NCBI GenBank assembly: GCA_022821845.1
Contig: JAJECT010000042.1
Location: 1-64,000 of the forward strand
Direction of reading: 5' to 3'
DNA: 64,000 bases
DNA from: Rhodothermales bacterium
GTDB taxonomy: Bacteria; Bacteroidota; Rhodothermia; Rhodothermales; VXPQ01
Below, piece by piece: positions 1 through 64,000 of this stretch; the stretch's first letter is position 1; every line of letters starts with the position of its first letter. The position numbers and the translations under genes were made by a program. Under the pieces are notes generated by a model that saw only the letters and a program-made list of their open reading frames with translations, had not been told where the DNA came from and ran no database searches.

Positions 1-1
1 C

Positions 2-274
2 GAAGGCTCCATCGTGGTGCGCACGGTCATTGACGGCGAGGGCGACTACGGCTTCAACGCGCAGACCGAAGAGTACGGCGCGCTCATGAAGGAGGGCGTC
101 ATCGACCCGACGAAGGTGACGCGCACGGCGCTGGAGAACGCAGCGTCCGTCTCGAGCCTGCTCCTGACGACGGAAACCGTCATCAGCGACAAGCCGGAGA
201 AGAACGCGGGTGGCGCCGCAGGCCCCCCCGCAGGAGGCATGCCCGGAGGAATGGGCGGGGGAATGGACTTTTAG
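2..274 (+). CDS. groL: Chaperonin GroEL, C-terminal fragment (5' end outside the window)
   Basis: The last 90 residues of the 60-kDa chaperonin, which folds proteins in an ATP-driven double ring in the cytoplasm with GroES. The frame is already open at base 2. It shows the conserved equatorial-domain segment [19 protein letters not shown], then [21 protein letters not shown], and the flexible Gly/Met-rich tail [10 protein letters not shown] that ends most bacterial GroELs. The stop TAG (272-274) overlaps the stop of the convergent glmM gene (271-273 on the other strand), so the two genes share the four bases TTAG and leave no room for a terminator between them. Identity is secure; only the 5' part is missing. 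Confidence 0.97.
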
Positions 275-1671
275 GAGGCCGCCTCTTCGATTTCGGAAAG
301 GAAGCGGGCGGCCAGCGCGGCGGCCCGCTCCTCCGAGGGCGCCTCGGCGTACAGACGTACGATGGGCTCCGTATTGGATTTGCGCAGGTGCACCCAGGCG
401 TCGTCGAAGTCGATTTTGAGGCCGTCGATGGTGTTTACGTTGCCCCCCGCGCTGCCCCCCGCGTAGCGCGCCGCCAGCGCGGCAAGGAGCGCGTCGGGGT
501 CGCGGTCGCCGATGGGCGCCTTGTTCTTGCTTAATGCGTACTGCGGCAGGCGCGCCTTCATGGCCGAAAGCGCCTCCCCGCGGTTCGCCATATGCTGCAG
601 AACGAGCGCGGCCCCCGCCAGCGCGTCGCGCCCGTAATGCAAATCGGGCAAAATGACGCCGCCGTTGCCCTCGCCGCCCAGCACGGCGCCCGTCTCCTGC
701 ATCTTCCGAACCACGTGAATCTCGCCCACAGGGGAACGAAACACCGGTTGCCCGAAGGAGGCGGCCACATCGTCGATGGCCCGCGAGGAAGAAAGGTTGG
801 TCGCGAACGCGCCGGGCCGGAAGCGCCACAGGAAGTCGGCGGCGATCACCTGGGTCAATTCCTCGCCCATGTAGGTCCCTCCGTCCGCCACCAGCGCCAG
901 CCGGTCCGCATCCGGGTCTACGGCAAGGCCGACGTCCGCCCCCGTTGCCGCCACCAGGTCCGTTAATTCGACAAGATGCTCGGGGAGCGGCTCGGCGGGA
1001 TGCGCAAAAAGGCCGGTGGGTTCGCAATGCAGGCAGCGCATGCGTTCTTCCCGCACCCCCAACCGCTTCAGTAGCGCAGGCAACGCCACGCCGCCCACCG
1101 AATTGACCGCGTCGATCGCCACGGAAAAGTCCCGGCGCCGGATGGATTCGGGGTCGATGTAGTCCAGCGCAAGGATGCGATCGATATGATGGTCCAGAAA
1201 ATCTTCCTGCCTGTAGCTTCCAAGGGCGTTCCACGGCGCCCGGTCCGCTTGCCCGCTTTCGGCGAAACGCAACACCTCTTCGCCCTCCTCCGGCCCCAGA
1301 AATTCTCCCTTTTCGTCCAGCAGTTTCAGGGCATTCCATTCGGGAGGATTGTGCGAAGCCGAAAGGACGACGCCCCCCGAAGCGCCCAGCGCCGCAACAG
1401 CCATTTCCACGGTAGGCGTCGCGGCCAGTCCGGCGTCTACCACATCCACGCCTGCGCTGCGCAGCGCGCCCGCCACAATGGAAGCGCATACCTCCCCGGT
1501 TACGCGGGCGTCCCGGCCCAGGACCACCACCGGGTCGCGCCCGACGAGGGCGGCGCGGCGACGGGTCCAGACGGCGTACGCGCCGGCATAGCGCACCAGC
1601 GCTTCGGGGTCCAGCCCATTGCCGAAAATGCCGCGAATTCCGGAAACAGAGGCGATAAGCGTTGGCGGCAT
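271..1671 (-). CDS. glmM: Phosphoglucosamine mutase (alpha-D-phosphohexomutase family)
   Basis: Interconverts glucosamine-6-phosphate and glucosamine-1-phosphate on the route to UDP-GlcNAc, for peptidoglycan. 466 aa from the ATG at 1669-1671, which gives the N-terminus [18 protein letters not shown]. Family marks in order: the catalytic phosphoserine loop [13 protein letters not shown], the metal loop DPDADR, the sugar loop GEGNGG, and the phosphate-binding [12 protein letters not shown] near the C-terminus. SNTEP in place of the proteobacterial SGTEP is typical of Bacteroidota-type enzymes. The open frame runs far upstream, but those residues are low-complexity and out of family. A phosphomannomutase/phosphoglucomutase role is the main alternative. 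Confidence 0.88.
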
Positions 1672-1777
1672 GATTAATAATGCGTAAAATGCAGGGTTAC
1701 GAAAAACGTTGGCGACAAAGCGGCGCGGCGCGTGGGCGCAAGCGGTGCTTTTGCGACGGGCTTTTGCATTGGCTTGC

Positions 1778-2758
1778 ATGATGAACCTTCCGCGACGGCT
1801 TGTGGATCCGCCCCGCCTGGAAATACAGTCCCCCGAAATGCGTTGGCGGCATCGCTTCACCCTCCTCACGGGCGCCGCCACCCTCCTCCTCATGGCGTGG
1901 GGCGCCTTCGTCACCAGCATCAATGCGGGGCTGGCCGTGCCAGACTGGCCCTCGTCTTTCAATTCGTACGATCCGTTCAACCCCTGGCCCGAATGGTGGA
2001 AAATCACGCCCGTCCTCGCGGAGCATGGCCACCGCCTCCTTGGCATGCTGGCCGGCCTCCTGACGCTGATCCTCGCCGCGTGGACCTGGGTCGCCGAGCG
2101 GCGCCGATGGCTGAAGGTCCTTGCGGCCATAGCCCTTGCGCTGGTCATTCTGCAAGGCGTGCTGGGCGGCTTGCGGGTCGTGTGGCTGTCCCTGGACCTC
2201 GCCGTGGTCCATGCCTGCATGGCGCAACTGTTTCTGGGCCTCGTTACGGGGATGGCCCTCTTTACCTCGAAGGCGTGGCTGGACCAGGACGCGCGCGAAG
2301 CCGACGCCAACCCGTCTTTTTTGCGGCGCGCAGCGGTGGGCGCGCTCGGCGTCTTGTATGCGCAGATTATCCTCGGCGCGCTGCTTCGCCATCCGGGCAC
2401 AGGCATCGATCCCCTGCTGGCGGGCCTGCATATTTTCGGGGCGGTCCTGACAACCGGCGCGATCATATATTTGTTCGCATACGTTTTCCGCAGGTTTCGC
2501 GGCGCGCGCATCGCATATCCCGCCGCCCGCCTGCTCCTCCTGCTCGTCGTCGTACAAGTCTTGCTGGGCGTTACGGCATATGTGGTTACCCTCGACGACC
2601 GAGGCATGCTCGAACCAGGCAACCTGCAAGTGGTAACGAACACCGCGCATATGGTCGTCGGAGCGCTGCTGATGGCCGCCGCCGCATGCGCCGCGCTGGG
2701 AGCGTTCCATTTGAAAAAAACCGGCGAAACCCGCGTCCCGGCGCGCGAAATACGCTAA
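1778..2758 (+). CDS. ctaA: Heme A synthase (COX15/CtaA family)
   Basis: Oxidises the C8 methyl of heme O to give heme A for aa3-type cytochrome oxidases; an integral membrane protein. About 326 aa with around eight hydrophobic segments. Recognisable stretches include GAFVTSINAGLAVPDWP near the first membrane helix, then EHGHRLLGMLAGLLT with a candidate heme-ligand His, a second-half VVHACMAQLFLGL, and a C-terminal NTAHMVVGALL. In-frame ATGs lie at 1709, 1778, 1781 and 1838; 1778 keeps a short basic leader before RWRHRFTLLTG, and no strong Shine-Dalgarno decides. It is followed 27 bases later by ctaB, the preceding enzyme of the same pathway. Confidence 0.9.
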   Translation: MMNLPRRLVDPPRLEIQSPEMRWRHRFTLLTGAATLLLMAWGAFVTSINAGLAVPDWPSSFNSYDPFNPWPEWWKITPVLAEHGHRLLGMLAGLLTLILAAWTWVAERRRWLKVLAAIALALVILQGVLGGLRVVWLSLDLAVVHACMAQLFLGLVTGMALFTSKAWLDQDAREADANPSFLRRAAVGALGVLYAQIILGALLRHPGTGIDPLLAGLHIFGAVLTTGAIIYLFAYVFRRFRGARIAYPAARLLLLLVVVQVLLGVTAYVVTLDDRGMLEPGNLQVVTNTAHMVVGALLMAAAACAALGAFHLKKTGETRVPAREIR

Positions 2759-2785
2759 AATCCGTTATATTAACAAGATACTTCA

Positions 2786-3775
2786 TTGTCCCGACGCGCT
2801 ACGCCCGTGCCGCCCCATTCTTCCGAAGACCTCTCTCGCCCTGCGCTCGCGTCCCGCGCCAAGACCCGCGCGGCGCATCCGGCGCAAACAGGCGGCGACC
2901 GGGCGCAGGTTCTCCGTTCGTATCTCGAACTGGCGAAACCGGAAATCACGCTGCTCGTCGCGCTGTCGTCCGCCGGGGGATTCTTTCTGGCTCCGACGCC
3001 GTCTATCGACCTGGGGCGCCTCGTGTGGCTGCTTGTCGGCGTGACGCTGGCGAGCGCGGGCGCAAGCGCCCTGAATCACTGGATCGAACGGGAGCGCGAC
3101 GGCGCCATGCGGCGGACCATGCATCGCCCCTTGCCCTCCGGGCGGATGGCTCCGTCGGCGGCGCTGTATTTCGGGACCGGGCTGGTTGCGGCGGGCGCGG
3201 GATTGTTGTGCCCGCTCGTCAATCCGCTGACCGGCATGCTGGCGATGGCGACCGTATTGCTCTACCTGTTCGCCTACACCCCGCTCAAGCCGCGTTCCCG
3301 GTGGAATACGCTGGTGGGCACGCTGCCGGGCGCGCTGCCCGCGCTGGGCGGATGGACGGCGGCCACCGGCGCGATCGGCTGGGGCGGCGTGGCGGCGTTT
3401 TCCATCCTCGCCGCATGGCAAATGCCCCATTTTCTGGCCCTGGCCTGGATGTACCGCAAGGATTACGAACGCGGCGGATACGCCATGCTGACCGCAACGG
3501 ACCCGACGGGCCGCGCCACCACCGGGCAAACCCTTTTCTTTACCCTCCTGCTCGCGGCGTTGAGCCTCTGGCCCGTAGCCCTTTCGCTCGTCGGGTGGGG
3601 GTATGCGCTCGCCGCCGTCGCCCTCGGCGTATGGTTCCTCCGCGCGGCCGTCGCCTTTCGCCGCAGCCGGGACGTCCGGGACGCCCGGCGGGTCCTGCGC
3701 GTATCCATCTGGTACATTCCCGCGCTCGTGCTGGCCCTGCTCATAGACCGCGTGGCGCTGAGCGGTCTTTTTTAA
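2786..3775 (+). CDS. ctaB: Protoheme IX farnesyltransferase (heme O synthase, UbiA superfamily)
   Basis: Adds a farnesyl group to protoheme to make heme O, the substrate of CtaA. 329 aa, with a hydrophilic leader of about 45 residues and then a polytopic UbiA-type membrane core. The first Asp-rich prenyl-diphosphate motif appears as NHWIERERDGAMRRTMHRPLPSG (N-x3-ER-x2-D, with the family's MxRTxxRPLP signature), and the second half has FAYTPLKPRS and WQMPHFLALAW. No ATG is available near the N-terminus. Translation must use TTG (2786) or the GTG near 2804; TTG is reported here. Transcribed with ctaA. Confidence 0.92.
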   Translation: MSRRATPVPPHSSEDLSRPALASRAKTRAAHPAQTGGDRAQVLRSYLELAKPEITLLVALSSAGGFFLAPTPSIDLGRLVWLLVGVTLASAGASALNHWIERERDGAMRRTMHRPLPSGRMAPSAALYFGTGLVAAGAGLLCPLVNPLTGMLAMATVLLYLFAYTPLKPRSRWNTLVGTLPGALPALGGWTAATGAIGWGGVAAFSILAAWQMPHFLALAWMYRKDYERGGYAMLTATDPTGRATTGQTLFFTLLLAALSLWPVALSLVGWGYALAAVALGVWFLRAAVAFRRSRDVRDARRVLRVSIWYIPALVLALLIDRVALSGLF

Positions 3776-3839
3776 GCGCCGCGCCGCGCTTGCCGGTCCT
3801 TGCCGCGCGCAGCGGGCCGTTTTTTCTCCCCTCCTTTCC

Positions 3840-4802
3840 GTGTCCGCCCTTCCCGTCCATATCGAGCGCCTTACCCATCGCTACGGATCGCACGGATCGA
3901 GATGGGCGCTGGACCAGGTCTCCCTGTCCGTGCCCGAGGGCGCGCTTTACGGCCTGCTTGGACCGAACGGAAGCGGCAAAACCACGCTGTTCCGCATGCT
4001 CTCCACGCTGCTCCGCCCGCCGGAAGGCGCGGTCCGCATCTTCGGGCGCGATCCCCGTACGCACCCCGACGCGGTGCGGCGGCGCGTCGGCGTCGTGTTT
4101 CAGGATGCGGCGCTGGACGAGGAACTGACCGTGCTGGAGAATCTGCGCGCGCATGCCGCCCTCTATGGATTGGCGCGGCGCGCATTCGAGGAGCGGCTTG
4201 CCCGGCTGCTGCCGCTTTTCGGGCTGGAGGACGTCTTGCGCGAGCGCGCCGGGCGGCTTTCCGGCGGACAAAAACGCCGCGCCGACCTTGCGCGAGGCCT
4301 GTTGCACGCGCCCCCGCTCTTGCTGCTCGACGAACCGGCGACCGGGCTGGACCCGGCGGCCCGGCACGCGTTTCGGGAAGCCGTGGACCGGCTGCGGCGC
4401 GAGGAAGGCGCCACGGTCTTGCTCGCCACGCACGCCATGGAAGAGGCCGACCGATGCGACCTGCTGACCATTCTGGACCGGGGCCGGGTCGTGGCGCACG
4501 GTACGCCCGCCGCGCTCAAAGAGGCCATCGGCGCCGAAACGCTGTGGATCGAATGCGACCGCCCCGAGGACCTGGCCAGGCAGATTGCGCAGCGCCTGGA
4601 CGTACCTGCGCAGGTCATCGGGACGCGGGTGCAGATCGCAGGACCGCGCGCCCGCGATTTGCTGTCCCCCGTCTACGAAACCGCCGGAGAAGCGATCCGG
4701 TCCGTCACCATCCGGCGCCCCACGCTGGAAGACGTGTTCATGGCGCGCGCAGGACGCGGACTTCGCGAAAACGAACGACGTTCGGAGGGCGAAACGCCAT
4801 GA
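3840..4802 (+). CDS. ABC transporter ATP-binding protein (NatA/CcmA-like, ABC-2 partner)
   Basis: Cytoplasmic ATPase that powers the membrane protein encoded next. 320 aa from a GTG start. The nucleotide-binding domain carries Walker A GPNGSGKTT, the signature LSGGQKRR, Walker B LLLLDEPATGLD and the H-loop ATHAME. A roughly 100-residue C-terminal regulatory tail follows, as in DrrA/NatA-type exporters. Its TGA (4800-4802) overlaps the ATG of the permease in ATGA, so the two are translationally coupled. Sitting behind ctaA-ctaB suggests a link with respiratory-chain assembly, but the substrate cannot be read from sequence. Confidence 0.9.
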   Translation: MSALPVHIERLTHRYGSHGSRWALDQVSLSVPEGALYGLLGPNGSGKTTLFRMLSTLLRPPEGAVRIFGRDPRTHPDAVRRRVGVVFQDAALDEELTVLENLRAHAALYGLARRAFEERLARLLPLFGLEDVLRERAGRLSGGQKRRADLARGLLHAPPLLLLDEPATGLDPAARHAFREAVDRLRREEGATVLLATHAMEEADRCDLLTILDRGRVVAHGTPAALKEAIGAETLWIECDRPEDLARQIAQRLDVPAQVIGTRVQIAGPRARDLLSPVYETAGEAIRSVTIRRPTLEDVFMARAGRGLRENERRSEGETP

Positions 4803-5587
4803 AAATGCACGCCACTGCTGCGCTCTGGCGGCGCGAACTGGTCAAATTCGCGCGAGACCGAAACCGGGTCGCCGGGGCCGCGCTGCAACCCATCGCGATC
4901 TGGCTGCTCCTGGGGTTCGGGTTTCGGGATTCCTTCCGCTTGCCGGGCGCAGAGGGCATGGCGGGCATGGACCTCCCCTATCTCGAATTTCTGTTTCCGG
5001 GGATGATGGCTATCGTGGCGCTGTTCACAGCCATCTTCTCGACTATTTCCATTGTGGAAGAGCGGCAGGGCGGCTTCCTGCAGGCGGCCCTCGCCACCCC
5101 GGCGCGGCGATGGGCGCTCGTGCTGGGCCCGGCGCTGGGCAGCGCCACGCTGGCCGTAGCGCAGGGCGCCTTGTTTTTCCTGCTGATTCCCCTGACGGGC
5201 CATGCCCCGAGCTGGGTCGGCGCGGCGATGATGGCCGGGATTCTGGCGGCGGTGGCGCTTGGATTCGCCGGACTGGGCGTCGTGATCGCCTGGCGGAGCC
5301 GGACCACGCGGGGCTTCCACGCCATTATGAACCTGCTTCTGATCCCGCTGTGGGTGCTCTCCGGCGCGTTCTTTCCCGCCGAAGGGGCGCCGGGCGTCCT
5401 GCAATGGGCCATCCGGCTGAACCCCGTTTCGTACGGGGTGGATGCGCTGCGAACCGCCCTGTACTGGCCGCACGAACCACCCCTTGCGATCTTTCCGTTC
5501 GGCCTTTCGCTCGCCGTGACCGGGCTTTTCGCCGCAATCACGCTCTTTTGGGCCGTGCGCTCGGCAAACAGGCCCATCCATGCGTAA
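4799..5587 (+). CDS. ABC-2 type transporter permease
   Basis: Membrane half of the exporter, 262 aa. A short cytoplasmic N-terminus (WRRELVKFARDRNRV) precedes about six hydrophobic helices. The family's conserved region is visible as LNPVSYGVDALRTALYW near the end, preceded by LLLIPLWVLSGAFFPAEGAP. The start overlaps the ATPase stop by four bases. Likely exports a lipid, drug or cofactor-related molecule; the position after heme A/O synthesis genes resembles other Bacteroidota oxidase-assembly neighbourhoods, though that is context only. Confidence 0.9.
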   Translation: MKMHATAALWRRELVKFARDRNRVAGAALQPIAIWLLLGFGFRDSFRLPGAEGMAGMDLPYLEFLFPGMMAIVALFTAIFSTISIVEERQGGFLQAALATPARRWALVLGPALGSATLAVAQGALFFLLIPLTGHAPSWVGAAMMAGILAAVALGFAGLGVVIAWRSRTTRGFHAIMNLLLIPLWVLSGAFFPAEGAPGVLQWAIRLNPVSYGVDALRTALYWPHEPPLAIFPFGLSLAVTGLFAAITLFWAVRSANRPIHA

Positions 5588-5623
5588 CCATCCCTTATTT
5601 ATCCCGTAAAACCGGAAAAAACC

Positions 5624-5800
5624 ATGCGCAGAACCCCAAAATCCCCCAGGGAAGGCATCTATGTCCTGCTCGTCGTCAATGGCAAAAAGTTCTGGTCCCC
5701 CATACGATTCTCCGCGGAGCGCCCTCTCGAACGGGACGAAGACGGCAAGGCCTGGGCCACGGTGCAACTGCCGGCCGTAGAACCTGACGAGCAAGGCTAA
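5624..5800 (+). CDS. Small hypothetical protein, 58 aa
   Basis: An ATG-to-TAA frame of 58 codons directly after the ABC-2 permease on the same strand. It reads MRRTPKSPREGIYVLLVVNG and then KKFWSPIRFSAERPL, ending in PAVEPDEQG. A basic start, a hydrophobic beta-strand-like middle and an acidic end suggest a small soluble domain. There is no clear ribosome site. The base composition matches the neighbouring genes. No family recognised; real expression is likely but unproven. Confidence 0.5.
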   Translation: MRRTPKSPREGIYVLLVVNGKKFWSPIRFSAERPLERDEDGKAWATVQLPAVEPDEQG

Positions 5801-5802
5801 TT

Positions 5803-5869
5803 GCTTCGTCATGCCTCGCCAGCGCACCCCTCGCAGCCTCTAATCTTCGCGGATTTAATCAGCGTATCC
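5803..5869 (-). repeat. Dispersed MITE-like repeat, copy 1
   Basis: Read on the minus strand this segment begins TAGGATACGCTGATTAAATC and continues through GGCTGCGAGGGGTGCGCTGG to GACGAAGC. It closely matches, over nearly 70 bases, the left half of the element at 11024-11230, and the first 45 bases match the copy at 31888. Its first three bases form the TAG stop of the Type ISP gene. No transposase is encoded in it. Confidence 0.8.
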
Positions 5870-8800
5870 TAAATCGGGTCCGTTCGCCAGGCGGGGTCGG
5901 GCAGTTCGCGCACGATGCGCAAGGTTTCCATGCTTACGCGGACGACCCTGGCCAGCAGTTTCAGGGGATACGCGGGGTTTTGCATGGTTTCGAGGGCGTA
6001 GCGGTTCGCGTCGTTCACGATGCCGCTGGCCTTGTCTGTCTTGACGCATTGCCGCTCCATGACCCAGGCGATGGCGGGCTTCCCGTTCACCATGTAGGCG
6101 TACGCCGCTTCGGGAATGTCCCGCGCCGTGATGTGGTCGTTGTACTGTACGCGCGTCCGGTCTTTGGCCTTGCCCTGGCGCGGATGGCGCATGGGCCCCT
6201 TGACGCGAAACCAGGCCATGGGGGGCATGCCTTCGGGCGGCGTCCAGCCCCCCTTTTCGAAGGCGATGGGCCAGGACTCCGCCTCGTCGTATCGTACGTG
6301 CAGATGGCCCAGTTCCTCCCCGGCCTGCGCCAGCGCCCAAAAATCCTCGGGGCGCGCCGGAATGGGAATGCGCGGCAATTCCTTGCGCAGGTTCGCGGCG
6401 TATTTTTCGCGGTAGGACGGCACGTGCAGCACGCCGTATATGTAATGGAAAAGCACGTCCGCCGTAAGTTCGCTCCCCAGGCCCAGCTGCGCGCGGAACC
6501 CCTGCAGAGCCGCCTCGCTGATGGCGCTCTCGCGGACGTATCCCTCGGCATCCGTTTCGCGCCGGGCGCTGGCGAACAAGCCGTCCTTGTCCGAGGCGGG
6601 CTTGCTGTACAGCCACCGGGGGAAGCATTGGCCGCTGGCGATAAAATGCAGATTGGGAATTTCGTTCGCCATCAAGCATGAAAAATCGTCGCTCTCTCCT
6701 TTTCCTGTCACGCAAATAACCTGATTTTTTACTGCCGCATGCGGAAATAATTTGGGAATCTGATAGACCATTTCATTGAGTCTTCGACCAAAATAAAGGT
6801 GTTGCCGGGTAAATGGCCGATATTGCGACGGCGCAAAACGCCCTTCGTCAATGCCGAGTGATTTGTTCCGCCGGAGATCATTCTTTAATGCCCGCGTCCA
6901 GCTGATTTGCGTAGCGTCATTGTTTACAAGGCGGGTAATTTCCGCTGCCGACAATCGCTGTGCGCTCCCGGCAATCTGATCTTGCAATCGATCCCGTTCT
7001 GCATTGTAGAAGTAGATCATGTCCTCCACGTTACCGCGCAATACAACGTCCGAATAATTGTAGCACCAGGCGTCGCGACCGGTAACTATACCCAGCGAGT
7101 AATTTTTGAATATGGTTGCGCCGCCATGCTCATTTCCAGATTTGTCCCCCATGGCCATAAATTTCGCAAATCCTGCTTCCCGCTGGTTCAGCCAATCATA
7201 ATGTACATCCGGTTTAATGTCCATCCATCCGCCATTTGTCGCTACGCCCTGCAAACCGCCGTACGCGGATACTCTTTCCAGTTTTTCCTCCCGGCTCAGG
7301 TAATCCCCTATGTCGTAAAACCGAATCCGGCAGCCCGTGCGTTCCGGGTTGCGAACCAGGAGCGCAATGGCTACGGGCGCCCGGGATCCTGCGCCAAATA
7401 CCTTGCCCCCTTCCCTTCGCGACCGTTCGCCCTGCGTTCGCTGGTTTCCCCGCAAATGCAATACATGAATACTGGTGAATTCCTCCGCAAAGCATTTGCG
7501 TAAACCATCCATCGCATTGGCCTCCAGCCAGCCCGCATTGGTCACAAAGCCGATCACGCCGCTTTCGCCAATGCGGTCGGAAGCCCAGCGAATGGCACGG
7601 ATATAACTATCGTAAAGATTGCGCAAGGATGCACCCGAAGCATGCGCAACGTAGGTTGTCGCTATCTTGGCATCAAGCTTTGGATATTTCTGATTCTGGG
7701 CCGCGTCATTTTCGCTCTTTTGCCCGGTACTCCACGGCGGATTCCCCACAATCACCCGGATAGGCGCGTCTTTTTGCTTCTTGCGTTGCTCGGAATTCTC
7801 CGGCAGGATGCTTGCAATCAGGTCTTCGGTATCTTGCATTTCGAACGTATCCGTCAGGATGATGCCCGGGAACCGCTCGTAGGCGTCCGCCCCCACCGTT
7901 TCGTGATAGGCCGCCTCGATATTCACCGCCGCAATGTAGTAGGCCAGCAGCATAATCTCGTTGGCGTGCATCTCGGAGGCGTATTTTCCGGGCAAATCTT
8001 CCCGTGAGATCAGCCCATTCTGAATAATGCGCGTGATGAAGGTGCCCGTGCCCGTAAAGGGGTCCAGAATCTGTACGCCGTCCGAAGAAAGAGACTGCCC
8101 GAATTCCGAGCGCAGCAGTTCGTCCACCGAATGCAGGATGAAGTCCACGATTTCTATGGGCGTGTACACAATGCCCAGTTTCTCCGCCGTTTTGGGAAAC
8201 GCGTTTCGGAAGAATTTGTCGTAGAGATCGGTAATGATCTTTTGCCGGGCCAGCGCGGTGTTCGCGGCTTTCGCCCGCCGCGCCACGCTGGCGTAGAATT
8301 CGTCCAGGCTCTCGGCCTCCGTTTCGATATTCGCCGGTTCCAGCACGTCCAGCACCAGCTGCATGCCCTTGCTCACCGGGTTCTCGTCCACGAAGCGGGC
8401 GTCGCCATGCAGCGCCTCGAAAACGGGCCGGGTAACCATGTGCTGCGCCAGCATTTCAATGGCCTCCTTCTCCGTAACGCCTTCGTTCAGGTCGTCGCGG
8501 AGTTCCGCAAGGAATTCGCCGAACACTTCCTGCGCCGCCTCGTCCGCCGTCACCATCGCCTGGATGCGCGCGATATGCCGCTGGGCAATGGCGGCCACGT
8601 CCTCCGCCCATTCGCTCCAGTAGCGCCGGTTGCCGCATTTCTCCACGATCTTCGCCCGGATCGCCGACGGCAGGTCGAATTCGAGGGCGTACTGCTTGTC
8701 CATCTCGCCGTTCGCCGCGCCGTCGCCGCCGGGGTCCTTGTCGCCCGTCCGGGGCGCGCTATCCGGGTCTTTGGGCCGCCAGTCCGAAAGCGCGATAATG

Positions 8801-10548
8801 CCAAGATGCTTGCCGGATTTCCCTTCCTCCAGCAAGTTGAGCATGGCCTCGAACCGCTCGTCGTGCGACCGGATGGCGTTCAGCACCTGCCACACCACCC
8901 GAAACGTGTCGGACTGGTTGAGCGCCTCCGTAGGGTCCATGTTCGAGGGCACGACCACGGGCAGCACCACATAGCCCATGCGCTTGCCCCGAGCGCGGCG
9001 CATCACCCGGCCCACCGCCTGCACCACCTCGATCTGGCTTTTCCGGGGGTGCATGAAAAGAATGGCGTCCAGGGCGGGCACGTCCACGCCTTCCGCCAGG
9101 CAGCGGGCGTTGGTGAGCACCCGGCACGCGCGGTCCGCCGGGCGAACCCCATCCAGCCAATCCAGCCGCTCCGCCCGCCGCAAGGCGTTGAAGGTCCCGT
9201 CCACATGCTTCGCCGCCACGTCGTATTCCGGGGCCGATCCATGCGCCTCGGCGACAGGGGACGCCCGGTATTCGCGCGCCACCTCGTCAAAAAGCGCCTC
9301 CACCTGTTCGGAGGACTTGATGTCCCGGCAATACGCGATGGCCCGGCGCATGGGCAGCCTGTCCTCTTCCGGGAATTCTTCTTCGTCCGCCTTCGCCAGC
9401 GCCCGCCAGCACCCCACGAATTTGCCCGCCTCCGTAAGTTTGAGTTCGTGGCGGGCCAGCGAGGCGCTTACGCCCCGGGCCACGGCGTCCTCCGGCACCG
9501 TCAGCACAATCACTTTGTAATCGGAGAGCAGGTCTTGCTCCACCGCGCTGCCAAACCCGATTTCGTACAACACCGGCCCGTACAGGGACTCGTCCTCCAT
9601 GGAGCACAACGCGGCGTTCACTTCGCCCGCCCGGTTGCGCGCCGAGGCAGCGTATACCTTGGGCGTGGCCGTCATGTAGAGCCGCCGCTCCGCCCGGACA
9701 TGCCGCTGGTCGTGAATCTGGACGAAATGGCTGTCCGCCTCGCCCTCGATGCGCGCGCCCGCCGTCCGGTGCGCCTCGTCGCAGATGGCCAGGTCGAAGT
9801 CCGGCAATCCATGCTCCCGCTGGGCCGCGCCGATCACCGGAAGCGAATGGTACGTGGCAAACACCACGGTGAGCTCATCGGAGGCAGGCGGGGCGGCCTC
9901 CTGCGCCAGCCTGGCCGGGTCCGTCGTCGCCGGAAAGGCCAGGTCCAGCGCGTCCATGTCGATGCGGTCGTCGTTGCGCCGGCGCCTTCGGCCAACCTGC
10001 ACGTCCGAACAGGCGGCGTAGGCCCGAAGCGAACGCCGCGCATCCGCCGCCCATTCCCGAACCGTCTGGGACATCAGCGCCAGACTGGGCACCAGATACA
10101 GGACGCGCCCTCCCGCGCCCGCGATTTCCTCCGCGATCCGCAGCGACGTATACGTCTTGCCCGTGCCGCAGGCCATGATGAGTTTGCCCCGCGATCCCGG
10201 CTCGGCCAATCCGCTTGCCGCCTTGTCGATGGCTTCCTGCTGGTGCGGACGCGGGCGTTTGCGGCCTGCGCTCCGCGCAACCTCCTCGCTCGCGGCGTAT
10301 TTGGCCCAGTCGATGGGGCTTTTGCGGAGTTCGTCCAGCCCGATTCGCAAGGCGGGCACGCCCTGCCGGCGCAGCATGTCCTCTGCCGGAGCGCTCCACA
10401 CCCGGCCCGTCGTGTCGATGATCAGGCGGCGCGTGAACTGGCGCGCGCCCGAAGCCGCCAAAAACGAATCTATTTCCGCTTTCTGAACGCGCTTGCCCTC
10501 GGCCCGGAACTTGCACTGAATGGCGCACCACCCTTCGCCTCCGCGCAC
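5869..10548 (-). CDS. Type ISP restriction-modification enzyme (Mrr-like nuclease, helicase, N6-adenine methylase)
   Basis: A single-chain RM enzyme of the LlaGI/LlaBIII type: it methylates adenine at its site and otherwise uses an ATP-driven motor to move and cleave foreign DNA. From the GTG at 10548 the order is: remainder of a PD-(D/E)xK nuclease (CAIQCKF), SF2 helicase with Walker A ACGTGKT (~126), DEAH box CDEAH (~255), MTATP (~290) and QAVGRVMRR (~505), a helical coupler, methylase motif I DPFTGTGTF (~827) and motif IV NPPW (~934), then target recognition. 1559 aa is close to the family size, but conserved nuclease residues are encoded further upstream, to about 10790: KGTAFERL, and GIDLV with the catalytic Asp. 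No ATG, GTG or TTG exists in that frame; the next ATG (10843) is out of frame across a 12-base homopolymer. The start is therefore unresolved. Confidence 0.9.
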   Translation of the reverse strand: MRGGEGWCAIQCKFRAEGKRVQKAEIDSFLAASGARQFTRRLIIDTTGRVWSAPAEDMLRRQGVPALRIGLDELRKSPIDWAKYAASEEVARSAGRKRPRPHQQEAIDKAASGLAEPGSRGKLIMACGTGKTYTSLRIAEEIAGAGGRVLYLVPSLALMSQTVREWAADARRSLRAYAACSDVQVGRRRRRNDDRIDMDALDLAFPATTDPARLAQEAAPPASDELTVVFATYHSLPVIGAAQREHGLPDFDLAICDEAHRTAGARIEGEADSHFVQIHDQRHVRAERRLYMTATPKVYAASARNRAGEVNAALCSMEDESLYGPVLYEIGFGSAVEQDLLSDYKVIVLTVPEDAVARGVSASLARHELKLTEAGKFVGCWRALAKADEEEFPEEDRLPMRRAIAYCRDIKSSEQVEALFDEVAREYRASPVAEAHGSAPEYDVAAKHVDGTFNALRRAERLDWLDGVRPADRACRVLTNARCLAEGVDVPALDAILFMHPRKSQIEVVQAVGRVMRRARGKRMGYVVLPVVVPSNMDPTEALNQSDTFRVVWQVLNAIRSHDERFEAMLNLLEEGKSGKHLGIIALSDWRPKDPDSAPRTGDKDPGGDGAANGEMDKQYALEFDLPSAIRAKIVEKCGNRRYWSEWAEDVAAIAQRHIARIQAMVTADEAAQEVFGEFLAELRDDLNEGVTEKEAIEMLAQHMVTRPVFEALHGDARFVDENPVSKGMQLVLDVLEPANIETEAESLDEFYASVARRAKAANTALARQKIITDLYDKFFRNAFPKTAEKLGIVYTPIEIVDFILHSVDELLRSEFGQSLSSDGVQILDPFTGTGTFITRIIQNGLISREDLPGKYASEMHANEIMLLAYYIAAVNIEAAYHETVGADAYERFPGIILTDTFEMQDTEDLIASILPENSEQRKKQKDAPIRVIVGNPPWSTGQKSENDAAQNQKYPKLDAKIATTYVAHASGASLRNLYDSYIRAIRWASDRIGESGVIGFVTNAGWLEANAMDGLRKCFAEEFTSIHVLHLRGNQRTQGERSRREGGKVFGAGSRAPVAIALLVRNPERTGCRIRFYDIGDYLSREEKLERVSAYGGLQGVATNGGWMDIKPDVHYDWLNQREAGFAKFMAMGDKSGNEHGGATIFKNYSLGIVTGRDAWCYNYSDVVLRGNVEDMIYFYNAERDRLQDQIAGSAQRLSAAEITRLVNNDATQISWTRALKNDLRRNKSLGIDEGRFAPSQYRPFTRQHLYFGRRLNEMVYQIPKLFPHAAVKNQVICVTGKGESDDFSCLMANEIPNLHFIASGQCFPRWLYSKPASDKDGLFASARRETDAEGYVRESAISEAALQGFRAQLGLGSELTADVLFHYIYGVLHVPSYREKYAANLRKELPRIPIPARPEDFWALAQAGEELGHLHVRYDEAESWPIAFEKGGWTPPEGMPPMAWFRVKGPMRHPRQGKAKDRTRVQYNDHITARDIPEAAYAYMVNGKPAIAWVMERQCVKTDKASGIVNDANRYALETMQNPAYPLKLLARVVRVSMETLRIVRELPDPAWRTDPI

Positions 10549-10811
10549 TTTGGCTACAAGGTCGATCCCCAGGTCTGCCTCGGGAAGGCCTTGCTCCCGG
10601 GCCCACTCCCCGTAACGCGCAGGGGCTTCGTAAAATGTTTGCTGGACTGGGTCGTGTTCGAGAAAGGCAAGGCAAAGCCGCTCGAACGCCGTGCCCTTGA
10701 TCCGTTCCTGGCTATAGCCGGACGCGGCGGCCTTCGCCCGCCAGGCATTCAGTAGATCGTCAAGATCAGACGAGTAAACACTGGCATCCGGGTATTCAGA
10801 ACTTGGATCCC

Positions 10812-10823
10812 GGGGGGGGGGGG
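10812..10823 (-). repeat. Homopolymer tract (C12 on the coding strand) at the 5' end of the Type ISP gene
   Basis: Twelve consecutive G on the plus strand, C on the coding strand, lie between the ATG at 10843-10841 and the first conserved codons of the nuclease domain. With 12 units the ATG frame hits TGA about nine codons after the tract begins. With 11 or 14 units it joins the Type ISP frame. This is the usual architecture of a slipped-strand phase-variation switch, though an assembly length error would look the same. Confidence 0.75.
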
Positions 10824-11023
10824 CTATTATTCGAGCAGTGCATGGGCCGTGTACGGGGGATCGGGGGATCGCGAAAGTCCCCCTTACGCGCGCAGCGACT
10901 GCTTCAGTTGGGGCGCATTTTCGTCAATATATCAAATTTGGTTACGGAAATGTAACGAAAATGCAAAAATTACAGGGGAAGCCACACGGCGTACGCGGCG
11001 ACCGTCAGAGACCAAGGCAAGAA

Positions 11024-11230
11024 TACGCTGATTAAATCCGCGAAGCGCAAAGGCTGCGAGGGGTGCGCTGGCAAGAAATGACGAAGCGACGTGGCAGGGC
11101 CCGCATAAGGAGGGATGACAAGCCAGCGTGCCCCTCGCAGCCTCCCGAAGAGCGCATCGCGTCCTCTACGACCCGAATCTACGGTGCTTTTTGCTGACTT
11201 CAACGACACAAACATGACGATTTAATCAGC
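11024..11230 (+). mobile_element. MITE-like element with terminal inverted repeats
   Basis: About 207 bases bounded by CTGATTAAATC on the left (11029) and its inverse GATTTAATCAG on the right (to 11229). Inside, a second inverted pair GGCTGCGAGGGG (11052) and CCCCTCGCAGCC (11131) would let the transcript fold into a long hairpin. The left half recurs at 5803-5869 and 31888-31932. It encodes no protein of note, so any movement would depend on a transposase elsewhere. Confidence 0.65.
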
Positions 11231-11337
11231 CTGACTCCTGAAAAATATGCGACAGAATTGTAACGAAATGACGACGATTTTCGAATGCGATTTGGCAATA
11301 TATCTGCGGGTTTCAGGAAGGCAAAAAAAAATGGTAA

Positions 11338-11381
11338 CCTTAATTTTTTAAGTCGAAAATTTTTGACTTAAATTATTTAGG
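11338..11381. repeat. AT-rich palindromic repeat, copy 1
   Basis: Arms CCTTAATTTTTTAAGTC and GACTTAAATTATTTAGG pair at 14 of 17 positions around a 10-base loop. The left arm with its flank (CCTTAATTTTTTAAGT, then GAAA) recurs at 20468, where a second palindrome sits between genes. A terminator or a dispersed repeat are both possible. Confidence 0.6.
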
Positions 11382-11640
11382 CTATGGATGCGAAAAGGCG
11401 ATTTCCTCTCTGGTATACGCCCAGCGAACAGGGCGAAAGAACGCCTCCCCTCCGCCCGAACGGAGGCAAAAAAATATTTTCGGAGCGCTGGAACCCGGCA
11501 AAAAGGGTCCCGTTCATACTACGTACCATAGAACAAAAAACGACAAAAAAGCGAGGGCCTCGAACGCCCCGCCCGGGATGCCCTCCCGCCCGGCTCACTC
11601 CTTCGATTTCCCCGCAGAACTTCCCTGCCTTCCCGGAACG

Positions 11641-12054
11641 ATGAAACGACGGGACATAACGATAGTGATCAGCGCAGCAATCATGATGACGGGCCTCGTT
11701 ACCGTTACCGTCATGCTGCACAGTTCGCTCCGGGCGGATATGCGAGACTTGCGTACGGAAGTCCGAGGGGACATAGAAGGCCTGCGCACCGACGTCAGAG
11801 AGGACATAGAAGACTTGCGTACAGAGATAGCAGGCCTGCGCACGGAAACCAGAGAAGACATACAAGACTTGCGGGATGATATACAAAACTTGCGGAACGA
11901 CATACAAGCCCTGCTCGCCGCCCAGGCAACCCCGACAGACGCAGCGACAGGGAAGGCAACCGCGCCTGCGTCGAGTCCCGCGCCGCCCGATTCCGCGCTT
12001 GCGCCCCACGCTGGATCGGAACCCGGCGTCTTGTCCGCCCTGGATGGGGAGTAA
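11641..12054 (+). CDS. Membrane-anchored coiled-coil protein, 137 aa
   Basis: Hypothetical. MKRRD is followed by one hydrophobic helix (ITIVISAAIMMTGLVTVTVML), which probably anchors the protein in the inner membrane. Residues about 30-95 are a repetitive coiled coil of 11- and 7-residue units: LRTEVRGDIEG, LRTDVREDIED, LRTEIAG, LRTETREDIQD, LRDDIQN, LRNDIQA. A Pro/Ala-rich tail ends it. The repeat units are similar at DNA level too (gacatagaagacttgcg-like), so the array may vary in length. The frame can extend upstream to 11578, but that part derives from a duplicated piece of the neighbouring FmdB-like gene. Function unknown. Confidence 0.65.
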   Translation: MKRRDITIVISAAIMMTGLVTVTVMLHSSLRADMRDLRTEVRGDIEGLRTDVREDIEDLRTEIAGLRTETREDIQDLRDDIQNLRNDIQALLAAQATPTDAATGKATAPASSPAPPDSALAPHAGSEPGVLSALDGE

Positions 12055-12123
12055 GCGCCGCTTTTGCGTCCGAAACGTGGAAACCGCCCTCCTGCTTGCC
12101 AGGACGGGCAACTCCGATCAGGC

Positions 12124-12468
12124 TCACTCCTTCGATTTAGCCGCCGAACTTCCCTTGGCTCCCGCGCTGTCGGCGGCGGCTTTTTCCCCGGACGAAGCAG
12201 ATGCGCCGGCAGGGGCCTTGTCCCCTTCCTTTGACGCCGCTTCCTTGCTTTCGCCCTTTCCGTTGGCCTCTTTGCTTGCGCCTTCTCCGTTGTTCCGCGC
12301 ATAGTCGGTCAGGTAGAAGCCGCTTCCCTTGAAGATCAGCCCGGCGCTGGTAATGATGCGCTCCACCTTCTGCCCGGTTTCAGGGCATGTGGCGAGCGCG
12401 TCCGCTGTAATGCGCTGGTCTATTTCGAAAGTAGAACCGTCTTCGCGCCGGTATACATAGGTGGGCAT
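12124..12468 (-). CDS. FmdB-family zinc-ribbon-like protein, degenerate metal site
   Basis: 114 aa. The first 55 residues match the small FmdB/CxxC regulatory domain (MPTYVYRREDGSTFEIDQ, then LIFKGSGFYLTDY), followed by a low-complexity Lys/Glu/Ala/Gly tail with repeated SKE and GK blocks. Normal members carry two CxxC pairs; here YVYRREDG replaces the first and ATCPETGQ keeps a single Cys, so zinc binding looks lost. Last of a leftward gene set after the NagZ fusion. A near copy of its last codons (GSSAGKSKE against GSSAAKSKE) occurs at 11595-11620 in the same orientation. Role unknown. Confidence 0.75.
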   Translation of the reverse strand: MPTYVYRREDGSTFEIDQRITADALATCPETGQKVERIITSAGLIFKGSGFYLTDYARNNGEGASKEANGKGESKEAASKEGDKAPAGASASSGEKAAADSAGAKGSSAAKSKE

Positions 12469-12564
12469 GATTCGTCAGCAATCGGTCAATCGTACAATAA
12501 GCGTCGCCGCCGCGCGGCGCCCGAAAAGACAACCCCCGCCCCGGAATGTTCCGGGCCCGGCTTG

Positions 12565-15558
12565 CTACGGCGCTCCGAACAGGCTGTCTGGCAGCGTGAA
12601 GACGGGCGGGCCGAGGATGGAGCCGGACGCTTCGTCGGCTACGCGCGGGCGGATTTCCCTGATCTTCCCGTTGTTGCGCGAAGGAAAGACGCGGTTCGTC
12701 AGGAGAATAACGAACAGGTCCGTATCCGGATCGACCCAGAACGAGGTGCCGGTAAACCCGGTATGCCCGAAACTGGCGGGACCGAAACCGGCCCCGGCAG
12801 ACGAATACCCCTCCGGGCTTTTCGTATCCCATCCAAGCGCCCGCGAACTGAATTCCGGCTCCTGCACGGTCGTAAAGAGGCGAAGCGTTTCGGGAGAAAT
12901 AAATTGCGCCCCGTTCGCGCGCCCGTCGTCCACCAGCATATGGGCGAACCGGGCCAGGTCCTCCGCCGTGGAAAACAATCCGGCGTGACCGGCTACCCCC
13001 CCCATTATCCAGGCGGTTTCGTCATGCACTTCGCCTTGCACGAGGCGGCCCCGGAAAACGCGGTCCCGTTCGGTGGGAACCGCATCCCGATTGGGCGTGC
13101 CGGACGGCATAAACCCGGTGTCGCGCATGCCCAGCGGCTCAAAAATACGCTCCTCCACGTATTCGTCGAAAGGCTGCCCGGTAATCCGCTCGACCACGAA
13201 CATGAGGGCAATCATGCCGATACTGCTGTAGCGCATTTCCGTGCCCGGCTCGTATTCGAGCGGTTCCGCCAGCACCGAATCGATGAGCGCTTCGCGCGCG
13301 GTCGCGCCCCTCTCGTAATACCGACGAAACGGAATGAGTCCGCCTGTGTGGACGAGCAGTTGCCGGATGGTTACGCGCTCCTTGCCGGATTGCCGGAACC
13401 GGGGAAGATAATCCACAACCGGCGCGTCCAGTTCCAGCTTGCCCTCGTCGAAAAGCAGCATGGCGGCGGTGGTCGTGGCGACCACCTTGGTGAGCGAGGC
13501 CAGATCGAACATCGACGTCGTAGTAACGGGCCGCGCCTCGTCGTAGGTAAAGTGGCCGTACGCCTGCATCTTGGCGATCACGCCGCCGCGCCCTATCGCC
13601 AGCGCCGCCCCGGGAAAGGCCGTACTGTCGATGGCGTTCCCGATCAGCGTATCCAGCCGGGCGATGACGGCGCCGTCCAGCCCCGCTTCGGCGGGATAGC
13701 CGGTTCGGACAGCGCGCTGCGCCAGGTCCATCCCGTCGCCCGGAGCGTACAAACCCGGTACGCCGACGGGCAGGCGCCCGCGCACGTCCGCATGGCCCGC
13801 CACGGCGTCGGCGGCAGCCGTCTGGGACGCCTCCGACGCGCCGTACGCAACAAGATAGGCGGCGGGCGGCGTCATATCCCGCGCGATATACGGGTCGCCG
13901 AACGAAACAAGCGCGACCGGCGGGCCGTGCTCCACGAGGCGGGCCAGAAACGCCTTTTGCGGGTCTTGGGGCATGGTTTCTTCCCCTGCTTCTCCCTGTT
14001 CTCCCGCTTCCCCGCCTTCTCCCTCCGCCGGTTCGCTACGCGGGCGGGGGCGCAAGAATGCGGACACGAGGACGAACGGATAGCCGTCGGCGGCCTCCAG
14101 CGCCGCCTCGTAGGCCGCCGGACCGGAAAGATTGTTCAGGCGCAGCGTATCCACGCTTGCGTCGGGCAGGTTGCGGAGGGCATCGGCCAGAAAACGGCTT
14201 CCCGTAGCCGGATTCGTCCCGTCCGCAAGGGTAATGAAGAGTGCGCGCGCCGTGCGGGCAAGCGGAAGTATCTTCCCCGTGTTGCGCAACAGCGTAAGGG
14301 ACGCCCGGGCTATGCCCAGGCCAAGCGCTTTGTGCTCGGGCGTCGCGATGCGCTCCAACGGCCCCATGCGCGCGCTGTCCGCCTCGCTCGCCACGTACCG
14401 ATCCCTGTGCAACCCCGCCCAGGCCTTGGCCCGCAAAATCCGCAGGACCGCCGCGTCTATGCGCTCCAGAGGAATCTCGCCCGCCGCAACCGCCTGCAAT
14501 ACCGCCTCCCGCGCCGCCCGGGGGTCTTCGGAAAGCAGGAGCATATCGACGCCCGCCAGCAAGGCGCGCACGGCAATCTCCTCGGTAGAAAAATGCGCCG
14601 TCACGCCCGCCATATCCAGCGCGTCCGTCACGACCAGCCCGTCGAAGCCCAGTTCGTCGCGCAAGAGGCCCGTCGCCACCTGCGGCGAAAGGCTCGCAGG
14701 CAGCGTGGAATCCGGTTCGACGAGGGGCAGGGCAAGGTGCGCCACCATCACGCTCATCACGCCCTCCTCAACCAGTTTGCGGAACGGGACCAGTTCCAGC
14801 GCGCGCAGCCGCTCCGCCCCGAAAAGCAGTACCGGCAGCGCCCTGTGCGAATCGACGGACGTATCGCCGTGCCCGGGGAAATGCTTGGCCGTAGCCAGGA
14901 CGCCGGCCTCCTGCAATCCCGCCGCGAACGCCGCCGCCAGTTCGGCCACCTGCTCGGGCCGTTCGCCGAACGAACGCGTATTGATGACCGGATTGTCGGG
15001 ATTGTTGTTCACGTCGGCGACGGGCGCGAAGACATGCCGAACGCCAAGCGCCTTCGCCTCCTGGCCCGTAACGTATCCGGCCATGCGCGCCCATTCCGCG
15101 TTCCCGGCGGCCCCCATCGCCATGGCGCGCGGGAAGACCGTCGTCCCGTCCACGCGCATGCCCGCGCCCCACTCCATATCCTGGCTAATCAAGAGCGGCC
15201 ATTTCGCCCGCCCTTGCAAATCGTTCACGAGCGCGATCTGATCCGCTGGATTTCCCTGAAAAAAAGCGACGCCGCCCAGCCCGAACTCCTCGACCAGCGC
15301 CGCGAGTTCCCGATAGGCGGGGTCCTCAGGATCGGTCGCCCGCCCATACGCCCGCACCGAGAAAAGTTGAGACGCCTTCTCCTGGAGCGTCATGGCCTGG
15401 AGCTGCTCTTCGGCCCAGACTTTCGTGCCAGGCCAGAGGTCGTCCGCATCCGGCGGGACGACCGCGGCGGGCGGCAGCGTCAGGATATACGCAACGACCG
15501 CCGCAACGAACACAAGCGCGGCGAGGAGCAAAAAACGGGGATGGCGAAAACGAGACAT
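12565..15558 (-). CDS. Fusion of family GH3 beta-N-acetylhexosaminidase (NagZ-like) and serine beta-lactamase-type domain
   Basis: 997 aa from the ATG at 15558, preceded on the coding strand by GGAGGG at a normal distance and followed by a single membrane anchor/signal (RFLLLAALVFVAAVVAYIL). Residues ~40-400 are a GH3 TIM barrel with the NagZ signature KHFPGHGDTSVDSH and the nucleophile region VVTDALDMAGV. A GH3 C-terminal sandwich follows, and from ~610 a class C beta-lactamase/DD-peptidase fold with SxxK in ASLTK, RYSSIG as the YxS equivalent and a closing GHTGFTGT. Such fusions are known in Bacteroidota. Acting in the periplasm, it could trim GlcNAc from muropeptides and handle peptide stems. 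Longer upstream starts exist but lack family support. Confidence 0.9.
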   Translation of the reverse strand: MSRFRHPRFLLLAALVFVAAVVAYILTLPPAAVVPPDADDLWPGTKVWAEEQLQAMTLQEKASQLFSVRAYGRATDPEDPAYRELAALVEEFGLGGVAFFQGNPADQIALVNDLQGRAKWPLLISQDMEWGAGMRVDGTTVFPRAMAMGAAGNAEWARMAGYVTGQEAKALGVRHVFAPVADVNNNPDNPVINTRSFGERPEQVAELAAAFAAGLQEAGVLATAKHFPGHGDTSVDSHRALPVLLFGAERLRALELVPFRKLVEEGVMSVMVAHLALPLVEPDSTLPASLSPQVATGLLRDELGFDGLVVTDALDMAGVTAHFSTEEIAVRALLAGVDMLLLSEDPRAAREAVLQAVAAGEIPLERIDAAVLRILRAKAWAGLHRDRYVASEADSARMGPLERIATPEHKALGLGIARASLTLLRNTGKILPLARTARALFITLADGTNPATGSRFLADALRNLPDASVDTLRLNNLSGPAAYEAALEAADGYPFVLVSAFLRPRPRSEPAEGEGGEAGEQGEAGEETMPQDPQKAFLARLVEHGPPVALVSFGDPYIARDMTPPAAYLVAYGASEASQTAAADAVAGHADVRGRLPVGVPGLYAPGDGMDLAQRAVRTGYPAEAGLDGAVIARLDTLIGNAIDSTAFPGAALAIGRGGVIAKMQAYGHFTYDEARPVTTTSMFDLASLTKVVATTTAAMLLFDEGKLELDAPVVDYLPRFRQSGKERVTIRQLLVHTGGLIPFRRYYERGATAREALIDSVLAEPLEYEPGTEMRYSSIGMIALMFVVERITGQPFDEYVEERIFEPLGMRDTGFMPSGTPNRDAVPTERDRVFRGRLVQGEVHDETAWIMGGVAGHAGLFSTAEDLARFAHMLVDDGRANGAQFISPETLRLFTTVQEPEFSSRALGWDTKSPEGYSSAGAGFGPASFGHTGFTGTSFWVDPDTDLFVILLTNRVFPSRNNGKIREIRPRVADEASGSILGPPVFTLPDSLFGAP

Positions 15559-15670
15559 GGGGAAAGCCCTCCGACAAATTGCGATTCGTATACAAGAATA
15601 TACGAGTAAACGGGCCGGATTATACCGAATTTCGCCGCCCGAACGCAAGGCGACGGACCGCCCGCCTCGC

Positions 15671-15925
15671 CTACCGATGCCGGGGCGGCTCGGGCAAATG
15701 CGCCTCCTCGTCCTCGCCCGCGATGCGGCGCACCATTCTTTCGGTAAGCAACCCGGCCAGCACCACTACGGTGATTTCGAAAAAGACGCCGAAGAGAAGG
15801 CGGCGGAACCCGCGGCGGACGGCTTTCGGAAGGAGCGAGAACGCGCCCGCCACGCCCAGCAAGCCCAGCAGGAAGGCCCACGCGCTATACCCGGATTGCG
15901 GAGATTCTTCGGAAGAAGCGGACAT
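15671..15925 (-). CDS. Small two-helix membrane protein, 84 aa
   Basis: Hypothetical. From the ATG at 15925: MSASSEESPQSGYSA, a hydrophobic segment WAFLLGLLGVAGAFSLLP, a basic loop KAVRRGFRRLL, a second hydrophobic segment FGVFFEITVVVLAGLL and an acidic tail. Lies between the DUF4249 lipoprotein and the NagZ fusion on the same strand, so probably co-transcribed. An upstream start at 16015 would overlap DUF4249. No family recognised. Confidence 0.55.
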   Translation of the reverse strand: MSASSEESPQSGYSAWAFLLGLLGVAGAFSLLPKAVRRGFRRLLFGVFFEITVVVLAGLLTERMVRRIAGEDEEAHLPEPPRHR

Positions 15926-15987
15926 GGGATGCAATGGTCTGCGCGGGTCTGTGAGAACGGTGTGCGCGGGTCTGTGAGGACGGGGGG

Positions 15988-17046
15988 CTATTCGGGCCTG
16001 TCTTCGCCCAGCCACACGTTCCCCTCCTGATCGAAACCGAACGCATGGACCGCATACCCGGCGAAAACCCCCAGCCCTTCGTTCACGTTCGAATGCAAAT
16101 GGATCGGCGGGGTTTGCAGCAAGGCCGCCTCGATATTCAATTCGTTCACCAATTCGGATTGCAGGAACGCCGTATGATGATACAAAAAATAATCCTCGCT
16201 CAGCGCCGTAAGCACCAGTTTGTAACGGGATTGGCTTCTGGATACGGGCTCCGAATTGAAGGTTATCTCGAAAAATTCCGTTTCGCCATCGAACAATTCG
16301 TCCGAAAAAAGTACGCCCTGGAACGACTCGTCTCCCCCGGCCACGTCCGGCGAATCGAAAAAATAGGCGTAATCGTCATACCGGAACGCGCTTTCGTTGC
16401 CCGAGAACGAAATTTCCCGAAACGAACTGGATGTGTCCGGGTCTTCCTGCGGGAAGATAAACGTGGGGGCGGGAAGGAATTGAAACAGTTCGAGTTTGTA
16501 GTAATTCGTGCCCGGAGGGTCCTCTATCCGTATGCGAACCCGATAGTTTTCGAACTGGAAGGGCCCGATGGAGTTGTCGTCGAGCCGCGCCAGTTCCTCG
16601 ATGCCGGCCTTGACCGCCGGAATGGAATTGACGGCGCGGATCGCAGGCAGGCCGGGCGCCTCCGCCTCGAGCGTATACGCGGCGCCGGGCGTCGGGTACG
16701 CGCCCGCGGGCGCCTCATACATTCCCTCTCCGGTATGCGCAAGCGTATGCGAAAAATCCCCCGCTTCGTTCGTAATGCGCACCGTCGCGTCGGCGACCGT
16801 CAACTTCCTGACGTCGTCGCGCCCTTCGATGTCTGCGCTGCGGCTGAGGCGGACCGTCCACGCGCTGTCGGGCGCGAAAAAGCTGTGGGCCACCAGCCGC
16901 GAATCGTGGTCGGGAATATCCACCTCCACGGCCAGCTCGCACGCGGCGAAAACGCTCGCCATGCCCAGCGCGCCTGCCGCAAGCAGCGCGGCGCGGCGCA
17001 ATCCGCAGGGCACCCCGCGCCATGATCTTTCGGAGCGAGACGGCAT
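15988..17046 (-). CDS. DUF4249 family lipoprotein
   Basis: 352 aa, an outer-envelope protein typical of Bacteroidota. The signal peptide ends in a lipobox-like SVFAAC, so the mature protein is probably lipid-anchored. The following ELAVEVDIPDHDSRLVAHSFF and DSAWTVRLSRSADI are characteristic of DUF4249 N-termini, and the rest is beta-rich. Its ATG overlaps the receptor stop as TGATG, strong evidence that the two proteins are made together. The family commonly accompanies TonB receptors and may act as a surface partner or lid; the ligand is unknown. Confidence 0.85.
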   Translation of the reverse strand: MPSRSERSWRGVPCGLRRAALLAAGALGMASVFAACELAVEVDIPDHDSRLVAHSFFAPDSAWTVRLSRSADIEGRDDVRKLTVADATVRITNEAGDFSHTLAHTGEGMYEAPAGAYPTPGAAYTLEAEAPGLPAIRAVNSIPAVKAGIEELARLDDNSIGPFQFENYRVRIRIEDPPGTNYYKLELFQFLPAPTFIFPQEDPDTSSSFREISFSGNESAFRYDDYAYFFDSPDVAGGDESFQGVLFSDELFDGETEFFEITFNSEPVSRSQSRYKLVLTALSEDYFLYHHTAFLQSELVNELNIEAALLQTPPIHLHSNVNEGLGVFAGYAVHAFGFDQEGNVWLGEDRPE

Positions 17047-19517
17047 CAGAAAGAAATACGGTATGCGAACGAGGGAAGCACCGGAAAGAGGCTCAACTGA
17101 CGAAAATTGAATGTAGACGCGCTGCGGTTTTCCCGCACGGGGTACACCACGAACGGATTTTTCCGGTTATAGGTATTGTACGTGCCGAACGTAAGCGTAC
17201 GCGTGCCCCAGGAACGTTCCTTCCGAAAATGGATGGCAAGGTCCAGGCGATGGTACGACCGGAGACGGGACGCGTTGCGCGGGCCGTAATCCACTACGAT
17301 GACTTCATCGTCGTCGTCTGGCCCGCTGTAATAATCGTGTTCCTGGTCGTGCAGCAACACCGAGTGGCGGCCCACCGGAAGCCAGGCGGGATAGCCGCTG
17401 CCGAAGACCCAGGCCGCGGATATTTCCTTGTTGGGCGAGAGGCGGCGTTGCGCTACGATGGACACGTCGTGCCGCCGGTCGTAGCGGTACGGGAAAACTT
17501 CTCCGTTATTCAGGTTCTTGAAATCCCGGGTGGCTTTCGCCCACGAATACCCGATCCACCCGCTCGTGCGGCCCGTTTTCTTCTGCAGGAACAATTCGAC
17601 GCCGTACGCCACGCCGCGCCCGGTCTCGATCAGTTCGGGCCAGTCCCTGAACACCGAGTCGAAGGTTTGCGTGCCCGCCTTGTATTCTATGATGTCGCGC
17701 ATCCATTTGTAGTAGCTTTCGAGCGACGCCTCGTAGCGCCCCTCCCGGATATTCCGCACCAGCCCGACGGCTACCTGATGGCTCTTCTGGGGCGGCATCC
17801 GCTCCAGCGCCGAAACCCAGAAATCCGTAAAGGGATTGCCCGTGCTGGCGGTCAGGAAGTGCACGGGCTGCTGCATCCGCACGTAGGACGCTTTCGCCGA
17901 CATGCGCCGGGCCACGCGGCGGCTCATGCTCAAGCGCGGCTCCAGGGAAGGGTAGCTGGCGCCGTCCACGAAATACCAGGCCATGCGCAGGCCCGCATTC
18001 ACCCGCAAGCCGGAAAACAGCGTCATGTCGTCCTCGGCGTAGAGGGCGGCCTCGCTGGAGCGAACCGTGCCGACCGGCGACACCAGCGTCGTGTCCTCGA
18101 CGGTTTCCCCGAAATCCTTTTCCCAAAACCAGAGCCTGCCCGGGCTGAAACTATGGCGAATCCCTTCCGCCCCGAAACGCAGATAATGACTGGGCGAAGG
18201 CCGGTGCTCCAGGTCCAGCTTCACGGTATAGTCCAGAATGTCGGATACGTAGCTTACGCTCGATTCGTAATCGTAGCCCCCGGATTGCTCGCCCTGGCTA
18301 TGGTACCGTTCGTCTGTCCCGATGGCGAAACTGTAATTCGTGAGGCCCACCAGCACGTTGGAAAACGTGCGGTTGCCAAACAGCCGGTTCCAGCGGAGCG
18401 CCGCCAGCCGATTGCGCCAGCCCAGATCGCCTTCGAATTCGCCTTCCTCGTATTGATCGTCCCAACTGTCCGAACCGTAAAACAGATCGCGCCCCGAATA
18501 GCCGCTCAGATATATGCGGTCCTTCCTCGACAGGATGTAGTTCGCCTTGAAATTCACGTCGTAGAAAAAGTATCCCGCGCGCGTATCCTCCGACAGGAAG
18601 GGCCGCGCCAGCAGGTCGGCGAGCGTACGGCGGGCGGTAAAAAGAAACGAGGCCTTGTCCCGTATGATCGGCCCTTCCAGCGTCGCGCGCGTCGCGATAA
18701 GCCCGGTCCCCACATCGCCGCCGTACTTCCTCAGGTTGCCCTCTTTCATCGTCAGGTTCACGACGGACGACAGGCGACCTCCGTACCGCGCCGGGAAGCC
18801 TCCCTTGATCAGTTCGACGTGCTTCATCGCATCCGCGTTGAACACGCTCAGAAAACCGAACAGGTGCGACGGGTTGTACAGCGGAAGCCCGTCCAGCAGG
18901 ATGAGGTTCTGATCCGGCCCCCCGCCCCGCACATAGAACCCGCTGCGACCTTCCGATCCGGACTGTACGCCGGGCAAGAGTTGCAGCGTCTTCTGGATAT
19001 CCACTTCGCCCAGCAGGGCCGGAAGCGACTGTATCTGATCTATCGCCACCTCGTGGCGCCCCATCTGCGGCTGGTCGATCAGGGAATCCGCCCGCGCCAC
19101 CACCTCGATGCCTTCAAGGTCTATGGCGATGGGCGCAAGGGCCACGTCCAGCGTCGTATCCGCCGAAAGCGACAGGGCGCGCGTAACGGTTTCGTAGCCG
19201 AGGTAGGCAAACGCCAGGGTAAGCGAATCGAGGCGGACGGTGAGGCTGTAGAAACCGTACTGGTTCGTTACCGAGCCAATGCCCAGCGCCGGCACGCTCA
19301 CCGTGGCGCCCGGAAGACGCTCCCCGCTTTCCGCATCCTCTATGTACCCGTTGACGGTGCGGACTTCTCCTGCGTCCTGCGCCGCCGCCGGCCCGGCGAC
19401 GAACGCGCCCGCCAGGAAACACAGCGCGAAGAGGACAAGCAGGCAACCTCGGCGGAGCCGATGCCCGGAAGGACATCGAAACACCGTGGATACGTATTCT
19501 TTGATCGACGAAAACAT
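17046..19517 (-). CDS. TonB-dependent outer-membrane receptor with carboxypeptidase-like regulatory domain
   Basis: 823 aa from the ATG at 19517. The start was chosen because it puts a signal peptide (GCLLVLFALCFLAGAFVAGPAAAQ) at the N-terminus and lies 21 bases after tonB. Next comes a CarboxypepD_reg-like beta domain (VNGYIEDAESGERLPGATV to YLGYETVTR). The plug has EVDIQKTLQLLPGVQSG, FYVRGGGPDQNLILLDGLPLYNP and GGFPARYGGRLSSVV, and a 22-stranded barrel ends in FAYRISF with a terminal Phe. It imports a ligand across the outer membrane using TonB energy. It is of the FecA/CirA-like rather than classic SusC length. Neighbours point to a cell-wall or amino-sugar ligand, but that is inference. 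Confidence 0.92.
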   Translation of the reverse strand: MFSSIKEYVSTVFRCPSGHRLRRGCLLVLFALCFLAGAFVAGPAAAQDAGEVRTVNGYIEDAESGERLPGATVSVPALGIGSVTNQYGFYSLTVRLDSLTLAFAYLGYETVTRALSLSADTTLDVALAPIAIDLEGIEVVARADSLIDQPQMGRHEVAIDQIQSLPALLGEVDIQKTLQLLPGVQSGSEGRSGFYVRGGGPDQNLILLDGLPLYNPSHLFGFLSVFNADAMKHVELIKGGFPARYGGRLSSVVNLTMKEGNLRKYGGDVGTGLIATRATLEGPIIRDKASFLFTARRTLADLLARPFLSEDTRAGYFFYDVNFKANYILSRKDRIYLSGYSGRDLFYGSDSWDDQYEEGEFEGDLGWRNRLAALRWNRLFGNRTFSNVLVGLTNYSFAIGTDERYHSQGEQSGGYDYESSVSYVSDILDYTVKLDLEHRPSPSHYLRFGAEGIRHSFSPGRLWFWEKDFGETVEDTTLVSPVGTVRSSEAALYAEDDMTLFSGLRVNAGLRMAWYFVDGASYPSLEPRLSMSRRVARRMSAKASYVRMQQPVHFLTASTGNPFTDFWVSALERMPPQKSHQVAVGLVRNIREGRYEASLESYYKWMRDIIEYKAGTQTFDSVFRDWPELIETGRGVAYGVELFLQKKTGRTSGWIGYSWAKATRDFKNLNNGEVFPYRYDRRHDVSIVAQRRLSPNKEISAAWVFGSGYPAWLPVGRHSVLLHDQEHDYYSGPDDDDEVIVVDYGPRNASRLRSYHRLDLAIHFRKERSWGTRTLTFGTYNTYNRKNPFVVYPVRENRSASTFNFRQLSLFPVLPSFAYRISF

Positions 19518-19537
19518 ATAAAAGCAATGCGCTCCCG

Positions 19538-20263
19538 CTATTCCAGCCGGAAACGGAACGTTACGGTGCCCGTCTGAAGCTCCTGCGGCGCATTGGACGG
19601 CAAGGGGTTGAAACGCCATTGCTGCAAGGCGTCCATGGCGGCTTTCTCCAGGTCCGCGTCACCCTTCAGGAGCAGCAAGCGCTGCACGACCCGGCCTTGC
19701 GGATCGACGGTAATTTGTACGCGAATCGTTGCGTTCACCTGGGTCCGGTACGCAGGCAACGGCGCGTACGCAGGGTCCCGGTTCAACCCTTCGATTTGAA
19801 AAGGCGCGGCGGTTTCGTCGTCCAGGCCCGCGCCGGTTTCGTCGGGGCGGGTTTCGCCTGCTTCGCTGGGGGCGGCGCTGCCGAGGGGACGAATGGGCGG
19901 GGTCTCGTCCTGCGGGTCGGGCTCTTCCGCCGCTTCCTCGCTGTCCTGTCGTTCGGGAGATACTTCCTCGACCTCCGGCGTTGGCGCCTGTTCTTCGTCA
20001 GGAATGGGCTGCGGCTGATCCGGCAGGTCCACTTGCCGGGCGTCTTCCGGCGCAGGTGGGGGCTCCTCCAGGGTTTCTTCCGGTTCTTCGGGCGCTTCCA
20101 CCTGTTCCGAGGGGCGGCTTTCCGAATACGGGCCGAAGTCCACCTCCACGAAGCCCATTTGCCGGGAATCCGCTTGCGCCACCGTCAAAAAGGCAAAGAG
20201 AAAGAGTACGCCCGCATGCAGCGCCACACTGGCTCCCAAACCGATCCATTCGTTTTTTTTCAT
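19538..20263 (-). CDS. tonB: Energy transducer TonB
   Basis: 241 aa. An N-terminal inner-membrane helix (IGLGASVALHAGVLFLFAFLTVA) with the conserved His for ExbB/ExbD contact, a long Pro/Glu-rich periplasmic linker (repeats of EEP, PPAPED, PEVEEV) and a C-terminal TonB box domain (QVNATIRVQITVDPQGRVV to ALQQWRFNPLPS). The linker is strongly acidic, unlike the Pro/Lys-rich linker of enteric TonB. First gene of the leftward receptor set, so it is probably dedicated to the adjacent receptor. Confidence 0.92.
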   Translation of the reverse strand: MKKNEWIGLGASVALHAGVLFLFAFLTVAQADSRQMGFVEVDFGPYSESRPSEQVEAPEEPEETLEEPPPAPEDARQVDLPDQPQPIPDEEQAPTPEVEEVSPERQDSEEAAEEPDPQDETPPIRPLGSAAPSEAGETRPDETGAGLDDETAAPFQIEGLNRDPAYAPLPAYRTQVNATIRVQITVDPQGRVVQRLLLLKGDADLEKAAMDALQQWRFNPLPSNAPQELQTGTVTFRFRLE

Positions 20264-20467
20264 GGGCGCATGGTATGCAGGGGCCAGGGCCTTGGAGGGG
20301 GAAACGAACCGAAAATAAACGAAAGCAAAGCGACGGTATTGTGGAACGCGGAAGGGGTTTCCGGGATCCCCGGCGACTTCGGCGCGGCGGACGGGCGGCT
20401 ACGGGGTCGGCGGCGGCCTGCAAGGTTCATGCAAAAGCAACGTCCCCAGCCCCGCAAAACGCCTTGA

Positions 20468-20511
20468 CCTTAATTTTTTAAGTTGAAATTCTCCAGCCTA
20501 AAAAATTAAGG
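20468..20511. repeat. AT-rich palindromic repeat, copy 2
   Basis: Perfect 13-base arms CCTTAATTTTTTA and TAAAAAATTAAGG around an 18-base loop, in the gap between tonB and the T9SS-sorted propeller protein. It shares its left arm and flank with the palindrome at 11338. T-rich arms could also act as a terminator for the gene ending at 20549. Confidence 0.65.
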
Positions 20512-20548
20512 TTGGGCCTTGGGAAGGGGGCTGAAATACTCCATAATC

Positions 20549-22363
20549 TCACTTCCTGAGCGTCATAAGGCCCGTTTTTGCCTGCCCCGCCGCTTCCAGA
20601 CGATACAGGTAGACCCCGCTGGGCAAGGAGGTTCCGTCGAATACGGTGGCATGGGCTCCCGCCTGTCGTACGCCGTCCACCAACGTAGCGACCTCGCGTC
20701 CGAGCGCGTCGTAGACCGCAAGGCGAACCGGACCGGAGGCGGGCAGCGCGTATTCGATGGTCGTCGTATGCGTAAACGGGTTCGGGTAATTCGACGCCAG
20801 CGCGGCGGCGGCTGGAAGTTCGGCTGCGGCTTCGCTGGAAGTGATGGTGGAGGCGGCGTATTTGGCGAGGAACACACTTGAGTCGTTACCCTCCAGCGTC
20901 AATTCTTCCGATCCCAACTGAAGACTTTCCCAAAAATATCCCGCGATATAAAGATCCCCTGAAGGAGCAATCGCTATATCAGTGATATACTGTGCTCCAG
21001 GACCCGTCGCATGCGCAATCCAGAGCAAGTCGCCATTCGCGTCATAGCGAGCCACAAAACCATCCAACTCATTGTAACCATCCATATCATAAACCTCATA
21101 ATTATCATAATTATAAATCTGAAATTCTCCAAGATGAAGAACAGCACTGTTAAACTCGCCACTAATGTAAATATATCCTTGGGAATCTGTCGTAATATCT
21201 GATATAATATCGTGATCGTTTCCTGCTATATGACGGACCCAAATAATATCGCCATTAGGAGCATGCTTAACAAGAAACGAACCAATATCTCCAGGCTCAA
21301 TAAAAGTCGCATCATTAAATACAATCGGCTTGTGAGGATCAGCGTTGCGCCAACCATGAGCAAACCAACTCGTCAATAAATTACCTTCAGCATTAACTGT
21401 CATATCGTTAATAAAAAGGCCTCGTCCATCATGATTACCATATTTAGCAGTATAAAATTTTGCTTCCATACCAAAATCAGTCAAGGGACGAAACCATCGA
21501 AAATTACCATCACTATCAAAGCTTAGTAAAGCATATTTAGCTGTATCGAGAAATAACTCATCCAGTTGATCCTCACCAAAAACAGTTCCTTTGCCAAAGC
21601 AACCCGCGAAATATGTGTTACCCTGGCCGTCCACAGTAAAAACACCCGGTAGGCCAGGATAAATTGAACAATTGACCATGATGGTGTCAAACTCATCCCT
21701 TGCTCCAATCCGTTGATTCCAGCGCAAGGCGCCGTCAGGCCCATAGCTAACTAAAAAAACATCAGTGTACATACTCTCTGGATTACTATTAAAGGTTCTA
21801 AGAGTATCCGATCCGAATAAAAGGTGGTCATCGTAGACGCCGATAGTATAAATATTACCAGCATTGTCCACATCCAAATCTACAATAAAACCAGGAGAAA
21901 ATGATGGTAATATATTATCTGCAAACAACATATTTCGCAAAATATTACCGTCTGCTCCATAGGAACTAATTCCAATAGCGCCATAACGTTCTGGCGCCAA
22001 CTCATCTATATATCTACCAGGACCTTGGCTTGTATAAAGACCATCAACTCCAGATATAACAGTATATATGGCTATATGCCTATCAAGATTATTATTATAT
22101 AGAGACGGCTTTTGCGTCCATGCCTGAGTACCATCGTGATTATATTTCATGATTACATTGAAATTGCTTATATATATATTTTCATTATTGTCTATATCTA
22201 TATCTTTAATTACACTCAAATTTGTGATTTCTCGAACCCAAGATGGTTCTGTTGGGTATTGTTGTAAATTATTTTTATTAAAATTTTGCCCCTGTGTATC
22301 TATAGAAATAAACACGGATAAACCAAACAGAAATACCACTGAAAAATGTATCGTATGTTTCAT
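20549..22363 (-). CDS. Secreted beta-propeller (SBBP-like) protein with type IX secretion sorting domain
   Basis: 604 aa. Signal peptide IHFSVVFLFGLSVFISIDTQ; repeated blades of the form DNAGNIYTIGVY, VDGQGNTYFAGCFG, TDSQGYIYISGEF and APSGDLYIAGYFW, typical of SBBP/NHL-like propellers; then from ~515 the T9SS type A sorting domain (LASNYPNPFTHTTTIEYALP, LGREVATLVDG, SGVYLYRL, GLMTLRK). Exported across the outer membrane and trimmed or attached by the PorU system. The body (about 20880-22363) is markedly AT-rich, while the sorting-domain part (20549-20870) has the GC-rich host composition, as if a foreign propeller had joined a native tail. Confidence 0.85.
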   Translation of the reverse strand: MKHTIHFSVVFLFGLSVFISIDTQGQNFNKNNLQQYPTEPSWVREITNLSVIKDIDIDNNENIYISNFNVIMKYNHDGTQAWTQKPSLYNNNLDRHIAIYTVISGVDGLYTSQGPGRYIDELAPERYGAIGISSYGADGNILRNMLFADNILPSFSPGFIVDLDVDNAGNIYTIGVYDDHLLFGSDTLRTFNSNPESMYTDVFLVSYGPDGALRWNQRIGARDEFDTIMVNCSIYPGLPGVFTVDGQGNTYFAGCFGKGTVFGEDQLDELFLDTAKYALLSFDSDGNFRWFRPLTDFGMEAKFYTAKYGNHDGRGLFINDMTVNAEGNLLTSWFAHGWRNADPHKPIVFNDATFIEPGDIGSFLVKHAPNGDIIWVRHIAGNDHDIISDITTDSQGYIYISGEFNSAVLHLGEFQIYNYDNYEVYDMDGYNELDGFVARYDANGDLLWIAHATGPGAQYITDIAIAPSGDLYIAGYFWESLQLGSEELTLEGNDSSVFLAKYAASTITSSEAAAELPAAAALASNYPNPFTHTTTIEYALPASGPVRLAVYDALGREVATLVDGVRQAGAHATVFDGTSLPSGVYLYRLEAAGQAKTGLMTLRK

Positions 22364-22408
22364 AATGTCCTCGTAGTTTGGGTATGGTTTAGAATTGCGT
22401 CCTTATTA

Positions 22409-22765
22409 CTACTTCATCAGAAGCACGGATTTCGTAAACCGTTTTCCTGCTGCATCCAATACAACGAAGTACAAACCGCTCGACAAATGGGACGCCTCGA
22501 ATCGAACGGTATGATATCCAGATTTCTGAAGACCGTCCGTTAGCACAGCGACCTCGCGCCCCAAAAGGTCATAAACCAGGAGGCGAACAGGCCCTTCTTC
22601 TGCAAGTCCGTAACCAAGAGAAGAACCCAACGCCAATTCCCCCGCCGGCCGCACAGACGCCTCCCCGCACACCTCCGCCCGCGCCGGCAGAGCCGAAACG
22701 TAGAACGCCCCCAGCGCAAGCGCCAGGACCCATGCGTACCGCGACGACGACAAAAACAGATTCAT
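22409..22765 (-). CDS. Short secreted protein made only of a signal peptide and a T9SS sorting domain
   Basis: 118 aa from the ATG at 22765, with GGGGGAG just upstream on the coding strand. Residues 1-31 are a signal peptide ending ALPARA; the rest is a complete T9SS-type tail: LGYGLAEEGPVRLLVYDLLGREVAVLTDG, then SGYHTVRFEASHLSSGLYFVVL and KSVLLMK. There is no cargo domain between the two. Either it is a deletion remnant of a larger secreted protein or a minimal sorted peptide. Transcribed in the same direction as the propeller gene beyond it. Confidence 0.65.
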   Translation of the reverse strand: MNLFLSSSRYAWVLALALGAFYVSALPARAEVCGEASVRPAGELALGSSLGYGLAEEGPVRLLVYDLLGREVAVLTDGLQKSGYHTVRFEASHLSSGLYFVVLDAAGKRFTKSVLLMK

Positions 22766-22882
22766 TCTCCCCCGGGAATGATGTTCAGGATAAGGCGCTG
22801 CGGACATCGCCCGCCCTGCGCGAACAACCGCCGTATAAAGTATAAGGTAATCTTTCCATATTACCAAAATATTAAAAAATCA

Positions 22883-22892
22883 CCCCCCCCCC
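22883..22892 (+). repeat. Homopolymer C10 in the gap before eboA
   Basis: Ten C in a row in the non-coding gap between the divergent short T9SS protein and eboA, 105 bases before the eboA ATG. Length changes here could alter promoter spacing. No coding frame depends on it. Confidence 0.5.
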
Positions 22893-22997
22893 GCAAGCCC
22901 ACGCCAAAAAAATTCCCCGAACCCGAAAACCGCCCTGGCGGTACAACAAGCCCCAAAAGAAGCCGCCCCTTTCCCGTCGCAACCCCGCCTCAAGCCC

Positions 22998-23900
22998 ATG
23001 CGCCCGCGTCCCGTCGATCTGCCCGGCGTACGGAAACAACTCCTCGCCTGGATTGCCCGGCACGCCAGCGAGGACGCCCTGCGCTGGCTCCGGGACCGCT
23101 GCAAGGAAATCGCAGGCGACGCGCCTGTGGCCAAATGCTTCCTGGCGTTCAGCGGCGCCCCCCGGCGCATTCCCAAAGACACGCTGGCGCTCGACAAAGC
23201 GGACCTTGCGCGGGCAAACGCCCTGCGTCCGGGGTGGAACCCCGAAAACTGGAGCGTAGACGAAGCGGCCCGCGCCCTCCTCGTCCTGTCCCGCCCCGCA
23301 GACGACGAAAACGCCTGGATTCGCATGGCAGAACAACTGTTTTCGACCGCCGACGCGCGCGAATCGGCGACGCTGTACCGAATGCTGCCGCTCTACCCCT
23401 TTCCCGAACGCTTCCGGGCCCGCGCCGCCGAAGGCATTCGGACCAACATGACCTCCGTATTGCAAGCCGTCGCGCACCGCAACCCCTACCCCTCGGAGTA
23501 TTTCGACGAGGGCGCCTGGAACCAGATGATCCTGAAGGTCCTCTTTACCGACAGCGTACTCTACAAGGTGACGGGGCTGGATGCGCGCAGCAACCCGACC
23601 CTCGCCCGAATGCTCGTGGACTACGCGCACGAGCGCTGGGCCGCCGGGCGCGCCGTCTCCCCCGAACTCTGGCGTCCCGTGGGGCCGTTCGCGGCGGCGC
23701 GTCATCTGCCGGACCTGCGCCGCGTCCTGTACGCGGGCGACGAAGCGGAGCAGGAAGCCGCCGCCCTTGCGCTCGCACAAGCGAACGCCCCCGCCGCAAA
23801 CGAACTCCTGGCGGCATTCCCCCGCCTCAAACAACGCATCGACGCCTGCGAACTGACCTGGGAATCCTTCAGTCGGAACCGGATCGAAGGTATGGCATAG
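22998..23900 (+). CDS. eboA: EboA domain protein
   Basis: 300 aa, helical, first gene of the ebo cluster. The family core is clear from about residue 80 to 225: SVDEAARALLVLSR, ATLYRMLPLYPFPERFRARAAEGIRTNM, RNPYPSEYFDEGAWNQMILK, LDARSNPTLARMLVDYAHERWAAGR and PELWRPVGPF. The biochemical role is unknown. In cyanobacteria the ebo genes are needed to get the scytonemin precursor to the periplasm, so a metabolite-processing/export function is the best guess. The ATG at 22998 gives a sensible N-terminus; the stop is followed 114 bases later by eboB. Confidence 0.88.
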   Translation: MRPRPVDLPGVRKQLLAWIARHASEDALRWLRDRCKEIAGDAPVAKCFLAFSGAPRRIPKDTLALDKADLARANALRPGWNPENWSVDEAARALLVLSRPADDENAWIRMAEQLFSTADARESATLYRMLPLYPFPERFRARAAEGIRTNMTSVLQAVAHRNPYPSEYFDEGAWNQMILKVLFTDSVLYKVTGLDARSNPTLARMLVDYAHERWAAGRAVSPELWRPVGPFAAARHLPDLRRVLYAGDEAEQEAAALALAQANAPAANELLAAFPRLKQRIDACELTWESFSRNRIEGMA

Positions 23901-24014
23901 GCTTTCCCTCCCGCGCCATGCATCCGGGCCGCAGGTCCCGACGCCGCCGCGTCCTTACGATACTTTCTTTCGCGACGTTGCGCCGCGCGCGCCGTCTTCA
24001 CATTCCTTGCCGCT

Positions 24015-24932
24015 ATGCCGACCCAATCTCCCCTGTACATCGATCCGCATATCCACATGAGTTCCCGGACCACGGACGACTACGAAGCCATGCGCGCCAG
24101 CGGCGTCGCAGCCGTCATAGAACCCGCCTTCTGGCTGGGCCAACCGCGCACCACGGCGGGCGCCTTCAAGGATTATTTGTCCATGATCGTGGGCTGGGAA
24201 CGCTTTCGGGCAGCCCAATTCGGCATTCGGCATTATTGCGCCATCGGACTGAACGCCAAGGAGGCCAATAACGAGCCGCTTGCAGAGGAAGCAATGGAAT
24301 TCCTGCCACTCTACGCCGCCAAGGAAGGCGTGGTGGCGATCGGGGAGATTGGATACGACGACATGACGCCCGCCGAGGACAAGTACTTCCGGCTGCAACT
24401 CGAACTGGCCAAAGAACTCGGCATGCTCGTCATGGTCCATACCCCCCACCGCAACAAAAAAGAAGGAACGAGTCGCAGCATGGACGCCTGCGAGGATACG
24501 GGCCTGGCGCCGGAGCGGGTCATCGTGGATCACAACAACGAGGAAACGGTTCGGGAAGTCCTCGACCGCGGCTATTGGGCCGCCTTCACCATCTATCCGT
24601 TCACGAAACTGGGCAACGAGCGGATGGTCGAGATTGTGCGGGAATACGGCCCGGAGCGAATTATCATAGACAGCTCGGCGGACTGGGGCGTGAGCGATCC
24701 GCTGGCCGTGCCCAAAACGGCCCGTCTCATGGCCGAACGAGGAATCCCGGAAGACGCGATTCGGGCCGTCGCGTACGACAACGCGCTCGCGGCATACGGA
24801 CAAAGCGGGCAATTTTCGGAAAAAGACTGGCTGGAGCCTGCCCCCATCGACCAGCGCGATCTGTACGGCGGCAACTCGGTGCTGCGCGGCCAAACCCCCG
24901 TAGTCGAGGAAAAAGGATTGATTATCGAGTAA
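24015..24932 (+). CDS. eboB: TatD-like metal-dependent hydrolase EboB
   Basis: 305 aa amidohydrolase-fold enzyme. Metal-site features: DPHIHM near the start, GEIGYDDM, MLVMVHTPH and VIVDHNNEETV, and IIIDSSADWG for the last Asp. The substrate is unknown; in ebo clusters it accompanies EboA and the sugar-phosphate-cyclase-like EboD. The stop TAA is immediately followed by a sequence (GGATACGCTGG) resembling the dispersed repeat edge seen after two other genes. The usual next gene, eboC (UbiA prenyltransferase), is absent here and is replaced by an insertion with the opposite coding strand. Confidence 0.9.
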   Translation: MPTQSPLYIDPHIHMSSRTTDDYEAMRASGVAAVIEPAFWLGQPRTTAGAFKDYLSMIVGWERFRAAQFGIRHYCAIGLNAKEANNEPLAEEAMEFLPLYAAKEGVVAIGEIGYDDMTPAEDKYFRLQLELAKELGMLVMVHTPHRNKKEGTSRSMDACEDTGLAPERVIVDHNNEETVREVLDRGYWAAFTIYPFTKLGNERMVEIVREYGPERIIIDSSADWGVSDPLAVPKTARLMAERGIPEDAIRAVAYDNALAAYGQSGQFSEKDWLEPAPIDQRDLYGGNSVLRGQTPVVEEKGLIIE

Positions 24933-24967
24933 GGATACGCTGGTCGATAAATCCCGCTGATCAATCC
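24930..24967 (+). repeat. Dispersed MITE-like repeat edge, diverged copy
   Basis: TAAGGATACGCTGG followed by GATAAATCC and CGCTGATCAAT resembles the TAGGATACNCTGATTAAATC edge at 5869 and 31888 with a four-base insertion. As in those copies, the first bases are the stop codon of the gene (eboB). Weaker than the others. Confidence 0.4.
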
Positions 24968-25005
24968 AGGAACCCGTCGCGGGACGTCCCGGCGTCAGCC
25001 AGGCC

Positions 25006-26181
25006 TTAACCAGCGCTTTGCCCGCCGCCCGGGGCTTCGAAATCCGCGAGCTTGTAACTAACGCTGCGCCCGCCCCCCGGATTGCGCGCCAAAATGCCCC
25101 AGCCGATGAGCTCCTTGATATCCCGGAGCGCGGTGTCCTGAGAGCATTTCGCCAGCTGCGCCCATTTCGAGGAGGTGAGTTTGCCCTTGAAATCGTCCAG
25201 GAGACGGGCGAGCGCGTCGCGCTGGCGTTCGTTGAGCGGAAGCCCGGCGACGCGCTCCCAAAATCGGGCCTTGTCCAACACCGCGTCCAGGGTTGTCTCG
25301 GCGCGGTCAATGGCCCGTTGCAAGCAATCCAGAAACCAGTACATCCATACGGAAACGTCCATCGAGCCTTGCTGGGTTGCTTCCAGTATTTTGTAGTAGC
25401 CTGCGCGCTCCGCCCGGATTTGCGACGACATGCTGCAGAAGCGTTGCGGGCTTTGTTCGGAACGGGCCAGCGCCATGTCGGCAATGGCCCGGGCGATCCG
25501 CCCGTTCCCGTCGTCGAAAGGATGGATGGTCACAAACCAGAGATGGGCCTGGCCGGCCTTGATCACCCCATCCATTTCGTCGGGCTCGTTGAACCACTCG
25601 AGGAAACGCGCCATTTCCTGGTCGATCCGCTCGGCGGGCGGCGCCTCGAAATGCACCCGCTCGCGACCGATGGGGCCGGAAACCACCTGCATGGGGCCGG
25701 TATGATCGTCCCGCCAGGCGCCTGCGGTAATCGGTGTCGAATACCTGTCGATGTCGGGAAACAACCAGGCATGCCACGCCCGCAGCCGCTCGGCGGTGAG
25801 AGGCGAAGCATAATCGCTCGCAGCGTCCAGCGTCATCCGGACAATGCCTTCCACGGCGCGATCCGTATGTGGATCCATATGTGGATCCGCCGGGCCGTCC
25901 GCAGCGCAAGGACCGGCGCTATCTATCCCGAGACGGCGGGCAAGCGCCGAGCGAACCTGCTCAATGTCCAGCGTCTCCCCTGCGATATCGCTGGTCTTAA
26001 GCACATCCTCGGTAAGCGTCCGAAGCGTCGCTTCCTGTCGAAGATCGAAACCCAGCGCCGCCATGCGGCCAAAAAGACGCCCCTGCCGATACCGTACGGT
26101 AGCCAGCAGGTTGGTCAATGCCTCCTGATTCCAGTGGAACAGGGGCCAATCCGGGTGCTCATGCAGGTATATTCTACGCAT
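25006..26181 (-). CDS. Fic family protein with N-terminal DUF4172
   Basis: 391 aa. DUF4172 helices at 1-80 (HPDWPLFHW start), Fic core with HPFDDGNGRIAR at ~220-231 (catalytic His220, phosphate loop GNGR), and a C-terminal winged-helix-like segment (SSKWAQLAKCSQDTALRDIKELIGWGIL). Fic enzymes usually transfer AMP or another phosphate-bearing group to a target protein. The inhibitory helix normally reads S/T-x-x-I-E-G-E/N in this group; here residues 63-69 are TSDIAGE, with Ala in place of the inhibitory Glu. Lies inside the interrupted ebo cluster on the opposite strand. Target unknown; could be a stand-alone toxin/regulator. Confidence 0.9.
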   Translation of the reverse strand: MRRIYLHEHPDWPLFHWNQEALTNLLATVRYRQGRLFGRMAALGFDLRQEATLRTLTEDVLKTSDIAGETLDIEQVRSALARRLGIDSAGPCAADGPADPHMDPHTDRAVEGIVRMTLDAASDYASPLTAERLRAWHAWLFPDIDRYSTPITAGAWRDDHTGPMQVVSGPIGRERVHFEAPPAERIDQEMARFLEWFNEPDEMDGVIKAGQAHLWFVTIHPFDDGNGRIARAIADMALARSEQSPQRFCSMSSQIRAERAGYYKILEATQQGSMDVSVWMYWFLDCLQRAIDRAETTLDAVLDKARFWERVAGLPLNERQRDALARLLDDFKGKLTSSKWAQLAKCSQDTALRDIKELIGWGILARNPGGGRSVSYKLADFEAPGGGQSAG

Positions 26182-26186
26182 AATCT

Positions 26187-26250
26187 GCGGTGATTATACA
26201 AAATCCTGCCCGCAAAGGCAAATAATCCATGCAAAAATTGCGGCGATTAT
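26187..26250. repeat. Direct repeat GCGGYGATTAT upstream of the Fic gene
   Basis: GCGGTGATTAT at 26187-26197 and GCGGCGATTAT at 26240-26250, 53 bases apart, just before the Fic ATG on the coding strand. This could be an operator pair; the DUF4172 Fic protein has a C-terminal DNA-binding-like domain that might act on it. The rest of the 26182-26354 gap shows nothing else. Confidence 0.3.
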
Positions 26251-26354
26251 GCATCACAGGGTTCGGGACGCACGTAATCGACGCATTTTTTGCGGAGAAT
26301 AGGGTTTTGGGCGAAAATGCCCGGATAGTGAATGGCACCGAAAGCGAACAATCG

Positions 26355-26717
26355 TTACTCCGTGGTTTCTCGAAAGTCTTCAAGGCGTTCCGGGTATTTC
26401 TCTTCCGTTCGTTTCTGCAAACGATCCAGTTCCCGCTTGTAAATTTTTGCCTTTGTACGTTCAACAAAATAACGACCTGTAAACCAAAAAGATAAGGAAA
26501 TAACAATAAAAAAGGAAGTGCAAAGAACAATAACTAGAGTGATTGCATTTTTTGCATTTTCGCCAGAAGTTTCAAATAACAAATCCCATTGTTCACTACT
26601 GGAAAAAATTATAAATTGAATGGATAATAAAAGAAAAATTATAATAGGAATTGAAAAAATTACCCAAGCAATGATACGAGCCTTAAGCAAGGAATTATTC
26701 AAAACGTCTATTGTCAT
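26355..26717 (-). CDS. Small membrane protein, 120 aa (possible immunity partner)
   Basis: AT-rich gene, no family recognised. MTIDVLNNSLLKA, a long hydrophobic helix (IIAWVIFSIPIIIFLLLSIQFIIF), a short polar loop, a second helix (AITLVIVLCTSFFIVISLSFWF), then a charged coiled-coil-like tail (TKAKIYKRELDRLQKRTEEK). Two helices plus a cytoplasmic tail is a common build of bacteriocin immunity proteins. It follows the secreted Gly/Ser/Tyr-rich gene by 28 bases on the same strand and probably shares its promoter. Function inferred only from layout. Confidence 0.6.
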   Translation of the reverse strand: MTIDVLNNSLLKARIIAWVIFSIPIIIFLLLSIQFIIFSSSEQWDLLFETSGENAKNAITLVIVLCTSFFIVISLSFWFTGRYFVERTKAKIYKRELDRLQKRTEEKYPERLEDFRETTE

Positions 26718-26745
26718 TTTTTGTCACCTTCGTTATTCGTTAAAT

Positions 26746-27438
26746 TTAACGGTCGCAACCAAGATAAGCAAAATAGCCGGAAGAAAAAGCAAGGGCGCCG
26801 CTCCAAGTAGCCAAAGCAGAATAGCTCGACGATGCACCATATGTTACTACACTTGATCCGGCTCCAGCAATCATTCCCATTATTCCCGCAGCCATGGCAG
26901 TAATAGAACTATATTCACAAGCAGTATTGGGTAAATAGCCAGATTCAGAAATGCTTCTTCCCAACATGCACATAGCCATTGCATTATAAGCATTCTGAAT
27001 TACTATGGGGCTATTATATCCCGATGAAAGCTGCCCAAGATGCCTCTGTACGCAAGGATCAGGCGCATGCGATCCCATGTGACCAACATTATTTGGATCA
27101 TAACCATAAGCACCTCCATCATAATTAGTAGGACCATACGTTGTACCAACAGGATAGCCCGGATTGTAAGAAGATCCACCCGGAACAGCGCTTCCATAGC
27201 AAATTCCTTGAGGAGTGCATGTGCGCGATTGAGCATTTGCCGTATTTGGATGAAAAGCCATCGATAATAATGTACTTATTATAATACAAATCATAATTAA
27301 TATGATGAGATGGATAACACGTCGTGTTTTTCGTCTTGCGTCAGTATAATAACGGCTTGGATTCAACCAATCTTTAGTATGAACCCCAGCGGGAAACGAC
27401 AGTATCCAAAAATGAAACCAAGCTTGCCGATCAGTCAT
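26746..27438 (-). CDS. Secreted Gly/Ser/Tyr-rich protein with hydrophobic C-terminus, 230 aa (toxin-like?)
   Basis: AT-rich, no family recognised. From the ATG at 27438 (another is at 27471) a basic stretch ARRKTRRV leads into a hydrophobic export signal (IHLIILIMICIIISTLLSM) ending ANAQS. The mature part has Cys pairs (CTPQGICYG, CVQRH, CMLG, ACEY, GCDR), a Gly/Tyr/Pro-rich middle and a small-residue hydrophobic end (AAGIMGMIAGAGSSVV, SGALAFSSGYFAYLG) of the sort found in pore-forming peptides. A perfect consensus promoter lies 100 bases upstream. Adjacent membrane gene could be immunity. A structural surface protein is an equally open reading. Confidence 0.5.
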   Translation of the reverse strand: MTDRQAWFHFWILSFPAGVHTKDWLNPSRYYTDARRKTRRVIHLIILIMICIIISTLLSMAFHPNTANAQSRTCTPQGICYGSAVPGGSSYNPGYPVGTTYGPTNYDGGAYGYDPNNVGHMGSHAPDPCVQRHLGQLSSGYNSPIVIQNAYNAMAMCMLGRSISESGYLPNTACEYSSITAMAAGIMGMIAGAGSSVVTYGASSSYSALATWSGALAFSSGYFAYLGCDR

Positions 27439-27537
27439 GTTTTGTCGGGAAGAAGTGGGTTCGGTACGCATGTCACAAAGAGGTTTGAACGTATGTAAAG
27501 CAGGAAACACCTGCCCCCAAAGCAGGCATGTGTCCAT

Positions 27538-27566
27538 ATTATAACACCCCGCCCGGCAAATGTCAA
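27538..27566 (-). promoter_or_regulatory. Perfect sigma70-type promoter (TTGACA-17-TATAAT)
   Basis: On the minus strand TTGACA (27566-27561) and TATAAT (27543-27538) are exact consensus with a 17-base spacer. Predicted start near 27530. The leader then holds a small hairpin (CCTGC/GCAGG, 27510-27526) before the secreted-protein gene. Confidence 0.75.
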
Positions 27567-27989
27567 GCCCTTTCCCAAATTTTTTTTCAGGCCGCTTCCT
27601 TGGAGGGGATGCGCCTCTTCGTACTGCTTGGCAATGCGTCCCATTGGACACGGGTACGCGACCAGCGAACCGGGCGAACGCCCTCCTTCCTCCTTTGACG
27701 CCCACAGCGCAAGACCGCCTTTTTGGTCTCCGCGCAGGACGCAGGCGACGCGTTTCAGGGTTTTGACCAGAAACCCGCCCTTCCATTTCCATGCGGCCTC
27801 GGTTCGGGTTCATGCAATAGGATTCGCGACGCGCCGACGCGCCGACACGCCGACGCGCCGTGAAGCAAGCAAGCCGGCGCCCGGCGCGTTCTCTGATCTT
27901 TTCTGCGCGCAGCGGGTATATGCTCCGGCGCCGGGCCAAAGCGGTCCGGCGAACGCTTGCAAGCCATTCATAGCGGGAACAACGCGCCG
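27567..27989. other. Gap before eboD
   Basis: No supported gene. Codon frames here are antisense shadows without family matches. The only structure seen is a short 8-base tandem repeat (27831-27860); the promoter of eboD-eboE-eboF probably lies in this stretch, but no clear motif stands out. Confidence 0.4.
27831..27860 (+). repeat. 8-base tandem repeat (GCGCCGAC x3.75)
   Basis: Units GCGCCGAC, GCGCCGAC, ACGCCGAC, GCGCCG in tandem, about 130 bases before the eboD start. Copy number could vary; no function assigned. Confidence 0.6.
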
Positions 27990-29207
27990 ATGCAAACGAT
28001 CCGGCAGGATATTCAGGTTGCCTTCCGGTACGACGTCCATTTCGTCGAGGACGCCTTTCATCCGGAGAACGACCTGCTCGCCCGCATTGTCGAGGCGGAA
28101 GAAGGCGTCCCCTGGCGCAAGATGCTGCCGGTGATCGACGCGGGGTTGCTGCCGCACTACCCGGACCTCCCGGAGCGCATCGGGGCGTACTTCGCGCAGC
28201 GCGCCAATTCGCTCGCCCTGCACGCCCCCGCGCTGGCGCCGGCGGGCGAAGCCGCCAAAAACGACCCTGCGCTGGTCGCCGAATTGCACGCCGCAATACG
28301 GCGAGCCGGACTCTGCCGCCATTCGTTCGTCCTTGCCATAGGGGGCGGCTCCGTCCTGGACCTGGCCGGATACGCGGCGGCCACCGCGCACCGGGGCGTC
28401 CGCCTCGTCCGCATGCCCACGACGGTGCTGGCCCAGAACGATTCGGGCGTGGGGGTGAAAAACAGCGTCAACGCGCCGGGCGCCAAGAATTTTCTGGGAA
28501 CGTTCGCGCCGCCGTACGCGGTAGTGAACGATTTTTCGTTCCTCGCCTCGCTATCCGACCGCGACTGGCGTAGCGGGATGGCCGAAGCCGTCAAGGTGGC
28601 GCTTGTCAAGGACGCCGCCTTCTTCGACGAACTCGAAGCGAACGCGGAACGCCTTGCGCCCCCCCGGCGGGACGCGCGCGCCATCGAGCGGCTCGTCTAC
28701 CGGTGCGCCGCCCTGCATCTGGACCATATCGCCGCCTCGGGGGACCCGTTCGAAATGGGGACCTCCCGCCCGCTGGATTTCGGGCACTGGGCCGCGCACC
28801 AGCTGGAGCAACTCACCGGCTATGCGCTGCGGCACGGAGAAGCCGTGGCCACAGGCATTGCCCTTGACGCCACCTATTCGCGCCTCGGCGGCCTGCTCCC
28901 CGAACGCGACTGGCAGCGGACGCTCGCCCTGCTCGAAACGATGGGCTTCCACCTGTACGCCCCCGAAATCGGCGCGCATCTGGACGAACCGGACCATCCG
29001 CGATCCATTTTCCGGGGGCTTGAAGCGTTTCGGGAACACCTTGGCGGCACCTTGACCATTATGCTGCTGGCGGGCATTGGCCAGGGCAAGGAAGTCCACG
29101 AAGTCGATCTGGCCCTGTACCGGCGGGCCATTGCCCTTTTGCGCGAGCGCGCGGCGCGGACGGCGCGGGCGGCCTGCACGGAACCCGCCGCCGCGCACAT
29201 TTCCTGA
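27990..29207 (+). CDS. eboD: 3-dehydroquinate synthase-like sugar phosphate cyclase EboD
   Basis: 405 aa from the ATG at 27990. NAD-binding GGGSVLDLAGYAAATAHRGV, then MPTTVLAQNDSGVGVKNSVN (the DHQ-synthase family's substrate/metal region), EAVKVALVKD, and the metal His in DFGHWAAHQLE and RHGEAVATGIALD. Makes an unknown cyclic product in ebo clusters rather than dehydroquinate for aromatic amino acids. Linked tightly to eboE (21-base gap) and eboF. Separated from eboAB by an insertion of about 3 kb. Confidence 0.92.
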   Translation: MQTIRQDIQVAFRYDVHFVEDAFHPENDLLARIVEAEEGVPWRKMLPVIDAGLLPHYPDLPERIGAYFAQRANSLALHAPALAPAGEAAKNDPALVAELHAAIRRAGLCRHSFVLAIGGGSVLDLAGYAAATAHRGVRLVRMPTTVLAQNDSGVGVKNSVNAPGAKNFLGTFAPPYAVVNDFSFLASLSDRDWRSGMAEAVKVALVKDAAFFDELEANAERLAPPRRDARAIERLVYRCAALHLDHIAASGDPFEMGTSRPLDFGHWAAHQLEQLTGYALRHGEAVATGIALDATYSRLGGLLPERDWQRTLALLETMGFHLYAPEIGAHLDEPDHPRSIFRGLEAFREHLGGTLTIMLLAGIGQGKEVHEVDLALYRRAIALLRERAARTARAACTEPAAAHIS

Positions 29208-29228
29208 CGATACATCAAGCGTAATCCC

Positions 29229-30461
29229 ATGCGCATTCCGCACGGCAAGGGCCTGGAACTGACCTACTGCGCCAACATCCACCCCGGAGAAACGCTCGAC
29301 GAGGCGGAAGAAAACCTGCGTACCCATGCGGTGGCCGTGAAGCGGCGGGTGGCGCCGGACGCGCCCATGGGCGTCGGGCTGCGCCTTTCCGCCGGCGCCG
29401 CGCAAACGCTCGCCGAAGACCCCGCCCGCCTCGACCGTTTCCATGGCCTGCTCGAAGAGCGCGACCTGTACGCCTTCACGATCAACGGTTTTCCGTACGG
29501 GGCCTTTCACCGGCAGCGCGTCAAGGACGAGGTCTACAAACCGGACTGGCGCGCCGACGAACGGCGCATCTACACCGAACGGCTTGCAACGATTCTGGCG
29601 CGGCTGTTGCCGGACGGCGCAGAGGGCAGTATTTCCACCTCCCCCCTTTCCTACAAACCCTGGCTACGGGAGCGACATCTGCGAGACGAGGCGCTGCGCA
29701 GGGGCGCGGAGCAGCTTGCCGACGTCGCCTTTCGGCTGTTCGACGAGCGCGAGCGCACGGGACGGCTGATCCACGTGGGCATGGAGCCGGAACCGGATTG
29801 CCTGATCGAAAACACCGCCGAAACCGTGTCTTTCTTCAAGGAATGGCTCTGGCGGCGTGGGGCGGAGCGCCTGAGGCGGGAACGCGGGCTCGGCGGCGCG
29901 CAGGCCGAGGACGTCTTGCGAGAACATATCCGCGTGTGCTACGACACGTGCCATTTTGCGGTGGAATTCGAATCTCCTCCAGTGGCGCTGGCGGCTTTCG
30001 AGGCAGCCGGGGTCCTGCTCTCCAAAATCCAGATCAGCGCGGCGTTGCGCGTGCCCCTGGACGAGCCGGGGTCCGCGACGCGGCGCGCGCTGGCGGACGC
30101 GCTGGAACCCTTCGCCGAATCCACCTACCTGCATCAGGTGGTGGCGCGGTCGGCGGACGGGGCGTTGCATCGATATCGGGACCTGCCCGACGCCCTGCCG
30201 GCGCTGCCCGCCGACCCCGCAGAAGAATGGCGGATTCATTACCACGTGCCCGTCTTCATCGACCGGTTTCCGCATTTCCGCTCGACGCAGGAAGACATTG
30301 AGGCCACGCTTGCACAGGCGCTGCGGAACGCTTCCTGCCCCCATCTCGAAATCGAGACCTACACCTGGGAGGTGCTTCCGGAGCCGCTCAAAACCGACGT
30401 CGTCTCCTCCATCGCGCGGGAATACGCCTGGGTCGCGGATTGCCTCGAACGCGTCGCCTGA
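29229..30461 (+). CDS. eboE: Xylose-isomerase-like TIM-barrel protein EboE
   Basis: 410 aa. Opens with LTYCANIHPGETLDEAEENL, typical of EboE, followed by GVGLRLSAGAAQTL, FTINGFPYGAFHRQRVKDEVYKPDW, HVGMEPEPDCLIENTAETV, VCYDTCHFAVEFE and FIDRFPHFRSTQ. The fold is a sugar-phosphate isomerase/epimerase barrel with candidate metal ligands Glu, Asp and His. Called a metabolite traffic protein in databases because the ebo cluster affects precursor export; its own reaction is unknown. Confidence 0.92.
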   Translation: MRIPHGKGLELTYCANIHPGETLDEAEENLRTHAVAVKRRVAPDAPMGVGLRLSAGAAQTLAEDPARLDRFHGLLEERDLYAFTINGFPYGAFHRQRVKDEVYKPDWRADERRIYTERLATILARLLPDGAEGSISTSPLSYKPWLRERHLRDEALRRGAEQLADVAFRLFDERERTGRLIHVGMEPEPDCLIENTAETVSFFKEWLWRRGAERLRRERGLGGAQAEDVLREHIRVCYDTCHFAVEFESPPVALAAFEAAGVLLSKIQISAALRVPLDEPGSATRRALADALEPFAESTYLHQVVARSADGALHRYRDLPDALPALPADPAEEWRIHYHVPVFIDRFPHFRSTQEDIEATLAQALRNASCPHLEIETYTWEVLPEPLKTDVVSSIAREYAWVADCLERVA

Positions 30462-30507
30462 GGCGCCCGCGCCCTTCGCCCCGCCCGCGCTGCTCGCCCT
30501 CGTCGCC

Positions 30508-31890
30508 ATGCCCAAACTCGCCGTCCTGAATATCGTCGGGCTGACGCCCCGCCTCTTGCCGCACGCGCCTTTTCTGTCGTCCTGGGCCGCGCGCGGCAAG
30601 ACGGCGACCCTGACGCCCGTCCTGCCTGCCGTAACCTGCTCCGTGCAAGCCACGCTGCTGACCGGCGTCCTGCCCTCGGAGCACGGGATCGTCGGGAACG
30701 GCTGGTATGTTCGGGACGAAGCGGAAATCCGGTTCTGGCGGCAGTCGAACCGGCTTGTGGAGCGCGAGAAAATATGGGAAAAGGCCCGGCGGCTTGGCGT
30801 GGCGGACTTCTCCTGCGCCAACCTGTTCTGGTGGTACAACATGTATTCGTCGGCGGACTACGCCGCGACGCCGCGCCCCATGTATCCCGCCGACGGGCGA
30901 AAAATCCCGGACGTCTGGACCGAGCCGGACGCGTTGCGGGCGGAACTTCAGCGAAAACTGGGCAGGTTCCCGCTCTTCGAATTCTGGGGACCCGGAACGA
31001 GCATCCGCTCCAGCGAATGGATCGCCCGGTCCGCGCTGCACGTGGACGCCGCATACGATCCGCGCATGACGCTTGTCTATCTGCCCCATCTGGATTACGT
31101 ATTGCAACGCGAAGGGCCGGACGGACCCGGCGTGGCGGCGGAGGTAGCGCAAATCGACGCGGTCTGCGAGGAGCTCGTCGCGCACTACGAAGCGCAGGGG
31201 GCCGCCGTCCTTGCGCTTTCGGAATACGGGGTGACGCCCGCGCGACGGGCCGTGTCGCTTAACCGCGCGCTGCGGCGAGAAGGCTTCCTGCGGATACGGG
31301 AAGAACTGGGCCGCGAACTACTGGATGCAGGGGGGAGCCGGGCCTTTGCGGTGGCGGACCATCAGGTGGCGCATGTGTACGCGAACGATAGGGACGCGCT
31401 GGAGGACGCGCGCGCGGTCGTCGAAGGGGTACGCGGGGTCGCGCAGGTCTTGCAGGGCGAAGAACGCGCCGCCTGCGGCCTGGACCACCCCCGGGCGGGG
31501 GATCTGGTGGCGGTGGCCGAGCCGGACGCCTGGTTTGCGTACTACTACTGGCTGGACGACGACCGGGCGCCCGACTTCGCCCGCACCGTGGATATTCATC
31601 GCAAGCCGGGCTACGATCCGTGCGAACTCTTCCTGGACCCCGCCCTGCCCTCGGCCCGGCTCAAGGCAAGCTGGCGGCTATTGCAAAAGAAACTGGGGTT
31701 TCGCTGCCTGCTGGACGTAATTCCGCTGGATCCGTCGCTGGTCCGGGGAACGCACGGGCGGTTGCCGGACGATCCACTGGACGGACCGCTCATCCTTTCC
31801 AATCGCCCGGACTGCCTCCCGGACGGCCCGCTGCGCGCCACAGACATACAGGACGCGATGCTGGCGCACCTGGGGGCGGGCGCGTTGTAG
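30508..31890 (+). CDS. eboF: Alkaline phosphatase/nucleotide pyrophosphatase family protein EboF
   Basis: 460 aa. Family start MPKLAVLNIVGLTPRLL, and the nucleophile Thr in PAVTCSVQATLLTGVLPSEHG with GIVGNGWY. Later YLPHLDYVLQREGP supplies Asp/His ligands, and ALSEYGVTP and ADHQVAHVY complete the metal sites. Type I phosphodiesterase fold, acting on an unknown ebo metabolite. It starts 46 bases after eboE. Its TAG stop is also the first three bases of a dispersed repeat. Confidence 0.9.
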   Translation: MPKLAVLNIVGLTPRLLPHAPFLSSWAARGKTATLTPVLPAVTCSVQATLLTGVLPSEHGIVGNGWYVRDEAEIRFWRQSNRLVEREKIWEKARRLGVADFSCANLFWWYNMYSSADYAATPRPMYPADGRKIPDVWTEPDALRAELQRKLGRFPLFEFWGPGTSIRSSEWIARSALHVDAAYDPRMTLVYLPHLDYVLQREGPDGPGVAAEVAQIDAVCEELVAHYEAQGAAVLALSEYGVTPARRAVSLNRALRREGFLRIREELGRELLDAGGSRAFAVADHQVAHVYANDRDALEDARAVVEGVRGVAQVLQGEERAACGLDHPRAGDLVAVAEPDAWFAYYYWLDDDRAPDFARTVDIHRKPGYDPCELFLDPALPSARLKASWRLLQKKLGFRCLLDVIPLDPSLVRGTHGRLPDDPLDGPLILSNRPDCLPDGPLRATDIQDAMLAHLGAGAL

Positions 31891-31932
31891 GATACTCTGA
31901 TTAAATCCACGAAGCTCAGAGGCTGCGAGGGG
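31888..31932 (+). repeat. Dispersed MITE-like repeat, copy 3
   Basis: TAGGATACTCTGATTAAATC followed by CACGAAG and AGAGGCTGCGAGGGG matches the edge and inner block of the copies at 5803-5869 and 11024. The TAG is the eboF stop. The match ends about 45 bases in. Confidence 0.75.
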
Positions 31933-31970
31933 ATCTTGCGTCCCGGACACGCTGGACGCCGCCTGCGCCC

Positions 31971-33065
31971 CTACATTTCGTCGGCGCGGCGCCAGACTTC
32001 GCGGGCCAGGACGAGACGGGCCGAGATGCGATGGGTGTAGCCCAGGTCCGAAGCCAGCCCGGCGAAATTCCCGAACCCGTAATTGAAGGCAAGGCGGCCC
32101 AGCTGCAACCCGGCCCCCACCGTCGGAGCCGCGTCCCATCCGCCCGTGCCGGACTTGAGGACATCGGTACAGCCCGCCCGCAACGCCACGACCTCCCGAA
32201 AAGCGTATTCCACGCCCAGCCGGGGATGGTACGATACGCCCCCCGTGTTGAGCGCCCAGGCTCGCCGCCCCTCGAACGCCATGTCCACGTCCGCGGCCAG
32301 CGCAATGCGGTGCGCGCCCATCGTAAGGAGATACCCCGAGCCAAGCCGCAGCACGGGCAAGACGGTCTCCACGCCGCCCTCTGGAAGCGTTTGTCCGAAA
32401 ATATCCTCTATGTTCGCAAGCAAATCCCGGTTGACAGTCCAGGATTGCCGCATGCCGGCGGCGTCCTGCAGGTTGAGGCCCGCCAGGAAGGCGCCTCGGC
32501 GATACAACGCCCCGACGTCGAAACTGTACCCCCAGGCATCCGCGAAATCGCCGATACTGCGGCGGACGATCTTGGCGGTGGCCCCGGCGGCAAGGTCCTT
32601 GCGCACCCGGCGCGCGTAACTTGCGAAAAACGCCGCGTCCGCCGCGGAAAAACTGGTAATATGCTCTTCCGGATGCGGGCGAGGCTGGTTTCGCTCGGGG
32701 TCCCAGGCGTCCAGCGTGTTTTTTATGTCGTTTACGCCGCTCCTGAAAAAAGAAGCCGCCAGCGTCGAGCGGGCGTTGATCGGCCAGGAAACCGCCCCGT
32801 AATCGAACGAAACGATCCCGGCGAAGCGCTCCGCATGCATGTATTCTATTTCGGGGAAAAGGGTCTGACTAAGGCCGGCGGGGTTCCAGTATCCTGCGCT
32901 GGCGTCGTCCGCAAGCGCAACATGGGCGCCGCCCATGCCCAGCGCCCGTCCGCCCGCGCCGGTAGCCAGAAAATCCGCGCCGTAGCGCACTGCCTGCCCC
33001 TCGGCAGGCGCCGCGAGCAAGGCCGCCAAAAGGCCTGCGTAAAAAAGCGATCGGGATGCGGCCAT
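31971..33065 (-). CDS. PorV/PorQ-family outer-membrane beta-barrel protein
   Basis: 364 aa. Signal peptide (LFYAGLLAALLAAPAEGQ), then the family opener FLATGAGGRALGMGGAHVALADDASAGYWNPAGLSQ, shared by PorV, PorQ and UPF0164 proteins. The rest is a 14-strand-type barrel with aromatic-capped strands. PorV is a T9SS component that helps deliver cargo to the surface peptidase, which fits the two T9SS-sorted proteins in the window. Membership in the wider family is firm; the exact T9SS role is not. Confidence 0.82.
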   Translation of the reverse strand: MAASRSLFYAGLLAALLAAPAEGQAVRYGADFLATGAGGRALGMGGAHVALADDASAGYWNPAGLSQTLFPEIEYMHAERFAGIVSFDYGAVSWPINARSTLAASFFRSGVNDIKNTLDAWDPERNQPRPHPEEHITSFSAADAAFFASYARRVRKDLAAGATAKIVRRSIGDFADAWGYSFDVGALYRRGAFLAGLNLQDAAGMRQSWTVNRDLLANIEDIFGQTLPEGGVETVLPVLRLGSGYLLTMGAHRIALAADVDMAFEGRRAWALNTGGVSYHPRLGVEYAFREVVALRAGCTDVLKSGTGGWDAAPTVGAGLQLGRLAFNYGFGNFAGLASDLGYTHRISARLVLAREVWRRADEM

Positions 33066-33168
33066 GAAATTCGCGATTGCCCTGGTTGCCCTGATTAATT
33101 CCTTTTTCGATTCGAAAGCGCTCCGGCGGCGCGCAGCAAAACGAAGGGCGCGGCGGCGCGCTGCCGAA

Positions 33169-33858
33169 TCAGGCCGTTTCCGGTGCGTTGCGGGCTACGC
33201 TCCGGTGCCGGATATCCACCCCTTCCACCAGAAAAACAGCGATCTTGCCGATGCTTTTGGCATGGTCGGCGATGCGCTCGATAGATTTGCCCATATGCAC
33301 GAGGTGAACGATCTTGTCTACGTGATCGGGCCCGGTATTGGAAAGCGCGTCCAGCATTTCCTTGTACATCCGGTCCACGCGCTGGTCTCGCGCTACGATT
33401 TCCCGGGCCAGCACCTGATCTTTCCTGAAAAACGCTTCGTGGGCGCTCCGCAACATCCAGCGCGCCTCGTCCGCCATCGCCCGGAGATTCGCTCCGGTCA
33501 CGGGCATGGTCGGAAACTCGGCCTGGCACACATGCTTGGCGATGTTTTTGGCATGATCGCCTATCCGCTCCAGGTCCGTATTGACCTTGACCGCCGCGAT
33601 AATCAGCCGAAGATCGACCGCGACGGGCGTAAACAGGGCCAGGATACGCTCGCTGTGCTCGTCCACTTCCAGTTCAAGCCGGTCCACCTCGTCGTCTCGC
33701 TCCCGCACCTGTCGAGCCAGGTCCAGGTCGTTGGCGGACATCGAATGAATCGCGTCGGCGACCTGCGCCTCGACCAGTTCCGACATGCTGGCGAGCAACT
33801 CGCGAAGCGAGGCCAGTTCGGCGCCGAGGGGTCGGGTTGATGGGGAGGGCATTGCCAT
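33169..33858 (-). CDS. phoU: Phosphate transport system regulatory protein PhoU
   Basis: 229 aa, two PhoU helical repeats. The metal-cluster motifs appear in both: VNTDLERIGDHAKNIAKHV and GKSIERIADHAKSIGKIAVFLVEGVD (E/D-RI-x-D-H-A). PhoU damps the phosphate-starvation response and Pst activity. Last gene of a leftward pstSCAB-phoU set, 51 bases after pstB. Confidence 0.95.
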   Translation of the reverse strand: MAMPSPSTRPLGAELASLRELLASMSELVEAQVADAIHSMSANDLDLARQVRERDDEVDRLELEVDEHSERILALFTPVAVDLRLIIAAVKVNTDLERIGDHAKNIAKHVCQAEFPTMPVTGANLRAMADEARWMLRSAHEAFFRKDQVLAREIVARDQRVDRMYKEMLDALSNTGPDHVDKIVHLVHMGKSIERIADHAKSIGKIAVFLVEGVDIRHRSVARNAPETA

Positions 33859-33909
33859 GGATCCGTTTTAACCTGATCGGGCCAGGCAAATCGAGGCCTT
33901 TGTCCTGGC

Positions 33910-34707
33910 CTAACCGAATCTGCCCGTAATGTAATCTTCCGTACGCTTTCGGGAGGGACGGGTAAAAAGTTGCTCGGTGGCGTCGGCCTCGATCAACTCG
34001 CCCATGTAAAAAAATGCGGTGCGGTCGCTGATTCTGCCGGCCTGCTGCATGTTATGCGTAACGATAATGATCGTATAGCGTTCCTTGAGTTGCAAAATCG
34101 TTTCTTCCAGCTTGGCCGTGGCGATCGGGTCCAGCGCGCTGGCCGGCTCGTCCATCAGGACCACGTCCGGGGCCACGGCCAGCGTCCGGGCGATGCACAA
34201 ACGCTGCTGCTGTCCGCCGCTGAGTCCGTAGGCCTGCGCATGCAGCCTGTCCTTGACCTCTTCCCAAAGCGCCGCCTTGCGCAGGCATCTTTCCACCAGT
34301 TCGGCCTCGTCGCCCTTGTAGCCGTTGACCCGCGCGCCCCAGATCACGTTTTCGAAAATGGTCTTGGGGAAGGGATTGGGTTTCTGGAATACCATCCCGA
34401 TGCGGCGGCGCACCATGACGGGATCCGCATTGCGGTACATGTCCCGCCCGTCGATAAGCACCCGGCCTTCGAGGCGGGTATCCGGGATCAGTTCGTTCAT
34501 CCGGTTCAGGCACCGCAGCAGCGTACTCTTGCCGCAACCGGACGGCCCGATGAAGGCAGTCACTTCGTTGGCCCGGATGTCCAGCGAAACATCCCTCAGG
34601 ACATGGTTCGCGCCGTACCAGAAGTCCAGGTTCTCCACGCGGACCTTGGCTCCCTCCGACGCGCCTCGCGCGGCGGGCGGCGATCCGTTTCGTTCGTTCG
34701 TTTCCAT
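33910..34707 (-). CDS. pstB: Phosphate ABC transporter ATP-binding protein PstB
   Basis: 265 aa from the ATG at 34707; longer frames run into pstA and have no family support. Walker [10 protein letters not shown], PstB-typical [13 protein letters not shown]-loop [16 protein letters not shown], signature [16 protein letters not shown], Walker [14 protein letters not shown] and H-loop VTHNMQQA. It energises PstA/PstC for high-affinity phosphate uptake. Confidence 0.97.
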
Positions 34708-34733
34708 GAATGCTTCGCTTGGGAATGCGCTGG

Positions 34734-35612
34734 TTATCTTGCCCGGTACTTCTCGAAATAATTGCGCAAAAGAATCGCGCTCAGATTCATCAGGAACAGC
34801 ACGACCATCAGGATAATAATGCCTGCGGCGGCCAGCCCCTGAAAATCCGCCTGCGGACGCGCCGTCCAGTTGAATATCTGAATGGGCAGGACGGTGAACG
34901 GATCCAGCGCGCTGGTGGGCAGGAACGCGATGAACGTCAGCGCGCCGATCATAATGAGGGGCGCCGTTTCCCCGATAGCCCGACTCAGCGCCAGGATCAC
35001 GCCGGTCATGATGCTGGGGGCCGACATGGGCAACAAGTGACTCCACACCACCTGCCGCCGCGTAGCCCCGAGCGCAAAAGCGCTTTCCCGGATTCCCTCG
35101 GGGATGGCCCGCAACGCTTCCTGGGCGCTAATGACGATGATGGGCAAAATCAGCAAGGCCATGGTCAAGGCGCCCGCCAGCAGGCTGCGCCCAAGGGCGA
35201 AGAAGCGCACGAAAAGCGTCAGCCCCAGGATGCCGTAGACCACCGAAGGAATGCCTGCAAGATTGTTTATGTTGATCTGAATAATCTTCAGGAGCCAGCC
35301 CCTGGGCGCGTATTCTTCGAGATACAAGGCCGACGCGACCCCGATGGGCACGGATATGGCCGCGGTAAGCAAAATCATCCAGAGCGAACCGACGATGGCC
35401 GACTTGATCCCGGCGTTTTCGGGTATGCGCGAGGGAAAACGGGTCAGAAATTCCCAATCGAGCCATTGGGCGCCTTGCACGACCACGTCCACGATCAGCG
35501 TGACGAGCACGACCAGGCCGGACGTCGTGGCCAGAAACAGCAACACGCTGAAAACCAGCCCCTTGCGGCGACGGCGCTCGAGGCGTTCGTTGTATTGTTG
35601 CGAGGCAGTCAC
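34734..35612 (-). CDS. pstA: Phosphate ABC transporter permease PstA
   Basis: 292 aa, GTG start at 35612, with no better ATG at the right place. Six membrane helices; the permease EAA loop is visible as [20 protein letters not shown], followed by [18 protein letters not shown], where the Arg/Glu of SRAIGET is conserved in Pst permeases. Two bases separate it from pstC. Confidence 0.96.
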
Positions 35613-35614
35613 GA

Positions 35615-36559
35615 TCAGTACCGTTCGCGGTATCTGCGGATGATGAGGTTCGCCAGGAAGTTCATGCTCAGGGTCATCAAAAACAACACGAGGCCGACCG
35701 CGAAGAGGCTGTAAAATTCGACCGTCCCCTGCGGCGTGTCTCCAAGGCTTACGTTTACGATGAACGCCGTCATCGTTTGCACCGACTCCGCGGGATTCGC
35801 CGTAAGGTTCGGCATGGCGCCGGCGGCCAGCGTGACGATCATCGTTTCGCCGATGGCGCGGCTGAGCGCCAGAATGAAGCTGGCCACGATGCCGCTGACG
35901 GCCCCCGGCACCATCACCCTGAGCACCACTTCGATCCGGGTGGCGCCCAGCGCATAGGCGCCCTCGGCGAGCGAACGGGGCACCGCGCGAATGGCGTCTT
36001 CGCTCAGGGAAGACACCATGGGAATGATCATGACGCCCACCACGATCCCCGCGCTAAGGGCATTGTAGATATTCAGGCCCGGCACGAACGTCTGCAACAA
36101 GGGCGTCACGAAGGTCAGCGCGAAATAGCCGTAGACCACGGTGGGAATGCCCGCGAGCAGCTCCAGGCCCGGTTTCAGGATTTTCCGTACGCGCTCGGGC
36201 GCGTATTCGGCAATGAAAATGGCGCTCATCAGCCCGATGGGAAGCGCCACGAGGGCCGCGATGACCGTAACGAGCAGCGTACCCGACAACAGGGGCCATA
36301 TCCCGAAATGCTTGTCTATGAACTGCGGCGTCCAGCGCGTTTCGGTCAGAAATTCGACTATGGAAACCTCCGCGAAGAAGTGCAGCGATTCCACAAGGAG
36401 CACGGCGGCGATGCCCAGCGTAGTCAATACGCTGACCAGCGCGCAAAAACCCAACGCATACTCGACGGCCCGTTCTTTCGGGCTGTGGAGCATGTTGACG
36501 GCCAGGTCTGCGTGCGCGCCCGTCTTCGCGCCCGTCGATATTTGCTGCGAATCGGCCAC
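35615..36559 (-). CDS. pstC: Phosphate ABC transporter permease PstC
   Basis: 314 aa, GTG start at 36559 with an in-frame ATG 22 codons later. Six helices; PstC-specific stretches EYAPERVRKILKPGLELLAGIPTVVYGYFAL and [41 protein letters not shown]. Pairs with PstA to form the channel. Ends at 35615. Confidence 0.96.
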   Translation of the reverse strand: MADSQQISTGAKTGAHADLAVNMLHSPKERAVEYALGFCALVSVLTTLGIAAVLLVESLHFFAEVSIVEFLTETRWTPQFIDKHFGIWPLLSGTLLVTVIAALVALPIGLMSAIFIAEYAPERVRKILKPGLELLAGIPTVVYGYFALTFVTPLLQTFVPGLNIYNALSAGIVVGVMIIPMVSSLSEDAIRAVPRSLAEGAYALGATRIEVVLRVMVPGAVSGIVASFILALSRAIGETMIVTLAAGAMPNLTANPAESVQTMTAFIVNVSLGDTPQGTVEFYSLFAVGLVLFLMTLSMNFLANLIIRRYRERY

Positions 36560-36574
36560 GGCCTGCGAACGACG

Positions 36575-37660
36575 CTATAGCGCTTCCGGTTCGGACAAGA
36601 GCGAGTCGGAGGACGCGGAAGACGCTTCGGGGGACATATACCGGGTGAGCAGTTCGCGCATGGTCACGCCTACGTGCGCTTCCTCGCCGAACATCGTGCC
36701 CGGGACGCGGCGCTCGAAACGCTCCAGGGCCAGGGCGTATTCCTCGTCGGAAAGCGGCACATAGCCTACGTCTCGGGAAAGCGGGCCTGCGTTTTCGAGA
36801 TAAAAATGGACGAACGCGCGCACGACTTCCCGTTCCGCGGCGTCGGGACGCACATAAATGAAGAGGGGGCGGGACAGGGGCGCGTACGTACCGTCCCCTA
36901 CCGTCGTCAGCGTAGGCCGTACGCACCCGTCTCCGTTGTCCGGGTCGCCGTCATCGATGCTCAGCAGTTTGAGCCGGTCTGCGTTTTCCTCGTAATAGGC
37001 GATGCCAAAGAAACCCAGCGCGTCGGGGTCCCCGGAAATGCCTTGCACCAGCACATTGTCGTCCTCGCTCGCCGTGAAATCCGACCGGCTGGCGCCCGAC
37101 GCGCCGCCCACGGCCTCGGTGAAATAATCGTACGTCCCGCTGTCCGTGCCGGGACCGTAGAGGGACAATTCGCGATCAGGGAAGCCGGGGCGCGCCTCGC
37201 TCCAGTTGCCGATTTGGCTGCCAGGCTCCCAGATGGCGCGCAGTTCGTCCACCGTCAGGCAGTCGGCCCAGTCGTTGTCCGGATGCACGACCACCGCCAG
37301 TCCGTCGTAGGCCACCGGCAACTCGATGAAGTCGATGCCCTCTTCCGCCGCCAACGCCAGTTCGGTGGACTTGATCACCCGGGACGCATCGTTTATATCC
37401 GTTTCGCCCTGGAGGAATTTGCTGAATCCGCCGCCCGTTCCGCTCACGCCCACCGTTACGCGCGGCGCGCGCCCATGGGCGATCATGAATTCTTCGGCGA
37501 CGGCTTCGGTAATCGGATACACCGTGCTGGAACCGTCGATCTGGACCGAGCCGGAGAGTTGGCCCTCGACGGGTTCGCTGGCGCAGCCGCTCGCGGCAGC
37601 CGCAAGAACGAACAGCCCCGCAAGCAACGCGAGGCGGGACGAAAAACGTTTCGAAGACAT
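36575..37660 (-). CDS. pstS: Phosphate-binding lipoprotein PstS
   Basis: 361 aa. Lipoprotein signal with lipobox AASGC, then [20 protein letters not shown] and [25 protein letters not shown], the Ser/Thr/Asp phosphate-binding loops, and [14 protein letters not shown] further on. Captures phosphate in the envelope for PstCAB. The ATG at 37660 is preferred; a GTG at 37669 would add three residues. Promoter presumably in the 300 bases upstream, where a Pho-box-like repeat occurs. Confidence 0.95.
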
Positions 37661-37988
37661 GGTAAGCACAGGAGCGAAAAGGAAAAAGGCAGCGGTAAAG
37701 GAACAAGATAGCGCAGGACATGCCCGCGCCCGAATCGACTACAACCTTGTACGATAACAAAGAATGGACTGAGGATTGTTACCAAAGTGTTAAATTATCG
37801 CCTTTTTATAAAAATTATTCGGGCGCGGCGCCGGAACACATGGGATCGTTTGCGGACCGATCCGCAGCCCTTTCCCGAAACGACCCGCCGCGGCGGACCC
37901 GGGGACAACGGAACGAGACCCGCCGCCTTCCGTTCCATGCGCATGCGCCGAACAAAACGCCCGCCGCCCGCGAACCGCCGCGTATCCC
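37661..37988. other. Divergent gap between pstS and the epimerase gene
   Basis: No gene seen. A Pho-box-like direct repeat lies at 37777-37793. The half next to the epimerase gene is GC-rich with no clear promoter motif. Confidence 0.4.
37777..37793 (-). promoter_or_regulatory. Candidate Pho box upstream of pstS
   Basis: On the coding strand of pstS the segment reads TTAACA, five bases, GTAACA: two near-identical 6-mers 11 bases apart, about 117 bases before the pstS ATG. This layout matches the TTAACA repeats bound by PhoP-type regulators in other phyla. The regulator gene is not in the window. Confidence 0.4.
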
Positions 37989-38930
37989 ATGCCCCGCCTT
38001 GACCATGTCGGTATAGCGACGGCAGACGCCGATCGCCTGCTGGACACGCTCCGCGACCTGTTGGGCGAAACGCGCTACGCGTCCGAAACGCTCGAAAAAG
38101 ACGGGGTGCGCATCGCGTTCGTATCGGGAGGCGGCGCGCAACTGGAACTCCTGGAAGCGCTCGACGAAACGTCGCCCGTGGCGCGCTTTCTGCGGGAGCG
38201 GAAAGGCGGGTTGCACCACCTTGCTTTCGAAGTCGAGGATATTCACGCCATGCACCGGCGGGTCCGCGAGGCGGGCTATGCGCCCATCGAGCCGGCGCCG
38301 CGCCCCGGGGCCGAGGGCAAAAGCGTTTTCTTCGTGCATCCCGGGCAAACCGGGCAGATCCTGATCGAGTTTTGCGCCCGCGCCGCGCCCGGGCTGGAGC
38401 CTGTAGCGGGCGCGCTGCCGGAGGGGGTCCGGCGCATCGTTCGCGCGCGCGGCTCCGAAACGCAAACGCCGCTCCTGCATATCGCGACCGCGACGGCGCC
38501 CGCTTCCCCGGCGCCGGACGCGCTGGCAGAGCGCCTCGCGCCAGGCAGAATATACGTCGCAGCGGAGGCAGATAAGGACCTGCGCGTCCCGGCGCTTATC
38601 GACTGGCTTGGCAAGCCGTCCGTGCATCTGCTGGCGCAGGGCCTGTCTGCAAAATCGGTGATGGACGCGGCCCGCGCCGACGCCCGCATCGAGGCAACCC
38701 TGTGGGCGGACCCGGACCCGGACGCATTCGACGCGGCGCAGCCTGTTCCTGCAAGGGCGTTGTTCTTGACCGGGGACAGCGAGGCGGGGCTTTCCGCAGC
38801 CCGGACCTTGCGACAGAGGTTCCCGGCCGCGGCCATCGCGGCAACGTCCGACCCCGCGCTGCGCATCGCGCTTGTCGAGCGGCATATCGAACGCTATCCG
38901 GCCCCGCAAGCACGGGCGCCGCGCCCATGA
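37989..38930 (+). CDS. mce: Methylmalonyl-CoA epimerase (VOC family) with an extra C-terminal domain
   Basis: 313 aa. Residues 1-135 are a complete methylmalonyl-CoA epimerase: LDHVGIATADADRLL, EKDGVRIAFVSGGGAQLELLEAL, KGGLHHLAFEVEDI and ILIEFCAR supply the metal His/Gln/Glu set. The other ~175 residues are not part of the usual ~135-150-aa enzyme; they look like a worn alpha/beta domain (RIYVAAEADKDLRVP, SVHLLAQGLSAKSVMDAA, RALFLTGDSEAGLSAARTL). The epimerase converts S- to R-methylmalonyl-CoA in propionate metabolism. Its stop overlaps the uvrC start (ATGA). Confidence 0.85.
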   Translation: MPRLDHVGIATADADRLLDTLRDLLGETRYASETLEKDGVRIAFVSGGGAQLELLEALDETSPVARFLRERKGGLHHLAFEVEDIHAMHRRVREAGYAPIEPAPRPGAEGKSVFFVHPGQTGQILIEFCARAAPGLEPVAGALPEGVRRIVRARGSETQTPLLHIATATAPASPAPDALAERLAPGRIYVAAEADKDLRVPALIDWLGKPSVHLLAQGLSAKSVMDAARADARIEATLWADPDPDAFDAAQPVPARALFLTGDSEAGLSAARTLRQRFPAAAIAATSDPALRIALVERHIERYPAPQARAPRP

Positions 38931-40789
38931 CCCCGGAACTGAAGCAAAAGATCGACCGCCTGCCCCGGCTCCCTGGCGTATATCAGCACAAGGACGCCGA
39001 CGGAAACGTACTCTACGTGGGCAAGGCCAAAGACCTTCGCAACCGCGTCCGGTCCTGGTTTCGGGACCACCATGCGCGCGACGGTCGGTTGCGCATCATG
39101 ATGGGCAAAACGACGGACGTGGAAGCCATCGTTACGGACACAGAAGCCGAAGCGCTTATTCTCGAAAACAATCTCATCAAACATCTCAAGCCGCGCTACA
39201 ATGTCCTTTTGCGCGACGACAAAACCTTTCCCTTCATTTGCATTCGGAAAGAGCCCTTCCCGCGCGTTTTTCCGACGCGCCGCATCGTACGCGACGGATC
39301 GAAATATTTCGGACCGTACACGGACGTAAAAAACATGCGCCTGATGTTGCGGGCGATCCGATCTGTTTTTCAATTGCGCACCTGCGCCCTGAACCTTGCG
39401 CCGGAGCCCATCGCCGCCGGCAAATACGACCCCTGCCTTGAATACCATATTAAAAAATGCGCGGCGCCCTGCATCGGGCGGCAGTCCGAAGCCGAGTACG
39501 ACCGCACCGTAGAACAAGTCGAAAAACTGCTGAACGGGCACACGAAAGCATTGATTTCCCTGCTCCGCGACGAAATGGAGCGTCTTTCCGAAAATATGCA
39601 ATTCGAGGAAGCAGCCGGATTGCGAGACCGTATCCTGGCCCTTGAAAAATACGCCCGAAAACAAAAAGTGGTAAGCGAGGACGAAGCCGACCGGGACCTC
39701 TTTGCCCTTACTATGGACGAGCGGGAAAATGTGGCGTGCGGCGTGGTGTTTCAAGTGCGCGAAGGCAAAGTCGTCGGGCGGCGGCATACCTACATCCATC
39801 CGATAGAAGGACTGCCGGATACGGCGTTGATGCAACGGCTCGTAGAAGATTATTATGCGGACGCTGCGTTTTTTCCCGGAGAAGTGCTGTTGAGCCACGA
39901 CATCGCCGAACCGGAAGCAGTGAAGGAATTGCTCCTGCAGCGGCGCGGCAAGAAGGTCCCCCTCGCCGTGCCGCAGCGCGGGCCCAAAGCCAAACTGATG
40001 GGCATGGTTCATGCGAACGCGGCCCTGCTCCTTGACGAATGGAAAATGCGCAAGGCGAAGCGCGGCGAGGACCGCATTCCTCATGCCGTACGATCCCTCG
40101 AAAAAGATTTGCGCCTGCAAACCTTGCCGCGACGCATCGAATGCTTCGATATTTCGCACCTTGCGGGCACGGGCACGGTGGCGTCCTGCGTCGTGTTTCG
40201 CGACGGACGGCCCCGCAAAAGCGAATACCGCCGCTACAAGATCCGCTCCGCCGTTCCCGGCAAACCCGACGACTACCAGAGCATGCGCGAGGTCGTCGCG
40301 CGGCGGTACGCGAACCGGGAAGATATCGAATGGCCGGACCTTGTGGTAATCGATGGCGGCAAAGGGCAGCTTTCGGCGGCCGCCGATGCGTTGCGGGCCG
40401 CAGGCGCGTATGGAAAATTTCCGGTCGTCGGGCTGGCGAAACGGCTTGAAGAAGTGTTTTTCCCGGGCAATTCCGAAGCGCTGCTCATTCCCAAAGCCAG
40501 TACGTCGCTTCAACTGCTGCAACGCATCCGAAACGAGGCGCACCGCTTCGCCGTGGCCTTTCAGCGCACGCAGCGCAAAAAAAAGGTCCTTCACTCTTCG
40601 CTGCGCGAAATCGACGGCGTGGGCGAAAAAACCGCGCAGAAACTGATTCGGCGCTTCGGCTCCGCGAAACAGGTGGAGGCCGCCGGCGAAGAGGCCCTGC
40701 GCGACGCCGTCGGCCCCGCCGCGGCGCGCAAGATCGCCGCTTTTTTCGAAGCCAAAAACGGGGGTGCAACTTCCGAGCGCTCTGCGTAA
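38927..40789 (+). CDS. uvrC: Excinuclease ABC subunit C
   Basis: 620 aa, near the usual ~610. It makes both incisions around a lesion bound by UvrB. GIY-YIG nuclease at the N-terminus (LPGVYQHKDADGNVLYVGKAKDLRNR), UVR motif (MERLSENMQFEEAAGLRDRI at ~200-230), the central C-terminal nuclease with IECFDISHLAGTGTVAS and DLVVIDGGKGQLSAA, and tandem helix-hairpin-helix at the end (IDGVGEKTAQKLIRRFGSAKQV). The ATG chosen overlaps the epimerase stop by four bases and gives the family N-terminus MTPELKQKIDRLP. Confidence 0.97.
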   Translation: MTPELKQKIDRLPRLPGVYQHKDADGNVLYVGKAKDLRNRVRSWFRDHHARDGRLRIMMGKTTDVEAIVTDTEAEALILENNLIKHLKPRYNVLLRDDKTFPFICIRKEPFPRVFPTRRIVRDGSKYFGPYTDVKNMRLMLRAIRSVFQLRTCALNLAPEPIAAGKYDPCLEYHIKKCAAPCIGRQSEAEYDRTVEQVEKLLNGHTKALISLLRDEMERLSENMQFEEAAGLRDRILALEKYARKQKVVSEDEADRDLFALTMDERENVACGVVFQVREGKVVGRRHTYIHPIEGLPDTALMQRLVEDYYADAAFFPGEVLLSHDIAEPEAVKELLLQRRGKKVPLAVPQRGPKAKLMGMVHANAALLLDEWKMRKAKRGEDRIPHAVRSLEKDLRLQTLPRRIECFDISHLAGTGTVASCVVFRDGRPRKSEYRRYKIRSAVPGKPDDYQSMREVVARRYANREDIEWPDLVVIDGGKGQLSAAADALRAAGAYGKFPVVGLAKRLEEVFFPGNSEALLIPKASTSLQLLQRIRNEAHRFAVAFQRTQRKKKVLHSSLREIDGVGEKTAQKLIRRFGSAKQVEAAGEEALRDAVGPAAARKIAAFFEAKNGGATSERSA

Positions 40790-40853
40790 GTTGTACGGAA
40801 TACGCATGCCCGGCGCAACGCCGCGCAAACGCTCACCGCCATCTCGCTGCGAC

Positions 40854-41846
40854 ATGCTTAATTACATATGGGCGGGCCTGATTGTCGCCGCCCTTGCATT
40901 CGCCATCGTTTCCGACCTGCGAGACGGCGCCAGCGACCGGTTTCGGAACCACGCCGCGCTGCCGATCGCCCTGGAATATCCGGAAGGCTACCGGGAGGAA
41001 GCGCGGCGCGTCCCGGTGCGTATCCGGATCGACGCGGAAACGTACCAGTCGTTCTATAGCGTGGACGCCGCCCCCGATTCCGTCTACGCGGGACACGTGC
41101 TCCGTACGCAAGCGGGCGCCCGCCTCTTTTTCGCCGAACATGCCGCCCTGCCGGATCCGCTCTTGCGCATCCGGGATTTTTCCGGCGGAGACGCGCTCGA
41201 AGGCACGCTGGGGGCGGAAAACGCGGCGGCGGCGCTCGTCGCCACATCCGTCCGCTTCGATCCCGTGCGTTTTCCGCACTTGCAGGACATCACCAGGGCC
41301 GCTTTCGACTTCGCGGACACGGCCGTCGAAATCGCCATCGGCCTCGTCGGCGTGCTGGCGCTCTTCCTCGGATTGCTCAAGATCGCGGAAGCCGGGGGGC
41401 TCATTCGCCAAATGGCCCGCCTCGTCGAACCGCTCCTGCACCCGCTTTTTCCCGCCGTCCCGAAAGGGCATCCGGCCTTCGCCATGATCGTGCTGAACCT
41501 CTCCGCCAACGTGTTGGGCCTCGGCAACGCCGCGACCCCCCTCGGCATCAAAGCCATGGAAGAACTGCAAACGCTGAATCCGGTGAAGGATACGGCCACG
41601 AACCCCATGGTTATGCTGCTGGCGATGAATACGGCCAGCGTACAGCTGGTCCCGCCGGCGCTGCTTGTGGCCGTCATAGGGCTTCAGGTCAACGAGCTGA
41701 TTTTCCCTATCATCGCGGTAACCGGCGCCTCGCTGGCCGTCGCCACGGGAACCGCCTGGCTCCTTGAGCGCGCGCCCCTCTGGAAACGAAGCGATCCGAA
41801 CGCCCGCCCCGCCGAACCAACCGCATCCGGGGAGGACGCGCCATGA
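40854..41846 (+). CDS. Spore maturation protein A-like nucleoside-recognition (Gate) membrane protein
   Basis: 330 aa from the ATG at 40854 (MLNYIWAGLIVAALAFAIVSDL). A periplasmic insert follows the first helix, then the Gate domain: AVEIAIGLVGVLALFLGLLKIAEAGGLIRQMARLVEPLLHPLFPAVPKGHPAFAMIVLNLSANVLGLGNAATPLGIKAMEEL. It matches SpmA of Bacillus but occurs widely in non-sporulating Bacteroidota, where its substrate is unknown. Stop overlaps the next start (ATGA), so the two subunits are co-translated. Confidence 0.88.
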   Translation: MLNYIWAGLIVAALAFAIVSDLRDGASDRFRNHAALPIALEYPEGYREEARRVPVRIRIDAETYQSFYSVDAAPDSVYAGHVLRTQAGARLFFAEHAALPDPLLRIRDFSGGDALEGTLGAENAAAALVATSVRFDPVRFPHLQDITRAAFDFADTAVEIAIGLVGVLALFLGLLKIAEAGGLIRQMARLVEPLLHPLFPAVPKGHPAFAMIVLNLSANVLGLGNAATPLGIKAMEELQTLNPVKDTATNPMVMLLAMNTASVQLVPPALLVAVIGLQVNELIFPIIAVTGASLAVATGTAWLLERAPLWKRSDPNARPAEPTASGEDAP

Positions 41847-42391
41847 CCTGGTTCCGCTACTTCATCGATTATTTCTCCATTCTCGTGCTGCCGCTGATGA
41901 TCGTGGGGCTGCCGGTCTACGGCCTCATTCGGGGCGTAAAAGTGTACGAAGAGTTCGTAGAAGGCGCCAAGGAAGGCTTCCGGGTGGCGGTCATGATTAT
42001 TCCCTATCTGGTCGCCATTCTTTTCGCCATCGGGATGTTTCGGGCCTCGGGCGCCATGGATTTTCTGGTCGAAACCCTGGAGCCGCTCCTTGGAATGGTG
42101 GGTTTTCCGCCGGAAATGCTCCCCATGGCGATCATTCGGCCCCTGACCGGCTCCGGCTCCGCTGCGGTCGTGGCGGATATGGTGGCCGCCTTCGGGGCGG
42201 ATTCCATCCTGGTGAAGATGGCGGGCGTCATGTTCGGGTCCACCGAAACCACGTTTTATATCATCGCCGTGTACTTCGGGGCCGTGAACGTGAAGAAAAC
42301 CCGGCACGCCGTGCCCGCCGGGCTGACCGCCGACATTTTCGCCATGATTTTCGCGGTGTATCTGGTACAATGGCTCTTCGGCGGGGCGTAA
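41843..42391 (+). CDS. Spore maturation protein B-like nucleoside-recognition membrane protein
   Basis: 182 aa partner of the SpmA-like protein. YFSILVLPLMIVGLPVYGLIRGVKVYEEFVEGAKEGFRVAV, then AIIRPLTGSGSAAVVADMVAAFGADS and STETTFYIIAVYFGAV are the conserved SpmB regions. Probably forms a heteromeric transporter-like complex with the upstream gene. The stop codon TAA sits inside the first unit of a ~20-base repeat array. Confidence 0.88.
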   Translation: MTWFRYFIDYFSILVLPLMIVGLPVYGLIRGVKVYEEFVEGAKEGFRVAVMIIPYLVAILFAIGMFRASGAMDFLVETLEPLLGMVGFPPEMLPMAIIRPLTGSGSAAVVADMVAAFGADSILVKMAGVMFGSTETTFYIIAVYFGAVNVKKTRHAVPAGLTADIFAMIFAVYLVQWLFGGA

Positions 42392-42471
42392 GGAATTGCG
42401 GTGGAATGTAAAGCGTATTGGAAAAAAGTAAGGAATTTTATGAAATATAAGGAATTTAACGAAAAGCAAAG
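42389..42471 (-). repeat. Array of five degenerate ~20-base units (left array)
   Basis: Read on the minus strand, units begin CTTTGC, CCTTATATTT, CCTTACTTTT, CTTTACATTCC and CCTTAC. On the plus strand the cores TAAGG/TAAAG/CAAAG start at 42389, 42409, 42429, 42448 and 42467. Spacing 20, 20, 19, 19. Related to the array at 47354-47450, which is oriented the other way. Not CRISPR: units are too short and have no conserved spacer pattern. Confidence 0.5.
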
Positions 42472-42521
42472 CCCGAGTGCGTACGGGCCGCAAGCCAATG
42501 CAAAGCGGCTCCGCCGGGGAC

Positions 42522-42551
42522 TTGACAACCTGATCCACGACGACGTATATT
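42522..42551 (+). promoter_or_regulatory. Sigma70-like promoter before the Type IIG RM gene
   Basis: TTGACA at 42522-42527 and TATATT at 42546-42551 with an 18-base spacer, 84 bases before the RM start codon. Close to consensus for group 1 sigma factors. Confidence 0.55.
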
Positions 42552-42634
42552 AGGCGCACAAGCCGAGCCCGAGCCGGCATCATCCTCTACACTGAAAAAA
42601 CGATGCAAATTGCCCAATTTGCCCACTGTATGCC

Positions 42635-45472
42635 ATGACTACACCTGAGGGACTCAGCGATCTCGTCAAGCGATTTAAGCGCAACGTGGATTCATACACT
42701 TCTGGAAAATACAACGAAACGCAGCTTCGCCGCGAATTCGTTGACCCACTGTTTGAATTGTTAGGATGGGACGTGAGTAATTCAGAGGGTTATTCAGAGG
42801 CATACAAAGATGTAATACATGAAGATGCTATCAAGATTGGTGGTGGAACTAAAGCTCCAGATTATGCTTTTCGGGTTGGGGGGGAGCGCAAATTTTTTGT
42901 TGAGACAAAGGCACCGCACAAGAACCTAAAAAATGATCCCAATTCAGCGTTTCAGCTCCGACGTTATGCATGGTCTGCCAAACTTCCTCTCTCCATTTTG
43001 ACAGATTTCGAAGAATTTTCTGTTTATGATACGCGTTTCCGGCCGTTAAAATCCGACAAAGCTGCAACGGCCCGAATTTTGTATCTGCGTTTCACTGACT
43101 ACACCAATCGCTGGAGCGAAATCGCAAACATTTTCTCCCGCGATGCGGTACATGCCGGTGCTTTTGATGCATACGCTGAGTCCAAGAAGGCGAAACGGGG
43201 CACTGCCGAGGTTGACGAATCTTTTCTCCAAGAAATCGAAAGCTGGCGTGAATCTTTAGCAAAGAACCTTGCGCTTAGAAATCCCGACATAGGCTTACGA
43301 CTTCTCAATACAGCTGTCCAGAAGACTATTGACCGTATCGTATTCCTTCGTATCTGCGAAGATCGAGGAATAGAGCCTTATGCTCAACTAATGGCTCTTG
43401 TGAACGGTGGTAAAGTGTATGAGCGGCTTGTTCAAGTATTTATTCACGCTGATCTACGCTATAACTCTGGCTTATTTCATTTTCGAGAAGAATCGGGGCG
43501 TAGTGAAACACCTGACACCCAGACACTCAATATCACTATCGACGACGGAATTCTAAAGCGCATCATATCACATCTATATTATCCCGATAGCCCTTACGAA
43601 TTCTCTGTGTTTTCTGCAGATATACTTGGGCAGGTGTACGAGCAATTTTTAGGAAAAGTGATTCGATTGACTCGAGGTCATCGAGCTAAGGTGGAAGAGA
43701 AGCCTGAGGTTAGAAAATCCGGCGGTGTCTATTACACACCCACCAATGTTGTGGACTACCTGGTTCGTAAAACCGTTGGGACTCTGCTTGAAGAGGCTGG
43801 CACACCCAAGAAAGCAGCGTCTTTGAGGATTCTAGACCCAGCATGTGGTTCGGGATCTTTTTTGATTAACGTCTACCAGGCTCTCCTGAACTGGCACCTT
43901 GAGTGGTACCACAAAGATGGCATTGAGAAGCATTCGAAGGGTCGCAACCCCAAAGTATACCAAGGGCCACGGAGCGAGTGGCGGCTGACCACAGCGGAGC
44001 GCAAGCGAATCCTCAAAAACGGTGTCTACGGTGTCGACATAGACCCGCAGGCAGTGGAAGTCACCAAGTTGTCGCTCCTGCTCAAGGTCCTAGAGGGAGA
44101 ATCTGCGGATAGACTTGCGAGCCAATTGAAGTTGTTTCGCGAGAGAGCGTTACCCGACTTGGGGAGCAACATCAAGTGTGGCAATTCATTGGTTGGTACT
44201 GATTATTACGCTGAGAGGCAGGCAATCCTCTTCAACGAAGATGAACTTTATAGTATCAATGCATTTGACTGGGAAGTGGAGTTCCAGCAGGTTTTCAGTG
44301 ATGGTGGATTCAGTGCGGTGATAGGAAACCCTCCGTATCTGTCATTCTCAGGAAGACAAGCGGTCCCCTTGGACGATGATCTGCGTGAATACTATGCACG
44401 ACGGTACCCGATATCCGGTTGGCAAACCAGCCACGGATTCTTTATCGTCAGGGCTCATTCTCTAACCAACCGAATGGTCGGCTTTATTGTCCCGGATCAA
44501 GTCGGGCATCTCAAGGGATATGGATCGATTCGAGATGCCGTTACGAATGCCTCATCACTCGTAGCGGTACGCTACTGGGGAGAGGGAGTGTTTCCTGGAG
44601 TGGTGACTCCGGCCTTGACCTTTGTCACTGACAAGTCCTACAGTGATGCGGTCAGAATAAAGACCTCCGACGGTCTGAATACCGAGTGCAAAATAAGTTC
44701 TGGCAACGCGTGGATTCCACCCTCGCCACATACGGACCTCATTGAGAAACTGTGTGCCCAGGCTACACCTCTTTCCGGCTGCTTCGCGGATCCAGGAGTA
44801 CACACCGGAAATTGCTCCAAGAAGCTGATCCTATCGCTTGATGAAGCACAGCCTGATTCGGTGCCAGTACTCGAGGGAAAGCAGGTCGCGAGGTATATCT
44901 GTCGTCCTCCAACCAAGACCCTCAGACTCGAGTATGGGGCTTCAAACGGTGAATATTTCACGATCAGGCCTGTTGATCGCTATCGCAATGCAACGTTCGT
45001 GATCAGGCAGACGGCTAGTTACCCGATTGTTGGGCCGCGGCAATATGCTGAATATTTCCGAAACTCGCTACTGGCGCTGTATCCACCGGACGATGATCGT
45101 GACGTGCGGTTCGTGGTCGCCATCCTCAACTCCCGTTTAATGAGGTACGTGTATAGCGTCTTGGTAAAAGAGTCTGCTCAGAAGGCCTTTCCTCAAGTCA
45201 AGGTAGGCTCCCTTCGGGCTCTGCCGATTCGAGCCGTCGATCTAAATTCCGAGTGGGATAAGAAGGTTCATGATCTTCTCGTAACTCGAGTTGATCGGTT
45301 AATCGAGCTTCACGCATGCGTTGAATCGGCAGAGACAGATCATGAACGACAGGTGTTGAAACGCCGGATCCAAGGCATAGACCGAGAGGTGGATCAATTG
45401 GTCGAAAAAATGTATGGCCTATCTGCAACTGAAGTAGATCAGATCAGGTGTCATCTTACCGAAACAGGATAG
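42635..45472 (+). CDS. Type IIG-like restriction-modification protein (Eco57I-type N6-adenine methylase with N-terminal nuclease)
   Basis: 945 aa. An N-terminal HSDR-N-like PD-(D/E)xK nuclease (APDYAF Asp76, FFVETKAP Glu90/Lys92), a helical linker, an Eco57I-type methylase with GVYYTPTNVVDYLV, motif I DPACGSGSFLI (~400) and motif IV NPPYLSF (~564), then target recognition and a coiled C-terminal end (RRIQGIDREVDQLVEKMYGL). It would both methylate and cut at one site. Base composition is clearly less GC-rich than the flanking host genes, a sign of transfer. The HNH gene follows after four bases. Confidence 0.9.
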   Translation: MTTPEGLSDLVKRFKRNVDSYTSGKYNETQLRREFVDPLFELLGWDVSNSEGYSEAYKDVIHEDAIKIGGGTKAPDYAFRVGGERKFFVETKAPHKNLKNDPNSAFQLRRYAWSAKLPLSILTDFEEFSVYDTRFRPLKSDKAATARILYLRFTDYTNRWSEIANIFSRDAVHAGAFDAYAESKKAKRGTAEVDESFLQEIESWRESLAKNLALRNPDIGLRLLNTAVQKTIDRIVFLRICEDRGIEPYAQLMALVNGGKVYERLVQVFIHADLRYNSGLFHFREESGRSETPDTQTLNITIDDGILKRIISHLYYPDSPYEFSVFSADILGQVYEQFLGKVIRLTRGHRAKVEEKPEVRKSGGVYYTPTNVVDYLVRKTVGTLLEEAGTPKKAASLRILDPACGSGSFLINVYQALLNWHLEWYHKDGIEKHSKGRNPKVYQGPRSEWRLTTAERKRILKNGVYGVDIDPQAVEVTKLSLLLKVLEGESADRLASQLKLFRERALPDLGSNIKCGNSLVGTDYYAERQAILFNEDELYSINAFDWEVEFQQVFSDGGFSAVIGNPPYLSFSGRQAVPLDDDLREYYARRYPISGWQTSHGFFIVRAHSLTNRMVGFIVPDQVGHLKGYGSIRDAVTNASSLVAVRYWGEGVFPGVVTPALTFVTDKSYSDAVRIKTSDGLNTECKISSGNAWIPPSPHTDLIEKLCAQATPLSGCFADPGVHTGNCSKKLILSLDEAQPDSVPVLEGKQVARYICRPPTKTLRLEYGASNGEYFTIRPVDRYRNATFVIRQTASYPIVGPRQYAEYFRNSLLALYPPDDDRDVRFVVAILNSRLMRYVYSVLVKESAQKAFPQVKVGSLRALPIRAVDLNSEWDKKVHDLLVTRVDRLIELHACVESAETDHERQVLKRRIQGIDREVDQLVEKMYGLSATEVDQIRCHLTETG

Positions 45473-45476
45473 AGTC

Positions 45477-46223
45477 ATGAGTGTAGAAGCATGCTGGCTT
45501 ACCCATCAGACAGGAACGATCATTCGGTTTCGTCCGTCGCAGCGTCCAAGGTTACCTAATCATGATGTGGATTTGACCGTCGAGTTGTTCGATGGCCAGG
45601 TGATTCCCGGTCGATTCCACTTGCATTCATCGAATCCATACGTAGCCGGCCCGCGCATTGTCCAGTTCATCCGCTCACATGTACGTCCTCAATCTCGGGA
45701 ACAGGCATTAATCAGTGTCGTCGGACGGCACTGGCGCCTCTTTAAGGCTCAGCCGGTGAGCAAGGAGGTGGCGCGATACGGTGTTAGCCGCCAACGCGCG
45801 GCCCTTGGACAATTGAGGGGCAAGGACATAGATCGAATCCTCAAGAAGATTGACAGGCTCAGCGATCAATCAAGCAGAAGAAAAGAATACCAACGATTGA
45901 CTCGTCCTCCCGGCCTAAGACAGATAATAATTGAATTGATGGGGGCGAAGTGCCAAGTTGAGGATTGTGATGCTGCTCAGTCTACGGCAAGTGAATGGGG
46001 TGATGCTTCCGCTGCACTTTCCGTCCTTGAGGTTCATCACATTGAAGCCGTCGCCAAAGTAGAGGATCACAGTCCGAGGAATCTTTGCGTACTCTGTGCG
46101 AATCATCATCGACTGATCCATGGTTTCGGGCCTTGGGCCATATGCCACAGAGACGATGATGTCATCTTGACTCGAGAAGGACGACATCTCTATATTGTAA
46201 GAGACCTGTCGGTTTTATCATGA
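45477..46223 (+). CDS. HNH endonuclease
   Basis: 248 aa. The C-terminal third is an HNH nuclease with zinc Cys: GAKCQVEDCD, LEVHHIEAVAKVEDHSPRNLCVLCANHHRLIHG (catalytic His-His and the closing Asn-His-His). The N-terminal part (RPRLPNHDVDLTVELFDGQVIPGRF) is beta-rich and may recognise DNA. It starts four bases after the Type IIG gene and shares its lower GC content, so the two probably form one restriction unit. The HNH may cut where the PD-ExK domain does not, or act as a backup nuclease. Confidence 0.88.
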   Translation: MSVEACWLTHQTGTIIRFRPSQRPRLPNHDVDLTVELFDGQVIPGRFHLHSSNPYVAGPRIVQFIRSHVRPQSREQALISVVGRHWRLFKAQPVSKEVARYGVSRQRAALGQLRGKDIDRILKKIDRLSDQSSRRKEYQRLTRPPGLRQIIIELMGAKCQVEDCDAAQSTASEWGDASAALSVLEVHHIEAVAKVEDHSPRNLCVLCANHHRLIHGFGPWAICHRDDDVILTREGRHLYIVRDLSVLS

Positions 46224-46259
46224 AAAACCATAAGGTGATCAAAAAATTATCATGCTGAT

Positions 46260-47345
46260 ATGTTGCTCGCTGAGTTGAAAGCCCTGAACGCCCTTCCCGG
46301 CTGGGAGGAGGCGGATCGTTTTCTCGATCCGGAGGACGCTGCGGAGCGGATACGGCGCGCGGCGGCGGCGCGTCCGGGCCTGATGCGCTGTGTTCGGCTT
46401 GGCGAGAGCGAAGAAGGCCGCCCCATCGACGGCGTCTCGCTGGGGCGGGGGGACCGGCATGTCAGCCTGGTGGCGGGGAATCACCCCGACGAACCGGTAG
46501 GACCGGATTTTCTGCGGCGCTTCGTCATAGCGATTTCCGAGCGCCCGGATGCGCACGGGCCGCTTCTCGGTGCCTTCCGGTTTTTTATCGTCCCGCATAC
46601 GAACCCCGACGGCGAAAACCGAAACCGCGCCTGGCGAACGGCCTGGAACGAATCGGGGGACGGAACGGAGGCCATGGCGACGGCCTATTTGCGCCATGCG
46701 ATGCGGGAGCCGCCCGGACGCGACATGGAGTTCGGTTTCCCGGATATGCGCCCGGAGAACCGCGCGGTGGCCGCATGGCTTCGCAAAGAGGGCCCCTTCG
46801 CGTTGCACGGGAGTTTGCACGGCATGGGGATCAGCGGGGGCGCGCTGCTGCTCATCGAAAAGCATTGGGGGTATCGCGCCGCCCGCTTGCAGGCGCGGTT
46901 TCTCGAGGCCGCGCAAGCCGAGGGCCTGCCGCTGTACGACCGCAATCGACAGGGCGAGAAAGGCTTTTTCTACCTTGCGCCCGGCTTCTGGACCACGCCG
47001 GAAGCCCCCGCCATGCGCGCGTTTTTCGAGGCCCGCGGCGACAGGGAGACCGCCGCGCTGTTTCGGAGTAGTTCCATGGAATACGCGCGCAGCCTGGGCG
47101 GCGATCCTTTGTGCTACGTGACGGAATTGCCGCTGTTTTTGGCCAAGGGCCTGTCCCCGGCGAGCGGATCGCAGCAAATCATTGCGCAACTTCGCCTGCG
47201 GCTTGCGCAAAACGACGGGGCGGACGATGGGGACATTCGCCGGGATATCGACCGGCTGGGGCTGCGCCCGCTTCCCCTTGCGTCCGCGCTTCGAATGCAC
47301 CTGCGTACGCTGTCGGCGGCGCTGGAACAGCTGTCGGCGGAATAG
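46260..47345 (+). CDS. M14 family zinc carboxypeptidase-like protein
   Basis: 361 aa. Zinc ligands His75/Glu78 in VAGNHPDEPVG, Asn/Arg substrate pocket NPDGENRNRAWR, and a later His in LHGSLHGMGISG; GC-rich host composition. Related to M14/succinylglutamate-desuccinylase-type peptidases, probably cytoplasmic as no signal peptide is seen. No catalytic Glu assignment is certain. Sits after the HNH gene with a 36-base gap; composition suggests it is a native gene rather than part of the RM unit. Confidence 0.75.
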   Translation: MLLAELKALNALPGWEEADRFLDPEDAAERIRRAAAARPGLMRCVRLGESEEGRPIDGVSLGRGDRHVSLVAGNHPDEPVGPDFLRRFVIAISERPDAHGPLLGAFRFFIVPHTNPDGENRNRAWRTAWNESGDGTEAMATAYLRHAMREPPGRDMEFGFPDMRPENRAVAAWLRKEGPFALHGSLHGMGISGGALLLIEKHWGYRAARLQARFLEAAQAEGLPLYDRNRQGEKGFFYLAPGFWTTPEAPAMRAFFEARGDRETAALFRSSSMEYARSLGGDPLCYVTELPLFLAKGLSPASGSQQIIAQLRLRLAQNDGADDGDIRRDIDRLGLRPLPLASALRMHLRTLSAALEQLSAE

Positions 47346-47353
47346 GCGAATTG

Positions 47354-47450
47354 CTTTACATTTTTCTTAGATTCTTTACATTTTGTGAAATTTCTTTATT
47401 TTTCAAAAATTCTTTACATTATGCCGAAACGCTTTATATTTTACCAAAAG
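47354..47450 (+). repeat. Array of five degenerate ~20-base units (right array)
   Basis: Units start CTTTACATTTTTC (47354), CTTTACATTTTGTGAAA (47374), CTTTATTTTTC (47394), CTTTACATTATGCC (47412) and CTTTATATTTTACC (47432). Spacing 20, 20, 18, 20. Lies between the peptidase stop and dnaE, about 100 bases before the dnaE start. Same unit as the left array, inverted. Confidence 0.55.
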
Positions 47451-47545
47451 GAAATTTCGGAAACATCCCGCTTATTTATCCACATATCTTGACGAAAACG
47501 TTTTCGATGCGTTCCTTCGAATGGTCCATGCGTAACGCTTCTCCC

Positions 47546-50500
47546 ATGTGCGATTTCAATCATCTCCATTGCCACACGCGGTTTTCCCTCCTGGACGGAG
47601 CCGCCAACATCAAAATCCTCGCGCAAAAAGCGAAGGAGATGGGCATGGCGGGCGTGGCCATTACGGATCACGGCAATCTCTACGGGGTCCCGGAATTCTA
47701 TACCGAACTGAAGAAAGTCGGCGTAAAGCCCGTCATTGGATGCGAATTCTACCTTACGCCCTCCGGCATGCAGGACCGGAGAGACAAAACGCGCTACCAT
47801 CAGTTGTTGCTGGCGAAGAACAAGCAAGGCTACCAGAACCTGATCAAACTCTCGTCCCTCTCCTTTACGCAAGGCCATTACTACAAGCCGCGCATCGACA
47901 AGGAAACGCTGCGCGCGCACAGCGAAGGACTCGTCGCCACGACCTGCTGCATACAGGGAGAAGTCCCGCGCGCCATCCTCGCGCGCGGCGAAGAAAAAGC
48001 CCGCGCCGTTTTCGAGGAATGGCTCGACATCTTCGGAGAAGATTATTACATCGAAATACAGGACCACGGCCTCGAAAAGCAAAAGCGCTGCAACGCCGTC
48101 CTGATGCGATGGGCGAAGGAATACAACGTGTCCGCCATCGCCACGAACGACGTGCACTACATCGGGCAGGGCGACGCCGAAGCGCAGGACGTGCTCCTGT
48201 GCCTGCAGACCAGAAAGGATTTTAGCGATCCGGACCGGATGCGTTTCGATAACGATCAGTTCTTCTTCAAGTCCGCCTCGGAAATGCAGGCGGCGCTGAA
48301 GGACCTCGACCCGATCGCGCGAGACGCCGCGCTCAATACCACGCGCGAGATCGTGGACAAATGCACGGTGGAGCTGCCGAAAATCGACATGCTCATGCCG
48401 TACTATCCCATTCCCGCGGAATTCGACGGGAATGCGGACGCATGCCTCCGCAGCATGGTCCTGGCGCGGGCCAGGGAGCGATACGGCGAAATCAGTCAGG
48501 GCGTCGCCGAGCGGCTCGACCACGAACTGGGGATTATCCGCGACATGGGGTTCGCAAGTTATTTCCTGATCGTGCAGGATATCACGACCGCCGCCCGCCA
48601 ACTCGGGGTGCACGTAGGGCCGGGACGCGGATCGGCGGCGGGCAGCGCCGTGGCCTATTGCCTGGGCATCACCAATATCGATCCGTTCCGGTACGATCTC
48701 ATTTTCGAGCGTTTTCTGAATCCGGAACGGGTATCCATGCCGGATATCGACATTGATTTCGACGACCGGGGGCGGTCCCGGGTCCTGGATTATATCGTGG
48801 AAAAATACGGGCGGGAAAATGTGTGCCAGATCGTTACGTTCGGCACCATGGGGGCGCGCTCGGTCATTCGGGACGTGGCGCGCGTCCTCGAAATCCCCCT
48901 GAACGAGGCGGACCGGATCGCCAAAATGATCCCGGAGCAGGTGGGCATGACGCTCGAAAAGGCCTGCAAGGAGGCCCCTGATTTCGCTGCGCTCAAGCGG
49001 CACGAGGACGAGAAAATCCGCAACCTGATGCATTACGCGGAGGTGCTGGAAGGGTCGCCCCGGCATACGGGCGTTCATGCCGCAGGCGTCATTATCGCTC
49101 CGGGAGACGTCAGCAAATACGTGCCCGTGGCGGTATCCCGCAATAGCCAGAAGGAAGAAATCGTCACGACGCAGTACGACGGCAGCCGGGTAGAAGATTT
49201 CGGGCTCCTGAAAATGGATATTCTGGGCCTCAAAACGCTCACCATCCTGAACGACGCCCTGCAAATCATCGAAGAAGAATACGGCGAAAAAATCAGCCTG
49301 GAAGACATTCCCTTCGAGGACGCCAGGACGTTCGAGCTCTTCCAGCGAGGCGATACGGTCGCCGTCTTCCAGTTCGAGTCCTCCGGGATGCGGGAATGGT
49401 TGCGAAGCCTGAAACCGACCCGCCTCGAGGACCTCATCGCCATGAATGCGCTGTACCGGCCCGGCCCGATGGACCTGATTCCGAGATTCGTCGCGCGCAA
49501 ACATGGGCAGGAGGCGGTCGACTATCCGCATCCGACGCTCGAACCCGTCCTGAAGCCCACCTACGGCTTGCCCGTATATCAGGAACAGGTAATGCAGATG
49601 GCGCAAATCATGGGCGGGTATTCGCTGGGCGGCGCGGACCTGCTCCGCCGCGCCATGGGCAAAAAGAAACAGGAGGAAATGGACAAGCAGCGCGGCATTT
49701 TCGTGCAGGGCGCGCTGGCGCGGGACGTGCCGGAAAAAACGGCCCACGAAGTATTCGATATGATGGCGAAGTTCGCGGGCTACGGATTCAACAAAAGCCA
49801 TAGCGCAGCCTATTCCGTAGTGGCCTACCAGACCGCCTGGATCAAGGCGCATTATCCCGATGCGTTCATGGCCGCCGTGCTGACCAGCGAGCAAAACGAC
49901 ACGCAGAAGCTGTCGAACATGTTGCAGGAAGCGAGGCACATGGGCCTGGATATCCTGCCCCCCTCCATCCACCGAAGCCGCAAGCACTTCACGGTATCCG
50001 ACGGCCACATTTGCTTCGGCCTTGCCGCAATCAAGGGCGTGGGATCCGCCGCCGTAGACCATATCGTGGCCCTGCGCGAAGAACACGGCCCCTTCGGAAA
50101 TTTCTTCGAGATGGCGCGGGAACTGGACCCGCACGTCGTGAACAAAAAAGCGCTGGAGAGCCTCGTGCGGGCAGGCGCCCTCGACGAACTGGAAGGACAT
50201 CGGGGACAACTTTTCGAAGCGGTCGAACTGGCGGTCCGGTATGCGAAACAGGTGCACGAAGACCGCGCAGCAGGACAAAGCAACCTGTTCGGAACGTCCG
50301 GCGAAAACGCCGTCCCCGCGCCGCCGCTGCCCGCCGCCGAACGATGGAAAAAGACCCGAATACTCAAGGAAGAGCGGGACCTGCTCGGGTTTTACGTATC
50401 CGGCCATCCGCTTGAGACCTATGCCCCGGAAGTGCGGGCCTTCGCCACGGCGAACCTGGGGGAATTGAACGAGGAGGACCTGATCCCGAACGGATACGAA

Positions 50501-51028
50501 CGCAACGGCCATCGCCGGCAGCACGCCCGGCGGCACACCTTCTTCGGCGTCGTCGGCAGCGTGCAGCGACGCACAAGCAAGGCGGGCAAGCCGATGGGCT
50601 TCGCCACGATCGAGGATTTTACCGGCCAGGGCGAAGTCACATGCTTTCCCGACGTGTACGACAAGGCGCAGAATTACCTGAACGCAGACGAGGTAATCAT
50701 GGTGACGGGCGAGCCGGAACTGCGCGGCGGCTCGGTGAAGATCATTGCCCGCGAAGTCCTGCCCATGTGGAAAGTGCGCGCCGCGATCAATTCCATCGTG
50801 CTGCGCGTCGACAGCGACCGCGTTCGGGAGGAAACCGTCGCCGCCTTGCAGGAACTATGCGAAGCGAACCAGGGGAAATGCAATTTGTTTTTCGCCCTGC
50901 AGGCCGACGACCTGCCCCGCAGAACGCTCCGCGTACGAAGCCGCTCGCACAAAGTCGATCCTACCCCCGACCTGATGCAGGGCGTCGCGCGGCTTATCGG
51001 CAGCGCCAACGTAGCGGTGGAAAAATAA
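47546..51028 (+). CDS. dnaE: DNA polymerase III subunit alpha
   Basis: Replicative polymerase, 1160 aa from the ATG at 47546 (MCDFNHLHCHTRFSLLDG), the same length as E. coli DnaE; ATGs at 47507 and 47528 would add up to 13 residues. PHP domain at the start, polymerase active site MPDIDIDFDDRGR (~398), VAVFQFESSGMREWLRSLKP, ALYRPGPMDLIPRFVARK and FNKSHSAAYSVVAYQTAW, then HhH and OB-fold (SVQRRTSKAGKPMGFATIEDFTG). No clear ribosome site; the A/T-rich array upstream may carry its promoter. Confidence 0.97.
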   Translation: MCDFNHLHCHTRFSLLDGAANIKILAQKAKEMGMAGVAITDHGNLYGVPEFYTELKKVGVKPVIGCEFYLTPSGMQDRRDKTRYHQLLLAKNKQGYQNLIKLSSLSFTQGHYYKPRIDKETLRAHSEGLVATTCCIQGEVPRAILARGEEKARAVFEEWLDIFGEDYYIEIQDHGLEKQKRCNAVLMRWAKEYNVSAIATNDVHYIGQGDAEAQDVLLCLQTRKDFSDPDRMRFDNDQFFFKSASEMQAALKDLDPIARDAALNTTREIVDKCTVELPKIDMLMPYYPIPAEFDGNADACLRSMVLARARERYGEISQGVAERLDHELGIIRDMGFASYFLIVQDITTAARQLGVHVGPGRGSAAGSAVAYCLGITNIDPFRYDLIFERFLNPERVSMPDIDIDFDDRGRSRVLDYIVEKYGRENVCQIVTFGTMGARSVIRDVARVLEIPLNEADRIAKMIPEQVGMTLEKACKEAPDFAALKRHEDEKIRNLMHYAEVLEGSPRHTGVHAAGVIIAPGDVSKYVPVAVSRNSQKEEIVTTQYDGSRVEDFGLLKMDILGLKTLTILNDALQIIEEEYGEKISLEDIPFEDARTFELFQRGDTVAVFQFESSGMREWLRSLKPTRLEDLIAMNALYRPGPMDLIPRFVARKHGQEAVDYPHPTLEPVLKPTYGLPVYQEQVMQMAQIMGGYSLGGADLLRRAMGKKKQEEMDKQRGIFVQGALARDVPEKTAHEVFDMMAKFAGYGFNKSHSAAYSVVAYQTAWIKAHYPDAFMAAVLTSEQNDTQKLSNMLQEARHMGLDILPPSIHRSRKHFTVSDGHICFGLAAIKGVGSAAVDHIVALREEHGPFGNFFEMARELDPHVVNKKALESLVRAGALDELEGHRGQLFEAVELAVRYAKQVHEDRAAGQSNLFGTSGENAVPAPPLPAAERWKKTRILKEERDLLGFYVSGHPLETYAPEVRAFATANLGELNEEDLIPNGYERNGHRRQHARRHTFFGVVGSVQRRTSKAGKPMGFATIEDFTGQGEVTCFPDVYDKAQNYLNADEVIMVTGEPELRGGSVKIIAREVLPMWKVRAAINSIVLRVDSDRVREETVAALQELCEANQGKCNLFFALQADDLPRRTLRVRSRSHKVDPTPDLMQGVARLIGSANVAVEK

Positions 51029-51099
51029 CCGAAGCATTCCCGTATCCGCTGCGTAACACTACGGCCCCCAACGCTCCGCTTTCGCCCGCAGAGGACATC

Positions 51100-51822
51100 A
51101 TGATTCGCATCGGCATTACCACCTCGTTCGAGCAAGGCGAACAGCGGCTGTCGCGCGACTATGTGCGTGCCGTAGCGTCTGCTGGAGGGCTGCCCCTCGT
51201 CGCGCCCATGGGCGAGCGGCAGACGATCCTGGCCTTCGCCAACCTGCTGGACGGCCTGGTGGTCACCGGAGGCCCCGCCATTACGAAAAACCTGATTGGC
51301 GCGCTGCCCGACGATATCCGGGAACCCGACCCGGTGCGCAGCGACGCCGACGCCCTCTTGCTGCGCGCTTGCCTGGATCGGCGCCTCCCCGTCCTTGGCA
51401 TTTGTTACGGAATGCAACTGCTTAACGCCCTCTGCGGCGGCAGCATCTACGCCGACGTACAGCGCGATCAGGACGGATCGCTCGCGCACAGCGAGAAACG
51501 AGGGGCAAGCGACCATTCCGTCGAACTGGCGGCGGGCTCGCACTTGCGGCGCATCCTCGGCGCGGAACGCCTCATGGTCAATACCCGCCACATTCAGGCC
51601 GTCGCGCGCGTGGCGCCCTGTTTCCGCATAGCGGCCCGCGCTTCCGACCAGGTGATAGAAGCCTTCGAAAACGAAGACGCCACCCTCCTCGGCGTACAAT
51701 TTCATCCGGAAAAAATGGGAACGCGCATGCACCCACTCTTCAGACACCTGATCGAGCGGGCCAGCCAAACCCGGCGGGCACGGGCGCGACCCGAAACGCA
51801 CCATCCGATTCATGCCGCGTAG
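51100..51822 (+). CDS. Class I glutamine amidotransferase-fold hydrolase (gamma-glutamyl-GABA hydrolase family)
   Basis: 240 aa. AGAGGA stands five bases before the ATG. Catalytic Cys in GICYGMQLLNALCGG, His/Glu in GVQFHPEKMG, and the substrate loop GGPAITKNLIG, as in PuuD-type peptidase C26 enzymes. Likely hydrolyses a gamma-glutamyl amide. Its last ten bases overlap the start of the transglycosylase-like gene, so they are coupled. Confidence 0.88.
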   Translation: MIRIGITTSFEQGEQRLSRDYVRAVASAGGLPLVAPMGERQTILAFANLLDGLVVTGGPAITKNLIGALPDDIREPDPVRSDADALLLRACLDRRLPVLGICYGMQLLNALCGGSIYADVQRDQDGSLAHSEKRGASDHSVELAAGSHLRRILGAERLMVNTRHIQAVARVAPCFRIAARASDQVIEAFENEDATLLGVQFHPEKMGTRMHPLFRHLIERASQTRRARARPETHHPIHAA

Positions 51823-53554
51823 TCTGTATCGCTCCAGAATAGCACGAATCTCCGCAAGCGCGACCGCCGCGCTGCTGCTGTTGCTCCTTGCCGTCGGCGA
51901 ACCGGCCCCGAACGCGGGGCGCGTATCGCCTGTCGCGGATGCGCAGGCCCGGGCGGACGACAACAGCTTCACGCTGGAAGAACTGGACATGCACCCGGAC
52001 GTGGTCTTCCGTTCGTGGCTTGTCGATCCGCTTGAGGAACATCCCGAAACGCACGCGACGCGCATGCGCAACCGGCTGGTGCGCGACTTCCGGGACTTCC
52101 TTGCCCTGTACGTCTACCGGCAGGGACAAGACGACAACTTCACGCTGCGCGTGGTGGACAACCGAAGCGGCGAACTCCTCGAAATCCACAAGATGAACCC
52201 GGACGAATGGGCGCGTTCCGGCGACGCGGCGGACGCTCCCTGGGACTGGGACCTCGTGGACCGACAGCGGCGGCGACAAACCCGCGCGCTCGTCCATAAA
52301 TACGCGCAACAGGGCGTACCGCGCAAGGCGATCACCGTAAAATGGGGGCGCAAAAATCAGGTGCTCGAAGCCCGCATCCGGGAACTTCCCTATATCGAAT
52401 ACGAGGTCCGGCTGGCCAAACTGCTCGGCCTGAGCCTGCTGGTCACCGAAACGGGCACCGTGGAAACCTTCAACCGGGACGATCTTGTTTCTTCGGCGGG
52501 CGCGCGCGGACGCTACCAGATCATGCCCTTCCTGCTCCGCCAGAACGATATCCATCGCTACCGCCTTGACGCGGCGGCGGGCAATGCCGTCCGGGTCTAC
52601 GAAGAGCGGCATCCCCTTCTGACCATGGAAGCCGCCTTCGCAACCATTGCGGGCTATCGCAACGCCGTGGGCCACGAAATCCCCGGGCTGTCGGCCTATC
52701 ATACGGGTCCCGGAAATATCTTCCTGGCGTACCGCAAATTCCTCGAAAAAGGCGGCGAATTTCGTACGCAAGGCGCCACCGTAATGGACGCCTACATGTG
52801 GGCCGTCACCGCCGGATTCGACCACCTTGCCTCCAGCAGTTTCCGAAACCAGTCGCGAAGCTACGTGGCGGCGGCCTACGGCGCCTTGCAGGCCACGGAC
52901 GCCCTGCCCATCGACAAAGCCGGCGCCGCGCAGCTCGAGCGCGTACAACTTCGCGGCGGCGAACGCATTCGCCTCGGCAGCTTGCTGGACTTGCTTTCGG
53001 GAACGGGCCTGGACCAGGCAACCGCCTACGACCGGTTCCGCGAACAAAATCCGCACTTCCTGCTGCCGGAACGATCCGAAAACGACCTTGGCGCCCCCGC
53101 AAAGGGCGATGTGCAACTCGTTTCGCGCGCCGGCAACAGCCCCGTGCGCTTTTTTCTCCCGGCCGGGTCGGTGGGCGCCTTGCTGGCGGCGGGATTCGAC
53201 GGCCTTGACCCGGAAAAAACCTTCTATTTCGGACCCGAAGCCTATGGCGGAACGCCCTGGTCCTTGTCCGACGGCCCTCCGCCCCATGCGCCTGCGCGCA
53301 CCGTATGGGACAGGCAATACGACGACCTGGTGCAGGAAATATCCCGATTCGGGTTCACCCGGGAGAACCGGGACCGCCTCAATATCCTTGCCGAACGTTT
53401 CGAATTGCTTGCGCGGGAGGCGCCTTCGTTCTACCGAAACATGCAATGGAAAATCATCCGGACGCACCGCCGCCTGTGGCGTTCGGACGCGTTTGACCGG
53501 CTGGCCGCCGCGACGCAGACAGCCGCCCTCGGCGAAGACGCAGAAGCGAAATAA
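51812..53554 (+). CDS. Secreted lytic transglycosylase-like protein
   Basis: 580 aa. Signal peptide ISASATAALLLLLLAVGEPAP. A region at ~205-315 resembles the SLT lysozyme fold: TETGTVETFNRDDLVSSAGARGRYQIMPF with a candidate catalytic Glu, then MEAAFATIAGYRNA and LSAYHTGPGNI in place of the usual AYNAGPG. Rest unknown, beta-rich near 430. Would cut peptidoglycan in the periplasm if active. The match is to motif pattern only, so moderate certainty. Confidence 0.65.
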   Translation: MPRSLYRSRIARISASATAALLLLLLAVGEPAPNAGRVSPVADAQARADDNSFTLEELDMHPDVVFRSWLVDPLEEHPETHATRMRNRLVRDFRDFLALYVYRQGQDDNFTLRVVDNRSGELLEIHKMNPDEWARSGDAADAPWDWDLVDRQRRRQTRALVHKYAQQGVPRKAITVKWGRKNQVLEARIRELPYIEYEVRLAKLLGLSLLVTETGTVETFNRDDLVSSAGARGRYQIMPFLLRQNDIHRYRLDAAAGNAVRVYEERHPLLTMEAAFATIAGYRNAVGHEIPGLSAYHTGPGNIFLAYRKFLEKGGEFRTQGATVMDAYMWAVTAGFDHLASSSFRNQSRSYVAAAYGALQATDALPIDKAGAAQLERVQLRGGERIRLGSLLDLLSGTGLDQATAYDRFREQNPHFLLPERSENDLGAPAKGDVQLVSRAGNSPVRFFLPAGSVGALLAAGFDGLDPEKTFYFGPEAYGGTPWSLSDGPPPHAPARTVWDRQYDDLVQEISRFGFTRENRDRLNILAERFELLAREAPSFYRNMQWKIIRTHRRLWRSDAFDRLAAATQTAALGEDAEAK

Positions 53555-53576
53555 TCGCCCCGCGTCCGCCATACGG

Positions 53577-55754
53577 CTACGCAGGCGCTTGCCGTATCCA
53601 TCGTATCAATTGCTCCTGCACGCCTTCCTCCTCTTCCCGAGACGCGGGTTGTCGCTGAACATACTGGCCATCGGGGCCCAGGTCCCACGCCAGGCGCCGG
53701 TCCTCGAAGTATAATTGCAGAATATCCAGGCACCGCTGCCGCAAGGCGGGCTCTTCGACCGGAACCATGACCTCCACGCGATCCTCCAGATTCCTGCGTT
53801 GCCAATCCGCGCTCCCCAGGTACACAAGCGGATCGCCTGCATTGTGGAAACAGAAGATGCGGCTGTGTTCGAGAAACCGGCCGACCACGCTGCATACCCG
53901 AATATTTTCGCTGTACCCCGGCAAATTCGGGCGCAAACGATTGTGGCCCCGCACGATAAGATCGACTTTCACGCCGGCGCGGGACGCCTTGTACAGCCTG
54001 CGAATGACGCCCGTATCGTCCAGCGCGTTCATTTTGGCGATAATGCGCCCGTCCCCATGCGCCTTGTGGCGCGCGATTTCCTGTTCCACCAGTTCGTTGA
54101 ACGCCTTGCGCAGGTCGCGCGGCGCCACCAGCAATTTTTTGTAATGCTGCTGCGGCGCATAGCCCGTCAGAAAATGAAACAGATTAATGACGTCGTAGCC
54201 GATATCCTCGCGACACGTAAGCAGCCCCATATCCGTATAGAAACGGGCGGTCGCCGGGTTGTAGTTGCCTGTGCCGATGTGGCAGTAGGCCCGCAACCCC
54301 TCGTCCTCCTCGCGAACCACCAACGTCGCCTTGGCGTGCGTCTTGAGGCCCACCAGGCCATAGGTGACATGCACGCCCGCATTTTCGAGCTGGCGCCCCC
54401 ATTCCATATTGTTCGCCTCGTCGAACCGGGCTTTGACCTCGACCAGCACGGCCACTTGCTTGCCCCGCTCGGCAGCCCGAATCAGCGCATCCACGATCGG
54501 AGATTTTTCGGACGTACGGTATAGCGTCTGCTTGATCGCCAGGACGCGGGGATCTTCCGCCGCCTCTTCGACGAAACGCTGTACGCTGGCGCGAAACGAT
54601 TCGTACGGATGATGCAGGAGCGCGTCCCCGTTGCGAATGATCGAAAAAATGTCCAGCGCATTTTCGGATTCGCCTTCCATCTGCAACCGGGGCGGCGTTA
54701 CGGGATGAAAGGACGGATACCTGAAATCCGCCCCGTTCAGGCGCGTAAAGAACGCGCAATCCGAATGATCTATCAGGCCCGTGCTGACATACGTATCGTC
54801 GGACGAAAGCGCGAGTTCGCGCATGAGCAACTGCCGAACGCGCGGCGGCATGTCCTGTTCGACTTCAAGCCGAACCACCGGGGCGAACCGTCGCTCTCGC
54901 AACTCGTCCGACATCATCTCGATCAGATCGTCCGCTTCCTCCTCGTCCCGGCTGATGTCCGCATTGCGCGTAATCTGAAAGGCGTGCGCATGCTCGACCT
55001 CCATGCCGCGAAGCAATTCGTTCAGATTATGCTGAATCACCTGCTCCAGCGGCACGAAATGATTGGGATCTTCGAGAGGCACCCAGCGACCCCGGCTGGT
55101 CGGCACTTTGACGCGGGCGAAATGCTCGGTGCCGCGTTTGGGATGCCGCAACAAAATGGCCAGCGAAAGGCTGAGGTTGGAAATAAACGGAAACGGGTGT
55201 CCGGGGTCTACGGCAAGCGGCGTCAGAATGGGAAAAATATGGGCCGCGAAGTACTGGTACAATTGCGCTTTCTGACCAGAAGAAAGATCGTCGTAGGAAA
55301 GAATCCGGATGTTCGCCGCCTCGGCCAGTTGCGGGCGCAACGACGCCTCCCAAAGGGACGTCATTGTGGCGTACATGGGCAGCACCGCCTCCCGAATCAG
55401 CTCCAGTTGCTCGCGCGGCGTTCGCCCGTCCGGAGACAAGGCCCGCACCCCTGCGGCCTCCTGTCGTTTGAGCCCGCCTACGCGCTTGCGGAAAAATTCG
55501 TCGAGATTGCTCGAAGAAATCGACAGAAACTGTACGCGTTCCATGAGCGGAACGCGCTCGTCCATGGCCTGATACAACACGCGCCAGTTAAAATCGAGCC
55601 AACTCAACTCCCGATTGAAAAACATATAGGGATGATCCTCCGCGCAGCCCGCCGGGACCGGGCGCGGAGAGGTAGCGGAAGGCACGGCGAACGGCGGCGC
55701 CGCGCCATCGCCGGAAGGCATAGCGTCCGCAAGAACCGAATCAACGTCTCTCAT
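53577..55754 (-). CDS. ppk1: Polyphosphate kinase 1
   Basis: 725 aa. Builds polyphosphate from ATP through a phosphohistidine. N-terminal FFNRELSWLDFNWRVLYQA; SSSNLDEFFRKRVGG; HPYESF; the catalytic half with VLAIKQTLYRTSEKSPIV, VLVEVKARFDEANN, GLKTHAKATLV (His phosphorylated in the family) and HIGTGNYNPATA; then FCFHNAGDPLVYLGSADW. The ~40-residue N-terminal leader is low complexity and unusual. Six bases after dnaG on the same strand. Works against PpgK, encoded upstream on the other strand. Confidence 0.96.
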   Translation of the reverse strand: MRDVDSVLADAMPSGDGAAPPFAVPSATSPRPVPAGCAEDHPYMFFNRELSWLDFNWRVLYQAMDERVPLMERVQFLSISSSNLDEFFRKRVGGLKRQEAAGVRALSPDGRTPREQLELIREAVLPMYATMTSLWEASLRPQLAEAANIRILSYDDLSSGQKAQLYQYFAAHIFPILTPLAVDPGHPFPFISNLSLSLAILLRHPKRGTEHFARVKVPTSRGRWVPLEDPNHFVPLEQVIQHNLNELLRGMEVEHAHAFQITRNADISRDEEEADDLIEMMSDELRERRFAPVVRLEVEQDMPPRVRQLLMRELALSSDDTYVSTGLIDHSDCAFFTRLNGADFRYPSFHPVTPPRLQMEGESENALDIFSIIRNGDALLHHPYESFRASVQRFVEEAAEDPRVLAIKQTLYRTSEKSPIVDALIRAAERGKQVAVLVEVKARFDEANNMEWGRQLENAGVHVTYGLVGLKTHAKATLVVREEDEGLRAYCHIGTGNYNPATARFYTDMGLLTCREDIGYDVINLFHFLTGYAPQQHYKKLLVAPRDLRKAFNELVEQEIARHKAHGDGRIIAKMNALDDTGVIRRLYKASRAGVKVDLIVRGHNRLRPNLPGYSENIRVCSVVGRFLEHSRIFCFHNAGDPLVYLGSADWQRRNLEDRVEVMVPVEEPALRQRCLDILQLYFEDRRLAWDLGPDGQYVQRQPASREEEEGVQEQLIRWIRQAPA

Positions 55755-55760
55755 AGCGCG

Positions 55761-57716
55761 TCAGGCAGTGAGTTCCCCCTTTTTCAAACGATGCATCAAT
55801 GCTTGCAACTGCATGATGTTCTCCTGATACGTACGAATGTCGTCGCCGCGCGCTTCCGCGCGATCCTGTTCTTCGATCTGGCGATCCATGGCTTCGCGTA
55901 CGCGCGCCATTTTCAGGCGTTTCATGGCCTGCCGGGCGACTTCTTCGGGATTTGCATCCAGGTCAGGCACCTGTACGCCTTTTTTTTGTTTCCAGTTTCC
56001 CGACGGCTCTTCTTTGGTCATGGCGACGTCCGCAACGAGCCGCTGCACGTCCTCCCCATAGGCGCCGCCCAGCATGGCCTGCGCATCCACCGCGCCCGCC
56101 TGATGTTGTTCGGCGAAAATTTCTGCAGCGCGCCGCGTCGCGCCCGGAGAAAATTCGTTCAGGTTCATATTTCCCAGAATCCGGGCGATCATCGGCGCCC
56201 CCTGCCGGAACATCAGGCGAATCAATATCTTTTCGCTGACAAGCGTCGTCGGGCCCGCCCCTGCTGCGGAGGAGGGCCTGCGCCGCGTTTCGGCGGACGC
56301 GCCGCCTGCCCGGCGCGGCGGCCCGCCCCCGAACGACCGTACCGGGCCCGCCCCCGGACGCTCCGTACGCGAGGACCGTTGGCGCTCCTCTCGCTGCCGG
56401 GATTTCGCCATGTCGTCCAGCGCATGGCGCAGCCGACTTTCGGGCGTGGCAAGCAGCTCGCTGGCCTGAGACAGCCAGGCCTCCCGGCTCAGGGGGTCGG
56501 GAATGGCGGCAATGGCCTGGAGTATGCCGCGCATGCCGGCGGCCCGACCTTCCGGGGTCGCAAGGCGTCCGGCCTCCCGGTCGGCGTCATGCAGCCAGCG
56601 CGCGAAATCGACCTGATGCTTTTTCAGAAACGCTTGCAAGGCCGCGCCTTCCCGCTGCGCAATGGAATCGGGGTCCTCCCCGGCGGGAAGCGGAACGACA
56701 TACGCGCTCATGCCTGCGGCAAGCACCATTTCAATCCCGCGTCGCGCCGCGTTTTCGCCCGCCCCGTCGGCATCGAAGATCAGTACGACGCGCTGCGCGT
56801 AGCGGCTCAGCAGCTGCACCTGCTCGCGCGTCAGCGACGTGCCGCACGAAGCGACGGCGTTGCGAACGCCCGCCTGATGCAGCGACATGACATCCGTATA
56901 GCCTTCGACGAGCACCGCCTCTTCCTGCTCGCGAATGACTTGCCGGGCCTGCCGAAGGCCGTACAATACCCGACGTTTGTCGTATACGATGGTCTCTGGA
57001 GAATTGATGTATTTGGGCTGGGGGCGATCCTGCTCCCCGGAAGCCTCGCTGAGCACCCTGCCCCCGAACCCGAGCACCTTGCCCATGTGCGAAAGCACGG
57101 GAAATATGATCCGGTCCCGATAGCGATCATAATATCCCTCGCCGCGCTTTTTCGCGACGACGAGCCCGGCCTGCTCCAGCGTCTCGGCGGATATATGGTT
57201 CGCCTCGGCCTCGTTAAGCAAATGATTCCAGCCATCGGGCGCGTAGCCTACGCCAAACTCCTTGATGGTGGCCTTCGAATACCCGCGGCCCCGAACATAC
57301 TCCAGCGCCCGGCTCCCCGCGTCGGCGGCGGTCAATTGCCCGTAATAGAACCGGGCGGCAAAACGCAGCGCGCCGTACGCCGATTCCATCGCGTCGGCCC
57401 GCTCGCGGGACGCATCGCCCTCCTCCGGCAACTCGATGCCCGCCGTTTCCGCCAGGGTACGCACGGCCTCGGGAAACGACATCCCCTCCATTTCTTGTAT
57501 AAACCGAAATACGTCGCCCGCCGCCCCGCAACCGAAGCATTTATAAATCCCAAGGGCGGGATTCACGCTGAAGGACGGCGTTTTTTCCTGATGAAAAGGA
57601 CACAACCCGAAATAATTGGCCCCTCTCTTCTTGAGGCGCACATACCCGCTCACGACATCGACGATATCCGACGCCGCGCGCACTTCAGCGATCGTTTCAT
57701 CCGAAAAATAGGGCAT
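55761..57716 (-). CDS. dnaG: DNA primase
   Basis: 651 aa. Makes RNA primers for replication. CHC2 zinc finger Cys39-His42-Cys60-Cys63 ([19 protein letters not shown]); DnaG N core [19 protein letters not shown] with [16 protein letters not shown] and [13 protein letters not shown]; a Pro/Arg/Gly-rich hinge near 435-475; helical DnaB-binding C-terminus. The usual order in this phylum, with dnaE a few kilobases away. Confidence 0.97.
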
Positions 57717-57893
57717 TCTATACGAACGTCTTGAAAAATCGGGAAGTTTATGCGGACAGACTTGCCTGGACCGTCGCCATCCCGTAAGATGGAGATGGGC
57801 GGCATGGGAGCAAAAAGACGCGCCGCTGCGTTATGATTTATTCCATGGCCCCGCCCCCGCAGGCATAGGCATAGGCAAGATACGACATCCACT

Positions 57894-58646
57894 GTGCAAA
57901 TTTTCGGAATTGACGTAGGCGGTTCTGGCATCAAGGGCGCGCCGGTAGACATTCGCACCGGACGCCTCGCCGCCGAACGCCTGCGCATACCCACCCCAAA
58001 GGGCGCTCGACCGAAAGCCGTGGCCTCCGTCGTCGCGTCCATGCTGGATCATTTCGGGTGGCAAGGCCCGGTTGGCTGCGGCATTCCGGCCCGCGTCAAA
58101 CAGGGCGTGGCGCGCACCGCCGCCAACATCAGCGACGACTGGATCGGCACGGACGCCGCGCGGCTCTTTTCCAAAGCCTCCAAACGGCCATTCGCGGTCC
58201 TGAACGACGCCGACGCCGCCGCCCTGGCCGAAATGCATTTCGGGGCGGGCCGCGGCCTGCAGGGCGTAGTCCTGATGCTTACCCTTGGCACGGGCATCGG
58301 GTCCGCGCTCTTCGTGGACAACGCGCTGGTCCCCAACACGGAATTCGGGCATTTCTGGCTGCGGGGCCGCGTCGCCGAACAATACGCCTCCGACAGGGTG
58401 CGCAAGGAAGAGAACCTGGATTGGAAAACCTGGGCGGCGCGCATGCAGGAATATCTGACCCACCTCGAGCGCCTGCTGGACATCGACGCCATTATTCTCG
58501 GAGGCGGCGTCAGCAAGCCCAGCCGGAGCGAAAAATTTCTCCACTTGCTGGACACAAAAGCACAACTTCTGACCGCCGAACTCCGGAACGAAGCAGGCAT
58601 CGTAGGCGCCGCCTTGACGGCGGGTCGCCTGATTGCGGATCAATAA
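57894..58646 (+). CDS. ppgK: Polyphosphate glucokinase (ROK family)
   Basis: 250 aa from a GTG at 57894, no ATG nearby. Phosphorylates glucose with polyphosphate. [17 protein letters not shown] (phosphate loop), [16 protein letters not shown] (catalytic Asp), [13 protein letters not shown] and [11 protein letters not shown], the PpgK version of the ROK glucose-binding region. Stands next to dnaG and ppk1, so polyphosphate synthesis and use are grouped. Confidence 0.9.
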
Positions 58647-58674
58647 ATCACTCGCGCCTTTTTTCGCCCGGCCC

Positions 58675-59517
58675 ATGATCCTTTCCGAACTTGAACGCCG
58701 CATGGATTCCCTGACCGCCATGCCGCCCGACGAGGTTCCCCGGGACCTGGCGCGGCAGGCCGTGGCGGAAACGCTGGACGCGCTGGGCCGGGGCGTCGCG
58801 CGCGCCGCGTCGCGCGACGAGGACGGCGCATGGCGTACGCATGCTTGGGTGAAGCGCGCCATCCTGCTGGGCTTTCGCCTGGGCGCGCTGGCCGATTATT
58901 CAAGCGGCGCCTTTTCGTTTCTGGACAAGGATACGTACCCCCCCAGAACCTTTGCCCCCGAGCACGGGGTGCGCATCGTGCCGGGAGGCTCCTCGGTGCG
59001 GGCCGGGGCCTACCTCGCTCCCGGCGTCGTGTGCATGCCCCCCATGTATGTGAATACAGGCGCTTACGTAGACGAACAGACCATGATCGACTCCCATGCG
59101 CTCGTGGGCAGTTGCGCGCAGATCGGCAAGCGCGTACACTTGTCTGCGGCGGCGCAAATAGGGGGCGTCCTTGAACCCGTCGGCGCCGCGCCGGTCATCG
59201 TCGAGGACGATGTATTCGTAGGCGGCGGATGCGGCGTATACGAAGGGTGCCTGATCCGCGCAGGGGCGGTGCTGGCGCCGGGCGTAGCCCTTACCGGATC
59301 GACGCGCGTCTACGACCTGGTGCGGGAGCGCGTCATCAAACGCAACGAGGCAGGCATCCTGGAAGTGCCCGAACGCGCGGTGGTCGCGCCGGGCGCGCGG
59401 GCCGCTTCGGGGCCCTTCGCCAAACGACACGGATTATCCCTTTACGCGCCCGTCGTCGTGAAGTACCGGGACAGCAAAACGGACGCCGCTACGGCGCTGG
59501 AAGAAACGCTGCGATAG
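58675..59517 (+). CDS. dapD: 2,3,4,5-tetrahydropyridine-2,6-dicarboxylate N-succinyltransferase
   Basis: 280 aa from the ATG at 58675, 28 bases after ppgK. Step of the succinylase route to diaminopimelate and lysine. N-terminal helical domain, KRAILLGFRLG, then left-handed beta-helix hexapeptides (GAYLAPGVVCMPPMYVNTGAYVDEQTMIDSHALVGSCAQIGKRVHLSAAAQIGGV) and VIVEDDVFVGGGCGVYEGCL. C-terminus with PVVVKYRDSKTDAATALEE fits the family. Confidence 0.93.
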   Translation: MILSELERRMDSLTAMPPDEVPRDLARQAVAETLDALGRGVARAASRDEDGAWRTHAWVKRAILLGFRLGALADYSSGAFSFLDKDTYPPRTFAPEHGVRIVPGGSSVRAGAYLAPGVVCMPPMYVNTGAYVDEQTMIDSHALVGSCAQIGKRVHLSAAAQIGGVLEPVGAAPVIVEDDVFVGGGCGVYEGCLIRAGAVLAPGVALTGSTRVYDLVRERVIKRNEAGILEVPERAVVAPGARAASGPFAKRHGLSLYAPVVVKYRDSKTDAATALEETLR

Positions 59518-59673
59518 ACGCATCTCCGCAACCGAAATCGCCAGGCGAATTCGGCAGGGCGATTCGCTTGTTGCGAACGCTTTTGCAAGAATGCCAAGCG
59601 GGGCGAGCGGGGTAGAAAAAATTATATGCGAACGTACGTCTCGCAATACGCCTCGCCCGCGCCGAAAGTCATG

Positions 59674-59994
59674 CTACCCCTTCTTCGCGCGCTTGCGCTT
59701 CGGGGGCATATCCTGACGGAAGATAAACACGGTTACGTCGTTTGGGCCTTTCGGAGCCGTTTTAACCGTAAATATGCGTCCGTGCTGCTTGAGCAAATAC
59801 GCTTTCAGCGATTGCAACTGCTTCTTGGGAATACCCACCCGCAGCACGGTGTCTTCGGTCAACAAAGCCGCCTTTTCGGATATGCCGGCGTATTTGCTGG
59901 ACCGACCGCGGCGACCGGTTCCGGTGCGCGACCGCAAGGCTTGAAGTTGCGACAACGCATCGTCTTTGGAAAGCGTGGAAGTACGGAATGACAT
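59674..59994 (-). CDS. Hypothetical protein, 106 aa
   Basis: No family recognised. Ser/Thr/Arg-rich start (SFRTSTLSKDDALSQLQALRSRTGTGRRGRSSKYAG), a helical middle (EDTVLRVGIPKKQLQSLKAYLLKQHGR), a beta segment TVKTAPKGPNDVTVFIF and a basic tail KRKRAKKG. Basic throughout, so nucleic-acid binding is conceivable. Runs opposite to dapD and the SPOR gene. Confidence 0.65.
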   Translation of the reverse strand: MSFRTSTLSKDDALSQLQALRSRTGTGRRGRSSKYAGISEKAALLTEDTVLRVGIPKKQLQSLKAYLLKQHGRIFTVKTAPKGPNDVTVFIFRQDMPPKRKRAKKG

Positions 59995-60252
59995 GGCTTG
60001 GATAATATGGGATGAACATGGGATCGAACGAAGCGAGGTGCGTTGTCCGCATGAAACGCAGCGAATACGTCCCGAATGGAACGCGCTGCACTATTTTTCA
60101 TACGATGGACGCCGCACCGCGCCCCTTACGAATCGTTAATATAAAACACGAAAATAAATAATGCAAATTATCCTGAAATATCCATAAAAAACCAGGAACC
60201 GCGCATACCCCGAAGCATACCACAAACATGTTTTACGCGCACCGACAGGAGC

Positions 60253-60801
60253 ATGAAATATATGACGAGGACCATGCTATGCGGCGCGGCGGCGCTGCTT
60301 GCTATCGTAACGGGAGGCTGCGCGTCTCCCGCGAAAATAACCGCCGTGGACGCCTATGCGACGCCGTCGGCGACGGTTACAGAAACGGCTCGCCTTGAGC
60401 AGTTCGATCCTTCCCCCTGGCCCGACGCGCCGCTCGACACGCTGACGGCGGTCGTACACGACGTGCCGGCGCATCTCATGGAAGGCCGCGCCGCCGAAGG
60501 ACTCGAGGCGCAAGTGCCGGGATTCCGGGTACAAATATTTTCTTCTATCGAGCGGGACGAAACCGTCGAAGCGCAGGAAAACGTACAGACATGGTGGCGC
60601 GAACAACACGAGGAAGGCGCGATCCCCGAAGACCTTTTTCCCGAAGGGCTGCCCGTCCATAGCGTATACAGCCAGCCGTATTACCGCATTCGCGTCGGCG
60701 ACTTTCTGTCGCGGGAGGAGGCCCGAACCTTGCATGCCGTACTCGCCCGGCGCTTTACGGATGCGTTCATCGTGCCGGATACGATCGTCATTACCCGGTA
60801 G
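60253..60801 (+). CDS. SPOR-domain lipoprotein
   Basis: 182 aa. AGGAG six bases before the ATG. Lipoprotein signal LLAIVTGGC, linker, then a SPOR fold (PGFRVQIFSSIERDETVEAQENVQ to YYRIRVGDFLSREEARTLHAVLARRFTDAFIV), which binds denuded peptidoglycan. Probably envelope-anchored and tied to division or wall upkeep. The ~258-base gap before it is AT-rich with no other feature recognised. Confidence 0.88.
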   Translation: MKYMTRTMLCGAAALLAIVTGGCASPAKITAVDAYATPSATVTETARLEQFDPSPWPDAPLDTLTAVVHDVPAHLMEGRAAEGLEAQVPGFRVQIFSSIERDETVEAQENVQTWWREQHEEGAIPEDLFPEGLPVHSVYSQPYYRIRVGDFLSREEARTLHAVLARRFTDAFIVPDTIVITR

Positions 60802-60943
60802 CGCGCAACGAAGCCGGCAGCGCGACGTCCTGCCTGCGCAACCGTTCGCTTTCGCCGAACGCAGGCAACCAACCGCAGCGTAGCGGGTATACATTCTTTT
60901 TCGTCCAGGATAAGCGCGGCAGCCCTTCGCATCGCATCTCTGC

Positions 60944-61978
60944 ATGCCGGAAACGGATACTCTCTTGCCCGAACGTCCCGATACGCAGGCCGCTGTCGGG
61001 GATATTCCCGGCACGTTACGGGACATTCGCGCCGCAGTCGATACGGAACTTGGCGTATTTCGCCGGTATTTTCGCGACTCGGTGCGCTCCGACGCCCGCT
61101 TGCTCGACAGGGTAACGCAGTACATGCTGCGGCAAAAAGGCAAGGAAATTCGCCCCCTGCTCGTGCTCCTGTCGGCGAAAATGTGCGGAGGCGTCAACGA
61201 AACCGCGTACCGGGCGGCGGCGCTGGTCGAATTGATGCATACCGCCACCCTGATGCACGACGACGTGGTGGACGCCGCGGAACGAAGGCGCAACGCCTTG
61301 TCCGTGAACGCGCTCTGGAAAAACAAGGTGGCCGTCCTGTTCGGCGATTTTCTGCTAAGCCGAGGCCTGTTGCTGTCGCTGCGGCACGGGGACTACGAAC
61401 TGCTTCACGCGCTCTCCGACGCTGTCAGCCGCATGAGCGAAGGAGAACTCCTTCAGATCGAAAAAACCCGCCGCCTCGATATCGACGAAAAAACCTATTT
61501 TCGGATTATCTCGGACAAAACGGCTTCGCTTATCGCCGCCTGCATGGGATGCGGAGCGCTGAGCGCCGACGCAGACCATAGCGTGCTGGACAGGATGCGG
61601 CAAGCAGGCGAGCATCTTGGCCTGGCGTTCCAGATTCGGGACGATCTGTTCGATTATGGAGCGAAAGACATTGGCAAGCCCGTAGGCATCGATCTGCAGG
61701 AAAAGAAAATGACGCTCCCGCTCATTTACGCGCTGGCGGACGCGCCCGGGAAGGAACGCCGCGATATGCTGCGCATTGTTCGTAAAAAAAAGAAAAGCCG
61801 CCGCGACAGGCAAGTCGTATACGCTTACGTAGAACGGCGGGGCGGCATTGCCTACGCCCGCCAGAAAATGCGCGAACACGCCCGCAAAGCCCGCAACCTG
61901 ATTCAGGATATGCCCCCGACCGAAGCCCGGAACGCCATGCTGGGCCTGGTCGATTACACCATACGCCGAAACAAATAG
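60944..61978 (+). CDS. Long-chain trans-polyprenyl diphosphate synthase
   Basis: 344 aa. Elongates isopentenyl units to a side chain of a quinone. First Asp-rich motif LMHDDVVDAAERRRN, second FQIRDDLFDYGAKDIGKPVGIDLQEKKMTLP, plus GKEIRPLLVLLSAKM and DKTASLIAACMGCGA. Matches octaprenyl/heptaprenyl synthases (IspB/HepT), product length not readable by eye. Confidence 0.93.
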   Translation: MPETDTLLPERPDTQAAVGDIPGTLRDIRAAVDTELGVFRRYFRDSVRSDARLLDRVTQYMLRQKGKEIRPLLVLLSAKMCGGVNETAYRAAALVELMHTATLMHDDVVDAAERRRNALSVNALWKNKVAVLFGDFLLSRGLLLSLRHGDYELLHALSDAVSRMSEGELLQIEKTRRLDIDEKTYFRIISDKTASLIAACMGCGALSADADHSVLDRMRQAGEHLGLAFQIRDDLFDYGAKDIGKPVGIDLQEKKMTLPLIYALADAPGKERRDMLRIVRKKKKSRRDRQVVYAYVERRGGIAYARQKMREHARKARNLIQDMPPTEARNAMLGLVDYTIRRNK

Positions 61979-62039
61979 CACCCGCGCGCGCCGTATAGTT
62001 TGTAACCATGCCGAATCCGCGCCGTTTGCGCCTGACCCT

Positions 62040-62885
62040 ATGAAAACCCCTCTACGCCCCCTTTCCTTGCGTTTTTTCGGATGGCTTCTTCCTGTCCTGC
62101 TGGGCGGCTGGCCTGCCCTGCACGCAGGCGGGCAAGATATAGGCCCGGCGCTTGCCGAACTCCACGACCTCGCGACCGCCGCGCTGGAGGCCGCGCAACA
62201 GGCCGCCGGGGCGCCCGACGTCGAAACGGTCAAGGCGCATGCGGACCAGGTCTTCGAAGCCGTCTGGGGCATGCCTTCCGGCTTGACGGAAGCAGACGCT
62301 ACGGGCGCCGCCCCCATGCATGGCTGGATGACGCGCTGGCAAGTAGCCTTCGGAGATTACGACGAAGCCTTCGCCGCGCGATACGAAAATGAAACGCCCG
62401 AGATCGAAGATCCTTTGCTTCTGGGCATGATGGGCCGGGGGCGGTACGTTCGCCGCGTCATCGAAAACGCGATGCAGAGCAATTCGGCGGATCCGGCCAT
62501 CGTTACGCACGGCCCCCATGTCGTACATTCCCTGAACAACGTGATCGGGTGGATGCGCATCGACGACGGCGTTACGAAAGGGGAACGGCAACCTCGGGTA
62601 GACCTTACCCACCAATGGGACGCGCCCGTCGAATTCTGGATGTCCACGGCGGACACGGGTTGGCTTCCCGAAGCGTTCTCCCAAGCCCTGAACATATTGA
62701 AAACGGAATATGGGGACAATGCGGACCTGGCGCGAAGCCATGCCGCCAGCCTGGTCGATCTCCTCGAAAAAAGCATGGAAGGGGTTGACGCCAACGGCAA
62801 TGGCAGCATCGAACCCGTCCGCATGGAGGGCGGACTCCTCACCGCTTTACAACACGCCGGGTTCGCCGGATTCGCAACCAACTGA
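62040..62885 (+). CDS. Secreted hypothetical protein with EF-hand-like loop, 281 aa
   Basis: Signal peptide LPVLLGGWPALHAGG. Helical body with conserved-looking HGPHVVHSLNNVIGWMR and DLTHQWDAPVEFW; near the end VDANGNGSIEP resembles a calcium-binding EF-hand loop. No family recognised. Co-directional with the ThuA-domain gene 55 bases on. Confidence 0.7.
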   Translation: MKTPLRPLSLRFFGWLLPVLLGGWPALHAGGQDIGPALAELHDLATAALEAAQQAAGAPDVETVKAHADQVFEAVWGMPSGLTEADATGAAPMHGWMTRWQVAFGDYDEAFAARYENETPEIEDPLLLGMMGRGRYVRRVIENAMQSNSADPAIVTHGPHVVHSLNNVIGWMRIDDGVTKGERQPRVDLTHQWDAPVEFWMSTADTGWLPEAFSQALNILKTEYGDNADLARSHAASLVDLLEKSMEGVDANGNGSIEPVRMEGGLLTALQHAGFAGFATN

Positions 62886-62940
62886 CCTGCGACGCCTTTT
62901 TTCGCGCACCGCTCCCCGTCGCATTAACGGATACAACGCC

Positions 62941-64000
62941 ATGAAAACGCGCCGATCAGGCCTGCTCCCGCTTCTGCTCCTCGTTTGCTCGTGGGTCGGG
63001 GTGCAAACGATTCCCGCAAACGCCCAGGACGCCGACGGGCCCCCGCCGATCAACGAACTGCTCGCCCCGGAAGCGGTGGCGGAACAGGTGGCCATCTCCG
63101 ACGCCCGCGAACCGGTTCGGGTACTCGTCTTAACGACAACGCACGGTTTTCGGCACAGCTCCATCGAAACCATACAGGAGACGCTGCCTGCGGTCGCCGC
63201 GACTACGGAATTCGAATTCGATATCACGGAAGACCTTGCGCTCCTCAACGAGGAGAACCTCAGCGGATACGACCTGCTCCTGTTCGCCAATTCCACGATC
63301 CGCGTCAGGACCGAAGCGCAGGAAGGCGACGAAAGCAGCGAAGCAGCCATCTACGGGTTTACGTTCCAGACGCTCGAAGGGGCTGTAGAGTCTTCCTTCG
63401 CCTTCGAGAACCTGGACAGCGACGCCCCCTCCGGATCCGTGCTGACGGCGCCCGGCGCCCCGCCCATTCCGCTGGAGGACATCCAGTACGATCCGCCCAT
63501 GCTGTCCTTCAGTTTCGATACGCAATCGGCCTATGGGCATATTTACGTTTCCGGCGAACTGACGGCGGACGCGTTCGACGCCCGCTGGCGCTCGGGCCTC
63601 GGCGACAGCGCCCTGCCCGTCCCCGCCACCCGGCAGAATCCGGAATCTACGGGAGTTCCGGACGGCATGACGGAAGCGCAACGCGAGGCGGTCCGCGCTT
63701 TTCTGGCTTCGGGCAAAGGCGTCGCAGGCGCGCACGCCGCCCTGGACGCCCTGTACGGATGGGACTGGTATCGGGAAATGGCGGGAGGCGGATTGTTTAA
63801 AAACCATCCCTGGACGCAATCCGTCCGCATCCGGATAGAAGAGCCGGGCCACCCCGCCGTAGCGCATTTCGGGGACGGTTTCCAGATACGCGACGAAATC
63901 TACGTGCTCGACGAAAATCCCCGCTGGAACGTCCATGTGCTGGCTTCGCTCGATATGCAGAGCGTCGGAATCGACGAAGGCCCCGCAAGCACGCTGGCCA
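62941..64000 (+). CDS. ThuA-domain protein with an internal insertion, cut by the window end
   Basis: At least 353 aa, 3' end outside. Signal peptide LLPLLLLVCSWVGVQTIPANA. ThuA/trehalose-utilisation fold (class I amidotransferase-like) starts VRVLVLTTTHGFRHSSIETI and resumes with SGKGVAGAHAALDALYGWDWYREMAGGGLF and HPWTQSVRIRIEEPGHPAV. Between LLLFANS and the GVAGAHA loop lies ~110 residues not in ordinary ThuA domains, including EAAIYGFTFQTLEGAVESSF and SFSFDTQSAYGHIYVSGEL, beta-rich. Probably a periplasmic carbohydrate-related protein. Confidence 0.82.
   Translation, partial: MKTRRSGLLPLLLLVCSWVGVQTIPANAQDADGPPPINELLAPEAVAEQVAISDAREPVRVLVLTTTHGFRHSSIETIQETLPAVAATTEFEFDITEDLALLNEENLSGYDLLLFANSTIRVRTEAQEGDESSEAAIYGFTFQTLEGAVESSFAFENLDSDAPSGSVLTAPGAPPIPLEDIQYDPPMLSFSFDTQSAYGHIYVSGELTADAFDARWRSGLGDSALPVPATRQNPESTGVPDGMTEAQREAVRAFLASGKGVAGAHAALDALYGWDWYREMAGGGLFKNHPWTQSVRIRIEEPGHPAVAHFGDGFQIRDEIYVLDENPRWNVHVLASLDMQSVGIDEGPASTLA

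What the first reader, a model, noticed from the sequence alone, without database searches (positions are those of the whole stretch)
10541..10845. Type ISP restriction gene is switched by, or broken at, a 12-base homopolymer before its nuclease domain
The reading frame carries conserved nuclease residues (KGTAFERL, GIDLV with the catalytic Asp at 10561-10563) well upstream of the GTG at 10548, yet that frame contains no ATG, GTG or TTG before its upstream stop at 10924. An ATG at 10843 is followed after 20 bases by 12 C. With 12 it runs into TGA; with 11 or 14 it reads straight into the nuclease. A start at 10548 would lose the catalytic Asp. Slipped-strand phase variation of RM genes is well known; this would be an OFF copy.
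Basis: partly seen in the sequence, partly recalled or inferred. Interest (0 to 1): 0.75.

Follow-up and report, generated by a model that had tools for sequence, protein, structure and literature searches.

The report
Homopolymer-switched single-protein restriction enzyme
An uncultured Rhodothermales bacterium carries a single-protein DNA-cutting defence enzyme (Type ISP) whose gene is put in or out of frame by a run of 12 C's just after its start codon, one of several similarly switchable DNA-methylation and defence genes in this genus, so the phage defence of these bacteria is probably flipped on and off at random from cell to cell.

Summary
A complete Type ISP restriction-modification gene (LlaBIII/LlaGI family) lies on the minus strand, 10809-5869. 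Its frame has no ATG/GTG/TTG before the catalytic Asp. The ATG at 10843 precedes C12; with C12 translation stops after 15 codons, and with 8, 11 or 14 C it reads 1656-1658 codons. Homologues start near the tract, not at 10548.

Decay is unlikely. A sister species has the same gene (90% aa), ATG and tract, but C11 and a flanking indel, so it is out of frame the other way. The two ORFs show dN/dS 0.22 and no internal frameshift.

The tract is one of 27 internal C/G runs of 10 or more in this genome. Six lie in methyltransferase/RM genes (Type III mod, HsdM, two Hma methylases, MTase-HNH, ISP). In the two species, 5 of 15 tract-bearing RM/defence genes are in frame, the third expected of random slippage. 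A second ISP enzyme has poly-G inside its nuclease and a tetranucleotide repeat in its specificity domain.

Best reading: slipped-strand phase variation, assembled OFF. Within-population switching was not observed. Phase-variable RM is well known; an SSR-switched Type ISP enzyme was not found in papers searched.

The parts
10841..10843 (-). presumed start codon ATG, conserved in the sister genome
10812..10823 (-). C12 homopolymer, the presumed phase-variable tract (C11 in sister genome)
10796..10798 (-). TGA reached from the ATG when the tract is 12 C (OFF state)
10924..10926 (-). upstream stop of the nuclease frame; no ATG/GTG/TTG between it and 10548
5869..10809 (-). Type ISP restriction-modification reading frame after the tract (1646 codons plus stop)
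10285..10656 (-). Mrr-type nuclease domain (PF13156); invariant Asp at 10561-10563 and QCK motif
9658..10260 (-). helicase-like ATPase, N-terminal part (PF04851)
8995..9264 (-). helicase C-terminal domain (PF00271)
8254..8622 (-). ISP coupler domain (PF22240)
7678..8244 (-). N6-adenine methyltransferase domain (PF02384), NPPW motif further on
5959..7113 (-). Type ISP C-terminal specificity domain (PF18135)

Best explanation
The gene is an intact Type ISP restriction-modification enzyme whose translation is phase-variable. Slipped-strand mispairing in a poly-C tract seven codons after the ATG changes the reading frame. In one of three frames the whole nuclease-helicase-methyltransferase-specificity protein is made; in the other two the ribosome stops within 14-31 codons and both restriction and methylation are lost together. 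The assembled consensus is an OFF length. The tract belongs to a set of poly-C/G contingency loci in this Rhodothermales genus that falls disproportionately on methyltransferase/RM genes and also on surface proteins, so populations would be mixtures of cells with different restriction-methylation repertoires. Shown: gene, tract, frame arithmetic, conservation, between-species length differences, genome-wide set. Inferred: switching within a population, effect on expression, phage-defence or epigenetic consequences.
For: Complete domain set and full-length LlaBIII match. Frame arithmetic. Homologues start about 7-15 residues before the (L/I)D..IL..W motif, i.e. near the tract. Sister genome G002: same ATG, C11 tract, flanks 88-95% identical, OFF with the opposite sign. 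dN/dS 0.22 overall (0.15-0.23 in each domain), no internal frameshift in 1640 codons, alignment gaps only in the first ten columns beside the tract. Tract set: 27 internal runs >=10 in G000, 6 in MTase/RM genes. MTase genes number roughly 22-30, about 2% of the genome by my estimate, so about 0.6 tracts would be expected. States: ISP OFF, mod OFF, hsdM OFF, MTase-HNH ON, Hma methylase ON in one copy and OFF in its near-duplicate. G002: ISP1 OFF, ISP2 OFF, two MTase-HNH OFF, Hma ON, C5-MTase ON, EcoRI-type MTase one ON and one OFF, Druantia-like helicase OFF. Total 5 ON of 15. Orthologous tracts differ in length in 6 of 9 one-to-one pairs.
Against: No reads or isolates: length variation inside one population is not shown. 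Both sequenced orthologues are OFF, and no ON copy of this exact gene was seen. The N-terminal tail is longer than in homologues (about 26 residues before the LDD motif against roughly 7-15), so the start codon assignment is inferred. The number of tracts at length 10 is only about twice the simple expectation; the excess is clear from 11 up (17 against 3.9).
Confidence: 0.85

Rival explanations
1. The gene is dead: a frameshift at the homopolymer inactivated it and it is decaying.
For: Out of frame in both species. A more distant relative (L035/L064, C7) is also out of frame after its ATG and has a second frameshift with no repeat near residues 882-902.
Against: dN/dS 0.22 with ORFs intact over 1640 codons in both species; tract retained at 11-12 C although long runs are unstable and not expected by chance; the two species need opposite shifts; parallel tracts in other RM genes, some in frame.
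Confidence: 0.07
2. Assembly or sequencing error in the homopolymer; the true length is in frame in all cells.
For: Homopolymers are error-prone, and G000 contig C21 and G002 contig C1 end in impure poly-C that looks like a sequencing artefact.
Against: The tract sits mid-contig between unique sequence; a separate assembly has a similar tract of another length; single-contig genomes of the group also carry C9-C18 tracts; errors would not concentrate in methyltransferase genes.
Confidence: 0.05
3. The tract is read through by programmed translational frameshifting or transcriptional slippage, so protein is made whatever the length.
For: Long homopolymers can cause polymerase slippage (general knowledge).
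Against: G000 needs net -1 (or +2) and G002 net +1 (or -2), so no fixed programmed direction fits. Low-level slippage cannot be excluded and would add to, not replace, a genetic switch.
Confidence: 0.05
4. Translation starts after the tract at a non-standard codon (CTG at 10752) or at GTG 10548.
For: A CTG lies in the nuclease frame at 10752 in G000, with a CTG at the matching place in G002.
Against: CTG would remove the conserved (L/I)D..IL segment; GTG 10548 would remove the catalytic Asp; most homologues have an ATG upstream of both positions.
Confidence: 0.03

Closest known systems
LlaBIII / LlaGI (Type ISP restriction-modification enzymes of Lactococcus)
   Same: Same domain order: Mrr nuclease, SF2 helicase-like ATPase, coupler, N6-adenine MTase, specificity domain; LlaBIII aligned over residues 15-1638
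   Different: I know of no repeat tract in these genes (from memory, not tested); the window gene has C12 after the ATG. Recognition sequence of the window enzyme unknown.
H. pylori Type ISP genes HP0667-HP0669 / JHP0612-0613
   Same: Type ISP genes with frameshifts that silence them; in 26695, correction gave an active m6A MTase (PMC3936762)
   Different: The paper states the two 26695 frameshifts are not due to sequence repeats and calls that of J99 authentic; here the break is at a 12-base homopolymer.
H. pylori Type IIG JHP1272/HP1353-1354 and C. jejuni phase-variable Type IIG (PMC4889913)
   Same: Single-chain RM enzymes switched by repeat tracts; JHP1272 has a first tract for ON/OFF (a PPPP-coding C run) and a second that changes specificity (PMC3936762)
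   Different: Type IIG, not Type ISP (no helicase motor, general knowledge); hosts are human- or animal-adapted. The two-tract logic resembles ISP2 of the sister species here.
Phase-variable Type I hsdM and Type III mod genes (phasevarions)
   Same: SSR slippage switches a methyltransferase; the same genome has a poly-G mod and a poly-G hsdM, both out of frame
   Different: In Types I and III the subunits are separate genes; in Type ISP one frame controls nuclease, motor, methylation and specificity together.

Membership tests
Type ISP restriction-modification enzyme | One polypeptide with nuclease, helicase-like motor, coupler, MTase and specificity domains in this order | tested here: met
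   Pfam PF13156, PF04851/PF00271, PF22240, PF02384, PF18135 in order
Type ISP restriction-modification enzyme | Full-length similarity to LlaBIII/LlaGI | tested here: met
   phmmer 1127 bits, residues 15-1638 with 14-1573 of 4xqk
Type ISP restriction-modification enzyme | Catalytic nuclease residues (Asp, Q/E-x-K) | tested here: met
   Asp of GIDLVA and the WCAIQCKF segment invariant in an eight-sequence alignment
Type ISP restriction-modification enzyme | Methylates one strand of an asymmetric site; cleaves after convergence of two translocating enzymes | not testable with these tools
   biochemical property
SSR-mediated (slipped-strand) phase-variable gene | Unusually long repeat tract inside or at the 5' end of the ORF | tested here: met
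   C12 seven codons after ATG; expected 0.01 per window
SSR-mediated (slipped-strand) phase-variable gene | Tract length decides the reading frame of an otherwise intact gene | tested here: met
SSR-mediated (slipped-strand) phase-variable gene | Tract length differs between related genomes | tested here: met
   C12 vs C11; 6 of 9 orthologous tracts differ
SSR-mediated (slipped-strand) phase-variable gene | Length varies within a population and expression switches reversibly | not testable with these tools
   needs raw reads or cultured cells
Phasevarion (methyltransferase switch controlling other genes) | ON/OFF methylation changes expression of a regulon | not testable with these tools
   needs methylome and transcriptome data

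The most novel reading that the evidence does not exclude
These uncultured Rhodothermales randomise much of their restriction-methylation repertoire cell by cell, with Type ISP enzymes as double switches: a homopolymer near or in the nuclease for ON/OFF, and in a second ISP paralogue a tetranucleotide repeat in the specificity domain that truncates or completes target recognition. The tracts may also arise or be maintained in a special sequence context (TAG or TA directly before the C run), hinting at an unknown mechanism that creates or stabilises them.
Probability: 0.35. Interest if true: 0.8.

Novelty: new variant of a known kind. Interest (0 to 1): 0.6.

Why it matters
Phase-variable restriction-modification is known mainly from human- and animal-adapted bacteria and from Types I, IIG and III. 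If confirmed, this extends it to Type ISP enzymes and to an uncultured environmental Rhodothermales lineage, where a single slippage event turns off cutting and protective methylation at once. It predicts mixed methylomes and bet-hedging against phage within one population, which existing metagenomic reads and long-read methylation calls could test directly.

Tried and rejected
Searched the order for more copies with tracts: 21 of 114 genomes have a match, but apart from the sister species only weak C6-C7 runs near the start; the C7 copy (L035/L064) has another frameshift and was not used as support. Looked for repeats in the two ISP copies of the single-contig genome G020: none; its 1-bp frameshift is not at a tract. 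In the 20 G020 stretches fetched, no C/G tract was seen in an obvious RM gene by eye, so the RM-rich pattern is shown only for G000 and G002. Scanned viral contigs for the tract flank: none. Considered that the 65-bp inverted repeat around the gene drives an inversion switch: set aside as unsupported, since the repeat has a third partial copy elsewhere and both species have the same orientation.

Full report
What is there. The minus strand from 10809 to 5869 encodes 1646 codons with the full Type ISP domain order: Mrr-type nuclease, helicase-like ATPase, coupler, N6-adenine methyltransferase and Type ISP specificity domain. LlaBIII aligns with residues 15-1638 and the solved LlaGI chain from 184 on; PADLOC files it as a restriction enzyme-methyltransferase.

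The nuclease frame opens after TGA 10926-10924 and has no ATG, GTG or TTG before GTG 10548, which lies downstream of the catalytic Asp (10563-10561). The ATG at 10843 is followed by C12 at 10823-10812. With 12 C translation ends after 15 codons; with 8, 11 or 14 it continues for 1656-1658 codons. C12 is expected 0.01 times per window.

Where translation should start. In related genes the ATG lies about 7-15 residues before a conserved (L/I)D..IL..W motif, i.e. near the tract and upstream of 10548. A start at 10548 would delete the invariant Asp. The 10843 ATG would give a tail of about 26 residues before the LDD motif, somewhat longer than usual. The only table-11 alternative between the tract and the end of that motif is a CTG at 10752, which would cut the motif.

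The sister species. G002 (its contig has the same length as JAJDWX010000024.1, 'Rhodothermales bacterium isolate jk18x25bins.61') has the gene at 90% identity with 91% identical DNA over the start region, the same ATG and C11. One G fewer after the tract means C11 is also out of frame there, in the opposite direction: 9, 12 or 15 would be in frame. Codon comparison gives dS 0.30, dN 0.065, dN/dS 0.22, between 0.15 and 0.23 in every domain, with no internal frameshift; the only gaps are in the first ten columns, beside the tract. A gene fixed in the OFF state in both lineages should not look like this.

A genome-wide set. G000 has 27 internal C/G runs of at least 10, with 17 of at least 11 (expected 3.9), 8 of at least 12 (1.1) and 3 of 13 (0.3) under the window's P(C|C). 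Six are inside methyltransferase/RM genes: this ISP gene (OFF); a Type III mod with G13 (OFF; profile positions 5-155 and 160-570 on the two sides); a Type I hsdM with G11 (OFF; 3-121 and 125-309); an N6/N4 MTase with HNH, C13 28 codons after the ATG (ON); a DUF1156/Hma methylase with G12 in its DPFAGGG region (ON); and a near-duplicate of it, also G12 but with one more flanking base (OFF). The families PF01555, PF02384 and PF00145 ring about 22 times in G000; assuming about 2% of the genome for such genes, about 0.6 tracts would be expected by chance. Other tracts fall in Calx-beta, lamin-tail and signal-peptide-like proteins, a TonB receptor leader, and intergenic repeats.

G002 repeats the picture: ISP1 OFF, ISP2 OFF, two MTase-HNH genes OFF, Hma methylase ON, C5-MTase ON, two EcoRI-type MTases (G9 ON, G10 OFF), a Druantia-like helicase OFF. 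Together 5 of 15 are in frame, the one third expected if slippage sets the frame at random. Of nine one-to-one orthologous tracts, six differ in length while flanks are mostly 85-98% identical. Tracts of C9-C18 also occur in single-contig genomes of the group, so they are not peculiar to the fragmented assemblies; in the stretches of G020 that were fetched they were not in obvious RM genes, and G005 has almost none.

A second, doubly tracted ISP enzyme. G002 contig C5 (L112) encodes an ISP gene only 46% identical to the window's. It has G11 between the catalytic GIDLVAEER and YCAIQCK segments (OFF; ON at 9 or 12) and a (CGAA)12 repeat in the specificity domain: 1376 codons with 12 repeats, 1654 or 1658 with 10 or 13. 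In G003 the same place holds (CCAA) or its complement for at least 84 bases, and both contigs end there. This resembles H. pylori JHP1272, with one tract for ON/OFF and another affecting specificity (PMC3936762).

Mechanism. Most likely slipped-strand mispairing during replication changes the C count; the in-frame cells make the whole enzyme, the rest make a short peptide. Because all activities sit on one chain, restriction and self-protection vanish together, which avoids an unprotected nuclease. The cost is at the switch to ON, when the genome must be methylated before it is cut. The step from DNA length to expression, and any phage-defence or gene-regulation effect, is inferred from known phase-variable RM systems.

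Compared with the literature. Reviews describe phase-variable Type I and III systems (PMC12707154), and Type IIG cases are known (PMC4889913, listed). Only five papers in the open library hold the terms 'phase-variable', 'Type ISP' and 'restriction-modification' together. In the passages read from two of them, neither describes an SSR-switched ISP, and the H. pylori paper states that the frameshifts of its 26695 Type ISP cluster are not due to repeats. Subscription journals and REBASE were not searchable, so priority cannot be claimed.

Open points. No reads were available. TAG or TA stands directly before the C run in 8 or 13 of the 27 tracts, against 0.9% or 4.3% of short C runs in the window, regardless of which strand codes; I have no explanation.

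Noticed in passing
L112 (G002:C5) 7295-7305 and 3474-3521: Second Type ISP gene with a G11 tract inside the nuclease domain and a (CGAA)12 tetranucleotide tract in the specificity domain, both out of frame in the assembly.
   Followed up: yes
L003 5447-5533 and L007 2408-2494 (G003): ISP gene of another species broken across two contigs that both end in a tetranucleotide repeat (CCAA/TGGT, at least 84 bases) at the same place in the specificity domain.
   Followed up: partly
L089 1289-1301; L090 1237-1247; L097 1234-1246; L084 1128-1139; L103 1301-1312 (all G000): Poly-C/G tracts inside a Type III mod (OFF), Type I hsdM (OFF), MTase-HNH (ON) and two near-duplicate DUF1156/Hma methylases (one ON, one OFF).
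   Followed up: yes
G000 and G002 genome-wide: TAG or TA stands directly 5' of the C run in far more long tracts than expected (8 and 13 of 27 in G000), in both coding orientations.
   Followed up: partly
window 5803-5867 and 11023-11087: A 65-bp inverted repeat (89% identical) brackets the ISP gene; a partial third copy lies at 31889-31932, so probably a dispersed intergenic repeat.
   Followed up: partly
L087 1-133 (G000 contig C21 start), L108 508-610 (G002:C1 end): About 80-100 bases of impure poly-C at contig ends, probably a sequencing or assembly artefact.
   Followed up: no
L138, L139, L141 (G004) and L123 (G002): Gene family with an AraC-type HTH whose N-terminal leader holds C11-C18 tracts in several copies; a possibly phase-variable regulator.
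   Followed up: partly
window 22883-22892: C10 tract in an apparently non-coding AT-rich stretch; no gene assigned.
   Followed up: partly
window 42596-45472: A 958-codon ORF with an N6_Mtase match, another RM-like gene in the same window.
   Followed up: no
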